Source: Marvania coccoides
Lineage: Eukaryota > Chlorophyta > Trebouxiophyceae > Chlorellales > Chlorellaceae
Direction of reading: 5' to 3'
Length of the DNA: 64,000 nt
Assembly: GCA_963854735.1 (NCBI GenBank)
Contig: OY978105.1
Span: 1,224,598-1,288,597, forward strand
This document shows positions 1 through 64,000 of the stretch, piece after piece. A program made the position numbers and the translations under genes. The notes below the pieces were generated by a model that was given only the letters and a program-made list of their open reading frames with translations, was not told the origin of the DNA and ran no database searches. The stretch's first letter is position 1; every line of letters starts with the position of its first letter.

Positions 1-2
1 TG

Positions 3-593
3 GTCGACTTCGTCAAACCGTATTACTACTCCGCCGGCTCTGCGATGTTTGCGCCCAAGGACTCAATTAAATCTTCTAATTGGGGAGGTCTTGCGCTGCA
101 GCCTGTGTGCATTGCAGACGGCAACGTCGCAATTGGCGAGGCTGAGAAAGAAAGCCTTGTCCCGATTGTCCTCCCCGCAAACGCATCTTCAGCCGATTTC
201 ATAGAGAGCGTGGACTCTGGCCGGTGCATCGGCATTATGGACGACTCCACTTTTGCCGAAAAATACGGCTACCCAATTGTAGCGGTTGGCCTCCCTCCCC
301 TCAATCCCTCTCCATACGGAATCATTGTGAAGAAGGGAAACACGGCGTTGAAGGGCGCGCTGACCCTCGCAACTATTGGAATGATGAGCCAAGGCGAAAA
401 CAGCGAAATTCTCGCCCTCGAGGAAAATGTCATGTTGGCCAACGGCGTGCCCGTCAATGACCAGCTTACCGACGTCGTCATGGCGGTCAGTGCATTTAAT
501 GTCACAAAGCCAGCCTGTCCAAGCTCTGGCGGAGTGCGGATTGGAGCTATCGCTACAGCTCTTCTGGGGGCCTCCTTGGCGGTGATGCTTTAA
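3..593 (+). CDS. Solute-binding-protein-like cell-surface protein, 3' part
   Basis: The frame is open from base 3 to the TAA at 591-593, so the N-terminal part lies left of the window. The visible 196 residues begin VDFVKPYYYSAGSAMFAP, which resembles the start of the second lobe of bacterial-type family 3 solute-binding proteins and ionotropic receptor ligand domains (V-D-F-x3-Y-Y). The chain ends in a hydrophobic tail without charged residues (about GAIATALLGASLAVML) after a Ser/Gly-rich stretch. This is the layout of a GPI-anchor signal, so an extracellular ligand-binding protein held in the membrane is inferred. No intron is seen in this part. Codon use is visibly less GC-rich than in most neighbours. 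Which ligand it binds cannot be told. Confidence 0.55.
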   Translation, partial: VDFVKPYYYSAGSAMFAPKDSIKSSNWGGLALQPVCIADGNVAIGEAEKESLVPIVLPANASSADFIESVDSGRCIGIMDDSTFAEKYGYPIVAVGLPPLNPSPYGIIVKKGNTALKGALTLATIGMMSQGENSEILALEENVMLANGVPVNDQLTDVVMAVSAFNVTKPACPSSGGVRIGAIATALLGASLAVML

Positions 594-1087
594 AAACCAT
601 GATGAATGACAACCATTAGATTTTTCTTTTTGAACTGTGTGTCTTATTAGCATCACGTGCGTGCGTATTTGTTGAGAACTTCCCAGCTAAAATAAAATAA
701 GTTTCGAATATATAACCACCCCGTGAAATGAAACCCACTTGGTATTAATTAAAAAAATCCTGAGACGTGTAAAAAAGGGCCTTCAAACCGTTGGCAACAG
801 GGGTGAGAACATTTGTAAGTACTTTTTCCCTTTCGGTATCCGCGAGCGATAACTTATATTGATTTTTGAATAACTAAAGTTAAATAAAAATGCACGCCAC
901 ACTGGCCAATTGAGCATAGATCGGGAAGTATCATACTTATATTTGGATTTCAATTTAACTGTTTTTTATCATTTATGAATCCCTCCGACCTGCCCACTAT
1001 CACAGAGCGGAAAGATTACACGTCATTGAAGAGCTTGAGGTTCGGCCCTCCCATTTCGCGCAACGCTCTATATGGAAAATCAAACCC
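594..1087. other. Intergenic, 494 bases
   Basis: AT-rich spacer between the 3' end of the binding-protein-like gene and the first recognised exon of the K+ channel gene. It probably contains the 3' UTR of one and the promoter of the other. I see no RNA gene or repeat in it. An additional non-coding or short coding first exon of the channel gene could lie here. Confidence 0.4.
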
Positions 1088-4000
1088 TTGTCAAACGTCC
1101 TAACCTCCCTTTATCTGCGCAGAAAATGGTGGGCTGGCTTGAGCGAAGACTCCAATCTTCAGGCAGGCGATGATTTGGACCAAGAGATTGGCGTCAGTCG
1201 GAGCAAGCCGCGCCTGCAGAGGGTTTCCGCTGAGAGCGCTGTCCCCTCCCTCTCACGCCCATCTGCCTCCACAAAGCACGCCCAGCGCACCGACAATATC
1301 CCTCGCCGCAGCGTCCGACTGACGAGCCAGCCGACGGCAGTGCTGCAGACCTCCACTGCGGACAAGGTGAGAAGAGTCTGGCACAGGGAAAGAAACGGTA
1401 TAATGCATGAAATAACTTGTTTTGGGCACAGTAAACTCAAATTAAGACAGAATTGAAGGATTAATACGTTCTGGTGGGAAATGCTTTATTCTCAGTTCCT
1501 GGGAACTGCTGCCACTGCTGGTGGGCGTCACCAGGATGAAGCCAACCTGCCTCCCTTCATCATACACCCGCTGTCCCCTTGGTATCGCGCGTGGTGGCAG
1601 CTCACGGTGGTCATCGCAGCCATCACCGCCATCCTTGAGCCCTACGTCATTGCGTTCACGCCCCCAGGGCTCTATCCGTACAACAGCGGCACCTCTGTCG
1701 TCGAATTTCTTTGCATTGGGCTCATCGCCATTGACATCCTCATTTCGTTCAACGTAGCGCGCTACGTGAACGGGGAACTGGTGACGAACCGCCGCCAGCT
1801 TGCGCGCAACTACGCCAAGCTCATATTTTGGGTGGATTTGATTTCCATCATCCCTTTTGACGAGATTGCACTGACCATTGCTGGCCTTAACGGACCTGCC
1901 TCTGCCAATGATCCTGTGAAGGCGCAGTATCTCAGTCTGCTGAAGCTTGTACGCATGGTAAGAATTAAGAAAGAAACGCCTTGCTAGATTTTCTTCTTCA
2001 ATTTTCCGAGTCCATTGTGATACTTGCCGCAGTTGCGAACCTACCGGCTGTCGTGGTTCTTCAGCTACCTCACGTACAACCTCGCGGCGCCGCTGCTGCT
2101 CACCACCCTCCTGCGCAACCTCTTCCTCACATTTTTCATCGCCAATTTTGCCGCGTGTGCGCTGTACTACCAAGCGCTGCAGGCAAACTTCGCTCCCAAC
2201 ACGTGGGTGGGTGCGAATGCGGAGTGGTTTGAGGGCGCTTCCACGTCAGACATGTACATATACTCGCTGTATTGGTCATTTGTTACGCTTTCCACTACTG
2301 GCTACGGCGATATTCACGCGTACAACGTCGTGGAAGCTGGAATGATGACCATCTACACGCTCTTCCTCTTCTTCTTCACCGCATGTGAGTTGTCGCCGTT
2401 TTTCGCCATTCGTTTATTGTTTTGCTTGAGGACCTTGCACCGCCCTTTTCGTCATCGCTGAACACTATTACAGCAACTACCGCCGTGTTTTCATGCATCG
2501 TCACACCGCAGACATCATCGGTTCCATCACTTTGCTGCTGGTCAAGGGCGACGAGAGGCTGGGTAGCTACCGCGACCAAATGCGATCGCTAACGCACTTT
2601 GCGCAACAGCACGGGCTGCCCGCAGAGCTGCAAGAGTCGATGCAGCGGCACCTGAAACTGCACTTTTACAACGCAGACGCAGCGGACGAGCACGTGCTGA
2701 AGGCCTACCCCTCCTCAATTCGCCGCAGAGTGCTGCGGGAGCTCTACCAGCCGACCCTGAGTTCAACTTACCTTTTCGCCGGCACCAAGCCTCGCTTTTT
2801 GGACGCCCTGCTTGCGGTGGCCCGCGTCGAGCTGTACCTTCCTCAGGTGGACATTTTGTCGCAGGGAGACTACGTGAACGAGCTGTTCGTCATCGTAGCG
2901 GGCAAAGTGCTGTGCAGGGGCATCGACACCGCGGGGGGCGAGGGATTGGAGGCTGCCGACGTCAGCGTGAGGTCTGGCATGCAGGGCCTGGTGTCAAAGG
3001 TGCTCTCGGAGAGCGACGTCTTCGGAGAAGTCGCATTCTTTACCTCGACGGCGCAAACCGACGTAAGCACATTTTGCCATGTAGTAATGAGTTGCTGTTC
3101 ATTTGTCGTTGCTAAAAACTGCCGATCCTTCTTTCTTCGCGAAATAAACAGACCGCCACCACCCTCACCACGGTGCGTGTGCTGGCCATCGGGCGAGCCA
3201 CCTACGAGCAGGTGGCAGAAAAGTTCCCCTCCAGCCAGAGGGCGGTGCTGAAGACGCTGGAGCGCCACGGCGAGGACATTGCCCTGGAAATCTTCCCTGG
3301 CGCCAACGGAATGGAGCTGTTTGAAAGAGCGATGAACGCAGATATAAAATCAGCGGCAGCGGAGGCAGCTCGTGGCGATCTGGCAGCGGACACTGGCGGA
3401 GACCCTACCTGGCGGCTGGCACCTGGGCGTGCGGCCGCGCTGCGGCTGAGTGAGCAGCAGGAGGCGGTGGTGGGGACGCTGATGGAGATCAAGGGGCTGG
3501 TTGGCCGCACTGTGGCGAAGCACGACGCTGACCGCACCACTGTGTGGCTGTACGCAGCTTCACGCGACGATACCGGTAAATTGAGAGAGATGCTGTCGCA
3601 CGGCTTCAACCCTGACACCACCGACTACGACTCCCGCACAGCGCTGATGCTGGCTGCCTCCCGCGGTTTCCGCGAAGTCGTCGACGTCCTGATCGCTGCC
3701 AATGCCAACCCCAACGCCACCGACACATTTGGGGGCACAGCGCTCTTCGAAGCGTGCAAGCATGGACATGATGACTGTATTGACGCGCTGGTGGACGCGG
3801 GGGGCAAGCTGGGGATGGACCCCATGAAGCAGGCGGAGCTGCTGTGCTCTGCGGTGTTTGCGGGCAACCTGGACCTGCTGCGACGCCTGCTGCGCGCTGC
3901 TGCTGACCCCAACGCAGATGATTACGACGGACGCACGGCCCTGCACATTGCTGCGAGTGAAAGCAACGTTGCAGCGGTGGAGCTGCTGGTGGAGGGCGGT

Positions 4001-4201
4001 GCTGACATGCAGAAGCGGGATCGCTGGGGGTCTACTGCTGTGGATGAGGCCAGGCGGGTGGGCGCCAAGGCAGTGGTGGCGTTCCTGGAGGCGGAAACGG
4101 AGGTGGTGCGGGGGGGCAGCAGGCGGTCTCGCTTCCGCCCAGTGGTGGGCCACGTTCGGGGCAAGAGCTCAGCGTCTGAGGGTCCAGCGGAAGGTAAATA
4201 G
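1088..4201 (+). CDS. Voltage-gated K+ channel with cyclic-nucleotide-binding and ankyrin domains (SKOR/AKT-like)
   Basis: Exons 1088-1366, 1496-1957, 2033-2384, 2512-3062 and 3152-4201 join in frame to about 897 residues. Exons 2-4 carry six membrane segments, an S4 helix with regularly spaced Arg (RMLRTYRL), and the pore with the K+ selectivity filter TTGYGD near base 2300. The S6 run-on AYIIGSITLLLVKG is rebuilt only if the intron ends at 2511; it matches plant Shaker-type channels. A cyclic-nucleotide-binding domain follows (FGEVAFF motif before 3062), then several ankyrin repeats in the last exon (for example GRTALHIAASESNVAAVELL). Family knowledge places it in the plasma or an inner membrane as a voltage-gated K+ channel. 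Exon 1 (low-complexity, basic) and the start are the least certain part. Confidence 0.9.
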
Positions 4202-4434
4202 AAAGATACGGGATAGCTTAATAAAGAAATGAATTGTTGATGATAATTTATACATATACATATATAATATGTTAAACAGTGGTTTTTGGCTTCATGGAGC
4301 CACATGCAGTGTATTTTCGTTCTCTCTAAAATTATATATTTGATTATTCCAAGCCTTCCATAAAATCATTACTAGATTACCACGAACATTATGCATATTT
4401 TTTCAATAACGCATATTACTTGTACTTGGTAGCT

Positions 4435-7231
4435 TCATTTGTTCGTTTCACTTTGCTCCTCTCCTAGCACGCTTGCTGCTGCCATGGCTTTGTAAAACCT
4501 CACCAGCTTCGAGTAGGCCTCCCCAAACTTGGGACACGCCACCACACACTGCTGGATCCACCCCGGCAGCTTGGCCATCGGCCCCGTGAGCTGTTGCTGC
4601 TTACCTCCTCCATTTGTAATACTGCCGCTCGCGCCAGCAGCGTACCGCACATCCACCAGCACCACCGCAGCGTAGTCTTGGCGATGCCGGATGGCTCGCC
4701 CCACGCACTGGTTCACCGCCTTCATGCACAGATTGGAGTAATGTTCCCGAGACGCAGAGCTTCCACCGGCACTGCCGCTGGCTCTGTCGATGAATTTCAG
4801 GCGTTCCTGCAGCTCTGGGTCGGAGGGGTTGGGGTAGGGCAGCCCCACCATAATGACGCACCTCCCCAGCGCATCCCCAAAGTTGATACCCTCAGCCAGC
4901 TTCCCACCGACTACGCACAGCAGCAGGGCACCGTGGCTGCTCGCAATGCTCTCTGCGTACTCCTCCAGGGTAGATTCCACGTCGCCCGCAGCCCGAGGTT
5001 CCCGATATACTTTTTTTTTGGATCCTAGCGTGCTCAGCATGCCAGTACTGCCCCATCGCGCAAAAACTTGGTCAGCGTAGGAAAAAGAAGGCAGGAATAC
5101 GACCACGCCCCCCGGGGCAGCGGAGCACACGTTGGACACCAGGCGTCCCAGCTCGTCCACAGTGGCTGGCGTGGAGCGGGAGGCGTGGCGGAAGTCTAGG
5201 GCTGCCCCACTGGGCCCTGCCCCCACCGCCAGCGCCAGCAGCCGCTCCTCGCCCACCACGTGGCCGCAGGAGAACGACGACACCGCGTCCTGGGGCACCC
5301 CCGGGAACAGCTGCATCACCGAGTCCAGCGGCGACAGCGTCCCTGAGGCCAGCACCACCGCCTTGGCGGCAGACACGACCGCCGCAAAGTGCGCTGCAGC
5401 GTTGAGCAGCACGAACTTGACGGTGGAAGCGCCAGGGTCGACCACCACGCGCCCGTCGGCGTCCTCGTTGGTGAGCGCCTGCAGGAAGAACAGCAGCGAG
5501 TGCAGCGCGCCGGTCGCCCCCTCGGTGCCGTTTGAATTTGAAGCATCTGTCGCTGGTGTATCTCCTTCTGCCGCTGCCCGCCGCTGCGCCGCTTGCCAGA
5601 ACCCCGCCACTTTGAACACCGCTTTGCTGGCTTTCACGTTTCTCACCAGCTGGAACATGTTGACGTTATCAAGGCCGGTGGAGAAAAGAAAGTCGTTGAC
5701 GGTAGTGGCTGACGCGGACGCTGACGCGGACGCTGAAACGGACGCTGACGCGGCTGTCGAGCTGCCTGCCACCTTGGCCAGGGCTTGGGCCGTGCGCATC
5801 AGCGACTGCACGTTCCTTGCGTTGGCCGGCGCCAGCTGCGCCCCAAAGCGCGCAAAGTAGGCGCTGAGCTGGCGGTGCGCGGCAGCGGCGGTGGAGGCAG
5901 ACAGATCCGCGGAGTGCGCGCCGTTGATGGCATCAGCTGCAATGTTTTTGTGCAAGAAAACCGTAAGCTGTGAAATTCTTATTGTCTTCCTTTCGCTCTT
6001 CAATTACTAAAGTTTCTGGGTCTTACCGAGGTTATGGGCTTCGTCGATGATGATAACGTTGCCCTCCACCCGCAGCCCCAGCGCCTCGCGCGTGTCTGCC
6101 ACCAGCAGCGCGCTGTAAGGCGCCAGAATGACGTCAGCCTCAGGAGTTGCCCTCCGAGACGCATAGTAGGGACACACGGAACGCCGCCGACCCAGCGCAG
6201 CCAGCGCCTCAATATCTATGGGCTGCGCCAGAATCATGTCCCGCGTGGTGTCTGCAGCCTTGGTGCCAGATGCAAGAAAAGGGCACTTGCCTGCGGCAGT
6301 GGAAGCTCGCCGACTCCCCCTTTTGCCGCCTTCTGCCACCACAGCGGCCTTTTTCCGCGCGGAGGCGGGCTTTTGCAGCTCTAGGCAGCGCTCGTTAATG
6401 AGGCCAGGCGCGCGCAGGCGTGTGACGTCGTCGTTGATGCACAGCGCTCTCCTGGAGCCCAAAGCCACCAGAGACATCGAATCCGCAAAGGGGGTGCGGT
6501 GAAGCTCGCCCACAAACTGGCTGAGCTGCGAGTGCGTGCGGGAACAGAAGATAATCTGCGTTTTGCAGGGGGCGGGCGCCTCTTCGGCCTCGCCCAGAAG
6601 CGGCAGCGCGTCCTCTTCGTCGTCGCTGTCGCTCCAGGGGTTGTCAAAACGTTTCTTATTGCCGCCTGTCCCCTCCCCTGCCCCACCTTCCTCCACCTCC
6701 TCCAGCAAAAATTCGCTGTCTGGGTCATCAGCAGCATTTTTGTCTGCAGCAGCTTTGAGGGGAACGGTTTTCGACACCAGGCGCGCCTTGGCTTTGGCTA
6801 TTCGCTTGGCGCGCTCCTCTTCCTCTTGTTTTCGTCGCTCAGCGTCCTGGTTGGCCGCGAAATCTCGCATCCAAGCGGGAATGTCTTCTTCACCCGCCCC
6901 CACCTGCTGCGCCTCTGCTGCCGCCGCTGCGGCTGCTACCTCTTGCTTCTCGCGCTCCCGGACGTCGCTCAGCCAGGTCAGGCTGCCGCAGATGAGGCTG
7001 AGAGTCTTGCCGGTGCCTGTGGGGCTCTCAAAAAGGCCGACCCCACCCTTGTCAAGGGCCGAGTACAGCGCCCGCATGAACCCCAGCTGAATGCCATAGG
7101 GGGGGTAAGGAAAGGAAGGGAACTCCTGCTCTGCAGTGCGGTAGAGAGGAATGCTGAGAAAAGCAAAAGCGGACAGATGGCAACTAAATGTGCAAAAGTT
7201 GCAACCACCTACCTTGCTCTGGGCTGGCCAT
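4435..7231 (-). CDS. DDX11: Fe-S superfamily 2 DNA helicase, DDX11/CHL1 (ChlR1) type
   Basis: Exons 7231-7213, 7130-6027 and 5936-4435 (874 residues). The 19-base first exon gives MASPEQ and splices to FPSFPYPPYGIQ, the Q-motif region typical of the XPD/FANCJ/DDX11 family. Walker A is ESPTGTGKT, Walker B is DEAH, motif VI is VGRAIRHRQDYA. Four Cys between motifs Ia and II (ALCIND, ERCLEL, GKCPFL, SVCPYY) can ligate the 4Fe-4S cluster. The charged insert after motif I, rich in Ala/Glu/Lys, is where DDX11 proteins carry one. Known role: 5'-3' helicase for sister-chromatid cohesion and replication-fork repair in the nucleus. An imperfect Ala-Ser repeat (about 5700-5750) is an odd low-complexity insert. 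The end is 235 bases from the convergent channel gene. Confidence 0.93.
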
Positions 7232-7821
7232 GGTGCGTTCCATTGTTTATTTAGAATTTGTAGAATTTTTCATTGCGTAGTTAATGCCGCTGCGAGTCTG
7301 GGCGAAGCGTTCACCGAATTTCAAATCTTTGATTATTTTTCAGGCTCGCCAAAGCAATTTTGTTACTGATTTGCGGCAATTTATGCTTGGTGATCATTTC
7401 AAATGTTCGTATTTCGAAAAAACTAAACGAAGGTCGAAAATAGGGAGAAGGGGCTGATTTTGATGAGGAATGCACATAATGCAATATGTGCATTCATACA
7501 TAACGTGAATTATATTAGAGGGAAAGCGGAAGCTTTTTCCATGAAAAATAATCATAGTCGGCAGTGCTGCTAGCGGATATAGTGTCCAACTGCTCTGGGC
7601 AAACCAATGCACACTGTGTGTCTAGCTCTGGCGCTGCGCGCAAAAGTTCCATGCAATCTCCATGCTGTCTGCGTCGTGCGTTGGCGGAGACTGCTGGCCG
7701 CGAAAAAAAACCCTTTGAAATTGTAACGCTTGAAAGGGGCAAATAGTTTACAAACATATGCAATAAACCATTCGTTCATGATTATGTTCAGCCAAAAGTT
7801 GCGTTTAATTTATTTGAGTGT
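7232..7821. other. Intergenic, 590 bases
   Basis: Lies between the start of DDX11 and the stop of the double Y-polymerase gene, both read leftwards, so it should hold the DDX11 promoter and the polymerase 3' UTR. A GC-richer island at about 7560-7740 is open on both strands for about 60-80 codons, but I recognise nothing in it and it shows no clear splice frame. Confidence 0.4.
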
Positions 7822-10800
7822 TCATTTTTGCCGCTTCACCGTGGTGAAGAAAGCGTCGAGGGGGCCCTGCCGCTTCTGCTTCTTATTCACAGCAGAAGAC
7901 ATTGCTCTCGCTGTCGTTGCAGCTGCCTCCGCCTCCTCCCTCTGCAGCCGCAGCGCAAGCTTCAAGCTGGCCGCCGCTTCCTCATCACCCGCAGTTTGCG
8001 CCACTCCAGCAGCAGCGGGCCCACCAGAGGAAGAAAAAAGCTGCTGCAAGGCCAGCGCTACGGGGTTGCGGTACGTCCCACTGGGCTGCTGGGGCTTCTT
8101 CTCCTTTATCGGCGCCTTTTTGTCCCTCAGAGACGTCTGGACAGCAACATGAGCCGCTCGGCCGCTGACCCCCCCTCCTGCTGCTGCAGCCGCTGAGTAA
8201 TGGAGCACTAACGCTACGCGAGTAACGTCCCAGCGCCCTTCATTTGCGCCGCTCACCAAAGCTAGCGCAGATGAGGCCACCGCCTCGTGGATTTCATCTC
8301 TGTCGGCAGTTGAAGATGCGTCGCCACCGCCGCCGCCGCCACTCAGCCACCGCAGCACCTGGTGAGGGATAGGTCCTGAGCGGCTCTTAATGTTGGTGCC
8401 ATAGCCCAGCCTGAACGCCACTCCCAGCTTGGCAGGCAAACGGCGGTTCTCTGCCGCGACGTCCGCAGCACGCCTTAGCAGGTCATCCGCCAGCGGGAGC
8501 AGCGCGCTCGCCACGGCGTCTTGGCTGGCAGCTGGCGGAAAGCTGCGCTCAGCTGTGAGCGTGCGGGGGGGTCCTTTGTCTGTAACAGGCGCGCTGTGCT
8601 GCGCGTTCACCAGGTCCGCTAAAAACCGCCCTCTCGCCTCTCCGAACCGCGCTTCCAGCTGCGGCCGCGACCAAGCCAGGAGCTCCCCCACCGTGGAAGC
8701 GCCCACCGTGCCCTCAACCTCTGCGCCAAACTGCCCTCGCAGAGAAGGCACTTTGTGGAGCGGCACCGAGCGAACGAATGCCACAGCCGCAGTGTCCGGC
8801 ACCACCGTCAGTCCATCAGGTTTGGCCACGGGTGAAGCCAGCCTGGCAACGAGTTTATTGCGCGCCACGCCACACGATGCCATCAACCCCAGCTCTCTAG
8901 TCAAAGCGCGCGCAGCAGCAGCCAGCTGCACCCCTGCTTGCAAATCCGCTGGCAAGTCTGCCCAGGATGCTGCATCGTGGGGCTGGTGGCCACAGCTGCT
9001 TTGTATGAACGTCAGGTTGTCTGGAAGAGGGACGGCGGCGGCATTGCTTGACGAAGAAGGGGTAGGACGAAGGCTACATGCAGAGGTGACGTCCATGTAA
9101 AAGTCATCGCAGCTCGCTTTTTCCACCTGGCCCCCTTTGGGCTCGACCAGAAGCTTCAGCGCTTCGTGAACCGCTTTTCCAATCTCACGGTAGCGCTCAG
9201 GGCGCATCGGGCGCACCTGCAGGCCAGGGCACGCTGCTTTGCACTCTGCGATGCTGCGCGCCTGCATGGAGGCCAGGTGCGGCACAGCCACCCGCCCAGC
9301 TGCCCCGGCGCCATCCCCACATCGAATCCCCGCTGCCCTTGCTTCATAGCTGACTGCCACAAATCCGCCTGCGTTGAACTGGTGCACCGCCAGCGGAACA
9401 TTGTTCAAGGAAGGATCGTCCAGCCGCTCCACCGCGCAGTAGAAGCTATCGATGTCGCTGCAGTGCAGAATAAAATATATATTTAAAAGCTAAAAAAAGA
9501 AGTAAAAGTAAACTTATGATTGTTATCTGTAAGATACCTACCAGTGAACAATGATGCGGCGAGAAGCATCTGAGGCAACATGATTGGGAGGTAATGCTGG
9601 CAGGTGCGCCCCAGCTGCTGTGTGGGAGCCGGGTTCCCGGCGGGACCGCTTCCGCAGCAGCGGCTTTGAGCCGTGCAACCCAGCCAGATCGTCCCACAAA
9701 TCCTCCTCCTCCTCCTCCTCACCTCCAGAATTGATTCCTTCTTCGCCTCCACCCCAGCCACGCTCTGCCTCTGGTTCATCCGCAGCACCATTAGGGCCAG
9801 CCGCATGTGCTGCTGTGCCCTCCCTCATGGCCCGCTCCTCGCGTTTTGATAGGGCTAGTGCAGCGCCGCCAGCGCCATAATCCCTTCGGAGGTGAGCAGA
9901 AGCCGCAGCCAGCGCGGCAGGGTCAGCGGTTGACACAGCAGCAGCAGTAGCAGCAGCAGCAGGATTCGCCCGAGGCGGTAGAGGAGGAGCTAAAGAAGCA
10001 GTTGCGCTGCCTGCACCAGCACCGCCGCCATTCATAAGCTCAGCAATGCTGCGCTGCCCTGGCGGCGGGACTCCTTCTGTGAACCCAGTCGCCCCGATGC
10101 TGAGCAGCGTGAGGTCCTCAAACGGATCAGCCAGGTTGGCAGCCAGCAGGCGCGCCGCTGCAGCAGCCAGCGCAGCCGCCACCCCCGCTGCATCTGCCTT
10201 TGACGCATGAATCGTGGGGAAGGCGCAAGACGCAGAGTTGCGGTCCCAGCCTTGTCCCCTCACCCGCCATTTCAGCGCCAGCTTGGACGGCCGTCGCCCG
10301 CTGTCATCCTCTTCCTCCCTCAGCCTCGCTGCTAGGTCTGGCGCCAGCACTTGCAGCACATTCCGTGCTGCAACCATGCCCACGCAGCTCTTGAACGAGT
10401 CCTCAACGGTTATCGATTTTGGGGGCCCTGTCTCCACAACAGGAGTGGCGTCATTTCCCCAGCGTGCTGCGGCCAAAAAGCCGCCCGCGCGCCCCCCAAA
10501 ACGCGCATTAAGTTCCGCTGCTGTATACCGCCGCAGATCCGCAACGGTGTGCACCCCTGCGGCTGCCAGTTCTGCCTCCATTTTGTGGCCAATGCCGGGC
10601 AGCGCTCTCACCGGCAGCGGGGCCACGAACTGCGTTGCATGGGGCGGCAGCAGCACGGTTTGGTCGTCTGGCTTGTGCAGCCCGCTGATGAGCTTGGCCA
10701 GCATGCGGTTGCACGCGACGCCCGCTGAGGCACGCAGTTCAGTCTCTGCTCGGACCATGCGCCTCGCTTCTTGAGCCAGCTGCGAGCCCACCACTAGCCG

Positions 10801-11433
10801 CAGCCGCCACGCCTCGTTCAAGTACGCATGTTCTGCAGAGGGTGGCATCGAAGCTTCTGGGCGGGCGCGCAGGTCCATCGGGCGGTGCCTGCTGTCCTGC
10901 TCAACGCCTGCCATCACAGCCGGCGTGTGCACGTGGCCCGCCCACCCTCCCTTGATTCTGCCCCCAGCGGCGTGTATTCTGCGCTCCACCCCCTCGGAGA
11001 CGTCGACAAACACCTCGTCCAGGCCAAGCTTTTGAGCGGGGCCAAATCGTCGGAGGACCTCCAGCAGGCGCTTGCTGGCTGCGCGGTAGGGCGTGAGGTC
11101 TTCCCCCGAGACGGTGACCAGCTCTGGGCACAGCCGCAGCGCCTCTGCGGTGGCCATGAGCTTGGTGACGCCGCGAGCGCGAGCGCGGTAGTTGCATGTC
11201 ACCACCAGAAACTTCTGGGTAACGGCCAGCGGGAGAGCGGCGAGTGAAGGGTTCCGCAGCTCCTCGCACTGCGCGTAGAAGCAGTCCACGTCGAAATGGA
11301 TGCAAACTCGAAGGGAGTCTGGCGGGGGAGCGGCAGAGTTGGCTGGGATGGTCGCGGGCTGAGGCGCGAGGGCAGAGTGGGGCCCAGCAAATTTCCCCAC
11401 TCGGTGCGCCTCCAGTGCACGCTTATTGTCCAT
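7822..11433 (-). CDS. Two-headed Y-family DNA polymerase: Pol iota-like core fused to Pol eta-like core, C-terminal PIP box
   Basis: Exons 11433-9542 and 9457-7822 join in frame across an 84-base GT-AG intron into 1175 residues. Module 1 (about residues 41-445) has HFDVDCFYAQ (acidic pair 48/50), KFLVVTCNYRAR and KLGLDEVFVD (D139/E140), and is closest to Pol iota. Module 2 (from about 625) has IIVHCDIDSFY, FVAVSYEARAAGIR and ASCDDFYMD, and is closest to Pol eta. The intron cuts the strand just before the catalytic DID, so the second polymerase has no start of its own. The linker (about 450-620) is Ala-rich and acidic. The last residues, QGPLDAFF (1161-1168), fit the PCNA-binding PIP box Q-x2-L-x2-F-F. 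Expected role: translesion synthesis at stalled forks. Module 2 has Asp where the family has the catalytic Glu (residue 749). Confidence 0.93.
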
Positions 11434-11962
11434 TGCTTGCTGATAATGTTCTCTCCGATTATTTCAAATGGGTTGTTGGGGAAAGACGAGCTACGATCAC
11501 ATGGTGCTGCTGTTTCCCATCCCACGTGCAGACATACGATTGTTTTTGGAAAGCATTTAATGCCTTCTCGCAAAGCGGTTGGTTGTTCCTGAGTGAAAAA
11601 ATAATTGATTTTTAAATTTACGAAAGCCGCAATTTTCGCTAGTCGATTTCTTAATCAGCTGGCGGCGTAAACCAGTTGAAGAAAATGGCTGTTTACACTA
11701 GAAATGACTTGTCCGACGGCTCTAGCCTTCTTCTGCTTTTCGGAAAAGGAAAAACTTCAAGTTCTACTTCAACTTGCATAAAAACACGTTGATACAACAG
11801 GTGTACTTTTGAGTCGCAGGCCGCGACTTGGCGTCACTTCGATATCTGTAGAAATGAAGTAACATAAAAAGTACTTGGTCCATGCGGACACCCAAGTTCA
11901 GCTGAAGCTGACTGCTCCCTTTGGCGCCTTTCATTGATAATACATAATAACAATAGGGTCGT
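11434..11962. other. Intergenic, 529 bases
   Basis: Between the start of the polymerase gene and the stop of the next leftward gene. AT-rich and free of long frames. A short hairpin-capable sequence (AGTCGC, five-base loop, GCGACT) lies at about 11810-11830. I cannot assign an RNA gene. Confidence 0.35.
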
Positions 11963-12955
11963 CTACTCCTGGCGTTCGTTTCCTGGCAGCAGCGCAGTCC
12001 GTGGTCTTCCAGCGCTGATCCAGTTCACCACCCGAGGCGCAGCCGCCCCAGCCCACCACGGCAGCACCGCCACGCACACCTGAAGAAAGAAAGAGTTTTC
12101 CTTATATACAATGCACCATCCTTCTTCAAACTACATGCACATCTCACCGCCACCGAGATAACAGCTGTCACTACGAGGGGGAAAGCCGATGCCGGGATGC
12201 CCATCACACTTTCTTCCAAAATGATGTCATACACCAACTCTGGGGGGCCCTTGTCTGGCCCGTCTTTACTAAGAGCCCACTTTGAAGCTCGCAGCACCGC
12301 CTCTGCCTCTTTCACCTGCAGTACGAAAAAAAAGTGTGTCGGTGGTAACAATGGGAATTGTTAGGTTAGGTTAGGTTCAACAACAATTAAATCAACCTCT
12401 TCACAGCTCTCACATCTTTGCCATCCAGAAGCACGCCGCCATGTTTACTCGTCCTAAACATGACTTTTTCAGCATTGAGCAGCCTCCTGGACTCTCGCCG
12501 TAATGCCTTTTCTTCGCCCGCTGCCACCTTGGCCTCCAGCCTCAAATGAATCAAGGCAGGGATCTGAACATGGATGGGAGAGAGGGTTAGAAAAGACGGT
12601 GTACCTATGGACAGGCAGCTATTCAATCTCAGTTTGAAAGCGAGCTCAACTGACCGTGGCGGGGAAAGACACTCGGACCTCATAGCCGGTGCTGGGGCGG
12701 AGGCCCTCTAGGGTGTACCTGCTGCAGTGCTGAGTATGGTCATGAGCGTACTATAGCATACATCCATACTGTTTTGGTTGGGTGGCCTTGCCTGATTGTT
12801 TCATCATCGAGAGCAATGCGCTGTGCCTTGAGCGTGGAGCCCACCCGTAACCTGACTAGCCTGGCATCATCCTGGTTCGGCTGCTCTGCAAGGCCCACAG
12901 CTGTATGTGCGGCAAGTAGAATTATCAACAGACTACTCCGAAATAGTTTTATCAT
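11963..12955 (-). CDS. Secretory-pathway type I membrane protein, unknown function
   Basis: Exons 12955-12792, 12718-12655, 12563-12414, 12315-12148 and 12079-11963 give 220 residues with all phases matching. It starts with a signal peptide (MIKLFRSSLLIILLAAHTAV), continues with a beta-rich stretch containing YTLEGLRPSTGYEVRV, which resembles a fibronectin-III-type edge, then an Arg/Leu/Lys-rich segment. One membrane helix follows near the C terminus (VVTAVISVAVVCVAVLPW). Another in-frame Met lies 21 codons upstream, but starting there would bury the signal peptide. Intron 1 has a GC donor (GCAAGG). The shape suggests an ER-resident or surface single-pass protein. I do not recognise the family by name. 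Confidence 0.7.
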
Positions 12956-13067
12956 TTGTTGTGTACGCTGTGATTTTAGTGGTGCCCGCAGCGACTGGAT
13001 ATATTTTCGCAGCACCATAATAACAGAAGCAAAAATCCGCCCCTTATTACTAGTAGTTAGCTTTCAA

Positions 13068-14047
13068 CTATTCTGCTGAGCTCCTGTTTGGGGAGGGTAC
13101 GTCCTCTTCTGCCTCTTCTTCCTCGTGCAGCCCGAACGCCATCGCATCATGCGCAGCCACGTTGAGCCCAGAGGTAACGAAGTCCACAAGCGCCAGGGCA
13201 AGACGGGGCGCCCACTGCACAGGAAGGTACGGCGCTGCTGCTGATGCTACGAGAGACATTGCCGCTGCCTGCATAATAGAATTAAATGCTCACAGCACTG
13301 TGTATGATGACACCTTTCCAGCCAATACTGGTTTACTTGCCTTGTCTAAACTGGCCGGTCTACTGCCGCGCTGCTGGCGTCGCAGCGAGTTCCGCAGCGT
13401 CCCCAGGATGTGCTGCAGCAACAGGCTCACGTCTTCTTGCATCAGAATTGCCTCCAGCTCCCGCTGCAGCCACTCGTGGACTGCTGGGCGATCCAACATG
13501 GCAAGCGTGGCATTGCGAGTTGCTGCTGCTGCTGCTGCCGTCCGCAGCTCAGGCGCTGTGAGATACTCTGATCTTCTGCGGCGGTGGGCTGGGGTCAGCA
13601 CGAACCCATGCAGCGCGTTTCCTGCCTCCTGAGAGCTTCCTCTGTCGACGCGCCACACCCTGCTCACACAAAAACACACCCGAATGAGATACAACGAACT
13701 ATCAAAATATACGACTTGATCAAAACATAAACACCGTTGCACCTGTAGGCAGCAGCGTCGCTGCAGTCGTGAACAACGTCATTGAACGTGCACTTGCAGA
13801 GTGGACAGCTCACGGCGACGCCCTTCTCTTGCTGCTGCCTGCCCCAAGCGGTGATGCACTGCAGGCACAGGGTTCGTATTGTATGATGTGAGAATTCATT
13901 GGGGGCCGTCCCCATGCGCTACACATCCCTTCGACTTGCCTGGAAGCAAAAGTGATGCAGGCAAGGCTCGACGAAGGCCTCTTCAGCAGGCTGAATTTCG
14001 GACAGGCAGATAGGGCAGGTGCCAATGCATTTCGATGTGTGTGGCAT
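13068..14047 (-). CDS. TOPORS-like RING-HC E3 ligase
   Basis: Exons 14047-13940, 13858-13743, 13659-13341 and 13268-13068 (247 residues). The RING is split by intron 1: CPICLSEIQPAEEAFVEPCLH plus HFCFQCITAW, then SCPLC, fitting C-x2-C-x(n)-C-x-H-x2-C-x2-C-x(n)-C-x2-C. After it come a basic segment and VHEWLQRELEAILMQEDVSL, which aligns with the conserved region of TOPORS-type ubiquitin/SUMO ligases (WLKREL, then a helix). The C terminus is acidic. Introns 1 and 3 both have GC donors (GCAAGT); with those donors the frame is continuous, without them the RING breaks. Expected nuclear. It is divergent from THOC7, with starts 251 bases apart. Confidence 0.8.
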
Positions 14048-14298
14048 TCAGACCATTATATTCAAACAATTGAGCTGGAGAGTGAAAAAAATCCGTGTTT
14101 TTGCGTGTTCAAAACAAAATTTTGAAACGCTTCCATTTGTTTTTTTAGTGATTAATGCAATATTTGTATAAAATTCTGCGAAACACGCTTGGGAGGCATT
14201 GCCTGCAATCTTAATCATTGCCTTTCTGCGTGCGGCATTATTAATTTATTTTTTCACTTCTCAAAACTCCGATAACGAGGAGGAACTCGCCCTTCAAA

Positions 14299-15047
14299 AT
14301 GGCTGCGACATCAAAGGCATCCGGGTTTTCAAAGGCAGATGAGGAGAGGATCATCAGGAAGCGCCTGCTGACGCACACCGTCCACACCTCTGCCGCCCTA
14401 CCTCCCTTCAAAAAACTAGTGCGCAGGCAAGCAATTTTCTCTTTTCTATGCATTTCATTGACAGGCTATAAGAGAGCGCTGACCCCTTACTGCTTTCTCT
14501 ACCCTCTTTCACCTGTAGGTACGCTGAGTTGTGTCGGGCGCTGGCCGAGGGCTCAACAGAGGAGGCTGCCAGGCTGCACGACGAGGTGCTGGCAGATCTG
14601 TTCACGGTGCAGGCCCTGATGCAGCGTCTGGAAGCCGTTGCAGCCGGGTTTCGCCGCGAGCAGGACTCTTACCGCGCCAAGCAAGAGGCGCTGCACACCG
14701 CCATCGCTCAGGCGGAGCAAGACATCAGCGACCGCAAGGCGCAGCTGGAGGAGGCGCGCGCGGAGGTGGGGCGACAGCAGGAGTACGAAGCAGTGAAGGA
14801 GCGCGTGGTGAAGGTGCCCTCTCGGTCTGCCACGCGCGCTGAGATGGCGGTGGTTGAGAGGGAGATTGTCGACCTGGAGCAGCAGGGGGCGCAGATGGAG
14901 GGGTGGATGGCGGCAAGAAAGGGGCAATTTGCGGCTATGCTGCACGTGATAGACCAAACGTGGCAGCTGCAGGGGCTGGAGATGGATGCCCAGGAGGAGG
15001 GAGAAGCGGCGGCACACGGCGGTGGCGCAGAGCCCATGGCTGATTGA
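14299..15047 (+). CDS. THOC7: THO complex subunit 7
   Basis: Exons 14299-14426 and 14519-15047 (218 residues). The N-terminal IIRKRLL signature and the long coiled-coil middle with RQQEYEAVKERVVKVPSR and a later helix pair match the THOC7 family in order and spacing. It acts in the THO/TREX complex that couples transcription to mRNA export in the nucleus. The intron uses a GC donor (CGCAG then GCAAGC) and joins KLVRR to YAELC in frame; no GT donor there keeps the frame. TGTAA at 15067-15071 lies shortly after the stop, as in green-algal 3' ends. Confidence 0.9.
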
Positions 15048-15339
15048 TTCGACGTAGAATTGGGATTGTAACAGTATAAAAAGCAGCAGAGACTTTCCTG
15101 CCCTCCCCTCAGCACACCAAGGCAGCTCTTCCCAACACCACCCAATTTGAACGCCACCAGAGTTACAAGTATGAAAAATTATAAATGCAGCTCAAGGCGT
15201 CAAAATTGCATTTTCTTTTTCTCAATGGGGTATTATTTCAAAGAAGAATGTGCACTATTCTAGCTCACGCAGTGTCGTCGGCCCGTCGGCGCCCCTTCAT
15301 AATTTTCTGAGGGCACTCCTGATGCCTCGCAGTTCACGC

Positions 15340-16101
<762 letters not shown>

Positions 16102-16677
16102 TTTCGCTAGATTTTTGTTCTAGGGCGACGAGTGAATGAATGAATTATAAAGGAGAGCGGAACAGGGGTGCCACGGTTGATGATAAGTTTTTCCTTCACT
16201 TTCTTCCATTAGCTTCTTCTGGGACCACTGGCTCCTCAAGCTAGACCACTCCTAAGGTCAGTTTTGTGGGCATCGAGAGAAAATATCGCGTTAAATTCGA
16301 GTTGAAACATGCCAAAGATGAAGCACTGCTTTAAAGCGCTGTGGCTTCGCCATTCTTTGTGTGCAGCCCCAGCGCGCCGCCGCTCCGCGCCGCTCATCCC
16401 CCCTTCCACCTTCCCACACGAGCTATTCACTTCAGAAGCCATGGTCAGAAAAAAAACATGTATTTGTGTTGGTTACGCTCGCTCCTCCCTTTCCATCATG
16501 GGCGAATGAAGACAAAGCTCAAACTTTGGTCTCAGTTTACCACGAAGAGAATGAAGGTTAAAATTCACCACCATGGACTGGATTTCCGTTCTGTTCGAAT
16601 GCCGCATGGCCTGATGATAACATCCACACGTCACCTCCGGCCTGGCAACCACTGCCAATAAACTGTTTAATACAAAA
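16102..16677. other. Intergenic, 576 bases
   Basis: Upstream region of the ferredoxin gene and 3' region of the leftward zinc-protein gene. Short frames exist but none shows a recognisable domain or consistent splice phases. Likely holds the ferredoxin promoter. Confidence 0.4.
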
Positions 16678-17304
16678 TCACTCGTCAGGGTCATCGTAGG
16701 TGACGTGCTTGCCCACGCAGCACCCCGGCGCGTCCTCCTCCTCCGCCCCACAGCAATCCCAAAAGCGAATGAGCCCTGTGCGGCCGTGGACAGCTCGCAG
16801 CTGCGCCTCTGGGGCTGCGCTATCCCGGCAAAAGCCGATAGCCTGCGAGACGAAGGAGCGGACGCGTTAAAATTGGCGGTGAACTCCAGCTGGAATGCGA
16901 GATTTTTCTTTTTCGGCCGGCGAATAATTTTGAGGGCGCGCCCCTATTATGTTTTTTCGTCTCTCGCCACCCACCTTTGCCAATTCTCCACCCGTCCACA
17001 GCGCAGAGTGGTACCGACATGAGGTCGGCCCGTTGGTTGCTGGGTCAAACTGCTGCTTGCACCGCCTGCACGTTCTCATCTGTACTGCAGTCTGCCGGGG
17101 TTGGCTCACTGCGGCGGCAGGGCCAGCACCAGGAGAGTTGGGCTCTTGCTGCAGCAGGGCGGTGAGGGAACGCGGGGGGAGAGATGTTGCCGTCCCAGTG
17201 CGGGCTCCAGGCCATGCCATCACTGCCTGATGCTTGATCAACAGCTGTCGAACAGCAGCAGGCCTGCCAAGGGCTGGCAATCGAGGGGAAGCACCCGTCC
17301 TCAT
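16678..17304 (-). CDS. Small Cys/His-rich zinc-binding protein, unknown function
   Basis: Exons 17304-16975 and 16842-16678 (164 residues). The first ~65 residues are low complexity. Then come CRRCKQQF and TSCRYHSALW, and in exon 2 RFWDCCGAEEEDAPGCCVGKH followed by an acidic end. The order C-x2-C, C-x2-H, C-C, C-C-x3-H recalls zinc-binding CHORD-like modules and a small family of plant and algal proteins of unknown function. Exon 1 ends in phase 0 after ELAK and exon 2 starts AIGFCRD. A later Met (MAWPGARTG) is an alternative start. Function not inferred beyond metal binding. It is divergent from the SET gene, with about 175 bases between starts. Confidence 0.65.
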
Positions 17305-17479
17305 CCCATGCTTGTACTTTCGATCATGGCGCGATGTCGTTTATTAATTAATGCTCGTAATGACCCGTGGAGCGAGGAGTTGGTAGCCATAACGCCCACC
17401 CGCCTTTTTCGGTTTGCCTCGAAATGGCATTAATTGCTGCCATCGCATGCCGTTTTGATTGTTTCACACAGGTTTAAAT

Positions 17480-19183
17480 ATGGGTTCGACGGCGGCAGAC
17501 CCGAAGACCGCATTTGTTGCGTGGATTCGAGCATCTGGTGGCCTGGTGCACGCCGATATTGAGCTTTTCGCGCCCCTGCCCAATGGAGATCGCGGCATCG
17601 TGGCCAAAAAGCCGATCAAAGAGGGCGAACAGCTGCTGCGCATCCCCCGAGAGCTGTGCCCACACACGCCATCGCCAGGCGAAGCAGCGGCAAATTCCAA
17701 CTCCCCAGCCATCGCCGCCCTGGCAGCCCTGCCAGCTCCCGGTCCCAGCAATTTCATGCGCGCCGTGCTGCTGATGATGGCGGAAAAGGCCGCTGGGGAC
17801 GCCAGCAGGTTTGCCGCCTACATCACCACGCTGCCACCGACGCACGACTCGCTCGTCTGCTGGACAGACGCAGAGCTGGAGGCCCTGAAGGGCACTGCCC
17901 TGGAGGACCTGGGTGGCCCCCGCTGCCCTGAGGTCTACGCCAAAGAAATCGCCCCCATAGTCGCCGCCAACCCTGCGGTGTGGCCCAAGGAGCGGTGCGG
18001 GCTGGAGGCGTTCGAGTGGGCGCTGGGGATGGTGCAGTCCCGCGCGTTCCACCTCAATGTTGACAACTGGCTGACGGGCGCCCGCAGCGAGGGCAGCCAG
18101 CTGTTCATGCTGCCGGCCATAGACCAGTCCAACCACGCCAGCCACCCCCACAGAAGGTCTACGGAGCTGAAGCTGGTGAGCACGCCACTGACGGTGGCGG
18201 TGCACCCCGGAAACGGGGGGGAGACCAAGGAGGTCACCATGGCCGCGCACTTCTCCATGAAGGCAGAGCGCGACATCGCGGCTGGCGAGGAGATTCTGCA
18301 CACCTACGGCGAGCTGTCTGACGCTCAGCTCCTGCAGACGTTTGGCTTCGTGGAGGACGAGGCCACCCACGGCGAGAACCCCAGCAATACGGTGCACCTG
18401 TCGGTTGAGCTGGTGATCGATGGCGCCAGGGCCATGTCGCAGTTGGAAGCCGTCAGTTTTCAACAGCGCCTGGATCTGCTGCAGGCTCAGGGCCTCCTGG
18501 GGGATGGCTTTGAGATTAAGATCGCTGGCAACACCATCCCCGACGAGCTGCTGCACGTTGCGCAGCTGCTGTTGATGCCTGTCGAGGGCTGGAAAGTTTA
18601 CAAAGAAGAGTTTGGCAGCGGGGGGGCGGGGGGCATCCCAGCTGGGGGGCTGCTGGGCAAATCCATCATGGATGAAGACAAGGAGCTGAGCGCGGCGGCG
18701 TGTATGGCGCTGTTGAGGGCGGTCCAAGCTGCGCTGCGCATTCTTCCGCCTGGGGCGGAGCACGGTGGAAAGGCGCTGGGGGCGGTGCAGGACAGCGCGG
18801 CGTGGAGGCGAGCGTGCGCGGCGCAGGTGGTGCGCGTGCAGGGCCGTGGGCTAGGGAGGTTGAAAGGGAAGCTGGCAGAGCTGATGTACAGTTTCGACGA
18901 CGGGGAGGAGGAGGAGGAGGAGGAGGACGAGGAGAGCGGCGATGAAGGAAGCGGAGAGGAGGGGGTGGATGACGAGGACGACTCCGATTTCGAGGACTCT
19001 GACCTGGACAGCGAGGACGAGAGCGGCGACGACGGCGGCCCGGCCGGAAAGAACGGTGAGCGGGAGAAACAACATCAGCATTTACTCAATTAAATTTTTA
19101 TTTATCAAGTTTACAAAAATACATCTTACTAATGCATTTACTGTGGATGTGCAGGCCGTGCTCTAAAACGGCAGAAACGGTGA
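17480..19183 (+). CDS. SET-domain protein lysine methyltransferase (SETD6 / Rubisco-LSMT class)
   Basis: Exons 17480-19055 and 19155-19183 (534 residues; an in-frame ATG at 17459 would add seven). The split SET domain runs from RGIVAKKPIKEGEQLLRIP to the core LPAIDQSNHAS (NHS-type motif) and GEEILHTYGE with the catalytic Tyr region, followed by an LSMT-type substrate-binding domain. The C terminus is a long Glu/Asp/Ser tract. The unspliced frame would stop at 19093, but a GT-AG intron from 19056 to 19154 gives the ending GRALKRQKR, a basic nuclear-localisation-like tail, which I prefer. Substrate unknown; the acidic tail and basic end suggest the nucleus and non-Rubisco targets. Confidence 0.85.
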
Positions 19184-19363
19184 AAACTAAAAATTAAAGG
19201 TGAAAACTCGTCATTCGTGATATATATTTTTCAATTTAAAACTACAGAGAAGCGACAAAACTAAGACCACCCAGGATTTGTTTTTGCACCGCTGGAGTTG
19301 ATGTACTACACCCATTCCTTTAGAAAATGCTCATTAGCTATCATCCGGGCTGCAAACATCAAT

Positions 19364-20422
19364 TCAAGAGGTCAGAATACGGTGGATGGCAGTGAACACC
19401 GCCCGCAGGCCCCCTCCAAGCGCAGCAACCACGCCGCCCGCGCCCTTGAGAGAAATCAGCAGCGTGTCGAAAAAACCGTGGAAGAATCCCGTCAGAACGC
19501 CTGCGTACAGTCCAGCCATCGCCAAAACTGCCCCCTGCAGCGCCGCCGCTGCGCTGGCCGTGAAAAATATCGCCAGGAAGGAGGGCAGCTGCATGGAGTA
19601 GGAGCTGGCAGCCCACCACGCCCCCAGCGGAGCCCACCCCAGAAATATTGATGCTTCTGCCCCTGGCGCGTGTGGTGCACGGTTGCTTTGAGCGATGTCG
19701 TTGTAGCGAAGCCCCAGCTGAAATCCCTGCGTCAAGAAACACCCGAAATTAATTAGTGCGGCGCTTCTTGTGAAGGTTCCATCGTCCATTAGAAGAAAAG
19801 CAGCTTGCCTGCGCCCCTGCGTTTGCTGCCGCGACAACGCCTTGGGCGAGCGCGACGCATCGCCACCAATCCAGCACAGTCAACGCAAAGGGAGCGACCG
19901 CGGCGGCGATGTTTGACAGATTCTCTCTCAGCGAGCTCTTCTGCGAGTCCTGAAACTCTGGGTGCCAATCCTGCCGGCAAATGTCGCAGCGCCGACTGCC
20001 GATGACCCCCTTCCGCACCCGGAGGTGGCCTTGCCAGTGCTGCAGGCAGGAGTGGTGGACGAAGCGCTGGAGGGTGGGCAAGGCAAGGCAAGGGATGTTA
20101 AAAGGTATTAGGCAGCTACGGGTATTTCACATGCCCCAGTGTACACTGAGGGTTATAAATCCAAGCTCTTCCTGTTTTTGAAAAACAAAGAGTCCCAGGG
20201 GGGGGGGACTTTCAAATTTAAACCCACCATTGTTCCGCTGCAGGCGCAGGGAGCGACCAGCTGGTCATCAGGGTCGCTGGGATCCCCCCAGCAAATTCTG
20301 CACACAGGGGGGTCATGCGAAGATCCTCGTGTCGGACCTCCGGAAAGGATTCCAACATCTAGAGGCGCTGCGTCCGCACGCAGCGCCCTGGGACTGCGCC
20401 GCAGACCCACGGATTGCGACAT
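19364..20422 (-). CDS. MARCH-type (RING-CH) membrane E3 ubiquitin ligase
   Basis: Exons 20422-20228, 20066-19809 and 19726-19364 (271 residues). The C4HC3 RING-CH is split by intron 1: VCRICWGDPSDPDDQLVAPC then CSGTM, joined to RFVHHSCLQHWQ and RCDICRQDW. This is followed by two or more hydrophobic segments (VAPFALTVLDWWRCVALAQG; the Ala/Gly/Phe-rich last exon), so the ligase is probably membrane-anchored with the RING facing the cytosol. Intron 2 has a GC donor (GCGCAG then GCAAGC) and joins AGAQ to GFQLGLRYND in phase 0. Targets cannot be told. Confidence 0.85.
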
Positions 20423-20730
20423 TTTAAAAACGTGAGCGATGGGTTTGCGAGGGGGACACTATCACTATTACTATTATTATTTCTTTTTTGCATTTCAGTT
20501 GAGAAGAGCTGTCCTGTTTGGGAGAAACAGCTTTCAGCTGTAGCTGCCAATGTCGCTGCTCCCTGGGACGTTGACCATTGCTGTGGAAGCCCAGCTCAGG
20601 CTGCTTGGCCTGCGTGACCTCGAGACGGATCTCTTTGCTGTTCCCTGCCGTCAAATCAGCTTGCAGTTGATGTTTTACAGATTTTGGAAATAACTGCAAA
20701 CACACGGCTTCGTCCTGTTCTGAACGTCTC
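20423..20730. other. Intergenic, 308 bases
   Basis: Between the start of the MARCH-type gene and the stop of the FAX-like gene, both leftward. Nothing recognised; likely promoter plus 3' UTR. Confidence 0.35.
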
Positions 20731-21162
20731 TCATTCATCCTTAGCCCCGTCATCCTTGGACCCTTTGGAGTGGTCCTTGGGAGGGTTGCCGCCCGCCAAC
20801 ACGTTGTACAAGAAAAACAGGGCAGCCGCAGAGCTCAAGCCCAGCAACCCGCCCGTTGCAATCTTGGCGGCGCCCCTTTGGTAGGCGTTCCAGGCCGTCC
20901 ATGCCACCCAGCCAGCGATGGCCGAAGCTAGCAACGTGAAGGGCATGGAGGAGCGGCCCACCTTCCACGATTTCAGGCTGGCCACAGACAGGCCAATCTC
21001 GACGACACCGGCAGCTGCGATGTACAGCGCGGGCACGCCGGCCCCCAGCGCTGCAGCGAGGAGGCCAGCGGCGGCGACGATGACGCCGTAAGGGATGCAC
21101 ATGCAGAAGTCGTGCAGGAACGCATGCCGACCTGCTGGCGGGGTGGAAGTGCCGGCGGCCAT
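20731..21162 (-). CDS. TMEM14/FAX family membrane protein (fatty-acid export like)
   Basis: Single exon, 143 residues. Four hydrophobic helices with many Gly/Ala (PYGVIVAAAGLLAAALGAGV; LYIAAAGVVEIGLSVASL; PFTLLASAIAGWVAWTAWNA; GGLLGLSSAAALFFLYNVLA) and a short charged Lys/Asp tail. This is the Tmem_14 layout. Plant relatives of the FAX group export fatty acids from the plastid, others sit in the ER. The N terminus lacks a clear transit peptide, so an ER or plasma-membrane member is as likely as a plastid one. Confidence 0.85.
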   Translation of the reverse strand: MAAGTSTPPAGRHAFLHDFCMCIPYGVIVAAAGLLAAALGAGVPALYIAAAGVVEIGLSVASLKSWKVGRSSMPFTLLASAIAGWVAWTAWNAYQRGAAKIATGGLLGLSSAAALFFLYNVLAGGNPPKDHSKGSKDDGAKDE

Positions 21163-21892
21163 CTATTTGGAAGAGAATCGACGTGCGATCAGTTCAATTT
21201 GGGGTCCTCCAGCGCGAAATGATCGAAAAATAATTGATCAATGGCTTACCGCTGTGACTGGTGTTCTGATTGAAGCTCGGTGCAATTGATGTGCCCTTCG
21301 TTGGGTACCCGATGTGGAGGGAAGAGGGCGGCTTAAGCTGCGTGCGAGGAGAGGTCCTTTTGTGATTGTTGTGAATCCAAGAACCGGGCTGCACGTCGCT
21401 CTGGCACTCTTCAGCATAGTCTTTAGGCGAGGTGGGTGTACACACGCGTCTTTGAATGTAATTTCGAATAGCTAATGAATGTCGTGTGGTTTGCGCAAAT
21501 TAAAAAAGGATCTCTCTTGCCTTTCTGCTTTCTGGGCTTTGGAACAGCTTTCCAGCGAGCCCATGCACGACGCACTTCCTCTGAACCCAGTCACTCAGGT
21601 TCCTGGCCAGGATGCTTATACTGTGCCCATCATCTCCCCCCACGCCCATGGGGCTGCTCCTCCTGCCCCTGCTGGCTTATTGCCTGCCCTGCTGCTGTAC
21701 CATCCGTGAAAAAAATGCAACAGTAATAGCATTGCAAGTTTGTCGAGGGAAAAAAAAAACTTCGGTAATGAAATTGCGACATCTGTGTTAGAAGCAAAAA
21801 TAAAATGCGGCAAAGTGGGATTTTTTTGTGTGAAAATAGGTTTAATCCCAGAAGGCGCCCTTCTCTCGCTCTCTCTAATTTCCTCAACAGAC
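21163..21892. other. Intergenic, 730 bases, possible small spliced + strand gene
   Basis: An open rightward stretch at about 21293-21438 reads a hydrophobic segment (PFVIVVNPRTGLHVALALFS) and ends at a plausible GT donor (GAGGTGGGTG). A possible acceptor lies at about 21546, before a Cys-rich frame that ends at about 21726. No start codon and no known domain could be tied to it, so I do not call a gene. Otherwise AT-rich spacer upstream of the FAX-like start and downstream of the DUF1997 stop. Confidence 0.25.
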
Positions 21893-22905
21893 TCATACAA
21901 TCTCTCCGCTGCTCACCGATTTTCTGTCATTTCCAGCCGCCCAAGCCGCGTAATCCGCCTCCAGGTGCTGCAGAAATCGCGGCACTGCTGTTGCCAGCAC
22001 CCGTTCCATCACCGCACAACCGCTCTTTTCAATCACCCGCACCGGCACAATGAACCACCCGGGCACCTCCAGGGTCACCTGAATCTCGGTATCGCTGCAG
22101 AAGTTCTTTCCGTCGCCCTCGGCCTCCTCCCAGCGCACAACATTAGTCATGGTCGCCGTGAACTTTGTATTGGCCTCCATCGCCGTCTTTGAGCCCTGCA
22201 GCTCGGTGGACAGCAGCCGCACGGTGGGACCTCGCTCCTCGACCACCACCGACAGCGTGAGCACCGGCTCCACGTGGAAATTGAGGAAATGGAAGCCAGA
22301 GACGTAGCACCTGAAGGTGGAGGCGTCTAGGCGCTCGATGCGCTCCGCGTCTAGCACAGAGTACTGGCTGGCAGGGAGGGTCATGTAGTCAGCTGCGTAA
22401 GATCGAGTTGTGTTCAAAAACGAAGGGCGAAGTTGTAAGCTACTTTTCGAAAATATTCGAAAGGGCGGTGGGTGGGTAGCTGGAAAAAAACGGGTTTATT
22501 AAATTAATGCGCACCCAAAGGTCGGTCGAGTTCTTGAACTGGGTGGGATGCGCTCTTTGCCGCTCTGAGCACCGCCACCCGCTTGCCAGCCAGGTTGACA
22601 GCTGTGGTGTGGTGCTTGGCCTCAGCAGCAGGCCAAGACGTGCTGCTCGAGCTGGTGCTGGGCTCGCCCTCCGCAGCAGTGGACGACTGCGAGACACACC
22701 GTGGCACGCTCCGTTGGGGTATTGACCGCGTTATGACCCGCCGAGGACCAGGCGAAAGTGAGATTACATTGCAGTGGCCCTGTTTGGAACCCGCCAATGG
22801 CACGCCCATTCCGCACGCCATTCTCTCGTTTCCAAGTGTACTCGCTTTTCGAAATGCCAGAGCTCGAAATAAAGTAATCTCAAATCCAGATTGCAGCGTC
22901 CACAA
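21893..22905 (-). CDS. DUF1997 family protein, probably plastid
   Basis: Exons 22905-22515 and 22392-21893 (296 residues from the first Met; the Met at 22821 gives a better plastid transit peptide). The domain begins across the intron as DRPLADYMTLPASQYSVLD and continues with ERLDASTFRC, ELQGSKTAMEANTKFTATM and VRVIEKSGCAVMERVLATAV. This is the pattern of DUF1997 proteins shared by cyanobacteria and plastid-bearing eukaryotes. Biochemical role unknown; the distribution suggests a thylakoid or plastid lipid or pigment context. The Ser/Thr/Arg-rich N-terminal region fits import into the chloroplast. Confidence 0.8.
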
Positions 22906-23182
22906 GCCTTTAGTGAGGCTCAGCCATCATCAAGCGGCTTGATCAAGTAAGAACCGAACAGAAGTGGGCGGCTTTCCTTGCTTTTGCGTCGTGTGGATAT
23001 TTTAATGCAATGACGATTTTGCTGTGATCTCTGGCAGCATCGCCCCCTCCCCAGCAGTTTGCAGCGCAACGTAGATGTTTAATTGAGGGAGTGGTTTGAG
23101 ATCTCTGCACACTCACAAGCAGCGCAATCCGCCCGTTTTAATTAAATTGCAGTCGTTTTGATCACGCCAGACGCCTGGTGCC

Positions 23183-24884
23183 ATGCCTGGCAGCAGTCTC
23201 TTTTCGATGCTGCACAGCACCCCTGTCGCCCTGGAGCGAAGCAGCAGGGCGGTGGCCAGCACAAGCGCGCCAGCGCTGCCCCGCAGCAGACCACCTCGCA
23301 GTTTACACCACGCCCGCCCATCTGCACCTTCGCCGCCCTCCGTGCGCCGGGACCTGCGGACGTGCGCTGGCGGTGGCAGCTCTGAAGGAAACTTTGACGC
23401 ATTTAGCAACATTCGGCGGTGGCTGGCCAAGAAGACTGGAGGTGGAGCCAGAGACAGCATGGATGAGGCCAGCACCCCCTACGGCATGCAGATCACCCCA
23501 GGGGACAGCGTAATGGACATCGAAGACTACTACGCCAGCGGCGGCAGAGGGGCATCGTCGCAAAATGCCAACATCAAGGCGCCAGATTGGTACAACGCAC
23601 CAGGAGAGGGGCCACTATGGCGTGATGGCATAGGCACAGTTGCAACCCGCCCCTCGCAGCAACAGCAGCAGCAGCAGCAGTCCTCGCAGTCGCCACAACC
23701 GGGCGGAGGAGGAGCGTCGTCACGGGGCTCGTCTCCTCCCCCTTTGCGGCGCTCCACCCCCATTGAGGAGTGGTCGGCTGGGGTGGCTGACGATTGGGAC
23801 GACTGGGAAGGCAACCCTGCCGTGGCTGACCTTGACGACGACGTGGAGGCGGCCGAGCTGCGAGAGCAAGTCATTGAGCGGCGACGGGCGCGGCGGGGGC
23901 GGCGAACCAAAGTGCGCGACGAGTACCTGCGCCCCATTGTGGACGCCACTGGTATCTTCAACCGTCTGGCCATCGGGGAGCGCGAGGCTGAGGAGCGTGT
24001 GTTTGTTGAGGCCATCACAAATCAGTACGAGTCTCGGGAGTCGCTCACGTACGCCAGCGTGCTGGTGGGGGTGCCCCTGGTGGTGAGCCTGCTGGTGGGC
24101 AACCTGATAGCGGAGCCGCTGTGGTCGTACGCTGCCACGCTCAACCCCGAGGCGTTTGCAATGACCGACGCCCAGAAGGTCGAGGGGGCGCACGCCATGC
24201 ACAGGGAGGAGGTGCGGCTGCGCATGGAGGCGTCCATGGGGCAGTCCCCGCCGCTGACGGACGAGGCCATGGTGGAGCACCTCCACATGGAGGCTGTTGA
24301 GTTTGCCCGTGAGATGCGAGAGCACAACCGCCACAGCCTGCTCAACGCCGTGTCAGACTCGATGTTCGGGGCCACTCTGTTTGTGATCCTGGCGCAAGAC
24401 AACTCCCAGCGCGCCATCCTGTTCAGAACCATCGGCCGCGTCTTCACGGGCCTGTCAGGTATGACGCAGAAAAAGCAGAGCTGCGGAGGAGGGAGGGATT
24501 ATTAAATTCCTGTGGGGCTCTTTCGACAGTATAAAACTCTGAGTTCTACGTTTTTTCTGCCATTATTAATTAAATTGCATTTGCATTTACTAATAATAAT
24601 ACTGTGATTTTGAAAAACATTTTTCTGCAGACACCGCCAAGGCGTTCATCATCATCCTCATCACCGACATCCTGCTGGGGTACCACTCCGAGGAGGGGTG
24701 GACCGCGGGGCTGCACCTGCTGGGGCACCGCTACGGCTGGGCGACCGACCACGATCTGCTGCACATTTTTGTTGCCACCGTCCCAGTGCTGCTGGACTCG
24801 CTGTTCAAGTACTGGATCTTCGTGGGACTCAACAAGGTGGACCCGGCCGCCGCGGTGACGCTGCGCCAAATGGACAGGCACTGA
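23183..24884 (+). CDS. CemA/PxcA-domain plastid envelope protein (DLDG1-like)
   Basis: Exons 23183-24458 and 24631-24884 (509 residues). The N-terminal ~60 residues are Ser/Arg/Pro-rich (plastid transit peptide), followed by acidic and Gln/Pro-rich low complexity including eight Gln. The C-terminal half has the CemA/PxcA signature: a helix (YASVLVGVPLVVSLLVGNLI), then EFAREMREHNRHSLLNAVSD, LFRTIGRVFTGLSDTAKAF, ITDILLGYHSEEGW and VATVPVLLDSLFKYWIFVGL. Cyanobacterial PxcA and plastid CemA influence proton and inorganic-carbon flux. A nuclear-encoded plastid paralogue (DLDG1) modulates thylakoid pH and quenching in plants. The start at 23183 opens the transit peptide. Confidence 0.88.
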
Positions 24885-25184
24885 GCGAGAAGAAGAGAGC
24901 CGGCGTTGCTGCTGCGGCACGGGCGGCGACTCCGTTGACGACGCTGTGGTGCAAACTTGTGAACCAACCAAAATTAACTAATTTCTGGCCTAAACATGGC
25001 GAATTTTTCGACCGACAAAACCCCAGCGTCCAGTGCGTGCAGCATTGATATTGCGAATAGTCGTTTTATCTCGAGATTTTTCTCTTCTTTGCACACAACT
25101 ACGACTACCGGCGAAACAATAAATACGTTTATATGTACGAGTACTGCCCCTTTCATGCAATTCGTTTCAATACCTCTAGAAAAA
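24885..25184. other. Convergent 3' spacer, 300 bases
   Basis: Between the stops of the CemA-like gene and SAMHD1; AT-rich second half. Holds both 3' UTRs; nothing else recognised. Confidence 0.4.
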
Positions 25185-27143
25185 TTATCTTCTCGGTGGC
25201 CTGCCGTCGCCGGCGCTGCCCCCGCCAAACAGGTTTCTCGCGCGCTTGATGCCGCCGCCCCCAAGAGAAAACCCGTTGGGGTCCTCTCCCTCCCGCTTTG
25301 CCGCCTGCCTCAGGGGCTTTGCGGGGGTAGAAGTCACGACAGCGCCCCCAAAGCGGTGGCGCACCCACCCCTCAAACGCCCTGTGCACCGCCATTACGTA
25401 CTGCGGGTCAGGGTTGCGGGAGTATACGCGCAGCCGCTTCTCTTGGAACGAAGCCACCATCAGGCTGGAGATCTGCTCCGGGCGCAGCTTGCGCTTTTCC
25501 GTTGAGTAGAGGTCGTCGTAGAAAGACACGTGATCCAGAGGGTTGGACCGCGCCATGGAGTAGTCGATCTTGTTCTCCTGGACGATCACGTCCTCCGCGT
25601 GGATGGCCACGCCCCCCTTGGCGTGCGCCACCACGTCTTCAGGGGTGGGCGGCTTCCAGTGCCCCCGCTCGATGGCCGCCTGGGGCACAGGCGCGTCGGT
25701 GACGTACTTGTAGATCTGCCGCTTGCGCAGCCGCTCGATGATGCGCTGCGCGGAGAGAATCGCGGAGTGCGCGCCCTCATCGATGGACGCAGCCAGCGGC
25801 GCCATGACGTCAAAGTTTTCAATCATGTCCACCACGCCGTCGTCCAGCCGCACAAACCGCTCGGGGTCCCAGATGTTGTCGATCAGGTTCAACGCGGGCT
25901 CCGCCTCCAGCAGCGCGTCCACCACCATGAACTCGATGGCCTTTGCCTTTTTGTGGGTGTAGACGGAGCGGTGCATTGTGGCGCGCGCGTGAAACAGCTC
26001 GTACAGGTTCATGTACTCTGCAAAGTTTGAGTGAATATGCGGCGTATGAGCGTAGCTACATGCATGCATGTGTATTTAGGCAAAGCCCACCGCACCTGTG
26101 TACTTGTAACATATTTCGTCTCCGATGACGCGTGAGAACTGCATGATGCGGTTGAAGTCGCAGGCAACGCGCATGCCGCAGTACTTGGCATCGCGTGCCA
26201 GGTAGTCAAACTTGTCCACGTCGATGGAGTTGGTGCCTGGGTTGGAGGGAAATTTGAAGAAAATTAAAAAAAAAAACGAGACATTTCTTCACAGAACACG
26301 ACCGCCCCCCCCCCCCCCTCCAATTTTTCTCACCGTTGGCGACTATCTCCCCCAGCCACTTGGCTGCGCCCCACCCCGCCTGGCCGTTTGCCGGCGCGTG
26401 GCCAGCGGTGATGAGCGCCTTGATGCGGGTGACGTCCTCAGCAGAGATGGCATCAATGGCGTTGTCATCGATGATGTAGTCCAACATCTGCGCGCTCATT
26501 TCCTCGTGGTGCCAGTCCGTCACGCCTTTTTGTTTCAGAAATTCGTTCTCAAAGACGTGGGAGAAGGGGCCGTGGCCAAGGTCGTGGCACAGCCCAGCCA
26601 GCCCCACGACGCGAATGTCGCCGCGGTCGACCTCCAGCTGGGGCTGCGCCTGCCACAGCTGGTTGGCAAACCGGTAGGCGAGGTGGGCCACGCCAAGCGA
26701 GTGCTCAAAGCGGTTGTGGGAGGCGCCTACGGGATATCAATAGAGTAGAAAGAAAAAAGTTCGGTACAAGTACTGGCTAACAATGAGTATAAAAATGCAC
26801 AAGGGCTGCTGCTCTGTGTCTTACCTGGGAACACGTAGTACGCCATCCCCAGCTGCTTGAGCCTCCTCAGGCGCTGGAACTGCCGCGTGTCAAAGATGAG
26901 GGTGCAGGCGGGGTCAAGGCGGTACACGCCGTGGATGGGGTCGTTGAACAGCTTGCCATGCGTGCCAGCGAAGGGCTCTGCTGCGGCTGCAGCGCCAGCG
27001 CGTTGGTTGGAGGAATGGGAGCGGACGGGGTTATCATTCAGGGAGTGGGACAGCCCAGAGAAGGAGGTCGGTCCCAGCGGCCCCTGGTTGGTTTCGAAAG
27101 CCTCGTTTTGCAGCTGAGACAGCGGGATTGCATCGTCACCCAT
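25185..27143 (-). CDS. SAMHD1: SAMHD1-like HD-domain dNTP triphosphohydrolase (no SAM domain)
   Basis: Exons 27143-26825, 26726-26334, 26236-26096 and 26017-25185 (561 residues), phases all match. The core starts KLFNDPIHGVYRLDPACTLI, then SHNRFEHSLGVAHLAYRFA, the HD metal motif GLCHDLGHGPFSHVFEN, and the second metal Asp in NSIDVDKFDYLARD. This is the order of the SAMHD1 catalytic domain, which cleaves dNTPs to nucleosides and triphosphate and so controls dNTP pools. There is no SAM domain; the first ~65 residues are low complexity. The C terminus is basic and Gly-rich and may be a nuclear signal. Intron 2 contains a run of 14 C (26305-26318 on the + strand). Confidence 0.94.
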
Positions 27144-27508
27144 GTTTTTGTTGTTCAGCTACACATTTACTTGCGAAAAGATGGTCACGGATGAGCGGCG
27201 TTTTCAAAATACGTTCAATGGAAGTAATTTCAGCTTGGATTTCGGCGTGGCACTTAAATAGACAATGGAATACTACGAATAAATTTTGAATCGAATGATA
27301 AAAAAAACAAAAAAAAATGGGCCCGATTCAGCTCAGCAACCTTTAACACAGAGTCGATGTGGTCATAATTGATGTAATCAGCACTGAAATCGAGACAATT
27401 GACAGCCGCAGACAACTGCACGGTACCGAAGATTTTTGAAGGAAAGAGCCTCCTCTGGCTGCTGTGTTGATGCCTCTTCCGCAAACGGAAAAAAACATTG
27501 CTGAAAAT
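27144..27508. promoter_or_regulatory. Divergent promoter region, 365 bases
   Basis: Lies between the starts of SAMHD1 (leftward) and the APH-ACAD gene (rightward), so it must carry both promoters. AT-rich with A-runs; no specific element is claimed. Confidence 0.4.
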
Positions 27509-30284
27509 ATGGTACTGAACACTTCAGACGCAACCGTGGAGCCGCAGGGCAGAGAAGCTATTGATCAGGTTGGTTATTTAATAATCCGAAAGATAATCCC
27601 CAAATGACCCTTCTGTCGACAGCCCATTTCTCAGTTATGCCACTAAAATAATTTTAGGTGGCCCTTGGACGCTACTTGACGCTGTATCTGCCCGGACTCG
27701 ACCCCAACTCGATCGATTGCAAAAAATTCTCGCACGGCCAGTCCAACCCGACCTACTTCGTGAAGGTGCGTTCCAAAATTTTGAATCAATGTCCTCTTCA
27801 CGTGCATCTTGTTTTTTGGTGGGAAATGTGCGGTTTTAGTAGCATCGCCCGCCGTCCGGCACCAATTTTTATCCCACTTCCTACCGTTTTCTGGATTCAG
27901 ACCAACATCGGCGCTTATGTGCTCCGTAAAAAGCCTCCGCCACCCACGCTGCCTTCTGCGCACGCCATAGAGCGCGAGTACGAAGTTCTTCGGGCTCTGG
28001 GGCCCACCGCTGTGCCAACCCCACGTGCAGTCCTTCTCTGCGACGATGCCTCCATCCTGGGCACCCCTTTCTACGTCATGGACCACGTCGCTGGGCAAAT
28101 TTTCGACGACCCAGCCCTCCCTGGCCTTGCCCCTTCCCACCGCTCAGCAGTCTACGCAGCCATGGCAGCAACGCTCGCAGCGCTGCACAGCGTGGCGCCA
28201 GCCGCGGTGGGGCTGCAGAGCTACGGCCCAGCCGCGCAGTACAATGCCAGGCAGGTGCGGCGGTGGGGCAGACAGTTTTTGAGCTCGGTGACTGCCGGCG
28301 AGGCCCCAATGGCTGAGATGGTGGCGCTGGGAGAGGCCCTGGGGCGGCGAATTCCCGCCACAGATGGCGACCCGGCCGTCACCCGCATCAGCCACGGCGA
28401 CTACCGCCTGGACAACCTTGTGTTTGATGCGGAGGCCCATGGTGCAAACGTGGTGGCTGTGTTGGATTGGGAGCTGTCCACGCTGGGTGACCCGCTGGCG
28501 GACCTGGCCTACAGCTGCCTGCCGTACCACCTGGGATTTTTGCGGCAGGCTGGCTTCCCGTCTGGCTTCCCTGCGCTGCCAGGTGCGCTGCCACCAGGAG
28601 TGCCCACAGAACAGCAGTACATCGAGCAGTACTGCATGGCTAGGGGGATGCCGTACCCCCTGACCGCGGACTGGCCGTTTTACCTCGCGCTGGGGCTGTT
28701 TCGCCTTGCCTCCATTTTGGCTGGGGTAGGCGCTCGCGCCAAGCAGGGCAACGCCTCCAGCCGCATTGCTGCGCTGGTGGGGGCAGACACGGTGGTGCGT
28801 AGCCTGGCATCGGCGGCACTGGAGCTGCTCAACAAACAGCCAGTCGCAGCAGCTTCTTCTTCAGCCGCAGCGGCTGTGCCGAGGGGCTTGGAGCCGTCTG
28901 ATCGAGTGCAGCCCATTCTGGCGAAGCTCAAGCAGTTTATGGCGGACAAGGTGTACCCTGCTGAGGCGGTGTTGAACGCGCACGCAGCGTCCGACGCCCG
29001 GTGGAGTGTGCACCCCGCCCACGAGGGCCTGAAAGTTGCAGCAAAGGTGGCAGGGCTGTGGAACCTCTGGATCCCTGCAGGCATGGCTGACTCGCTCCAA
29101 CGCGTGGTGGAGCAGCACGCTGTGGATTCGCGCGAGGCTGCATTGCTGCTGGGGCCCCGCCTGTCCAACCTTGAGTACGCGCACTGTGCTGAGATGATGG
29201 GGCGCAGCGTGTGGGCGTCAGAGGTGTTCAACTGCTCTGCGCCCGACACCGGCAACATGGAGGTGCTGGCGAGGTACGGGTCGGCAGAGCAGCAGCGGCG
29301 GTGGCTGTTGCCGCTGATGCGCGGGGAGATTCGCTCCTGCTTTGCGATGACGGAGCCAGCGGTGGCCTCCAGCGACGCCACAAACATCGAGGCGTCGATT
29401 TTAAGGTCTCCCGATGGGCGGCATTACGCCATTGATGGCGTCAAGTGGTGGATCAGCGGCGCCACAGATCCTCGCTGTGCCGTGGCCATCGTGATGGGCA
29501 AAACAGACAGGACCGCGCCGATGCACAGCCAGCAGAGCATGGTGCTGGTGCCGATGGACGCCCCCGGGGTCACGGTGGTGCGCCCGCTGCCGGTGTTTGG
29601 TTTTGACGACGGTGAGGATTCCTTTTTGTGTTTTTAAGTAAACCAGGGCTGGTCAATGATTGGTATCACCCTTTTTTTTCTGTTGTTTTTTCTTGAAAAA
29701 ATAAATGCTTGGTTTTCCATGATTCTGCAGCCCCCCATGGCCATGCCGAGGTGACTTTTGCCGATGTACGAGTGCCTGCCGCTAATTTGATTCTGGGCGA
29801 AGGGCGGGGCTTCGAGATCGCGCAGGGCAGGCTGGGACCGGGGCGGCTGCACCACTGCATGCGCGCCATCGGCATGGGGGAGCGGGGCCTGGAGTTGTTG
29901 GTGTCCCGCGCGATGCAGCGCACTGCCTTTGGCCGCCCGCTGATTGGGCACCAGCAGGTGAGGGTGGACGTCGCTCGCAGCAGGGTGGAACTGGATGCAG
30001 CCAGGCTGACGGTGCTGGAGGCGGCACGGGCGCTGGATGACAGCGGGAACAAGATCGCGCGAGGAAAGATTGCGGCCGCCAAGGTGCAGGCGCCCAACGT
30101 GGTGCTGGCTGTGCTGGACAGGGCCATTCAGGTGCATGGCGGGGCAGGCGTGAGTGATGTTACCCCGCTGGCTGCCATGTGGGCTGGCGTGCGCACCCTG
30201 CGGCTGGCTGACGGTCCTGACATTGTGCACTTGGAGACGATCGCAAAGCTGGAAATGGCAAAGGCCAGGCGAGCCAAACTGTAG
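27509..30284 (+). CDS. APH-domain/acyl-CoA dehydrogenase fusion, ACAD10/11-like (IBR3-like), peroxisomal
   Basis: Exons 27509-27568, 27658-27765, 27901-29611 and 29731-30284 (810 residues). The N-terminal half is an aminoglycoside-phosphotransferase-like kinase domain: [15 protein letters not shown], the catalytic loop [14 protein letters not shown] and the metal motif [18 protein letters not shown]. The C-terminal half is an acyl-CoA dehydrogenase ([45 protein letters not shown]). The chain ends RRAKL, a PTS1-type peroxisome signal (A-K-L). Such fusions degrade 4-hydroxy or other unusual acyl-CoAs; the plant member IBR3 acts in indole-3-butyrate oxidation. Intron 2 (135 bases) is stop-free and could be mistaken for coding. 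Stops converge with the YGGT gene. Confidence 0.94.
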
Positions 30285-30425
30285 GCTGAACTCCTTGTTT
30301 GTTACACAAAGAAAAAACAGGAAACATAGAAAAGTACAGCAGCAGTAATGGATAATCAGGGAGGGAGGAAATCAACAGCAAAATCGAAGGGTTTCTTTGT
30401 CGTTATTTTTTTGATGTGTGTGTTT

Positions 30426-31138
30426 TCAAGACCAGTACCTGGCCTCTCCGTCCGCCACGTCCAGCGCGCCTGCCAGGAACTGCAGGATGAAGAACCCAAA
30501 GAGCGGGGTGAGGTCGATTGTGCCCAGCAGCGGCGGCACCAGCCCCTGGAAGAGCTTCAGGTAGGGGTCGGTGACCTGGCGGAGGGCCAGCCACGGCTGG
30601 TCCTCCCACCACGTGAAGGTGGGGAACCAAGACAGCAGCACGCGCACAAACAGCAGGAGGAGGTACAGCTGCAGTGCAAATAGTAGACGAAGGAGAGCGA
30701 ATGTGAGGCGGTAAGAAATATTTCAAGTATAACAACAAAAAGAAAATAATAGACAGCCCCCGCGCCCCCCGCGTGACCCCTTGCCTTGATGAAGGAAGCG
30801 ACAGCCTTGGTGATGATGAGGAAGGTGTCGGCTGAGCCAGACACAGCGGCAAAGGGGGCCACCAGCGCCAGGACGTGCATCTGCTTGAGGCTGCCCTTGA
30901 TCTGCTGGTTCAGCTCCTCCTGGTCCACACCGCGGGTGGTCTCCAGCGCGGCGAGCTTGGCTTTGTGCATCGCTCCGTTGACCATGGCGGCAGCCGAGGC
31001 AGCCAGGTGAATGATTGGAGCCGAAACAAAGGGATGAGCCCGGAACGCGCTGCACTGCACGCGCATTGCGCCAGCAGCAGTAGCTCGTCGCATGACAGCC
31101 ACCTTGGGATGAGCACGGATCGGCAGAGTGCGCTGCAT
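30426..31138 (-). CDS. YGGT-family plastid membrane protein (YlmG/CCB3-like)
   Basis: Exons 31138-30785 and 30668-30426 (198 residues). The first ~45 residues are Arg/Ala/His-rich (plastid transit peptide). Two YGGT-type hydrophobic regions: DTFLIITKAVASFIK running into LYLLLLFVRVLLSWFPTF, then DPYLKLFQGLVPPL and PLFGFFILQFLAGAL. The R-V-L-x-W-F-P stretch and D-P-Y-L are family hallmarks. Plastid YGGT proteins (CCB3, YLMG) help haem attachment to cytochrome b6 and nucleoid organisation. The intron has a GC donor (ATCAAG then GCAAGG), and the join is needed to keep the first YGGT helix intact. The Met at 31138 is chosen because it opens the transit peptide. Confidence 0.85.
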
Positions 31139-31418
31139 TGTTGAACAGCTGCCGGATAAAGATTTAATAAAAAATATAATTTTGCAAGCTAATACGTAGG
31201 CTATCAAGGCCCCGTCCTTTGTGTATCTATTATCCGTATTATTAATACTCAAAACTAATTAAATATAACCGACACACATCAAGCGAGGAGTTTTTGCCAG
31301 AATTTTCTCTCTCTCTCACACAAATTCGAGTAGTTTTGAAGCGAATTACAGCCAAAAGGAATAGAAAATAAATAAAAGAAAATCACACAGGCCCGTAGGG
31401 GGGTCACCGCAGCGCCGC

Positions 31419-34400
31419 TCAGAGTTCTTCATGACCACCCGCCTCGACTGCCTCCGCCGTCTCTGCCGCTCCAGCAGACTCTCCTCCCGTGGTTCGCACG
31501 CTGCCCTCCACCATCGGCTTCAAGACCGTCATGAACCTGGGGGCGGTGCGCAGCTCCTCCTCCGTGACGCGCCCATCCAGCACCCCCTCCACCCGCTCAG
31601 TGAACTCCTGCACCTCACGGTTGAGGTCGGGCCACTCCTTGATGATGCGCCGCGCGCTCTGCAGCTTAGGCTCCTTTGTGAGCGGGTTGTTGCACAGGTC
31701 GATGGTCTTGGCGTTGGGGCGGCTGGCCTCCCCGCACCACGTCTCACACCACAGCCACTCCTGGGGGAGGCTGTGGATAGGGACCTGGTCCTGGGCATAG
31801 TTGGGGAGGTCTTGGTCGAGGTTGGACAGCGAGTTGGGGTCCTTGGAGAGGCCGTCGTAAATGACACGCAGGCGGTCGCCGGCAGCCAGGGAGCGGAAGC
31901 GCTCCAGGTCGACAACGTAGAGGGCGGAGATGTGGTAGGGGTGCCCCCGCAGGTGGTCCCTCCAGAACCCCTGTTTCCAGAACCTGAACCCCTCCATCTC
32001 AGTGTTGGTGTCGCAAAAGGGGGTGTAGCCATAGGGCGCCCCACCAAGGTCCAGCTCCCACAGCTCCCGCAGGTCCGCGCGGATGACTTGGTCGGAGTCG
32101 CAAAAGATGACCTTCTTGAGGCCCAGCGGGAAGAGCACGTCCAGGAAGAGGATCTTGTACGCCCAGATGATGCGCTGCTTCTCCGTCTGCTTGTGCAGCC
32201 AGGAGGGCCACTTGTAGGTCACGAACCTGGCGACAGAGGAGGAGAATGGTAGAAAATCGATGGTGAGCGGGGAACTTGGCATCTCAAGGCATTCTGCGGC
32301 ATGCATTGACAAGAAGCGGCACACACTAATAACAAGGGGAGAAAAAAGCAATGCCCAAAGACTCACTCATAGTCGAAGCCGTACTCGCGCGCCATGATGG
32401 GCACAAACTGCTTCATTGCCGGGCTCATGTAGTTCTTGATGAACCAGAACTTGAGGCGGTTGTTGGTGCGCTTGAGCGCAGACAGAATCATAATCTTCTG
32501 AAGCCGCTCGTACATATGGCCAGAGGCGACGGTGAACACGTGTATGGTGTCGTCGGCGCCCGCAGGCACCACCTCCGCCGCCGGCTTCTTCTTCTTGCCT
32601 GCAAATTTGCTCCACATGGCGGCCACAGCTCCGCCCTGCGCTGCTTTTGCGGTGCCCTCTGGGTCCAGGACGTCCTCCTCCATGCGTGCAGGGTCCTTGC
32701 GCAGCGCCAGCAGCAGATCGCGGTCGGAGAAGGAGGTCACAGCCACGGGGACGGCCCCTCCTTTGGCTGCAACCAGCGCCCCGCCAACGCCGGCGCCCTC
32801 AGAGGAGGCAGCGCTCACGGTGTACAGCTCCGCGGACCTGCCGGGCGCCAGACGCATCTCCCACACCCCTGGCGCCGCCTTGAGCTGGAAGTACCCCAGG
32901 TTGGACATGACCAGGGTGTCAACCTGGGCGGGGTGCGACGGGGTGCCCAGCTGCAGCTGCACGCCGCGGGGGTGCGCCGCGTCCCACATGCGGGCAGACA
33001 CCGCGGTGGCGTCCACGCACATGCCGGCCACCATCAGCGCCTCCAGCTCAAACGAGGCCTCGGCCGTGTATTCACCGCTGGGGAGTTCATCCAGGCGCAG
33101 GTTGTCAAGGTCGTGCAGCGCTGCCACAGGCTCCACCAGCCACCCTTCCGGCACGTCCATGCCCAGGGTCAAGGTCTGGTGGGGGGGCAGGATGGGGAAG
33201 ACGGCCGCTGGAGGGGCAGCGCCAGGTGACAGCGCTGCCGTGACGTCAGGGACAACGTAGCGGTAGAAAGTCTTCAGGGGGAGGTCCTTGTAGCCGCGCC
33301 CAGGGTTGAGCAGCACCTCCAGGTCTGGGTTGAGCGCGATGCGCAGTGCTGACAGCACCGGCGCCACCTGCTGCGTGGTCTTGGTCAGGGGGTCCAGCAC
33401 AGCCTGGATGACCAGCGGGGAGGGGTCGGCGGGAAAGGGATGCAGCGAGGAGGGGGAGGTCACCAGCAGCGGGCTGGCGCGGTAGGTGTCCATCAGCCGC
33501 AGCAGCGCCTTGACGTTGAAGTTTACCTGAAGAAGAAAAGAAAGAAAGAAAGAAAGAAAGAGTTGGGATAATGGTGGCCAAAGGGGTACTCGAGATGGAG
33601 ACTAGCGGATTGATATTTTTCACAAACCTCCTCAGGCTGGTAGGCGGACAGGCAGCTGGAGACGATGGCAGCAGCGGTTGCCGTGGCGCTGTCATCAGCG
33701 AAGGCGCCGCCGCCCAGCGCGCGCGCCAGATCTGCCCCAGCGAACTGGAACTTTGCTGCGCCGATGTCCAGCAGCTCAAAGTCTTCCTGCACCATGTCGC
33801 CAGCGCCACGCAGCTCAAGCACACGGCCGTTGGTCACAACAGCGCTGGTGCCGGGCTGCAGAGAAAGGCCATGCCGCAGCAGAGTCTCGTGAGCCGCGGC
33901 AGCAGCTGCGATCTGGGGCGCCAGAGGCTCCAGCAGCGCTGCTGCGCCAGTGCCGGCAGCGTTCAGCCCCTCTGGCATCTCCTTGGTGATGCGGTCCCAA
34001 GAGAGCTCAGTGCCAGGGAAGCGCGCGGCCGCCGCTGCCAGGTCCACGAACAGGTCCACCAAATCCACGCGGGAGCCAGCATGCAGGGCGCCTACCGCCA
34101 CAGCTACCACCAGTTTTTCCACAGGCGCCAGTGCTGCGGCGCTCACGCGAGGGTTGAGCAGCAGGCCTACGCGGGAGGTGGCGCTCTCGTGCTGCAGCGC
34201 GTCAGCCAGGAGCTGCAGGCCCGCTGCAGAGGTGGCGTCTGCAATGACCCAGTGGGTGATCATCGCCGCCGTCGGCTGGGGCCCAGAAGAGCTGCTGCTG
34301 CTGCCGTCTTCATCTGCGTAGTCATCAACGGCACTGCTTTCGGCGGTTTCCTCTGCAGCTGCGTCCTTGAAGGGACCAAAGTAGCGCAGCGGCAGCGCTG

Positions 34401-36768
34401 CCAGCGCGACAGGACCAAGGTACGGCCCAGCCAGGGCCACCTGGCGCGGGGGCGCGTCGGAGTCGGCGACCGCATTGAGACGGAGCACGCGGCGGTTGCG
34501 AGGCCCCGTCGGCAGTACCCTTGGGTTGTGGCGAGGGACAGTGCCCCGCTTCTCAAGAATGTCGGCATAAAGGTCGGTGGAAGAGTCTTTCAGCTTGCCT
34601 CGGTACACGTCCTCCACCACGGATTGCATCTCAGCCTGCCACAGACCCCCCAGCAGCTGCCTCCACCCTCCGCCGCCCTCCTCCATCACCCCAACCACGC
34701 CGTTTAAAATGACGGTGCCCCCAGAAGACACGCCGTCGGTGACGCCCTTGCGGTCAGTCAGAGCACGGGAGTTGCGCAGCAGACGCAGCGCAGCCTCTCC
34801 CACCTGGCCCGTTCCCGCCAGGGCACCAGCGAGAGCGTCAGCAGGTGAGATGAGCGATCGCACCTTGCCCCACTCCCCCCACCGCGCCTTGAACGCCTGT
34901 TGAGCCACTGGCCACAGCTTCTCGGCAAACTCGGCGTCGGACTTGAGCTCCAACGCCGCGGGGGGCAGCGCAGAGGCGCAGTAGTTCAAAAAGTCAATGG
35001 CAGCGCGCCCACCGTGCGTCTGGGCCACCGCAGCGAACAGCCGCGCAGCTTTCTCGGAGCTAGAGCTCGCTGCACCTGGCGAAATGTCCTTAACCACCGG
35101 CACTAGTCCAAACCTGACTGGGAAGCGCTGCTGCATCATGCCGCCCACCACCGCTGCGGCGGAGATGGCGTGCGGGGAAGCGGGGTGGAACGCCATGAAC
35201 GCGGTGAACACGTTGCGCCGCACCATGGGCATTTGACCCATGAACCCGGGCTGCAGCAGCCCCATCAGCGACCTCGGCATGCTCCGGTACTCTGGGTCAA
35301 CCTCTAGGTCGTTCACCCAAACCACCTCGCCGTTGTCAGCATTGGGGCGGAAGTCAAGGCGCAGCGCGTCAGAGCCCCCACCCGTGGCCGCCTCCGTGCC
35401 GCGCAGGGCCGCCGCCTGGCGCGCTGCCTGCGGGGGCAGCCCTGCCGCCGCAAGGGCGTCCATCAGACGCACCTCCCGCCTCACGGCGTCCACAAAATCG
35501 TACAGGTTGAAGTCCGAGGTGTCATATGGCACTCCGTTGAGCAGCACAAACGCGGTGCCCTGCGGCAGGTGCTGCGCCAGCTTCTCTGCGGTGTCCCGCA
35601 CCCCGGCGCTGACGCTGCCCTCCGACAGCTCCCCCACAAGCAGAGGGAAGTTCTGGGCCACCTCCACCAGCACGTGCAGCGGGTCGGAGGTGTCCACCAG
35701 CCGCTGCGCCGCCTGCATGCCGATCTCGTTGAGGTCTTTCACCTTGGGCGCCTCACCTGATGCAGCGGCACCTGCCAGGCGATCCTGCAGCGCCAGCAGC
35801 TCTCGCCGCAGCTCGGGCTTGTCGCCCAGCAGCGAATCGAACTGGAAGGCGGCTTCCCCTGCGGCAGCGCCGTCTGGCAGCGGCTCTTCCACAGCGGGCG
35901 CAGCGGTGTCGTCCCTTGCGTTGTACTCCATGTTTTTGATGGCCAACTCCACGCCATAGCCGTGCAGCGACAGCGCCCCGCCCGCCCCCAGGTTTCCACA
36001 CACACCTCCACACTTGGCGTTGGCCAGCGGGCGCCATGCGTAGACCAACCGAGGCTCAGCGGTGGCTGCTGCGTTGAGTGCGGCGTCCATGGGGGCGGCG
36101 CAGGCAGCCCCGATGGGCGCATACATCACCGCATGCACTAGGGTCGAGTCGGAGGTGTTTGGGGGCACCCCTCTCCATGCTGCGCTGCTGTGGATGTGGT
36201 CAATGGAAAGGAGGCCGGGGCCACGGCTGGGGGGCCTGCCCAGCGCAGATGTCACCGCGGCAGGAATTTCCGCGGGGTTGGTGACCACCTGACCTCGCAG
36301 CGACACCCAGCAGCATGCGTCAGCGGGCGCAGTCTCTGCCGCTGCCAGGTGGCTGAACGCCTCCAGGCGGGGGGAGTACTGCCGCAGCGCCAGCGACAGG
36401 TTGAGCACCTTGGACATGGCAGGCGTCAGAAACGCCGATGCTTGGGTGAGCAGCGCCGCTGAGCATGCGTCTGCTGCGTCTGCGTGGGGAGCCTGCCACG
36501 AGCGGGCCAGCGCCCAAAACGACTCGGCAGACTCGTCGGCCTGAAGGAGCGACGAGGGGTGGATGAGTTAGCGAATGGGTGTTTAACAGCTGAAATGCTA
36601 TGTGCAGAGGTGCTCTGGACCCACCAGGAACTCTGCCGCCTCGTGGAGGAGTGGCGACGCTGGCCACTTTGAGTGAAGCTCCACTTTGACGCCCTTGGGC
36701 CTGGTTCGGGCGCACAGGCAGCCGCTGCAGAGCAGCAGCGTTGCGATCGCCACGATGAAAAGGCGCAT
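31419..36768 (-). CDS. UGGT: UDP-glucose:glycoprotein glucosyltransferase, ER folding sensor
   Basis: Exons 36768-36625, 36540-33628, 33526-32367 and 32226-31419 (1674 residues, slightly longer than usual). A signal peptide ([19 protein letters not shown]) is followed by the very long thioredoxin-like sensor region. The catalytic glucosyltransferase domain is split by the last intron: [31 protein letters not shown], then [28 protein letters not shown] (the metal-binding D-x-D) and [19 protein letters not shown]. The last residues are HEEL, an HDEL-type ER retrieval signal. The enzyme re-glucosylates misfolded N-glycoproteins for calnexin/calreticulin. The sensor region is Ala-rich and diverged, the transferase domain strongly conserved. 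Confidence 0.96.
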
Positions 36769-37039
36769 TGCTGTCTGTGCTGCGGGAAACGGGGCTAAAC
36801 GACCATGGCTATTTACTGATCAGAATGTTGAAAATGCTATGGTGATTGTCGCGGCGCTGGTATAGTTCAAATTCAATATATATTACACGTTGCAAGCTTA
36901 AACGGGAGAAGTAGGAGATCAAGAGGTACAAAAATTCAGGGATGTACATTCGGCGACGGCAGCTCGCGTTTTGGGCCCTGTGGCTTTTTGATACCGCATT
37001 TACTTTTTCTTTATTAGCTCCCAAAGATTACAAGATACC
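36769..37039. promoter_or_regulatory. Divergent promoter region, 271 bases
   Basis: Shared upstream region of UGGT (leftward) and eIF2-beta (rightward). AT-rich; no specific motif is claimed. Confidence 0.35.
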
Positions 37040-38211
37040 ATGGCGGTGAGCGCTTGTAAAGTTTCCATGCATTTCGAGCAGCAACGCAATTTGATGAGAG
37101 AGTAAACATATAATGTTCAGAGCGCTGATAGCATTTATTATTATTTTTTTCATGCAGGCTGAAGAAGAAGTCGCTCAGAAAATGGAGGAGCTGGCAGGTG
37201 GGCTTTTGCTTTTTAATTGTTTTTCAATCAAATTATTTTGCTCCTTTTTTTTTTTTTTGGTGCTGCTGCCCGGCGACCCCAGGGCTTGAAAGCTGGAAGG
37301 TGTGTTGTGTAGAAAAATGCCGCTCCTCACCTTGTCCATTTCGCCTGTGCTTGCAGTCGCAGTGGAGGAGGAGATCGGCGGAGAGGCGGAGCTGGGCGCC
37401 TCTCTGGACTTTGGAAAGAAGAAGAAGAAAAAGTCCAAGGCCAAGGAAACCGAGGATGGAGGCGCTGGTGAGGAGGCAGCGGTTGAGGACGTGGACGATG
37501 ACCTCAACCTGGTGAGCTGTTCTCATTTTATTTGGTTTTCCCAAGAGCTGCAATACGATTGTCTCACCCCCAACATCTCTACTGCAGTCCCTGGGAAAGA
37601 AAAAGAAGAAGAAGAAGGGGAAGACCCGCGGCGACGACGACTTTGGCGCGGAGGCTGGCGAGGCTGAGGGCGGCGAGGGAGGGGGGGAGCGCCGTGCAGG
37701 GGGGCTGCCGTGGGAGGGGTCCGACCGCGATTACACCTACGAGGAACTGCTGGACCGGGTGTTTGGCATCCTGAAGGAGAACAACCCGGAGCTGACTGGC
37801 GAGCGGCGGCGCACAACGTTGAAGCCGCCGCAGGTCGCTCGCGAGGGCACCAAAAAGACGGTATTCACAAACTTCATGGACCTGGCGCGCTCGATGAACC
37901 GCAACCCCGAGCACCTGCAGGCCTACCTGCTGGCCGAGCTGGGTACCTCTGGATCGCTGGACGGGCAGCAGCGCCTCATCATGAAGGGACGCTTCCTGCC
38001 CAAGGCGTTCGAGGGCTGCCTGCGCCGCTACATGAACGAGTACGTGCTGTGCAACTCGTGCAAGAGCCCCGACACCCTGTTGGATCGTGACTCTTCCTCC
38101 CGCATCATGTTTTTGCGGTGCCAGCAGTGCGGGGCGTCGCGCACGGTGTCTGCAATCAAGGCCGGTTTCCAGGCGCGTACGGTATCGCGGAAGAGCCAGC
38201 AAACGGGCTAA
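37040..38211 (+). CDS. EIF2S2: Translation initiation factor eIF2 subunit beta
   Basis: Exons 37040-37045, 37158-37197, 37357-37511 and 37588-38211 (274 residues). Coding exon 1 is only ATG GCG. Two Lys blocks (GKKKKKKSKAK and GKKKKKKKGKTRG), the elements that bind eIF5 and eIF2B, straddle intron 3. The C-terminal half is the conserved eIF2-beta/eIF5 fold: FTNFMDLARSMNRNPEHLQA, IMKGRFLPKAFEGCLRRYMN, and the zinc finger VLCNSCKSPDTLL with FLRCQQCGASR. It is part of the eIF2-GTP-Met-tRNAi complex in the cytosol. TGTAA at 38288-38292 is the likely 3'-processing signal. Confidence 0.97.
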
Positions 38212-38575
38212 TACTGTTTTTAGTGCTGGACTGATGCTATGTTTTTGTTGATGATGCGCCGGCACCTGTGGACTGTGTGTGCCCCAGTGTAATTACTATT
38301 GAAATAGCAACGAAATTTCAGTCCGAATAAAAATTAAGATATAAAAAAAATTAGCGAAGAAGAGGTTTCAGGTACAGTTTTCATAGTTCAAAGTCAACTT
38401 GTGCATTTGTTGAAACCCTGTTCCCAGTGTCCACGTCAAACCCTCAGCATCAACCTAATCTACCGCATGATAACAGCATGGCACCAGTCACAGGGTACTG
38501 CCCGCTGTCATTGCACTGTTTTCACGTGGCCCTTGTTGTCGCCAATAAGTATTTCTGCAGCTTTGGCGCCCTCCG
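38212..38575. other. Convergent 3' spacer, 364 bases
   Basis: Between the stops of eIF2-beta and the SLC35A-like transporter. Contains TGTAA at 38288-38292 for the rightward gene. Nothing else recognised. Confidence 0.4.
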
Positions 38576-39598
38576 CTAGTTGCACGCCTTGACAGGTGGC
38601 ACTACTACGAGCAGAGGTATACTACGCATGCGACTTTGCAAACCAATCACGCCCGAGTAGAGTAGAAACGCAAAAGTTGAAACGCACACGCCGGCTAAAA
38701 ACGCAATTGACATTTCTTTGTGAAGAAAAAGCCATGTGCACAAGGTGACAATGATTGCCGATCCCACCATTGCAAAAGAACGAACAATATTGTCGGTGTA
38801 CTTGTAAGTCAAGCTCGTCAGAAGACCGAATGTGGCCATGCTGACCGCAGCACAGCCAGCCAGCGTGTTGAAACCTGACAGCAATGCAGCATCATTTTTC
38901 TTCTCGAATGACACCTTGGCGGAACAAAACAGGGCTCCGAAGAAGTACATCTGCACATTCTGCCAGTGGAGAGACCCCCATTCGGTCTCGCCTTTGAGCA
39001 AAAACTCGTTGAGCACCCCCGTCAAACTTGAAATAGCAATGACGGCGCCCATGAGTGAGGCGCCCTCGAACGACAATGTCGTCATTCTGGAATCCCCATG
39101 CGAGGGGCTTTGAATGAGGATGGCCCCAACTAGAAAGAGAAGAATGGCGATGTTTTGCTGCCGGCTGAATTTCCTTTTCAAAGTGAACCGCATCATTACG
39201 GCGCGCGCCGGAATTCTGAGGTGTAGCAAAATTTGAAAGGCAGCAGGGTCAATGTACTTTAGAGCGTACAGGACCGAGTTGTTTTGGAAAGCGTACAAGC
39301 TTCCCAGGAACATGTAGCTGAGCACGCTCGACCGTAAACTTGAAGGGGCGCCAGCAAATGGACCACCGCGACTGAAAACAATGAATCCTGGGGAAACCAG
39401 GAATTTTAAAACCTCGGCGATGAGGGGGACAGTCGATGGGTTGTAGTCATAGCTCCCTTTGCCGTTCCTCGACAGAGCGGCAAACAAAGATGTGCTGCAG
39501 CCGGTGATGGACAGCAGGGCGCACAGCACAACTTGAACATTGATTCTGTTGAACGCCCCAGCTGCTGTTCCTCCTCCTCCAGCATCCCATTTCTCCAT
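38576..39598 (-). CDS. Nucleotide-sugar transporter, SLC35A family
   Basis: Single exon, 340 residues, about ten hydrophobic segments. Family signatures include YAFQNNSVLYALKYIDPAAF, QILLHLRIPARAVMMRFTLK, SSLTGVLNEFLLKG and TYKYTDNIVRSFAMVGSAI, the pattern of the UDP-galactose / UDP-GlcNAc / CMP-sialic acid transporter family in the Golgi. The substrate cannot be told from sequence. Two features differ from nearly all neighbours: no intron in 1 kb, and visibly less GC-rich codon use. It may be a young retrocopy or a weakly expressed gene. Confidence 0.92.
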   Translation of the reverse strand: MEKWDAGGGGTAAGAFNRINVQVVLCALLSITGCSTSLFAALSRNGKGSYDYNPSTVPLIAEVLKFLVSPGFIVFSRGGPFAGAPSSLRSSVLSYMFLGSLYAFQNNSVLYALKYIDPAAFQILLHLRIPARAVMMRFTLKRKFSRQQNIAILLFLVGAILIQSPSHGDSRMTTLSFEGASLMGAVIAISSLTGVLNEFLLKGETEWGSLHWQNVQMYFFGALFCSAKVSFEKKNDAALLSGFNTLAGCAAVSMATFGLLTSLTYKYTDNIVRSFAMVGSAIIVTLCTWLFLHKEMSIAFLAGVCVSTFAFLLYSGVIGLQSRMRSIPLLVVVPPVKACN

Positions 39599-40592
39599 AA
39601 GTATTATTTACTCTGCATCACATGTGCACCTAAAAAATAACCAATGTCGAGGAGGTCACAATATCAGACGCAACAGACATTTTAAACCATTAAAGGGAAT
39701 GCACGGTCGAGGAGGATTGACGGGGGGGAAGGAGAAATGTATTGTTTTTTCTTTTATTCCCTTTTAAAAGTTTCTTTTCCCCCAAATTTGGGGGGAAATT
39801 AATGACAGTATTTTTTACGGCCGATAAGTGATCAATCTCATCAGGCTAGGAAACAAAACTTCTGACTGGCTTTCTTTCTTTCAAGGGAAATGTTTCGCAC
39901 TGACGGGGCGGCGGTTGCCGAAAGAGTCAAGCTGCATATCACCAGCTTAGTTTCAATACTGATGGCTTTGGACACCCCGAACGAGGAAATACCCACTGAC
40001 GGTGCTTTTTGGGGGTGTGTGGGTGTGTGTGGGTGAAGGTCCCCCCCCTACAGCGCGACCCTGATTGGGCGTTGGTTTCCCTCAAGCAAATTGTTCTCTA
40101 GTGCACCCACCCCACTCCGCCAACCCCGACGAATTTGGTGCTCTGCTCACTTTCTATCTGCCATTTGACTTGTCCTTCATTCAAGTCGGCAGCGGCAGAG
40201 CTGGCATCTTCGCAGAAAGAGTGCAAGGCTGGATCTTTTCCACGAAACGCATTATGCATCACCTCGGTGCCGCCCGCTGCTTCCCGTCGACAGTGCAACA
40301 TGCTCCCTTGGTGGGAACAAGAGTTGGTTGCAAGCAAGAAAATTTTCCATTAGGCGCAAAAAAATGGGCGTCAGACCGCGGCCTCTACCGAGCCCCTCTG
40401 CCAGTTTGTGCGACGAATTAAACACATGTCGAATATATTTGGTGGGTAAAACGCAGCGCGATGCGCCTGACAGCAGCAAAAAGTTGCACTGAAAATAAAT
40501 CTAAGACAGACGCGTCGTCAACAACCTGCCCCGCACAAAAAAGATAGCCTCTTCATTACACGCCATAATTAAACAAATAAATACGCGAGCAG
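39599..40592. promoter_or_regulatory. Divergent intergenic region, 994 bases
   Basis: The largest gene-free stretch of the interior, between the starts of the SLC35A-like gene and the TKL kinase. It holds an imperfect palindrome at about 39774-39797 (C5, AAATTT, G6), a GT-rich run at about 40011-40037 and a run of eight C at 40041-40048. An unsplit rightward frame of 118 codons at 40065-40421 has no recognised domain. Probably two promoters; the palindrome could be a binding site. Confidence 0.35.
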
Positions 40593-43048
40593 ATGAAGTT
40601 CTGTGTGCTCGTCTTGTTGGCGTGCTGTTGGCTCGGAGCGAGAGGAGCCGAGCCGCTGCCTCAGCCAAACGGTGCGTAAATTGGGGCTCGTTGCAAGCGC
40701 TCCCAGCTGGTAACATGACTAATTTCTCACGCACAGCGTTGTCCGTATGCAGACCCGGCGCCAGCAGAAAAAGACAACACTCTCGACTCGTCGCAGTTGT
40801 TGAGCCCTCCCTCGGCGCCAGCAGAGTTCTCTGTGCGTGCAAAGAAGCCACCTCCTCCCCCCAAGAATGCCAAGTCGCCGCCTCCGCCTCCCAAAAACTC
40901 TGACGCAAACGTGCAAGGAGACGGTGGCGGTGTGTCGACGACGACAATAATCATCGCTGTGTGCGCTGGAGTCGGGGGGCTGATTGCAGTCGTGGTTGTC
41001 ACCGTTATTTGGTGCAGCTGCCGGAAGAAAAAGACGCCGCCGCCTGCTAAGAATGCATCACTGAAAGGTGGCGATGTCGAAGAAAACGGCAATGGCAAGT
41101 CGTTTAATTCTTGTTGGGAGAGAAAGTAGAGCAGGGATATATATACTTTTAATATTCACTAATAAACTTTTCATCACCTCCCCCACAGGAATGCGCGCTT
41201 CAGATGTGTACAAGAACGAGGTGCCACCGCCGCCAGGCTTCCCTGCGCAGACAATGTCTGCACACGCCCCGGCTCACCCGCAGTATGCAGCGCAGGCAGC
41301 GCCGCCTCCCCAATACGCTGCCCGGGTGATGCCGCCTCCGCCGCAGTATGCGGCCCAGGCGGTGCCCATGGCGGGCCCCATGGCAGCCCCCGCCAGCAGC
41401 AGTGCTCCGATGGCCATGTCAGCTGGCGGTCCGCTGGGGGCAGGGGCTGCCTCTGGAGCTGCTGTCATGGCTGCTAGCCACCACTCCACCTCCTCCAAGA
41501 TGTCTGGCCGCAGCATGCCCCGCAGCAGCGCGCACCAGCAGCAGATGCCGCCCAGACAGCTGTCCCACGATAACCTGGTGGCTGCGGGCGTCGTTGAGGT
41601 TGATGACACCGATTACAACGACGCTCTGCTGACGTGGATTGGGGGTCAGCTGTCGAAGGAGAAGGAGCTCAATTCGAATGCCAGCAAAAAGGCCTCCCGC
41701 GGCACCCGGCCCGCCGTTCCGTCGCCCTCTCGCTCCCACTTTGAGGACGTGAGCTCGTACGCCATTGCGTTTGATGCGCTGCGCATGGGGCGCCTGATCG
41801 GCACAGGGTCGTTCGGAAAGGTGTATCTGGCCAACTGGAACGAGACCCCCGTGGCTGTGAAGATTCTGGTCGACGAGAGCTCTGCGCTGGACAGCAAGAT
41901 CAACAACGCCGACAGGTTGCGCAACATGGCCAAGCCGTTGCTGGACAAGCTGAACGAGGAGGCGGGCATGATGGCGTCGATGCGGCATCCCAACATTGTG
42001 CAGTTCATGGGCATTGTGATGATGCCGCCGTGCGTCATTACTGAATTCGCAGAGCGGGGCAGCTTGACTGACGTGCTCAGGGCAGGGCGCAAGGGGGTGC
42101 CTGGCGCCGCCGAAGCGCTTTCGTGGCGGCTGAGGCTGGGGATGGCGGCTGAGGCGGCGACCGGCATGCTGTACTTGCATGCCCGCTCGCAGCCCATCAT
42201 TCACCGCGACCTAAAGAGCGCCAACATCCTGGTAGAGACCAACTGGCGCGTGAAAATCTCCGACTTCAACCTCTCCAAGCTCTTTATTGAGTCCACGCAG
42301 AGCAGCTCGCTGGCGGCGATGAACCCGCGGTGGCTGGCCAACGAGTGCATTGCTGGGGAGCCCGCTTCAACCGCCAGCGACGTGTTTTCTTTTGCGGTAG
42401 TAATGTGAGTGTACTGCTCTTGGTTTTTGTTTGTTGCTCCAATTTGCGTTTTGTGCTGATAATCAGTAACACTTCTTCCTGTGCAGGTGGGAACTGTTGA
42501 CCTGGGAGCTTCCTTGGGCCAAAGAAAACCCCTGGAGCGTGGCCAACAACGTGGGACATGGCGCCAGGCTGCCGGTGCCACAGCGGTGGGAGCTGCCAGG
42601 CCATGACACTGCTGCCTTTGCTGGGCTGGACAGCTACATTGCGCTGATGAAGAGGTGCTGGGCGCACAATCCCTACGACCGCCCCGGTTTCCAGGAGATC
42701 GTGCAAGAGCTGCGGGCGTTGGAAGCAGAGATGAAAAAAATCAGCCCGTCGCCCTCCCTTGCCTCGCTGCCCCCCATGTCAGCGGTCTCCTCTGGAGGAC
42801 CCCCTGCTGCTGGTGGTCCAGGCAGCGTGGCCACGCATCCGCAGTCCCTGCACGGCACCATCCCAGCTTCCGAGAGCAACTACTACTTCCCTGGGCCTGG
42901 CGCCGGCGGTGCCAATGACGATGACGAGGAGTACAATGACGTGACGGCCAGCATCAGCTCCACACAAGTGATGGCCAGCATCGACCACCTGGGAACGCTG
43001 CCCAAGTGGCGCTCAGGGGGAGGCTGGGACACCATGCCGAAGCAGTAA
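40593..43048 (+). CDS. Single-pass membrane protein kinase, TKL (Raf/plant-receptor-like) family
   Basis: Exons 40593-40671, 40753-41094, 41189-42404 and 42487-43048 (732 residues). Signal peptide (MKFCVLVLLACCWLGARGA), short Pro-rich ectodomain with two KKPPPPP/KSPPPPP blocks, membrane helix at about residues 89-113, then a low-complexity Pro/Ala/Met linker. The kinase domain starts at about residue 340: Gly loop IGTGSFGKVY, VAVKIL Lys, HRDLKSANIL catalytic loop. The DFG position reads DFN and the APE position reads ANE. A C-terminal tail follows. The Raf-like/TKL fold is clear; a receptor role with cell-wall contact through the Pro-rich part is inference. Intron 2 has a GC donor (AATG then GCAAGT). 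TGTAA at 43117-43121. Confidence 0.88.
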
Positions 43049-43346
43049 GAATGCTGGAAACTTGACGACGCGACTTTTATTTTTTTGTTCTCATTGCGGT
43101 TTGCGAGCTTGCTTCGTGTAATATTCTTCAACCAACTAGCTCTGATCTGTGCCTACTTTTTACACGTCGTTGTTTATTCGCAAAAATACTACGTTCCACA
43201 AAAAGTACAAGAAATGGAGAGCAAAAGCAACAAAATGTGGTGCTCAGGGGAGTAATTGGTGTTTGGCGATCTCAATTGAGACAACGTTGTTTTCATTTTC
43301 CGGATATATCTACTCTTCTTCTGTCGGTGAGGTGGGGCGACACACT

Positions 43347-44936
<1,590 letters not shown>

Positions 44937-45373
44937 TTTGGTTGATTGCTGGAGAATGCAAGCTGAAATATATTAAAAAAAAAGCCCAGGTTTTGATGTA
45001 AACAGGACTGTCGGGCTTGGTTGGGTTGACCTCTTTTTTTGGCGCTCTTGAACCCGGTTCTTCTTTCGTTATTTTTTTGTCTTCTCCGCTGTGTTTGTTT
45101 CCTGCATCGACCTATGGACAGCCCTCTCAGCTTGAACGAACTGCTTACAGCAGAAAACACAAAGCGAGGAGCTCCATGCTGCGTTTTTTACACAGGACGC
45201 AATTTCTTTCTTCTCTCTGCTTTCTTCAATATGAGGTTGCATCCTCTAACAACTCAATGTGTGCCATTCGCAAGCCTAACAGATTGCCACAAAGGTACAT
45301 GCCTTTCCCTGTGGAATGTAGTCGGTGTAGAGGTTAGGGTTGCTGCATCACCATGAAGGGGAAACTTCAATGC
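44937..45373. other. Intergenic, 437 bases
   Basis: GAPDH promoter and 3' end of the MBD/PHD gene. Short rightward frames (45017-45356) have no domain and no splice support. Nothing recognised. Confidence 0.4.
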
Positions 45374-48300
45374 CTACTCCCCTGTCGTATCAGGCTCGCT
45401 GGGCTGGTACTCCTCCTCGGCGCCGCCACCGTCCCCAGCCCCTTCCTCTTCTTCCCCGCCGTCCTGCTCCATGGCAGCGGCCTGGTCCTCCGCCTCCTCG
45501 TCCTCCTCCACCCCATCTTCAAACTCAGACTCGGAGGGCTCGCGGTAGGAGCGCCCAGTGCCACCCCGCAGCGAGTGCCCCTTTTGCACCCTCTCTTCGC
45601 GTGCGCTGCTGGCGTTGCGCAGCCGAGAAGACCGGATGCGGGGGCCGCTGTTGAGCTCGGCATCCAGGCGACGGGCCAGCGCCTCATCCGCGTCCGAGCC
45701 AGAGCCCTCCCCGCCAGAGCCCCTGACGCGCTTGGAAGCACGCTCCGCCCGTGCAACAGAGCCCTCTGCCCCGCTGTCCGCCAACGAATCGGCAGCGCCG
45801 CTCTTGCGCTTGCCAGCACCTCCCTCTCCCTTGGCGCCACGGTCCGCCCTTAGCCTGGGGAGATCGATTTTTGCTTCCAGCAGGTTGCTCGTGGTAAACT
45901 TCACCTTTTTGGAGATGGCCTCGCGCAGAATCACCATCCGCAGCCACACCGCAGACAGCGTGCGCGCGCTCTCTGGGTGGGGGAGCGGCATAGACCACGG
46001 CCGCCAGTGAGGTTTGAGGAAGTGAGGGAAGATGGCCTGCTCCAGGCTGACGATTGCCGCCATCATCGCCTGCGGGGAGTCCGCAGAGGCGGCTCGAGCG
46101 CGCCACGCCTGCATGGCATCGCTGCTGGCATCAACCATGCGTGCGGCGGCCGGCATGAGCTCTTCTGTGTCCAGCAGCATGGCGCGAATGCGCTCCAGAG
46201 GCGGCAGGGCAGCCGCAGCGGCGGCAGCGGCAGCAGCAGCGGGGTCCTTGGCCTCATCCATCGGCGCAGCCTGCGCCGGTGACGTGGGCCCCTGCCCCGC
46301 CTCCTTGGCCCGCTGTTTCTCCTCCATCTCCTCCTTCATGCGCGCCCTGGCCTTGCGCAGCTCCTTCATCAGCGCGTGCTCCCGCTTGCCTTGGGGGTTG
46401 AGCCACTGAATGAGCTCCGACACGCGGATGGCGCCGCTGTACATTCCCACCTGCCACATCGAGTCGTCGGAGGGCGAAGAGGAGCTGGCGGCGGCGGCGC
46501 CGGGGTGGTGCGCTGCGCGCTTGGCGCCTGCTCGCAATGTCAGCGGGTCCAGGTGGTGGCGCTCGATGATGATGGCGCCTGGCTTGTCGGGACCGCACGC
46601 GGCGCCAGGCAGCAGCCAATACCGGTTGAAGTGGCGGTCCAGGCCCAGTGGTTCCAGGCGGTGGGGCTGAAACTCAGTCACCTCGTGCTCAAGCTCGGAG
46701 ATGCGCTGCACCAGAGACTCCATCTCAGCTGCAGCCTCGCGGGCGGCGCGAGCAGAGACGCGCGCAGGGGGCGCCGGTTGGGCCGCCTCTGCAGCGGCAG
46801 CGCCGTTGGGCTCGGGGGCCTTGGCGCCCTCCTTGGCGGCGCTGCCCTCCTTGGCGGCCCCCTTTTGCTTCTGCTGCTGCGGGTCCTTCCCCCCCGCGGC
46901 CTCCTGCTGCTTGTGCTTGAGCTCCTGCCTCTTGGTGTGCAGCTCCTTCTTGGCGTCCTTCTCCTCGGTCTCCTCCTTCTTCATCAGCTCGTGCAGCGCC
47001 GGCGAGTCGGCCACCAGGGTGCACAGCATGTGCAGCAGGGAGGCGCGCTGCGCCGGCGTCCACCGCTCCCAGTCGGTGGTCCCCAGCGCCTGCGCCATCT
47101 CCCACACCGCCGCCCCGTCGCTGAACCGCGCAAAGGAAGCCTCGGCGGCGGGCGCAGGCGACGGGTCGCACCCAGGGCACTTCCACTCCCCCTGCGGCAC
47201 CTCCTCCAGCGGCGGGTCCAGGCAGTAGGAGTGGTAGATGACCGCACATTCGCAGCACTGCAGCAGGCGGTCCTCGTCCTCACCGTCCCAGCACTCGCAG
47301 CAGGTGAGGTGCCAGGGCGCAAACGGGCGGCGCAGGTCGCGCACAGGATCGCTCTCCGGCGGCACGCCGTTCTCCTCGGCAGCGTGGCTGCCTTCAGCGC
47401 CTCCGTGGTGCTTGTGCAGGGGCGGGGCGTGCTCCTGCAGGTACGCCTCCGCCCCGCTGCGCTGCACCTCCTCCAGCGCAGCCTCCAGGTGGCTGACCAT
47501 CAGGGCGGCCGCCTCCTCCACCCCCTTGTCCCTGTTCATCTCGAAGAACCCGGAGGTGTGCTTGCGAGCGGCAGCCTGGTGCAGCTGCGCCACAAAGTGG
47601 ATGTCGGCCTTGAAGGCGGCCATGGGGTCGGGCGCGCGCGCGTACACGCCAGCATCCACGCGCGCAGCCACCGCGCGCAGGTCGAGAGACCTGCCCAGCT
47701 TGGTGGACGCCCCAGCAGAGTGGCCCTGGAAGCACAGCAGGCGAGAGTGCTTGGTGGCCTTGTCGCCCCTGCGACCGCACAGCAGCTGCCGCAGGATGCA
47801 TCGCTGCAGCTGGGTGATGGCGGTCACCTCCTCGGCGGCGCGCTCCACAGGCCCTCCCGGCAGGCCTGCTGCGGCCAGCGCTGCTGCGTCGGTGCGCACC
47901 ACCGGGGCCAGCCACGCGTGCTGGGAGGTGTCCTTGGGGGGGAGCCCCGCCCACCCCCGCATCAGCGCGGTGGGTGCCCCTGCTGTGAGGTACTGCAGCA
48001 CCAGGAATGGCTCCAGCGGGTCTGTGGGCTCTGGCATCCCCGCCCGGTCGTCCTTCCCCCACACAGCAGCAGCCTCCGCCAGGGTGGCCAGCAGCCGGTG
48101 CGCCGCCTCCTGCCAGGTGTCGTATGTGATGGGGTGCAGCGGGTGCTGGGCCTGTTTTGCGGGTTTGAGGTCCTTTTCCGCCACGTCCACGTTGTCCCGC
48201 GCAATCTCCGACGCAGCCTGCTTGAAGAGGTCAGAAACCAGGAAGTCCACCAGAGTGATGGCGAACCAGGCGGCGGGGTCGATGCCGGTCTGCGACGGCG

Positions 48301-50147
48301 TGGGCAGGGGCTTGCCAGCCAGGGAGGCCTCCAGCGCGCCGATGGTTGGGATGTCGGCGGGGTTGACGCCCAGCTGGTCGGCAAACCGACGCGCCAGATG
48401 CCAAGCCTCCAGCAGCACGGGCTCCGCAGACGCGGGAAGCGCGCCCTTGGCCAGCGGCAGCGGCATCGGCGGCGGCTCTGCAGCCTTCTCCAGCGCCTCG
48501 TCGTCCACCGTCTGGTTGGCCTGCTCCCGCTCCCTGTGCGATGCAAATGTGGGATATGCTTGTGGGAATGCAACTACACTGGTTCAATGGTTCATTTAAA
48601 TCTTGCTCACCTCTCCTTGGCCGCCCTCTCCAGCATCTTCACTTGCGTCTTTTCCCTCCTCTGCACCGCCTTGTGCTCCATGCCCTCCAGTTGTCGAATC
48701 ATCCGCTCCATCACGCCGTGCACCGTCGCAGCGTCCCGCTCCGCCTTGGTCTTTGGTCGATTGGAGTCTATGCGGCGGCGCGCTGGCTTGTGCAGCGGGC
48801 GCTGACCGTGCGCAATCATCTCGCGGTTCAGGCGTTCCTCCTCCGCCTTCCACCCTCCCCGCTGCTCCACGTACTTGTACACAGTGGCCTCCACGCCGGG
48901 CTGGCCCTCCATGGCCTGCAGCACCTTGGGGTCGCTGAGGCCAAAGCGGTCCAGCCCCCACTGCCCTGCCAGCGAGGCAGCGCGCAGCAGCACCTGGTCG
49001 CCCAGCTCCATGTCGTCCGCCGGCGAGCTTTCCCTGCGGTGCGCCGCAGCCTGCTCCAGCACCTCCGCCTGCCGCTCAATGGCCGCCTGCCACGCTGCCT
49101 CTGGCGAAGGCCCGTTGCCCAACTCTGCCCACGCCCCGCCGGCCAACTCCTTGTGCTTGGCGCGCACCTTGTAGTACGGTCCAGTTCCAGACGGGTCGTA
49201 TACTCTGCTGGAGAAGATGACCTCCTTTGTGTCCATCCAGTGCGCCGCGTACCCGATCAGCGGCAGGCTGGTCTCGGCCACGTACTCGGGCTTGACGGTG
49301 CCCAGCTTGGTGATGGTGACGCCGTTGGTGAGCTGTATCGGGGTGGGGTTGAGATGAGCACGGGCCTGCGCGTGGCCTATGGCCTCCTCCCTGGTGAGGG
49401 TGATGCGGCGGGGGGCACGGTCCTTGACCTCGATGCCAAAGTCGCGAGCGACCTGAAGAGTGAGGCAGTGTGCGAGTTGAAAACGTTGACGCACCCATTG
49501 CGGCGATGCGACGGTAAGAAAACAGCCATACTAATAGGTTGCCTCACCTCTGCCTTGGAGCGATATCGCCGGCCATCGGGGGAGAAGAAGTACTGCATTG
49601 CAAAAAAAAAAAGCGGGGGGCGGGGCGAGCGGGTGGGTTCCACTGGGATAGATCGACGAAGACAGCGGGGGGACAGGTGTGAACATACCGTGTCAGAGGT
49701 GCCTGCAGAGGTGCCACCAGATCGCACATGCACCTCGGCTCGCCACCCAGGAGCGAACTCGACATCTGCAATGATTGGGGACGACAGTAAGGCGCGTGTA
49801 CACTAAGACTGAGCGACAGTGGGCAGAAAGCTGCAGAGCAACGCACCGTTCTCTTCGAAAAATTGCTTGAGACCTTCGAGCTTCTGTGTTTGAATGACCG
49901 CCTGCTCAAAAGGAAGAGGCGAACGCGTCAGTGAGAGTTCTGATCATCCAGATCAGGCCGAGCCCAATCGAATGCGGCACAGCCAGAAAACTTTATTTGA
50001 ACAAACACATTTTTCATCTGAACGCACTGGGTCTGCTGCCTTGCGTTTTTGGGCCGAGGACGGCCCACCTGCGGCTGCCTTGCCGCCCTTGGCGGGATTG
50101 GCTGCCGCCTGCTCCGCTGGAGGAGACTTTGGAGGTCCACCGTCCAT
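45374..50147 (-). CDS. MBD-DDT-PHD-WHIM chromatin protein (MBD9-like)
   Basis: Exons 50147-50028, 49901-49847, 49765-49689, 49592-49548, 49452-48611 and 48533-45374 (1432 residues). Residues ~59-107, spread over four exons, form a methyl-CpG-binding-like domain (FAPGWRAEVHVRSGG; TYFFSPDGRRYRSKAEVARD). A possible FYR-type segment follows (GYAAHWMDTKEVIFSSRVYD). The DDT domain is at about 419-483 (LLEAWHLARRFADQLGV). The PHD finger is at about 791-835 (CCECWDGEDED to EWKCPGC). A WHIM-like patch (LEPLGLDRHFNRYWLLPG) follows, and the end is acidic. Plants combine these domains in MBD9 and ISWI/SWR1 partner proteins, so a remodelling-complex subunit reading DNA methylation or histone tails is inferred. 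Strong third-position GC creates a false 809-codon antisense frame. Confidence 0.88.
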
Positions 50148-50775
50148 TATTTATGATGATCTTTCTGCCGTGCTTGGGCTGATTTAAAGAGTACTCATCT
50201 TACTTTCTGATGGATTTTGTTTTATTATTGCTGCGACAGGGTGTTGGACCGACCAATATTTTTTTTTCCAGTGCTGCAGATTGAAGTTCTAGTGGGCTGT
50301 CTGTAGCCCCCAGAGTAGAGAGTATCGGTGAGGGGGCTGTTTGGGTAATAATACCCCGCGTGCTCTTAATCTGTCGTCATCAACCTACGCCAGGGAGCCC
50401 CCCAGCAGAGCTGAGCCTCGTCTGGTCGACAGAAAACAGTTTAGGCACCGACAACATCTTGAGAGCAGCAGCAGATGTAGACATGTAGGCTTTGGCCTTG
50501 CCGCTGCCCCAGAGCCTCTGTGCTCCTTCACCCAGTGATCTCAAAAAAATAAAGAGCTTACAAAATGGGTCAAATACACATAAGAATGAAAAGGAAAAAA
50601 ATATACGAAATGAAATAAACACATCATTGCCATGGAAGGTATGGAGCGGGGGTCCACCTCGTAAGGGGAGGACAGCCTGCTCAAGTGCAGCGCTAGGCAA
50701 CAGGACGCATCACTGCCAGCTCCCCCCGACAAAAAATATTATCTTCTCTTGCAGTCTCCAAGTTTTATTATTTAT
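50148..50775. other. Intergenic, 628 bases
   Basis: Between the start of the MBD/PHD gene and the stop of the DUF4079 gene, both leftward. AT-rich at both ends. Short frames at 50341-50538 and 50492-50863 show nothing known. No RNA gene recognised. Confidence 0.35.
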
Positions 50776-51824
50776 TCAAGGAAGAGTCGTAAACTCAAAC
50801 ACCTTGGCCACAATCTCAAGGCCGGTGGGGATCTGCAGAGCACGCAGAAATCACAGACGGTGAGTTGTATGAAGAATGAAAAGAACCAAACAGAGGCAGG
50901 GTTCATGCGAAAAATTGTCAATGCTAAAGGAGACTTTGCCAGCAAATATATAAAAAAACAGTCTTCTCACCTGCCACGCAAACAGCAGGATGTTGAGGGT
51001 GTTGAATGCGATGTGGAAGCTGCGAGCGGTGTCATTGCCCTTTTGCATGGAGGGCACCAGCGCGGCGGCCAGGGCCCACAGCACGACGATGGCAGCTCCA
51101 GCGTAGAGGTGGGGGCCGGGGAACAGCTTCCCGGTGCGGAGGAAGGTATTGAGTGCGCCGGAGACGGAGATGAGCACGCCCAGGCCAAGGATCAGCGAGC
51201 CCCAGTTGTTGTGCTTCTCGTTGAGCTTCTGGCCAATCAGGCCCTTGCGCTCCTAGAATGCAATACCAGCGTATGCTAACTGTGAGGATCAGCCCTGTAC
51301 TTCTTGGGGAATGGCAGCACACACACAATCTCTTAATGTGTCGGTTCACTGACCTGCTCCAGCTCGGCAATCTGCTGATCAAGGGGGCTGGGCGGCGCGG
51401 AGACGGGCTGGCCATCGGGGCCCACCGCTGCGGGCGCCCTCTCCGCCTTGAGCCCCTTGATCTGTTCCGCCAGCTCGCGGGTGTGGCGCCACTGGAAGCC
51501 CAGGTAGCCGGCGTACAGGGAGGAGCCAAACAGGAAGAACATGATGGCGGGGTGCATCAGGGAGAAGATCTGGCCCTCGATGATGCCGTACTCCCTGCCC
51601 TTTGCCAGCGCAGCGCTGCTGTCCAGAAGCAGCGGGGCCACAAGGGCGGGCAGGCCCACCGCAGCCTTGGCCATCAACGCCTTGGCGGTGGCGTCGTCGC
51701 TCTTCTCGGCGCTGGCACGGACCACAAGGGCGCGGTTGCAGCGAGCGAGAGGCACCATCTTGGGTGCAACAACAGAGGTGATAAAGGGGCGCATTGTGCG
51801 CTGGACTACTGGTGCCGCGATCAT
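50776..51824 (-). CDS. DUF4079 family plastid membrane protein
   Basis: Exons 51824-51354, 51252-50971 and 50832-50776 (269 residues). The first ~40 residues are basic and Ser/Ala/Val-rich (plastid transit peptide), possibly followed by a second hydrophobic sorting stretch (VGLPALVAPLLLDSSAALA). DUF4079 hallmarks: HPAIMFFLFGSSLYAGYLGF, QWRHTR, KLNEKHNNWGSLILGLGVLI, FPGPHLYAGAAIVVLWALAA, and the conserved ending IPTGLEIVAKVFEFTTLP made by the 57-base last exon. Four to five membrane helices, probably thylakoid. The family is conserved from cyanobacteria to plants; function is unknown, although a cytochrome-b561-like fold has been suggested for such His-bearing helices (inference). Confidence 0.88.
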
Positions 51825-52029
51825 TTTCAGAATAGTTTGTTATTATTAAATGTGTGGTTAAAATATACTGTGCACGTCGCTTTTGTGAATTCAGAAGAAG
51901 AAAAGTTTTCTTTTCGCTTGAAAAGGCGCCGTCGTGTTTTTTCGAGAAAAATAAGCAATTTCCAGCAACTCGCAGCCAAATCTAAAAACACCAGACAGCG
52001 CTTGAGCTCACCCCGGCGCGCTGGCTGAA
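51825..52029. promoter_or_regulatory. Divergent promoter region, 205 bases
   Basis: Between the starts of the DUF4079 gene and eIF3e. Short and AT-rich, carrying both promoters and 5' UTRs. Confidence 0.35.
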
Positions 52030-53439
52030 ATGGCTTCCCCCACGCAGTATGATTTGACACAAAATATCAGCCAATTTTTGGACAAGCACCTGGTGTTCCC
52101 GCTGCTGGAGTTTGTGGCGCAGAAGCAGCTTTACGATGTGGCCGATATTGAGGCAGCAAAGCTGGAGCTGATTGAAAAGACCAACATGGTGGACTATGCA
52201 GTGGACATCTACCAGCAGCTTCATCAAACAAGCGAGGTCAGCACGCAATTTATTGGTTTATTTTCGAAACGCGGTGCCCATCTAATGGAATCGCACTAGA
52301 CCTCCGTGCAAGCCTGCATTTTTAATGCTTCTCCCTGGATTTAAATTTCAAAACTATTGCCACCGCAGGTCCCCGACGCCCTGGTGAACCGCCGCGCCGA
52401 GGTGGTGCAGCGGCTGAAGACCCTGGAGGCGCAGGTCAAGCCCGTGCACGAGTTCCTGAGCAACGAGGAGAACGTGAAGATGCTGAAGCAGGACAAGTCT
52501 CAGAACATGGCGTTTTTGCAAAAGGAGTTTGGCATCGGGCCTGACGAGGTGGACGCGCTGTACCACTACGCCAAGTGGAACTTTGAGTGCGGCAACTACA
52601 CCGCCGCCAGCGAGTACCTGTACCACTACCGCTCGCTGTCCACCAACCCCGAGCGCAACATTGGGGCGCTGTGGGGCAAGGTGGCCGCGGACGTGCTGCT
52701 GCAGGACTTTGACACGGGCATGGAGGACCTGCTAAAGCTCAAAGAGACGCTGGACCAGGACACCTTTGCGCCGGTGACCCGCCAGCTGCAGCAAAAGGCC
52801 TGGCTCATGCACTGGTCGCTCTTCATCTTCTTCAACCACGAAAACGGCATGAACGCGCTCATCGACCTCTTCCTCCAGGAGCGCTACATCACCGCCATCC
52901 AGCTGGTGTCCCAGCACCTGCTGCGCTACCTGGCCGTGGCGGTGGTGGTGAACAAGCGGCGGCGCAACGTGCTGAAAGACCTCATCCGCGTCATCCAGCA
53001 GGAGCAGTACGAGTACAAGGACCCCATCACCGAGTTCCTCAGGTGCCTGTTTGTGGAGTTTGACTTTGACGGCGCGCAGGAGAAGCTGGCAGAGAGCGAG
53101 GCGGTGCTGGCCAACGACTACTTTTTGGTGGCCACCAAGGACGCCTTCATGGAGGCAGCGCGGCAGTTCCTGTTTGAGACCTACTGCCGCATCCACCAGG
53201 CCATCAGCATCGACTCCCTGTCGCAGAAACTGGGCATGGACAACGAGGCCACCGAGAAGTGGATCGTCAACCTCATCAGGAACGCGCGGCTGAACGCGCG
53301 CATCGACTCAAACGCGGGCACGGTGGTCATCCAGACGCAGACGCTCAGCGCGTACGAGCAGCTACTGGAGAAGACGAGAAAGCTGAGCTTGACGACGTTC
53401 GGGCTGGCCAACACGGTGGTGGGGTCGCTTCGGGCGTAG
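52030..53439 (+). CDS. EIF3E: Translation initiation factor eIF3 subunit e
   Basis: Exons 52030-52236 and 52369-53439 (425 residues). YDLTQNISQFLDKHLVFPLL at the N terminus, FGIGPDEVDALYHYAKWNFE, the helical PCI-flanking repeats and the C-terminal PCI/winged-helix stretch (AISIDSLSQKLGMD; WIVNLIRNARLNARIDSNAG) match eIF3e/INT6 along the full length. It is part of the eIF3 octamer core on the 40S ribosome. TGTAA at 53508-53512 lies 70 bases after the stop. Conservation is very high and no oddities are seen. Confidence 0.97.
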
Positions 53440-53708
53440 AGTAAAATATAAAGACGAACAGAATACGCATTGATTTAGATTTTGATTTTGTTTTTTCAGC
53501 TGTATATTGTAATAACGAAATGACGCATAATCCGTTTCCCTTCCTTTTGGATATAACCAAAAGATCCAAAGATGCGATTAAGCGATTATACTTGCAATTG
53601 GACGTTTGGATATGGCGTTGATGCGTTATTGAAAAGTTGTTACAAGAAGGAACAGTGCAGAAAACAAAAAGGAAAAAAAAATGGGTATACACTTGGTCAA
53701 GGCATCAC

Positions 53709-54228
53709 TCAGTGCGCCGCTCCTCCCTTGAGCTTCGCCTCCTGCTCGTGCTTGTAATGGGCATACTCCCGGGGCCAGGAGATGGCGTAGGAGACAAGGA
53801 ATCCGTAGGACACCAGGTCGAACAGAGGCTTGACGGAGCCGGTGTCAATGTGCTGCAAGACGCACGAGGAGAGGGAGGGGAAGAGGGGTGAGCACGCGAT
53901 GACGACTTGGGGTGTATTAACACGACTTGATTAACGATTCCTCAGAAAGGGATTAGCAACAAAAATCAAAATGTAATTGGCCAACCCCAGGACCCTGTCA
54001 GACCCTCCCACCCTCCAAAGCAATCAAATTGCCACCCAGGCGATGTTGACGCAGTTTCAAATGCACCGGTTTCCTCACCTGCACCCTGTAATCGTTCAGC
54101 CATGTGGTCAGCCGCTGCTGGGTCTGGGCAGGCGTCCAGTGGGTCTGCGCGAACTTGGACACGTAGGTAGGCAGCTCCTTCACCTTGAGGCCCTTGGCCC
54201 CTTGGACCAGCTTAGCCACAGTCGGCAT
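53709..54228 (-). CDS. Mitochondrial F1Fo ATP synthase subunit f-like protein
   Basis: Exons 54228-54079 and 53852-53709 (97 residues). KVKELPTYVSKFAQTHW resembles the G-E-L-P segment of subunit f. Exon 2, IDTGSVKPLFDLVSYGFLVS then YAISWPREYAHYKHEQEAK, matches the single membrane helix plus basic His/Lys tail of subunit f (fungal ATP17, animal ATP5MF). It should sit in the inner-membrane Fo part and help dimerisation. Small size and low identity leave another small inner-membrane protein possible. Confidence 0.65.
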
Positions 54229-54595
54229 TCAGGTTTTATTTTTAGTCTCCTTTTTGCTGGGATTTTTTGGAGTGATTTGATTGCCCTGATGCCGTGGCTG
54301 CCTTCTTACTTGAGAGAAAATAAATTTAGTTGATGAAATATACATGAAAATCTGCTGCGAGGCGGGTGGATTGTTGCGTTTGCGTCCGTGGGGAAAATGA
54401 CCGACTTATTTGCAGCTGATCAGACTCGTTTTTTATATGTTTATTTAAAGTGTAATTTCGTAAAGAAGGCTGCCATTCTCTGTACAGACGTGTTGCCACT
54501 GCGAAAAATTAGCTGCCCATCAGCCCCCCCCCCCCCCCCCAAGATTTTACAGCGAGGAGGGCGGTTGTCTCTTGCGCAAGCCAACGAGATAACGA
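54229..54595. promoter_or_regulatory. Divergent promoter region with C17 tract, 367 bases
   Basis: Between the starts of the ATP-synthase-like gene and the Hakai-like gene. A run of 17 C at 54524-54540 lies about 55 bases before the Hakai-like ATG. Otherwise AT-rich. Confidence 0.4.
54524..54540. repeat. Homopolymer C17
   Basis: Seventeen consecutive C on the + strand, directly visible. Such tracts are length-unstable and can form quadruplex or i-motif structures, so the exact count may also be a sequencing artefact. Confidence 0.9.
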
Positions 54596-55103
54596 ATGGA
54601 TACATCAGACGCCAATGTGAGCAGCACCTGCGCTTCTGTCTCTTTTAAAACCGATGCCAACTATCCTCTCACCGCCTGCTCACCAACTTTTTTCCTGACA
54701 GGCTGCTGTCATGGGGAAGCTGGGACCGGTTGCGGCGGGGCAGAGATCCCACTTTTGCGTTGCGTGCGACTACCCAGCCGAGACCCATGCCCGCTGCGCT
54801 CCATGCCTCCACGTCTTTTGCATGAGCTGCGCCGCCAGCATGGCTACCTGCCTTGTGTGAGTTTCTTGAGTTTTCCGACATTTTAATTTGTGTGGTTGAT
54901 GATGTCAATCTTGCAATCTTATAATGCATTCCCTCTTGCTTCTATGCTGCTGCAGGTGCGCTGCCGCCATCACCAAAATTGAGCCAATTCCTTCTGGCGC
55001 CCCTCTGTTTGTGTCTCCAGCCACGCTCCAGGGCTTCCGCACTGCGGCCGACCTTTCCAAGCACGTGCAGCAGATTTCCAGCCAGCTCTCCGGTGGGCGA
55101 TAA
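54596..55103 (+). CDS. Hakai-like RING protein (m6A writer-complex E3 type)
   Basis: Exons 54596-54616, 54702-54856 and 54956-55103 (107 residues). RSHFCVACDYPAETHARCAP begins a RING that continues CLHVFCMSCAASMATC, and exon 3 gives CAAAITKIEPIPSG. The spacing H-F-C-x2-C-D-x-P, C-x-H-x-F-C-x2-C, then C plus ITKIEPI matches HAKAI/CBLL1 proteins (their I-Q-K-I-Q motif), followed by a short domain with F and H (GFRTAADLSKHV) in place of the Hakai C2H2 half. In animals and plants Hakai stabilises the mRNA m6A methyltransferase complex. Here the protein is minimal, lacking the long Pro-rich tail. Coding exon 1 has only seven codons. Confidence 0.72.
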
Positions 55104-55550
55104 CAATTCACTGGTTTTATTGCGCAGGCAAGCAACCAATGAGGATGACGGCAACGCATTCGACAGGCGACAATGAAGCTGGACTGCCCACGGCATGCCG
55201 AACGTAGTACGTAAATGGAGCCAAACTCGGTGGCGGCGCTGTAAAGAAGAGGAGGGCGGTATACCTACGTAGCAGCCGCACATTTTCTTCCTGCGGCGGG
55301 GACTGGGCCAAGCGTGGCGAGGTGAAGAAGTGGCGGATGATGCTAAACGCGGGGATCAGCCATGGCCATGATATATATGTGGGCTGCAAACTAATTTCAG
55401 CACTTGTTCCAAGTTGAAAAAAAAATACAGCGATTGTTTTTTTTCAATAATTGGAACAAATATACAGAGCACAGTGTGTATCCGATTATCTGATTGAAAG
55501 GTAGAGGTGAACACAATATTATAATAAATCAACAAGATCGAAAACCAATA
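55104..55550. other. Intergenic, 447 bases
   Basis: 3' UTR of the Hakai-like gene and promoter of VTE4, both rightward. AT-rich from 55395 on. Nothing recognised. Confidence 0.4.
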
Positions 55551-56627
55551 ATGTTTTTGAGCGCACCCACACAGCACGCGCTGTGTGCTCCTCAGCGCCC
55601 CCAACGCTGCAACACTCGTGCCAGCAGGAGACGGCCACAGCTGCGCGCCGTTAGAGCTGGACCTCCCAGCGTTGAGACCGCCTCCGTTGCGGCGCTCAAT
55701 GAAGGCATCGCCACGTTCTACGACGCCTCCACTGGGCTGTGGGAAGAGGTTTGGGGCGATCACCTCCACCACGGGTACTATCCAGCGGGGTCGCCCCCCA
55801 AGAGCAACCGTGAGGCGCAGGAAGACATGATTGAGGAGGTGCTCGAGTGGGCCGGCGTGGACCCTGCCTCCCCGCCGCAGCGCGTCGTCGATGTGGGCTG
55901 CGGGCTGGGCGGCAGTTCGCGTCACCTGGCGCAAAAATACGGCTGCTCCGCCGAGGGCATCACCCTCAGCCCGTTTCAGGCCCGCCGTGGCAACGAGCTG
56001 TCCCTCCAGCAAGGCTTGGGGTAAGAAATTCGAGGGGTACAGTTTGTATTGCTCTTTTAAATTTCCAAAATGTTTAAAACTATTTCTTGCTGCGCCACCA
56101 GGGACAAGGTGCACCTGCAGGTGGCCGACGCTCTGAAGCAGCCCTTTGGCAGCGAGTCCTTTGACTTGGTGTGGAGCCTGGAGAGTGGGGAGCACATGCC
56201 CGACAAGATGCAGTTTGTGGGGGAGCTGGCCAGGGTGTGCGCCCCTGGGGGCCGCGTGATTGTGGTGACGTGGTGCCACAGGGAGCTGGCGCCCGGTGAG
56301 ACTGGGCTGCGACCCGAGGAGCAGGATCTGCTGCGACGCATCTGCGACGCGTACTACCTCCCAGCATGGTGCAGCGCCTCCGACTACAAGCGGCTATTCG
56401 AGGAGAACGGCATCGCCGAGGTGCGCACAGCAGACTGGAGCAACGAGGTGGCGCCGTTCTGGGGCGAGGTGATCAAGAGCGCGATGAGCGCACGCGGCGT
56501 GATGGGGCTGCTCAAGGCGGGGTGGACCACCATCAAGGGCGCGCTGGTGATGCCGCTCATGGCGCAGGGATTCAGGCAAGGCGTCATCAAGTTTGCCCTC
56601 ATCGCTGGCGTGAAGACGGCAGGGTGA
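55551..56627 (+). CDS. VTE4: Gamma-tocopherol methyltransferase, plastid
   Basis: Exons 55551-56020 and 56102-56627 (331 residues). Arg/Gln/Ala-rich transit peptide, then NEGIATFYDASTGLWEEVWG, DHLHHGYYPAGSPP, SAM-binding motif I VVDVGCGLGGSSRHLAQKYG, LVWSLESGEHMPDKMQFVGE and RVIVVTWCHRELAPGE. These are hallmarks of the gamma-tocopherol C-methyltransferase group, which makes alpha-tocopherol from gamma-tocopherol with SAM at the plastid envelope. The Met at 55551 is chosen over the one at 55494 because the transit peptide begins there. Close relatives methylate other phenols or alkaloids; in an alga VTE4 is the simplest reading. Confidence 0.92.
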
Positions 56628-56768
56628 AGAAGTGAAGGGCGGTGCGCTACGTTGAGCCAGCAGGTGTCCGTAACTTTAATTTGTACAAAGTTTAAAAATT
56701 TATTTGTTCAAGGAAGTAATCGAGTGGTGTGTGTTTGGGTGGTTGTTGCTGTTTTAAAATGCACCTAG

Positions 56769-58385
56769 CTATCGTTTAGAAGCAGCGGCAGTAGCACCAA
56801 CCTTGGTTCGCCTCGTCCACAGCCCGTGCGCCATGCTGAAATACGTCTTGTACTGCGCTGCTGCCAGAGGGTCGCTGTGGAAGGGGTGCGCGGCGCCCAG
56901 GCGATCTGCGGCAGCCAGCCCAGCCATGACGGCGATCTCGTGCGTGTTGAACAGGGTGTACGCCCCCGCATGCCACGTGTGGCGCTTTCCTTGCAGCCAC
57001 CTCACAAACGGCACCCAGTACGCGAAATGGGTCCAGGTGTGGGCAAACTGCCGTGTGGTGCGCTCTTTCAAGATCTTGCTGGGGTCGAGGCCCCCCACGG
57101 TCCAGTGCTGCCGCAGGTTGTCGTCTAGGAAGATGGTCTGGTAGATGGGCTTGCCGCGCCCCTGCAGGTGGGGCTGGTACGCCGCCAGGTTGAAGCTCAT
57201 TTCGATTATCTGCGGGTGCTGGGGGTCGCACCGAATGAAGTACATGTCGTCTGTAGGGTGGAAGGAGTAGTGGCTGCGCATGTAGTCCTCGTCCTCGTGG
57301 GTCACGATCAAATCATTGAAGTACCGCACATTGCGCAGCAGACGCCTCTCCAGGAACGAGGCGCCGCCTCCCAGCATGCGCAGAGCCTCCTCCGCCCCAC
57401 AGCACAGCACAATCTCGTCAAAATCAGCAAAGCCACCGTCCACTGCTGTCGAGTGCACCCTCACCGGCAGCTGCCCTTTTTTCTTGGACCGGCCGCGCGC
57501 TACGCTCCCCACCGGCGTTGAGGTGCGCACCGTGACGGAGGGCATCGTGGCGAGGAGGGACTGGTAGGCGTCGCGCAGCTTTGGGAACGCAAACATTGTG
57601 GGAACCTCGTCCAGCAGCCTCTCGGGCGAGTACCTACAGCAGGTCGAGTTTAATATTTTTGTTGACTGTGTTTCTCTTCACACTTTTCAAAACTCACTGG
57701 AAGAGGCGCAGCTGCGGGTCCAGGAAGACGCGTGCGACGACTGCTGCCGAGACCTTTGGCGTTTGGTTGCCGGTGCCAAAGAAGAGCGCTGTCAGCGGGA
57801 AGACCATGCGGTTCCGAAAGTCCTCTGAGAACCCCCACATCTTCAGCACCGAGTCGATGGGAATGAAGGCAAAGATAAACTCCAGGCGGTACACCCAGCG
57901 CAGCACCCTCCCAAACTTGGCAATCTCAGGCGCCAGCCGGGTCACCAGCTCCGAGGGCACGCCGTGATTCGACCACGCGGTGGCCCCAGTGCCAAACGCC
58001 ACTTTGAACTCCACAGGCGTGGTCTCCACGCCAGCCTGGCTGAACAACAGCAGGTTGTTGCGGTAGCTGGGGGCTCCCCCTTGCACCTGGTCGTTGATTT
58101 CGTCGTCGTCGCCCACAGGACAGGTGCTCGCCACTCCGCCGACATCCGGCGACGCCTCCCACAGCTCCACTTCAAACTTATCAGGGAAGCGGGCCAGGCT
58201 CCACGCCGCTGCCATGCCTGAATTCAGTTTATATTTAAAGAGGTGAATTTCATTGCATTCTTTAAGAGGAGAGTGTTTTTTACATTTTATTTTTATTTTT
58301 TTGAATGATCGATCTCACCAGCAGCGCCAGCACCAACGATGCATACCCGCTTGGGAGCGCTTGTTTTGCTCGGCCGAGCCCCCAT
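56769..58385 (-). CDS. FAD-dependent amine-oxidase-family oxidoreductase
   Basis: Exons 58385-58319, 58217-57698 and 57633-56769 (483 residues). Exon 1 ends inside the dinucleotide-binding motif: RVCIVGAGAAG joined to MAAAWSLARF gives G-x-G-x2-G, followed by FEVELWEASPDVGG. A C-terminal FAD-binding stretch is TWHAGAYTLFNTHEIAVMAG. The middle (HPTDDMYFIRCDPQHPQIIE) is not one I can tie to a named enzyme. The overall plan is that of flavin amine oxidase / phytoene-desaturase-like proteins. No clear transit peptide. Stops converge with VTE4 (141 bases). Substrate unknown. Confidence 0.75.
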
Positions 58386-58911
58386 GTTTTTTTGTATATT
58401 CGTACATGCGCGCTTTCCATGGAAGCCGAAGACACCAAAAATCGTGTGGCTTTCAAAAAGCGCTCGCTGCGACTTCGTTGAGCTGCCGTTGCGACTGGGA
58501 ATTCTGCGTTGAATAAATGGGAGTTCTTCTAATGGTTGACAATGTGGTAATAAGCCGAGGCATGCGGCATTTGCGGAGGGCATTTTTAGGAGAAAGGCCA
58601 GTACTGACGGGGGCGACGGGGGTCTCCTCTATCTCTTTTTATTTGGGGGGGGGGGGTCCTCGCAAGCTTTGAGCACGCTCTTTCCAGAGGCCCCTGATTG
58701 TCTCGGCCCTTGATTGTCTCTTGATATACTAAAAATCAAATCAAATCTGCGGGCATCAAATTACAAATTAAGAGAAGCATGGATTCATTGTTTTATTATT
58801 CGTGCGTTCGCTGACGAAGGGCTAGCCAGCGCTGCGAGATGCGCAGCAAGCTTTGAAAATCAATCAAAATTATTTATTTGTCATTTTCCTCTACATACGA
58901 AATCAGACAAT
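58386..58911. other. Intergenic, 526 bases, with G12 tract
   Basis: Promoter side of the FAD oxidoreductase and 3' side of Ku70, both leftward. A run of 12 G lies at 58645-58656. Nothing else recognised. Confidence 0.4.
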
Positions 58912-61187
58912 TCAGCCCCCGCCAGTGCGCTCCAGGTGCAACTCGATGCGCTCCACCAGCTCCGCCTTCTTGCCGCTTCTGGCGAGACCCTTTGACGCCA
59001 GGTACGCCTTGAGCTTGTCCATGGTCAGCGAGCTCAGCTGCTTCTCCGCAGCAAGTTTCCGGATGTCGAGCGCGTCCAGGTCCACATCAGAAGGCGCCGG
59101 GGCCTTGCGCTTCTTCGCCGTGCCTTCCTTCAGGGCGTAGGCTGGAACGCAGGCGCACACCTCCTCCCAGAACTCGCGGATGGCCGGCTCTGCTGCCTCG
59201 AAGGCACTAGCGTCTGGCAGCGTGTGGTCGACCACTTCTTCCTCTTCTTCTTCTCCTTCTTCTTCTTCGCCACTTTCTTCGCCCTGCTTGCCCGTCTGCT
59301 GCAGCACCTTGTCCTCCAGCACCTTGAACCAGCGCTGCAGGTGGGGGTTGGGAATGTTGGCGGAGTCAAAGTCCTCCTCCAGCTGGAGCGCCGCCATCAT
59401 TTCTGCCGTTGCCTGCAGCGCCTTGTTGCTGGGCTGCCTGTGATGCACCCCCGTCCACCCAATGTCCTGCTCGGGGCGACGGAGGTCGTCCATAAAGGGC
59501 AGGTAGACGAGGTTGACACCGGGGGGCTGCACCTGGGCCCCTGTGTCGCCCACCACCACCTCCTGCTGCGCCACAGCAGCCACCAGGCGGGGCTCGGCAG
59601 ATGGATTGCGCACCAGCAGACAGACCGCCATTTTATCGCGGTCCAGCAGGGCGTCGTGCAGCGCCACAAACGCCTTCACACTGCCGTGGACGCTCTTTTC
59701 GTCGGGGTACACAAACGAGGGCTCCCGCACCTGGTGCGCAGAGGAAAGGGCGGAGGTGGGGAGGAACCCCAGAAGGTGGATGCCCTTGGGGAGGGGGTAC
59801 TTGATCTCTTTGATCTCGTCGGGGCCAAACACCACGCGAGGGAAGCGCTGCGCCTTGGCCGCGTCGGCCTCCTTCACGGCAGGGTAGACCAGCCGCGGCC
59901 TCTGCTTCTCATCCAGCTCCCCCCCCGTCCGCTTATCTACCACCACCCTCTCGGTCAGCAGGCGCGTGTTGGTTTGGGCGTCCAGCAGGGTGGCGTTCCC
60001 CCGTGTCGACGGCCACGCAGGCTTGACGGTGGCGTACAGCTTCACCCCCATGACGATGCCGCCAGGACCCAGGGTCCAGTTGATGCGCGTGAGGGCACGC
60101 TTGCGCAGGGCCCGCATGCGCACCACGTTGACCATGGTCTGTGGGCAAGAAAGCCAAGAGTAGTTTAATTGAATGACATGGACGATTGACTGTGAAGTCA
60201 ATAGAGCAGCAACAGCCTCACCTCCACGCTGATGACCTTCTGTTCATCTTCATCGTCTTCCACGCTGTATGCCCCTCCCTCCGCAGCCGCAGGCGTGGTT
60301 GGGACAGCCATAGAGGACGACGGCCGCTTCTCTGGCCCAGGGGAGAAAGAAGACAGCCTGGCGGCTGCGCGATCCAGTAGGGGCCCCCAAAACCGGGGCA
60401 GGTCGAACGATTCTTCCGGCCCCTTGAGCGCCGCCAGCTGCAGCCTGATGCCCACATCCGCCATGGTCTCAGCCCGAGTGCCGGCGCTACCCAGCTGCTC
60501 GCCCTGGGGGCCCTGGTCGCGCGTGAACACAATCACGCGCTGGATAAGTCGGGGCGCATCTTTCTTGGACTGCGCATCCACCCCCGGCAGCATGGCTTGG
60601 GCCACCTGCAGCGCCTCCTCCACGCGGCGCTGGAAGGTTGCCGGGTCGGCGGAACCAACGCCCACGCGGCGCAGCACCTCGTCCTGATGAAGGCGCCGCA
60701 GGGAGAGGATGCGGGTGATGTCGGGCGGGGCACGGGCCTGCTCGACCCTGATGCCCTCCATGTTGTTTTGATTGGCGGTGCTGCCAGAGTTGAAAAAGGC
60801 GATGCCCACCTCGTCGATGCCCCCCTGAATTGCCTTGGCGCGCACCATGGAAGCTGCTACTTTGACGGAAACCTCCAGCCAGGTGAGGTCCTTGAACTCC
60901 TGTATGAGGCAGCACAAGAGGTTGTGAAGATGGTTGTGAAGACGGCTGGCACGGATTTGTTTTTTAAACGGTCTCACATCGTCTGAAATGGTGCAAACGC
61001 CCAGCATATCCGGGTGGAGATCGATGAGCAGAACGACGGCCTCTTTCAGCGCACCAGTCTCCTGCACGAAACCGCAGAAGATTTACAAGTGGGACAAAAA
61101 AAAATCGCAAGCAGAGCGCCCTCTCACATTTTCCATGCCGAGCTCGTCATCCTCGTCGTGCAGGAAGTCTTCGCTGAAGACGTCCAT
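58912..61187 (-). CDS. KU70: Ku70 subunit of the DNA end-binding Ku heterodimer
   Basis: Exons 61187-61128, 61061-60978, 60899-60222 and 60138-58912 (682 residues). N-terminal von Willebrand-A-like part (EAVVLLIDLHPDMLG; VGIAFFNSGSTANQNN; RVIVFTRDQGPQG), central beta-barrel (LYATVKPAWPSTRGNATLLD; IKEIKYPLPKGIHLLGFLP; YPDEKSVHGSVKAFVALHDA), an acidic Glu loop, and a C-terminal SAP domain (LTMDKLKAYLASKGLARSGK). The SAP domain separates Ku70 from Ku80. Ku binds DNA ends for non-homologous end joining and also protects telomeres. It is the last intact recognised gene before the chromosome end. Confidence 0.95.
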
Positions 61188-61438
61188 ACCTTTTTTGACT
61201 GCTGCTTGAAACAAAAAAAATGATCATAGACTTGTTGAAAAATACGAACAAAGATTGTGCTCTATGGGCATTGTTTTATCGCGTTTAAAAAATAAAAGGA
61301 AATGAACTGAGTTGCGGCGAATTATTTTCACAGGAAGGAAAAGAGAGGGGGTCACCCTCTCTTTGATCGGGTCAAAGTCCCCGAAAAGTCGCATTCGCTG
61401 GCTCTCTCCCCATTCATGCTTATTACTAGTATTACACA

Positions 61439-61708
61439 ATGTCCGAACGAAACCGACTAGTGCGTGAAGACGTTTGCGCGGGGTGCCGCACCCACACGCG
61501 GTTGGCCTGCATTCAAAATTCCAACGAGATCAAACCGGCGCACCCCAACTTTATATTTAATCCAGGTACCAATGCCTACATCGTGGTGGCCAGTGACGCC
61601 GAACGCGCCGCTGCCTGCTGTTCTGAATGCGCCATGACGCTCATGGTTGATGAGGGTGTACATGTACACCCTCACAGCTTCTTCCCGGTATTTTGCAACT
61701 GCCCCTGA
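61439..61708 (+). CDS. Doubtful small ORF, unknown
   Basis: 89 codons, ATG to TGA, beginning MSERNRLVREDVCAGC. Seven Cys, no recognisable domain. A possible GT donor at about 61565 could make it a first exon. Its 3' half runs through the 24-base palindrome. Codon use is mixed. Recorded only because it is the best frame in the subtelomeric region. Confidence 0.2.
   Translation: MSERNRLVREDVCAGCRTHTRLACIQNSNEIKPAHPNFIFNPGTNAYIVVASDAERAAACCSECAMTLMVDEGVHVHPHSFFPVFCNCP
61651..61674. repeat. 24-base perfect palindrome
   Basis: The half-site TGAGGGTGTACA is followed immediately by its exact reverse complement. It can form a spacer-free cruciform or be a dimer-binding site. Directly visible; function unknown. 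Confidence 0.85.
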
Positions 61709-62320
61709 GCTTGTGCGGGGATGCATTAACATCAGAGTCTGAAAGTATGAACATGGGACAGGCTGTTTGGTGCGAGGACCTCACCTCGATCAAGACGGTA
61801 GAGCTTCTGAGTGTGATCTGATCCATAGCTCCGCGCTTTTAATCCCGCCATTCGGATCGGCTTTTGGGCTAATGGGGTGCGCCACAAGGGTTATTTCAAA
61901 TGCTAATTTTAATGCATAGACAGCAGCAGCTGCCCCCTCCCCACCCGAAGTGAATGCATGCCGCGCTTTAAAGAAAATTCCACCCTCGATTTGGCCATTT
62001 GAAGTTTATTTGCACGAGCAACGGAGTGTGGGATGTATATGCCCCGGGAAGAACCGCTTGGCAAGGACGCGCGCACTTGAGATCACTACTCAAGTTATAA
62101 TCAAACCACCTTTAAAATGGCCTCAGAGCAGTGCCCGCCCTGTTTACCAATCGGGTCACACCCCAGTAGACTCTTCCTGACCCAAGAAGAGTGGGAGAGC
62201 GATGGAGGAGGAGGAGGAGGACAGCGAGTCTGATGAGGATTGGACGATGAGGAGAACCAGCGCGGTCGTGGTACACGGCGAGCTCCGGCGAGGAGGCAGA
62301 GCTCTCGAGTCAACCGACGA

Positions 62321-62321
62321 G

Positions 62322-62356
<35 letters not shown>
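62321..62356 (+). repeat. Hexanucleotide tandem repeat (GCATGG)x6
   Basis: Six perfect GCATGG units followed by a degenerate one. In the only open rightward frame they read as alternating His-Gly; on the other strand as Pro-Cys. Simple-sequence expansion, probably recent. Confidence 0.9.
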
Positions 62357-62359
<3 letters not shown>

Positions 62360-62740
62360 GGCTAAGGAGCTAAGGGATGGTGGCCACGGCGAACTAGAGT
62401 ACAAGATTCAACGCGTGAGGAATACAGGTGATTGACCAGGGAGAGCTTCTTCTGATGAGACTGCCCCTGCCAGGGTGTAGGCAGGGAGGGGGGAGAGAAG
62501 GCTGGGTGGTTGGGCGGTTGCTCCCATGCTGTGCTGCCAAAGCTGTTTATTATGTTTTTGTTACAAATGCAATGCAATAAAGAGAACGTATACAAGTGTA
62601 GCACACACAAGTTTCACACACGAATTGTGAAAAACCATCAGATTACATGCACTAAAATAAGAGGCGGTGGCACTCCTTTGGAAAAACAACAGCAAAGGGA
62701 GGCATCAATACGCCTGAATTCGAAGCGCAAAAGCAGCTGT

Positions 62741-63628
62741 TCACTCCATCGTCCCCAGGTCTCCAGTTTCATCCATCTCCAGCACGAAGCACAGCTGAGC
62801 ACGCGACGGCATAGTAAAAACGCTGGCGTTCGATTTCTTCCCAAAAACTTCTGCAGGCAGGTCTTCAGCCAGGGCAGAGTAAGGCCGCAGCGCCACCAGG
62901 TTCCACTCAACCATCGACATCAGCGCAGTACTGCCAACCTTCTCCGCCAAAACATCCTCTAAAACGGCATGGAACGGCGAGCGTGCAATCTCACGCAGCA
63001 CAGTCTTAAAATGCTCTGCATTCCATGCTGGGGGCGCGCGCCTGGTGTATTTCGTGTATAACTCGGGATGGAAGGCGTCTCCCACCTCTTCTGCTGCGCC
63101 CCTACGAATGATGCCCACAGATGTCTCCCAGCCCCAAGCCAAGGCTGTGCTGGCGCACCGCTGCAGCAGGCCGATGTTCCCACCGCACACGTCGTACACA
63201 TTCTGCCACATGTCCACCTTGTCGTCAGCCGTGGGCAGCGGCAGCCCAAGGCCAGAGCTGGCCAGGTCCTCCACAAACAGCTTTGCTTCCTGCTCGGTGG
63301 GCAAGTCCCCTATGACCGACACGGAGACCTGGCCACTGGATAAGCCCTCTGCAATGCAAAGCAAAGGTATAAATTCGCATAATGGGGGCACATAAAAATT
63401 AAAGTAAAAAACACGGCGGTTTCTCCCCCTGTGCATGATCAACCCACCGTTCCTGAGCCAGGACATTAAAAAGTAATCCGAGGTTGCCAGCACAATATGC
63501 GCCAGTTGATCTTCTTTGGTCACCCTAACAAAAAACCGCAGCAGCTTCTTCAGCTCGCTATGCCCCTTGTCGTCCTCAGACCACTCCATCAGCACGTTGG
63601 CCTCGTCAATGATGAAAACGGGCTTTTT
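62741..63628 (-). pseudogene. P-loop ATPase (archaeal-type/STAND-like) with 5' end replaced by telomere
   Basis: Two exons, 63628-63448 and 63348-62741. The surviving frame begins KKPVFIIDEANVL, a Walker B strand, then LLRFFVRVTKEDQLAHIVLA and TSDYFLMSWLRN joined to EGLSSGQVSVSVIGDL, the sensor and lid region of ATPase_2-type P-loop proteins found in many algae and archaea. Walker A, the start codon and the promoter are missing. Directly before the Walker B strand, at about 63629-63640, the sequence changes into TTTAGGG-like repeats, and the frame meets a stop there. The intron (63447-63349, 99 bases) is stop-free but has clean GT-AG ends. I read this as a gene cut by chromosome breakage and telomere addition, so probably non-functional. 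Confidence 0.75.
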
Positions 63629-63744
63629 AGGCTTTAGGGTTTTTTAGGGTTTTACTTTAGTTTTTAGGTTTTTAGGGTTTAGTTTTAGTTTTTTAGGGTT
63701 TAGGTTTTAGGGTTTAGGGTTTAGGGTTTAGGGTTTAGGTTTTA
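63629..63744 (+). repeat. Degenerate inner telomere repeats
   Basis: Irregular units (TTTTAGGG, TTTTTTAGGG, TTTAGG, TTTTAG and broken forms) form a transition between unique sequence and the regular telomere. This is typical of the oldest, most proximal repeats or of a healing seam. Confidence 0.85.
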
Positions 63745-64000
63745 GGGTTTAGGGTTTAGGGTTTAGGGTTTAGGGTTTAGGGTTTAGGGTTTAGGGTTTA
63801 GGGTTTAGGGTTTAGGGTTTAGGGTTTAGGGTTTAGGGTTTAGGGTTTAGGGTTTAGGGTTTAGGGTTTAGGGTTTAGGGTTTAGGGTTTAGGGTTTAGG
63901 GTTTAGGGTTTAGGGTTTAGGGTTTAGGGTTTAGGGTTTAGGGTTTAGGGTTTAGGGTTTAGGGTTTAGGGTTTAGGGTTTAGGGTTTAGGGTTTAGGGT
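63745..64000 (+). repeat. Telomere, TTTAGGG array
   Basis: Uninterrupted TTTAGGG units (about 36 in the perfect part) run to the last base, G-rich strand 5'->3' toward the end, as expected at the right end of a linear chromosome. The unit is the plant/Chlorella type, not the eight-base TTTTAGGG of Chlamydomonas nor the TTAGGG of animals and fungi. Confidence 0.98.

Follow-up and report, generated by a model that had tools for sequence, protein, structure and literature searches.

Does one gene of Marvania coccoides encode two Y-family DNA polymerases in a single chain, and if so, what are the two cores and how might they work together? The window analyzed here is the whole 64,000-nt stretch of DNA that forms the end of a contig (C9) in an assembly of 22.46 Mb and 15 contigs. 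The last part of the window, and of its contig, consists of 45 copies of TTTAGGG (63633-64000), which puts the gene ~53-56 kb from a chromosome end; telomeres of plants and of many green algae are usually built of this repeat. An XPD/DDX11-like helicase gene in two frames (DEAD_2, Helicase_C_2) is located just downstream on the same strand (4435-7077, minus). Rfam, at gathering thresholds, gave zero matches in the window.

Exons, intron and the joined reading frame

The layout of the gene, obtained by splicing and translation, is as follows.

7822..11433, minus strand: whole gene with two exons, encoding a protein of 1175 residues that contains two Y-family polymerase cores (two IMS stretches)
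9542..11433, minus strand: exon 1, 1892 nt, encoding the Pol iota module (module 1) and the linker, and module 2 as far as its first beta strand
9458..9541, minus strand: intron, 84 nt, GT-AG, 75% A+T
7822..9457, minus strand: exon 2, 1636 nt including the stop, encoding the remainder of the eta-like core and the C-terminal tail
7804..7814, minus strand: AATAAATTAAA, 3' of the stop, a likely polyadenylation signal from the motif scan

In the original prediction, an 84-base GT-AG intron separates two frames (1892 and 1636 nt) that splicing brings together in phase. The join is exact: the spliced exons translate into 1175 amino acids with zero internal stops, and Pfam recognizes two IMS stretches in this chain. 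From base composition alone, the chance of 630 and 545 codons staying open is ~1e-10 and 3e-9, respectively. The intron (9541-9458) starts with GTAGGT and ends in CTGCAG, and its A+T content is 75%, whereas the exons have 35% and 37%. It resembles eight introns that we placed manually in the eta, kappa and REV1 genes of this genome, which are GT..AG introns of 91-251 nt with 55-70% A+T. The predicted location of the intron, inside the strand that leads to the second catalytic DID, was confirmed as well: exon 1 ends in RRIIVH, the split codon gives Cys, and DIDSFY follows. Among 18 frame-keeping GT..AG pairs (40 nt or longer, within 9350-9700, with the whole frame staying open), 9541/9458 alone joins R-R-I-I-V-H to D-I-D-S-F-Y. 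The intron as a fusion seam is ruled out, because module 2 already begins, with its first strand, upstream of it.

Module 2 had also been claimed to lack a start of its own. Consistently, exon 2 has no in-frame Met before residue 695, which lies beyond the catalytic DID (aa 632-634); the in-frame Mets 467 and 536 belong to exon 1, after module 1, and might conceivably serve as the start of another product. If the intron is kept, one more codon follows the junction before a stop (H-W-stop), leaving an iota-only product of 631 aa. A motif scan for TGTAA, AATAAA and ATTAAA found none from the start codon through the intron end, and all three after the stop (AATAAA at 7814, ATTAAA at 7809, TGTAA at 7752); one AATAAA is located inside exon 2, at 8859. 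Given the splice geometry, the typical intron and the lack of a polyadenylation-like motif between the modules, it is very likely, as judged from the DNA, that a single gene encodes both modules.

Descent of the two cores

The two cores occupy the following positions.

10072..11319, minus strand: module 1 core, aa 39-454, with Pol iota palm, fingers, thumb (PF21999) and PAD
8197..9561, minus strand: eta-like core of module 2 (aa 625-1051), split by the intron, with Asp748-Asp749 replacing Asp-Glu
9274..9321, minus strand: aa 677-692, making up most of an insert in the fingers (~19 residues in all, exact borders uncertain)

The sequence identifies module 1 as a Pol iota core. Its Pfam domains are IMS, the iota thumb and IMS_C, and its best solved relative is human Pol iota (234 bits, compared with 142 to eta). 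The main tree groups module 1 with human iota, a partial sequence and the sole other iota in the trees, with a support of 99/96; the corresponding values in four further tree sets are 97/92, 96/91, 98/96 and 74/68. The catalytic triad D-D-E is present (D48, D139, E140), and 26 of the 27 conserved columns are retained, a column counting as conserved if no more than one of the 13 reference sequences (six known enzymes, three genes of this genome and four unannotated prokaryotic loci) deviates. The iota thumb PF21999 matches with 36.6 bits (cut-off 27), but it scores higher on this genome's REV1 (65.5 bits) and is thus not exclusive to iota. Among the 50 Foldseek matches listed for the module 1 model, iota and eta are mixed, with iota on top. 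Pfam (E 0.1) detected no UBM in the 1175-aa chain, and therefore module 1 is called an iota core and not a full-length iota; the last frame of REV1 does match UBM. Compared with human and fungal Pol iota (Rad30B/POLI), module 1 has in common the fold, the D-D-E triad, the thumb, the tree position and the best PDB match, whereas the tandem protein adds another polymerase core, attached through a linker, and has no UBM by Pfam. Low fidelity opposite T and Hoogsteen pairing are further traits by which Pol iota is known. The implied novelty of iota in the plant lineage does not hold, since Pol iota has already been reported in green algae, Chara, Klebsormidium and Selaginella (PMC8595933). What is new is the tandem: no natural chain with two Y-family cores in a row was found among the open-licence PMC papers listed, which were covered mostly by titles and first lines.

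For module 2, descent from eta is favoured. It falls with Pol eta in all five trees, on a long branch (bootstrap 89-98), with supports of 96/89 in the main tree and 95/93, 98/95, 92/90 and 89/89 in the four further sets, two of which are under the starred level. Its placement as iota was rejected at 5% in one of the five trees. A sister relation of the two modules was rejected in four of the five (p-AU 0.006 in the main tree; 0.015, 0.005, 0.037 and, in the smallest set, 0.065 in the further ones), so that the refuting outcome named at the outset, two recent tandem copies of one another, is disfavoured. The separate placement of each module agrees with the claim of one frame carrying an iota module and an eta-lineage module. 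Twelve prokaryotic Y-family loci from GTDB contigs were used solely as outgroup and alignment rows: 11 in the main tree (L028, cut by a contig end, was excluded), eight in the structure alignments, and four in three of the four further tree sets and in the conserved-residue alignment. No relative came from scanning IMG/VR with single proteins or with alignments of two rows, and NCBIfam returned Pol IV and UmuC models only, all under cut-off.

Module 2 scores 107 bits to eta and 71 to iota, and Pfam assigns its thumb to the eta/REV1 type. The best 50 of 335 Foldseek matches of its model are all Pol eta. VIA-align did not separate eta from iota for module 2. At the Gln38 position, Gln is present in module 2 and in the eta and iota rows, and in none of the other nine rows. 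Module 2 thus resembles Pol eta (Rad30A/POLH), including the genome's own, in thumb, tree position, fold, Gln38 and a C-terminal PIP, but it differs in being fused behind iota, in carrying Asp for Glu116 and a fingers insert, in its strong divergence and in having no UBZ by Pfam. At E 0.1, Pfam found no UBZ in the genome's ordinary eta either.

An IMS search of the genome gave at least nine matches, falling into four genes including the tandem. The other three are a kappa gene (327 bits to human kappa), a REV1 gene (272 bits to human REV1) and an ordinary eta gene on contig C5 (178 bits to human eta), which keeps the Glu and ends in the PIP-type QANINRFF. Module 2 is therefore an extra, fifth Y-family core. 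With a separate eta gene present, module 2 is not the sole Pol eta of the genome, and the eta-like module of the original prediction is better seen as an additional, divergent member. The ordinary eta contains a run of 30 alanines (aa 97-126) encoded by GCT repeats before its first intron (L010 4711-5187, C5). The last frame of kappa has a weak match to a RanBP-type zinc finger (19.2 bits, cut-off 27; L009 2447-3364, C5), possibly a ubiquitin binder. REV1 (L011 2646-6910, C1) has an N-terminal BRCT and a UBM match, and a PIP-like GQRSIAAF after the BRCT is close to QRSIAELM of the tandem protein.

Active sites, linker and candidate PCNA-binding motifs

AlphaFold models contain full cores for both modules, with mean pLDDT of 69.8 and 65.3, lowered by the tails and linker; thus, both polymerase folds are predicted to be complete. 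The claim of two complete polymerases stands for the fold of module 2, whereas its activity is uncertain given the Asp in place of the third catalytic Glu. The triad of module 2 reads D632, D748 and D749, and the last of these occupies a position at which all 13 reference sequences have the catalytic Glu; we therefore use the name "eta-like core" instead of "Pol eta." Among the 27 strongly conserved residues, 21 are retained and six are lost. We take Gln38, Tyr52, Arg55, Arg61, Lys231 and the steric gate to have functional roles in human eta. Equivalents of D13, D115, Y52, R55, K231 and S113 are retained, and the fingers insert adjoins the position of Arg61, in a region of the model (model residues 48-65) with pLDDT under 50. 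D13, D115 and E116 are key residues of human eta according to PMC9141541 and PMC10048814, the latter also describing the double mutant D115A/E116A as inactive. The change from Glu to Asp in module 2 would be milder than this double mutation, and module 2 may be slow, retuned or mainly structural; on this change would depend whether the second core helps by extending or just by holding DNA.

Outside the cores, the following features were recognized.

9574..10068, minus strand: linker, aa 456-620, of low confidence in the predicted model
10033..10056, minus strand: weak PIP-like QRSIAELM, aa 460-467, right behind the iota PAD
9720-9685, minus strand: acidic linker stretch EEEEEEDLWDDL
9654-9637, minus strand: basic linker stretch RKRSRR
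7846..7869, minus strand: canonical PIP motif QGPLDAFF at the C-terminus, aa 1161-1168

The low model confidence suggests that the linker is probably disordered. Its acidic stretch resembles acidic-hydrophobic RPA-binding motifs. QRSIAELM is without the two aromatic residues and is thus no more than a lead as a candidate PCNA binder; kappa has its internal PIP at a matching position (PMC11276120). Under the PIP consensus of PMC11276120, QGPLDAFF is the sole strict match in the chain. Strict matches occurred in the last 25 residues in 3 of 20000 shuffles, and anywhere in 174 of 20000. The C-terminal PIP box of the original prediction is therefore present as a canonical motif, with putative PCNA binding.

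Readings of the tandem gene

We consider it fairly probable that one nuclear gene produces a single 1175-residue, PCNA-tethered, two-core bypass enzyme, in which iota inserts and the eta-like core assists. The chain would run from the iota core through the PIP-like stretch and a presumably disordered linker of ~165 residues to the eta-lineage core and the canonical PIP tail. The C-terminal PIP would hold the chain on PCNA, and the iota core, with its active site intact, would insert opposite lesions. The eta-like core, kept near by the linker, would take the primer end or hold the DNA, slowed or retuned by the Glu-to-Asp change at the third metal ligand and by the longer fingers loop; standard eta work would be left to the ordinary Pol eta gene. 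Such a chain could conceivably alternate between its active sites at a lesion, as originally proposed. A two-step bypass, with iota inserting and a retuned eta-like core extending in cis on one PCNA-bound chain while intron retention supplies a stand-alone iota, is a reading that we regard as unlikely; if true, splicing would choose between one and two active sites.

What the second core contributes could also be explained otherwise. Module 2 might be a pseudo-polymerase that retains its fold and its contacts with DNA and PCNA but has little or no catalysis, serving the iota core as a DNA-binding and scaffold arm on the clamp side, by analogy with ImuB. The Asp at a position where 13 of 13 references have Glu, the loss of six of 27 conserved residues and the long branch all point in this direction, and inactive, more divergent bacterial Y-family members are described in PMC6511836. 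However, the retained equivalents of D13, D115, Y52, R55, K231 and S113 argue against it, as does the fact that the replacement is also a carboxylate within a predicted full core with PAD. The parallel to ImuB, a separate and inactive bacterial protein (PMC6511836), would apply if module 2 is mainly a scaffold, but its loss of catalytic carboxylates is not found in module 2, which has carboxylates at all three catalytic positions, one Glu being changed to Asp. We regard this reading as possible but somewhat doubtful. The long branch and the altered catalytic residue would also fit a decaying, non-functional copy, yet ~545 open codons, a predicted intact fold and an intact terminal PIP motif make this very improbable.

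Other readings concern the number of products. The gene might yield two, a 631-residue Pol iota when the 84-nt intron is retained and the two-core form when it is spliced, with splicing therefore setting the ratio. The stop one codon past the junction, behind a complete iota core, is in line with this, but intron retention mostly introduces a premature stop, and transcripts of that kind are frequently degraded; we give a dual-product gene a low probability. Still less probable is a pair of genes, in which iota would end at the stop inside the intron and module 2 would be made from its own transcript, starting at Met 467 or 536. These Mets lie in frame in the exon-1 linker, and module 2 ends in an eta-like PIP of its own; nevertheless, the iota frame encodes the first strand of module 2, polyadenylation-like motifs are absent between the modules, and the intron is typical for the genome.

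The favoured two-core enzyme would be comparable to the separate Y-family polymerases on PCNA (reviewed in PMC11276120) in its PIP tether, its flexible tails and its selection and switching on the clamp, but eta, iota, kappa and REV1 are described there as separate proteins, whereas here two cores are present in cis. Polymerase choice and handover at a lesion are an open matter, because the enzymes compete for one clamp (PMC11276120), and a natural chain with two different cores would offer a convenient means of studying handover in cis by experiment. The cellular function of Pol iota has been called enigmatic (PMC8595933), and the tandem would hint at what Pol iota works together with.
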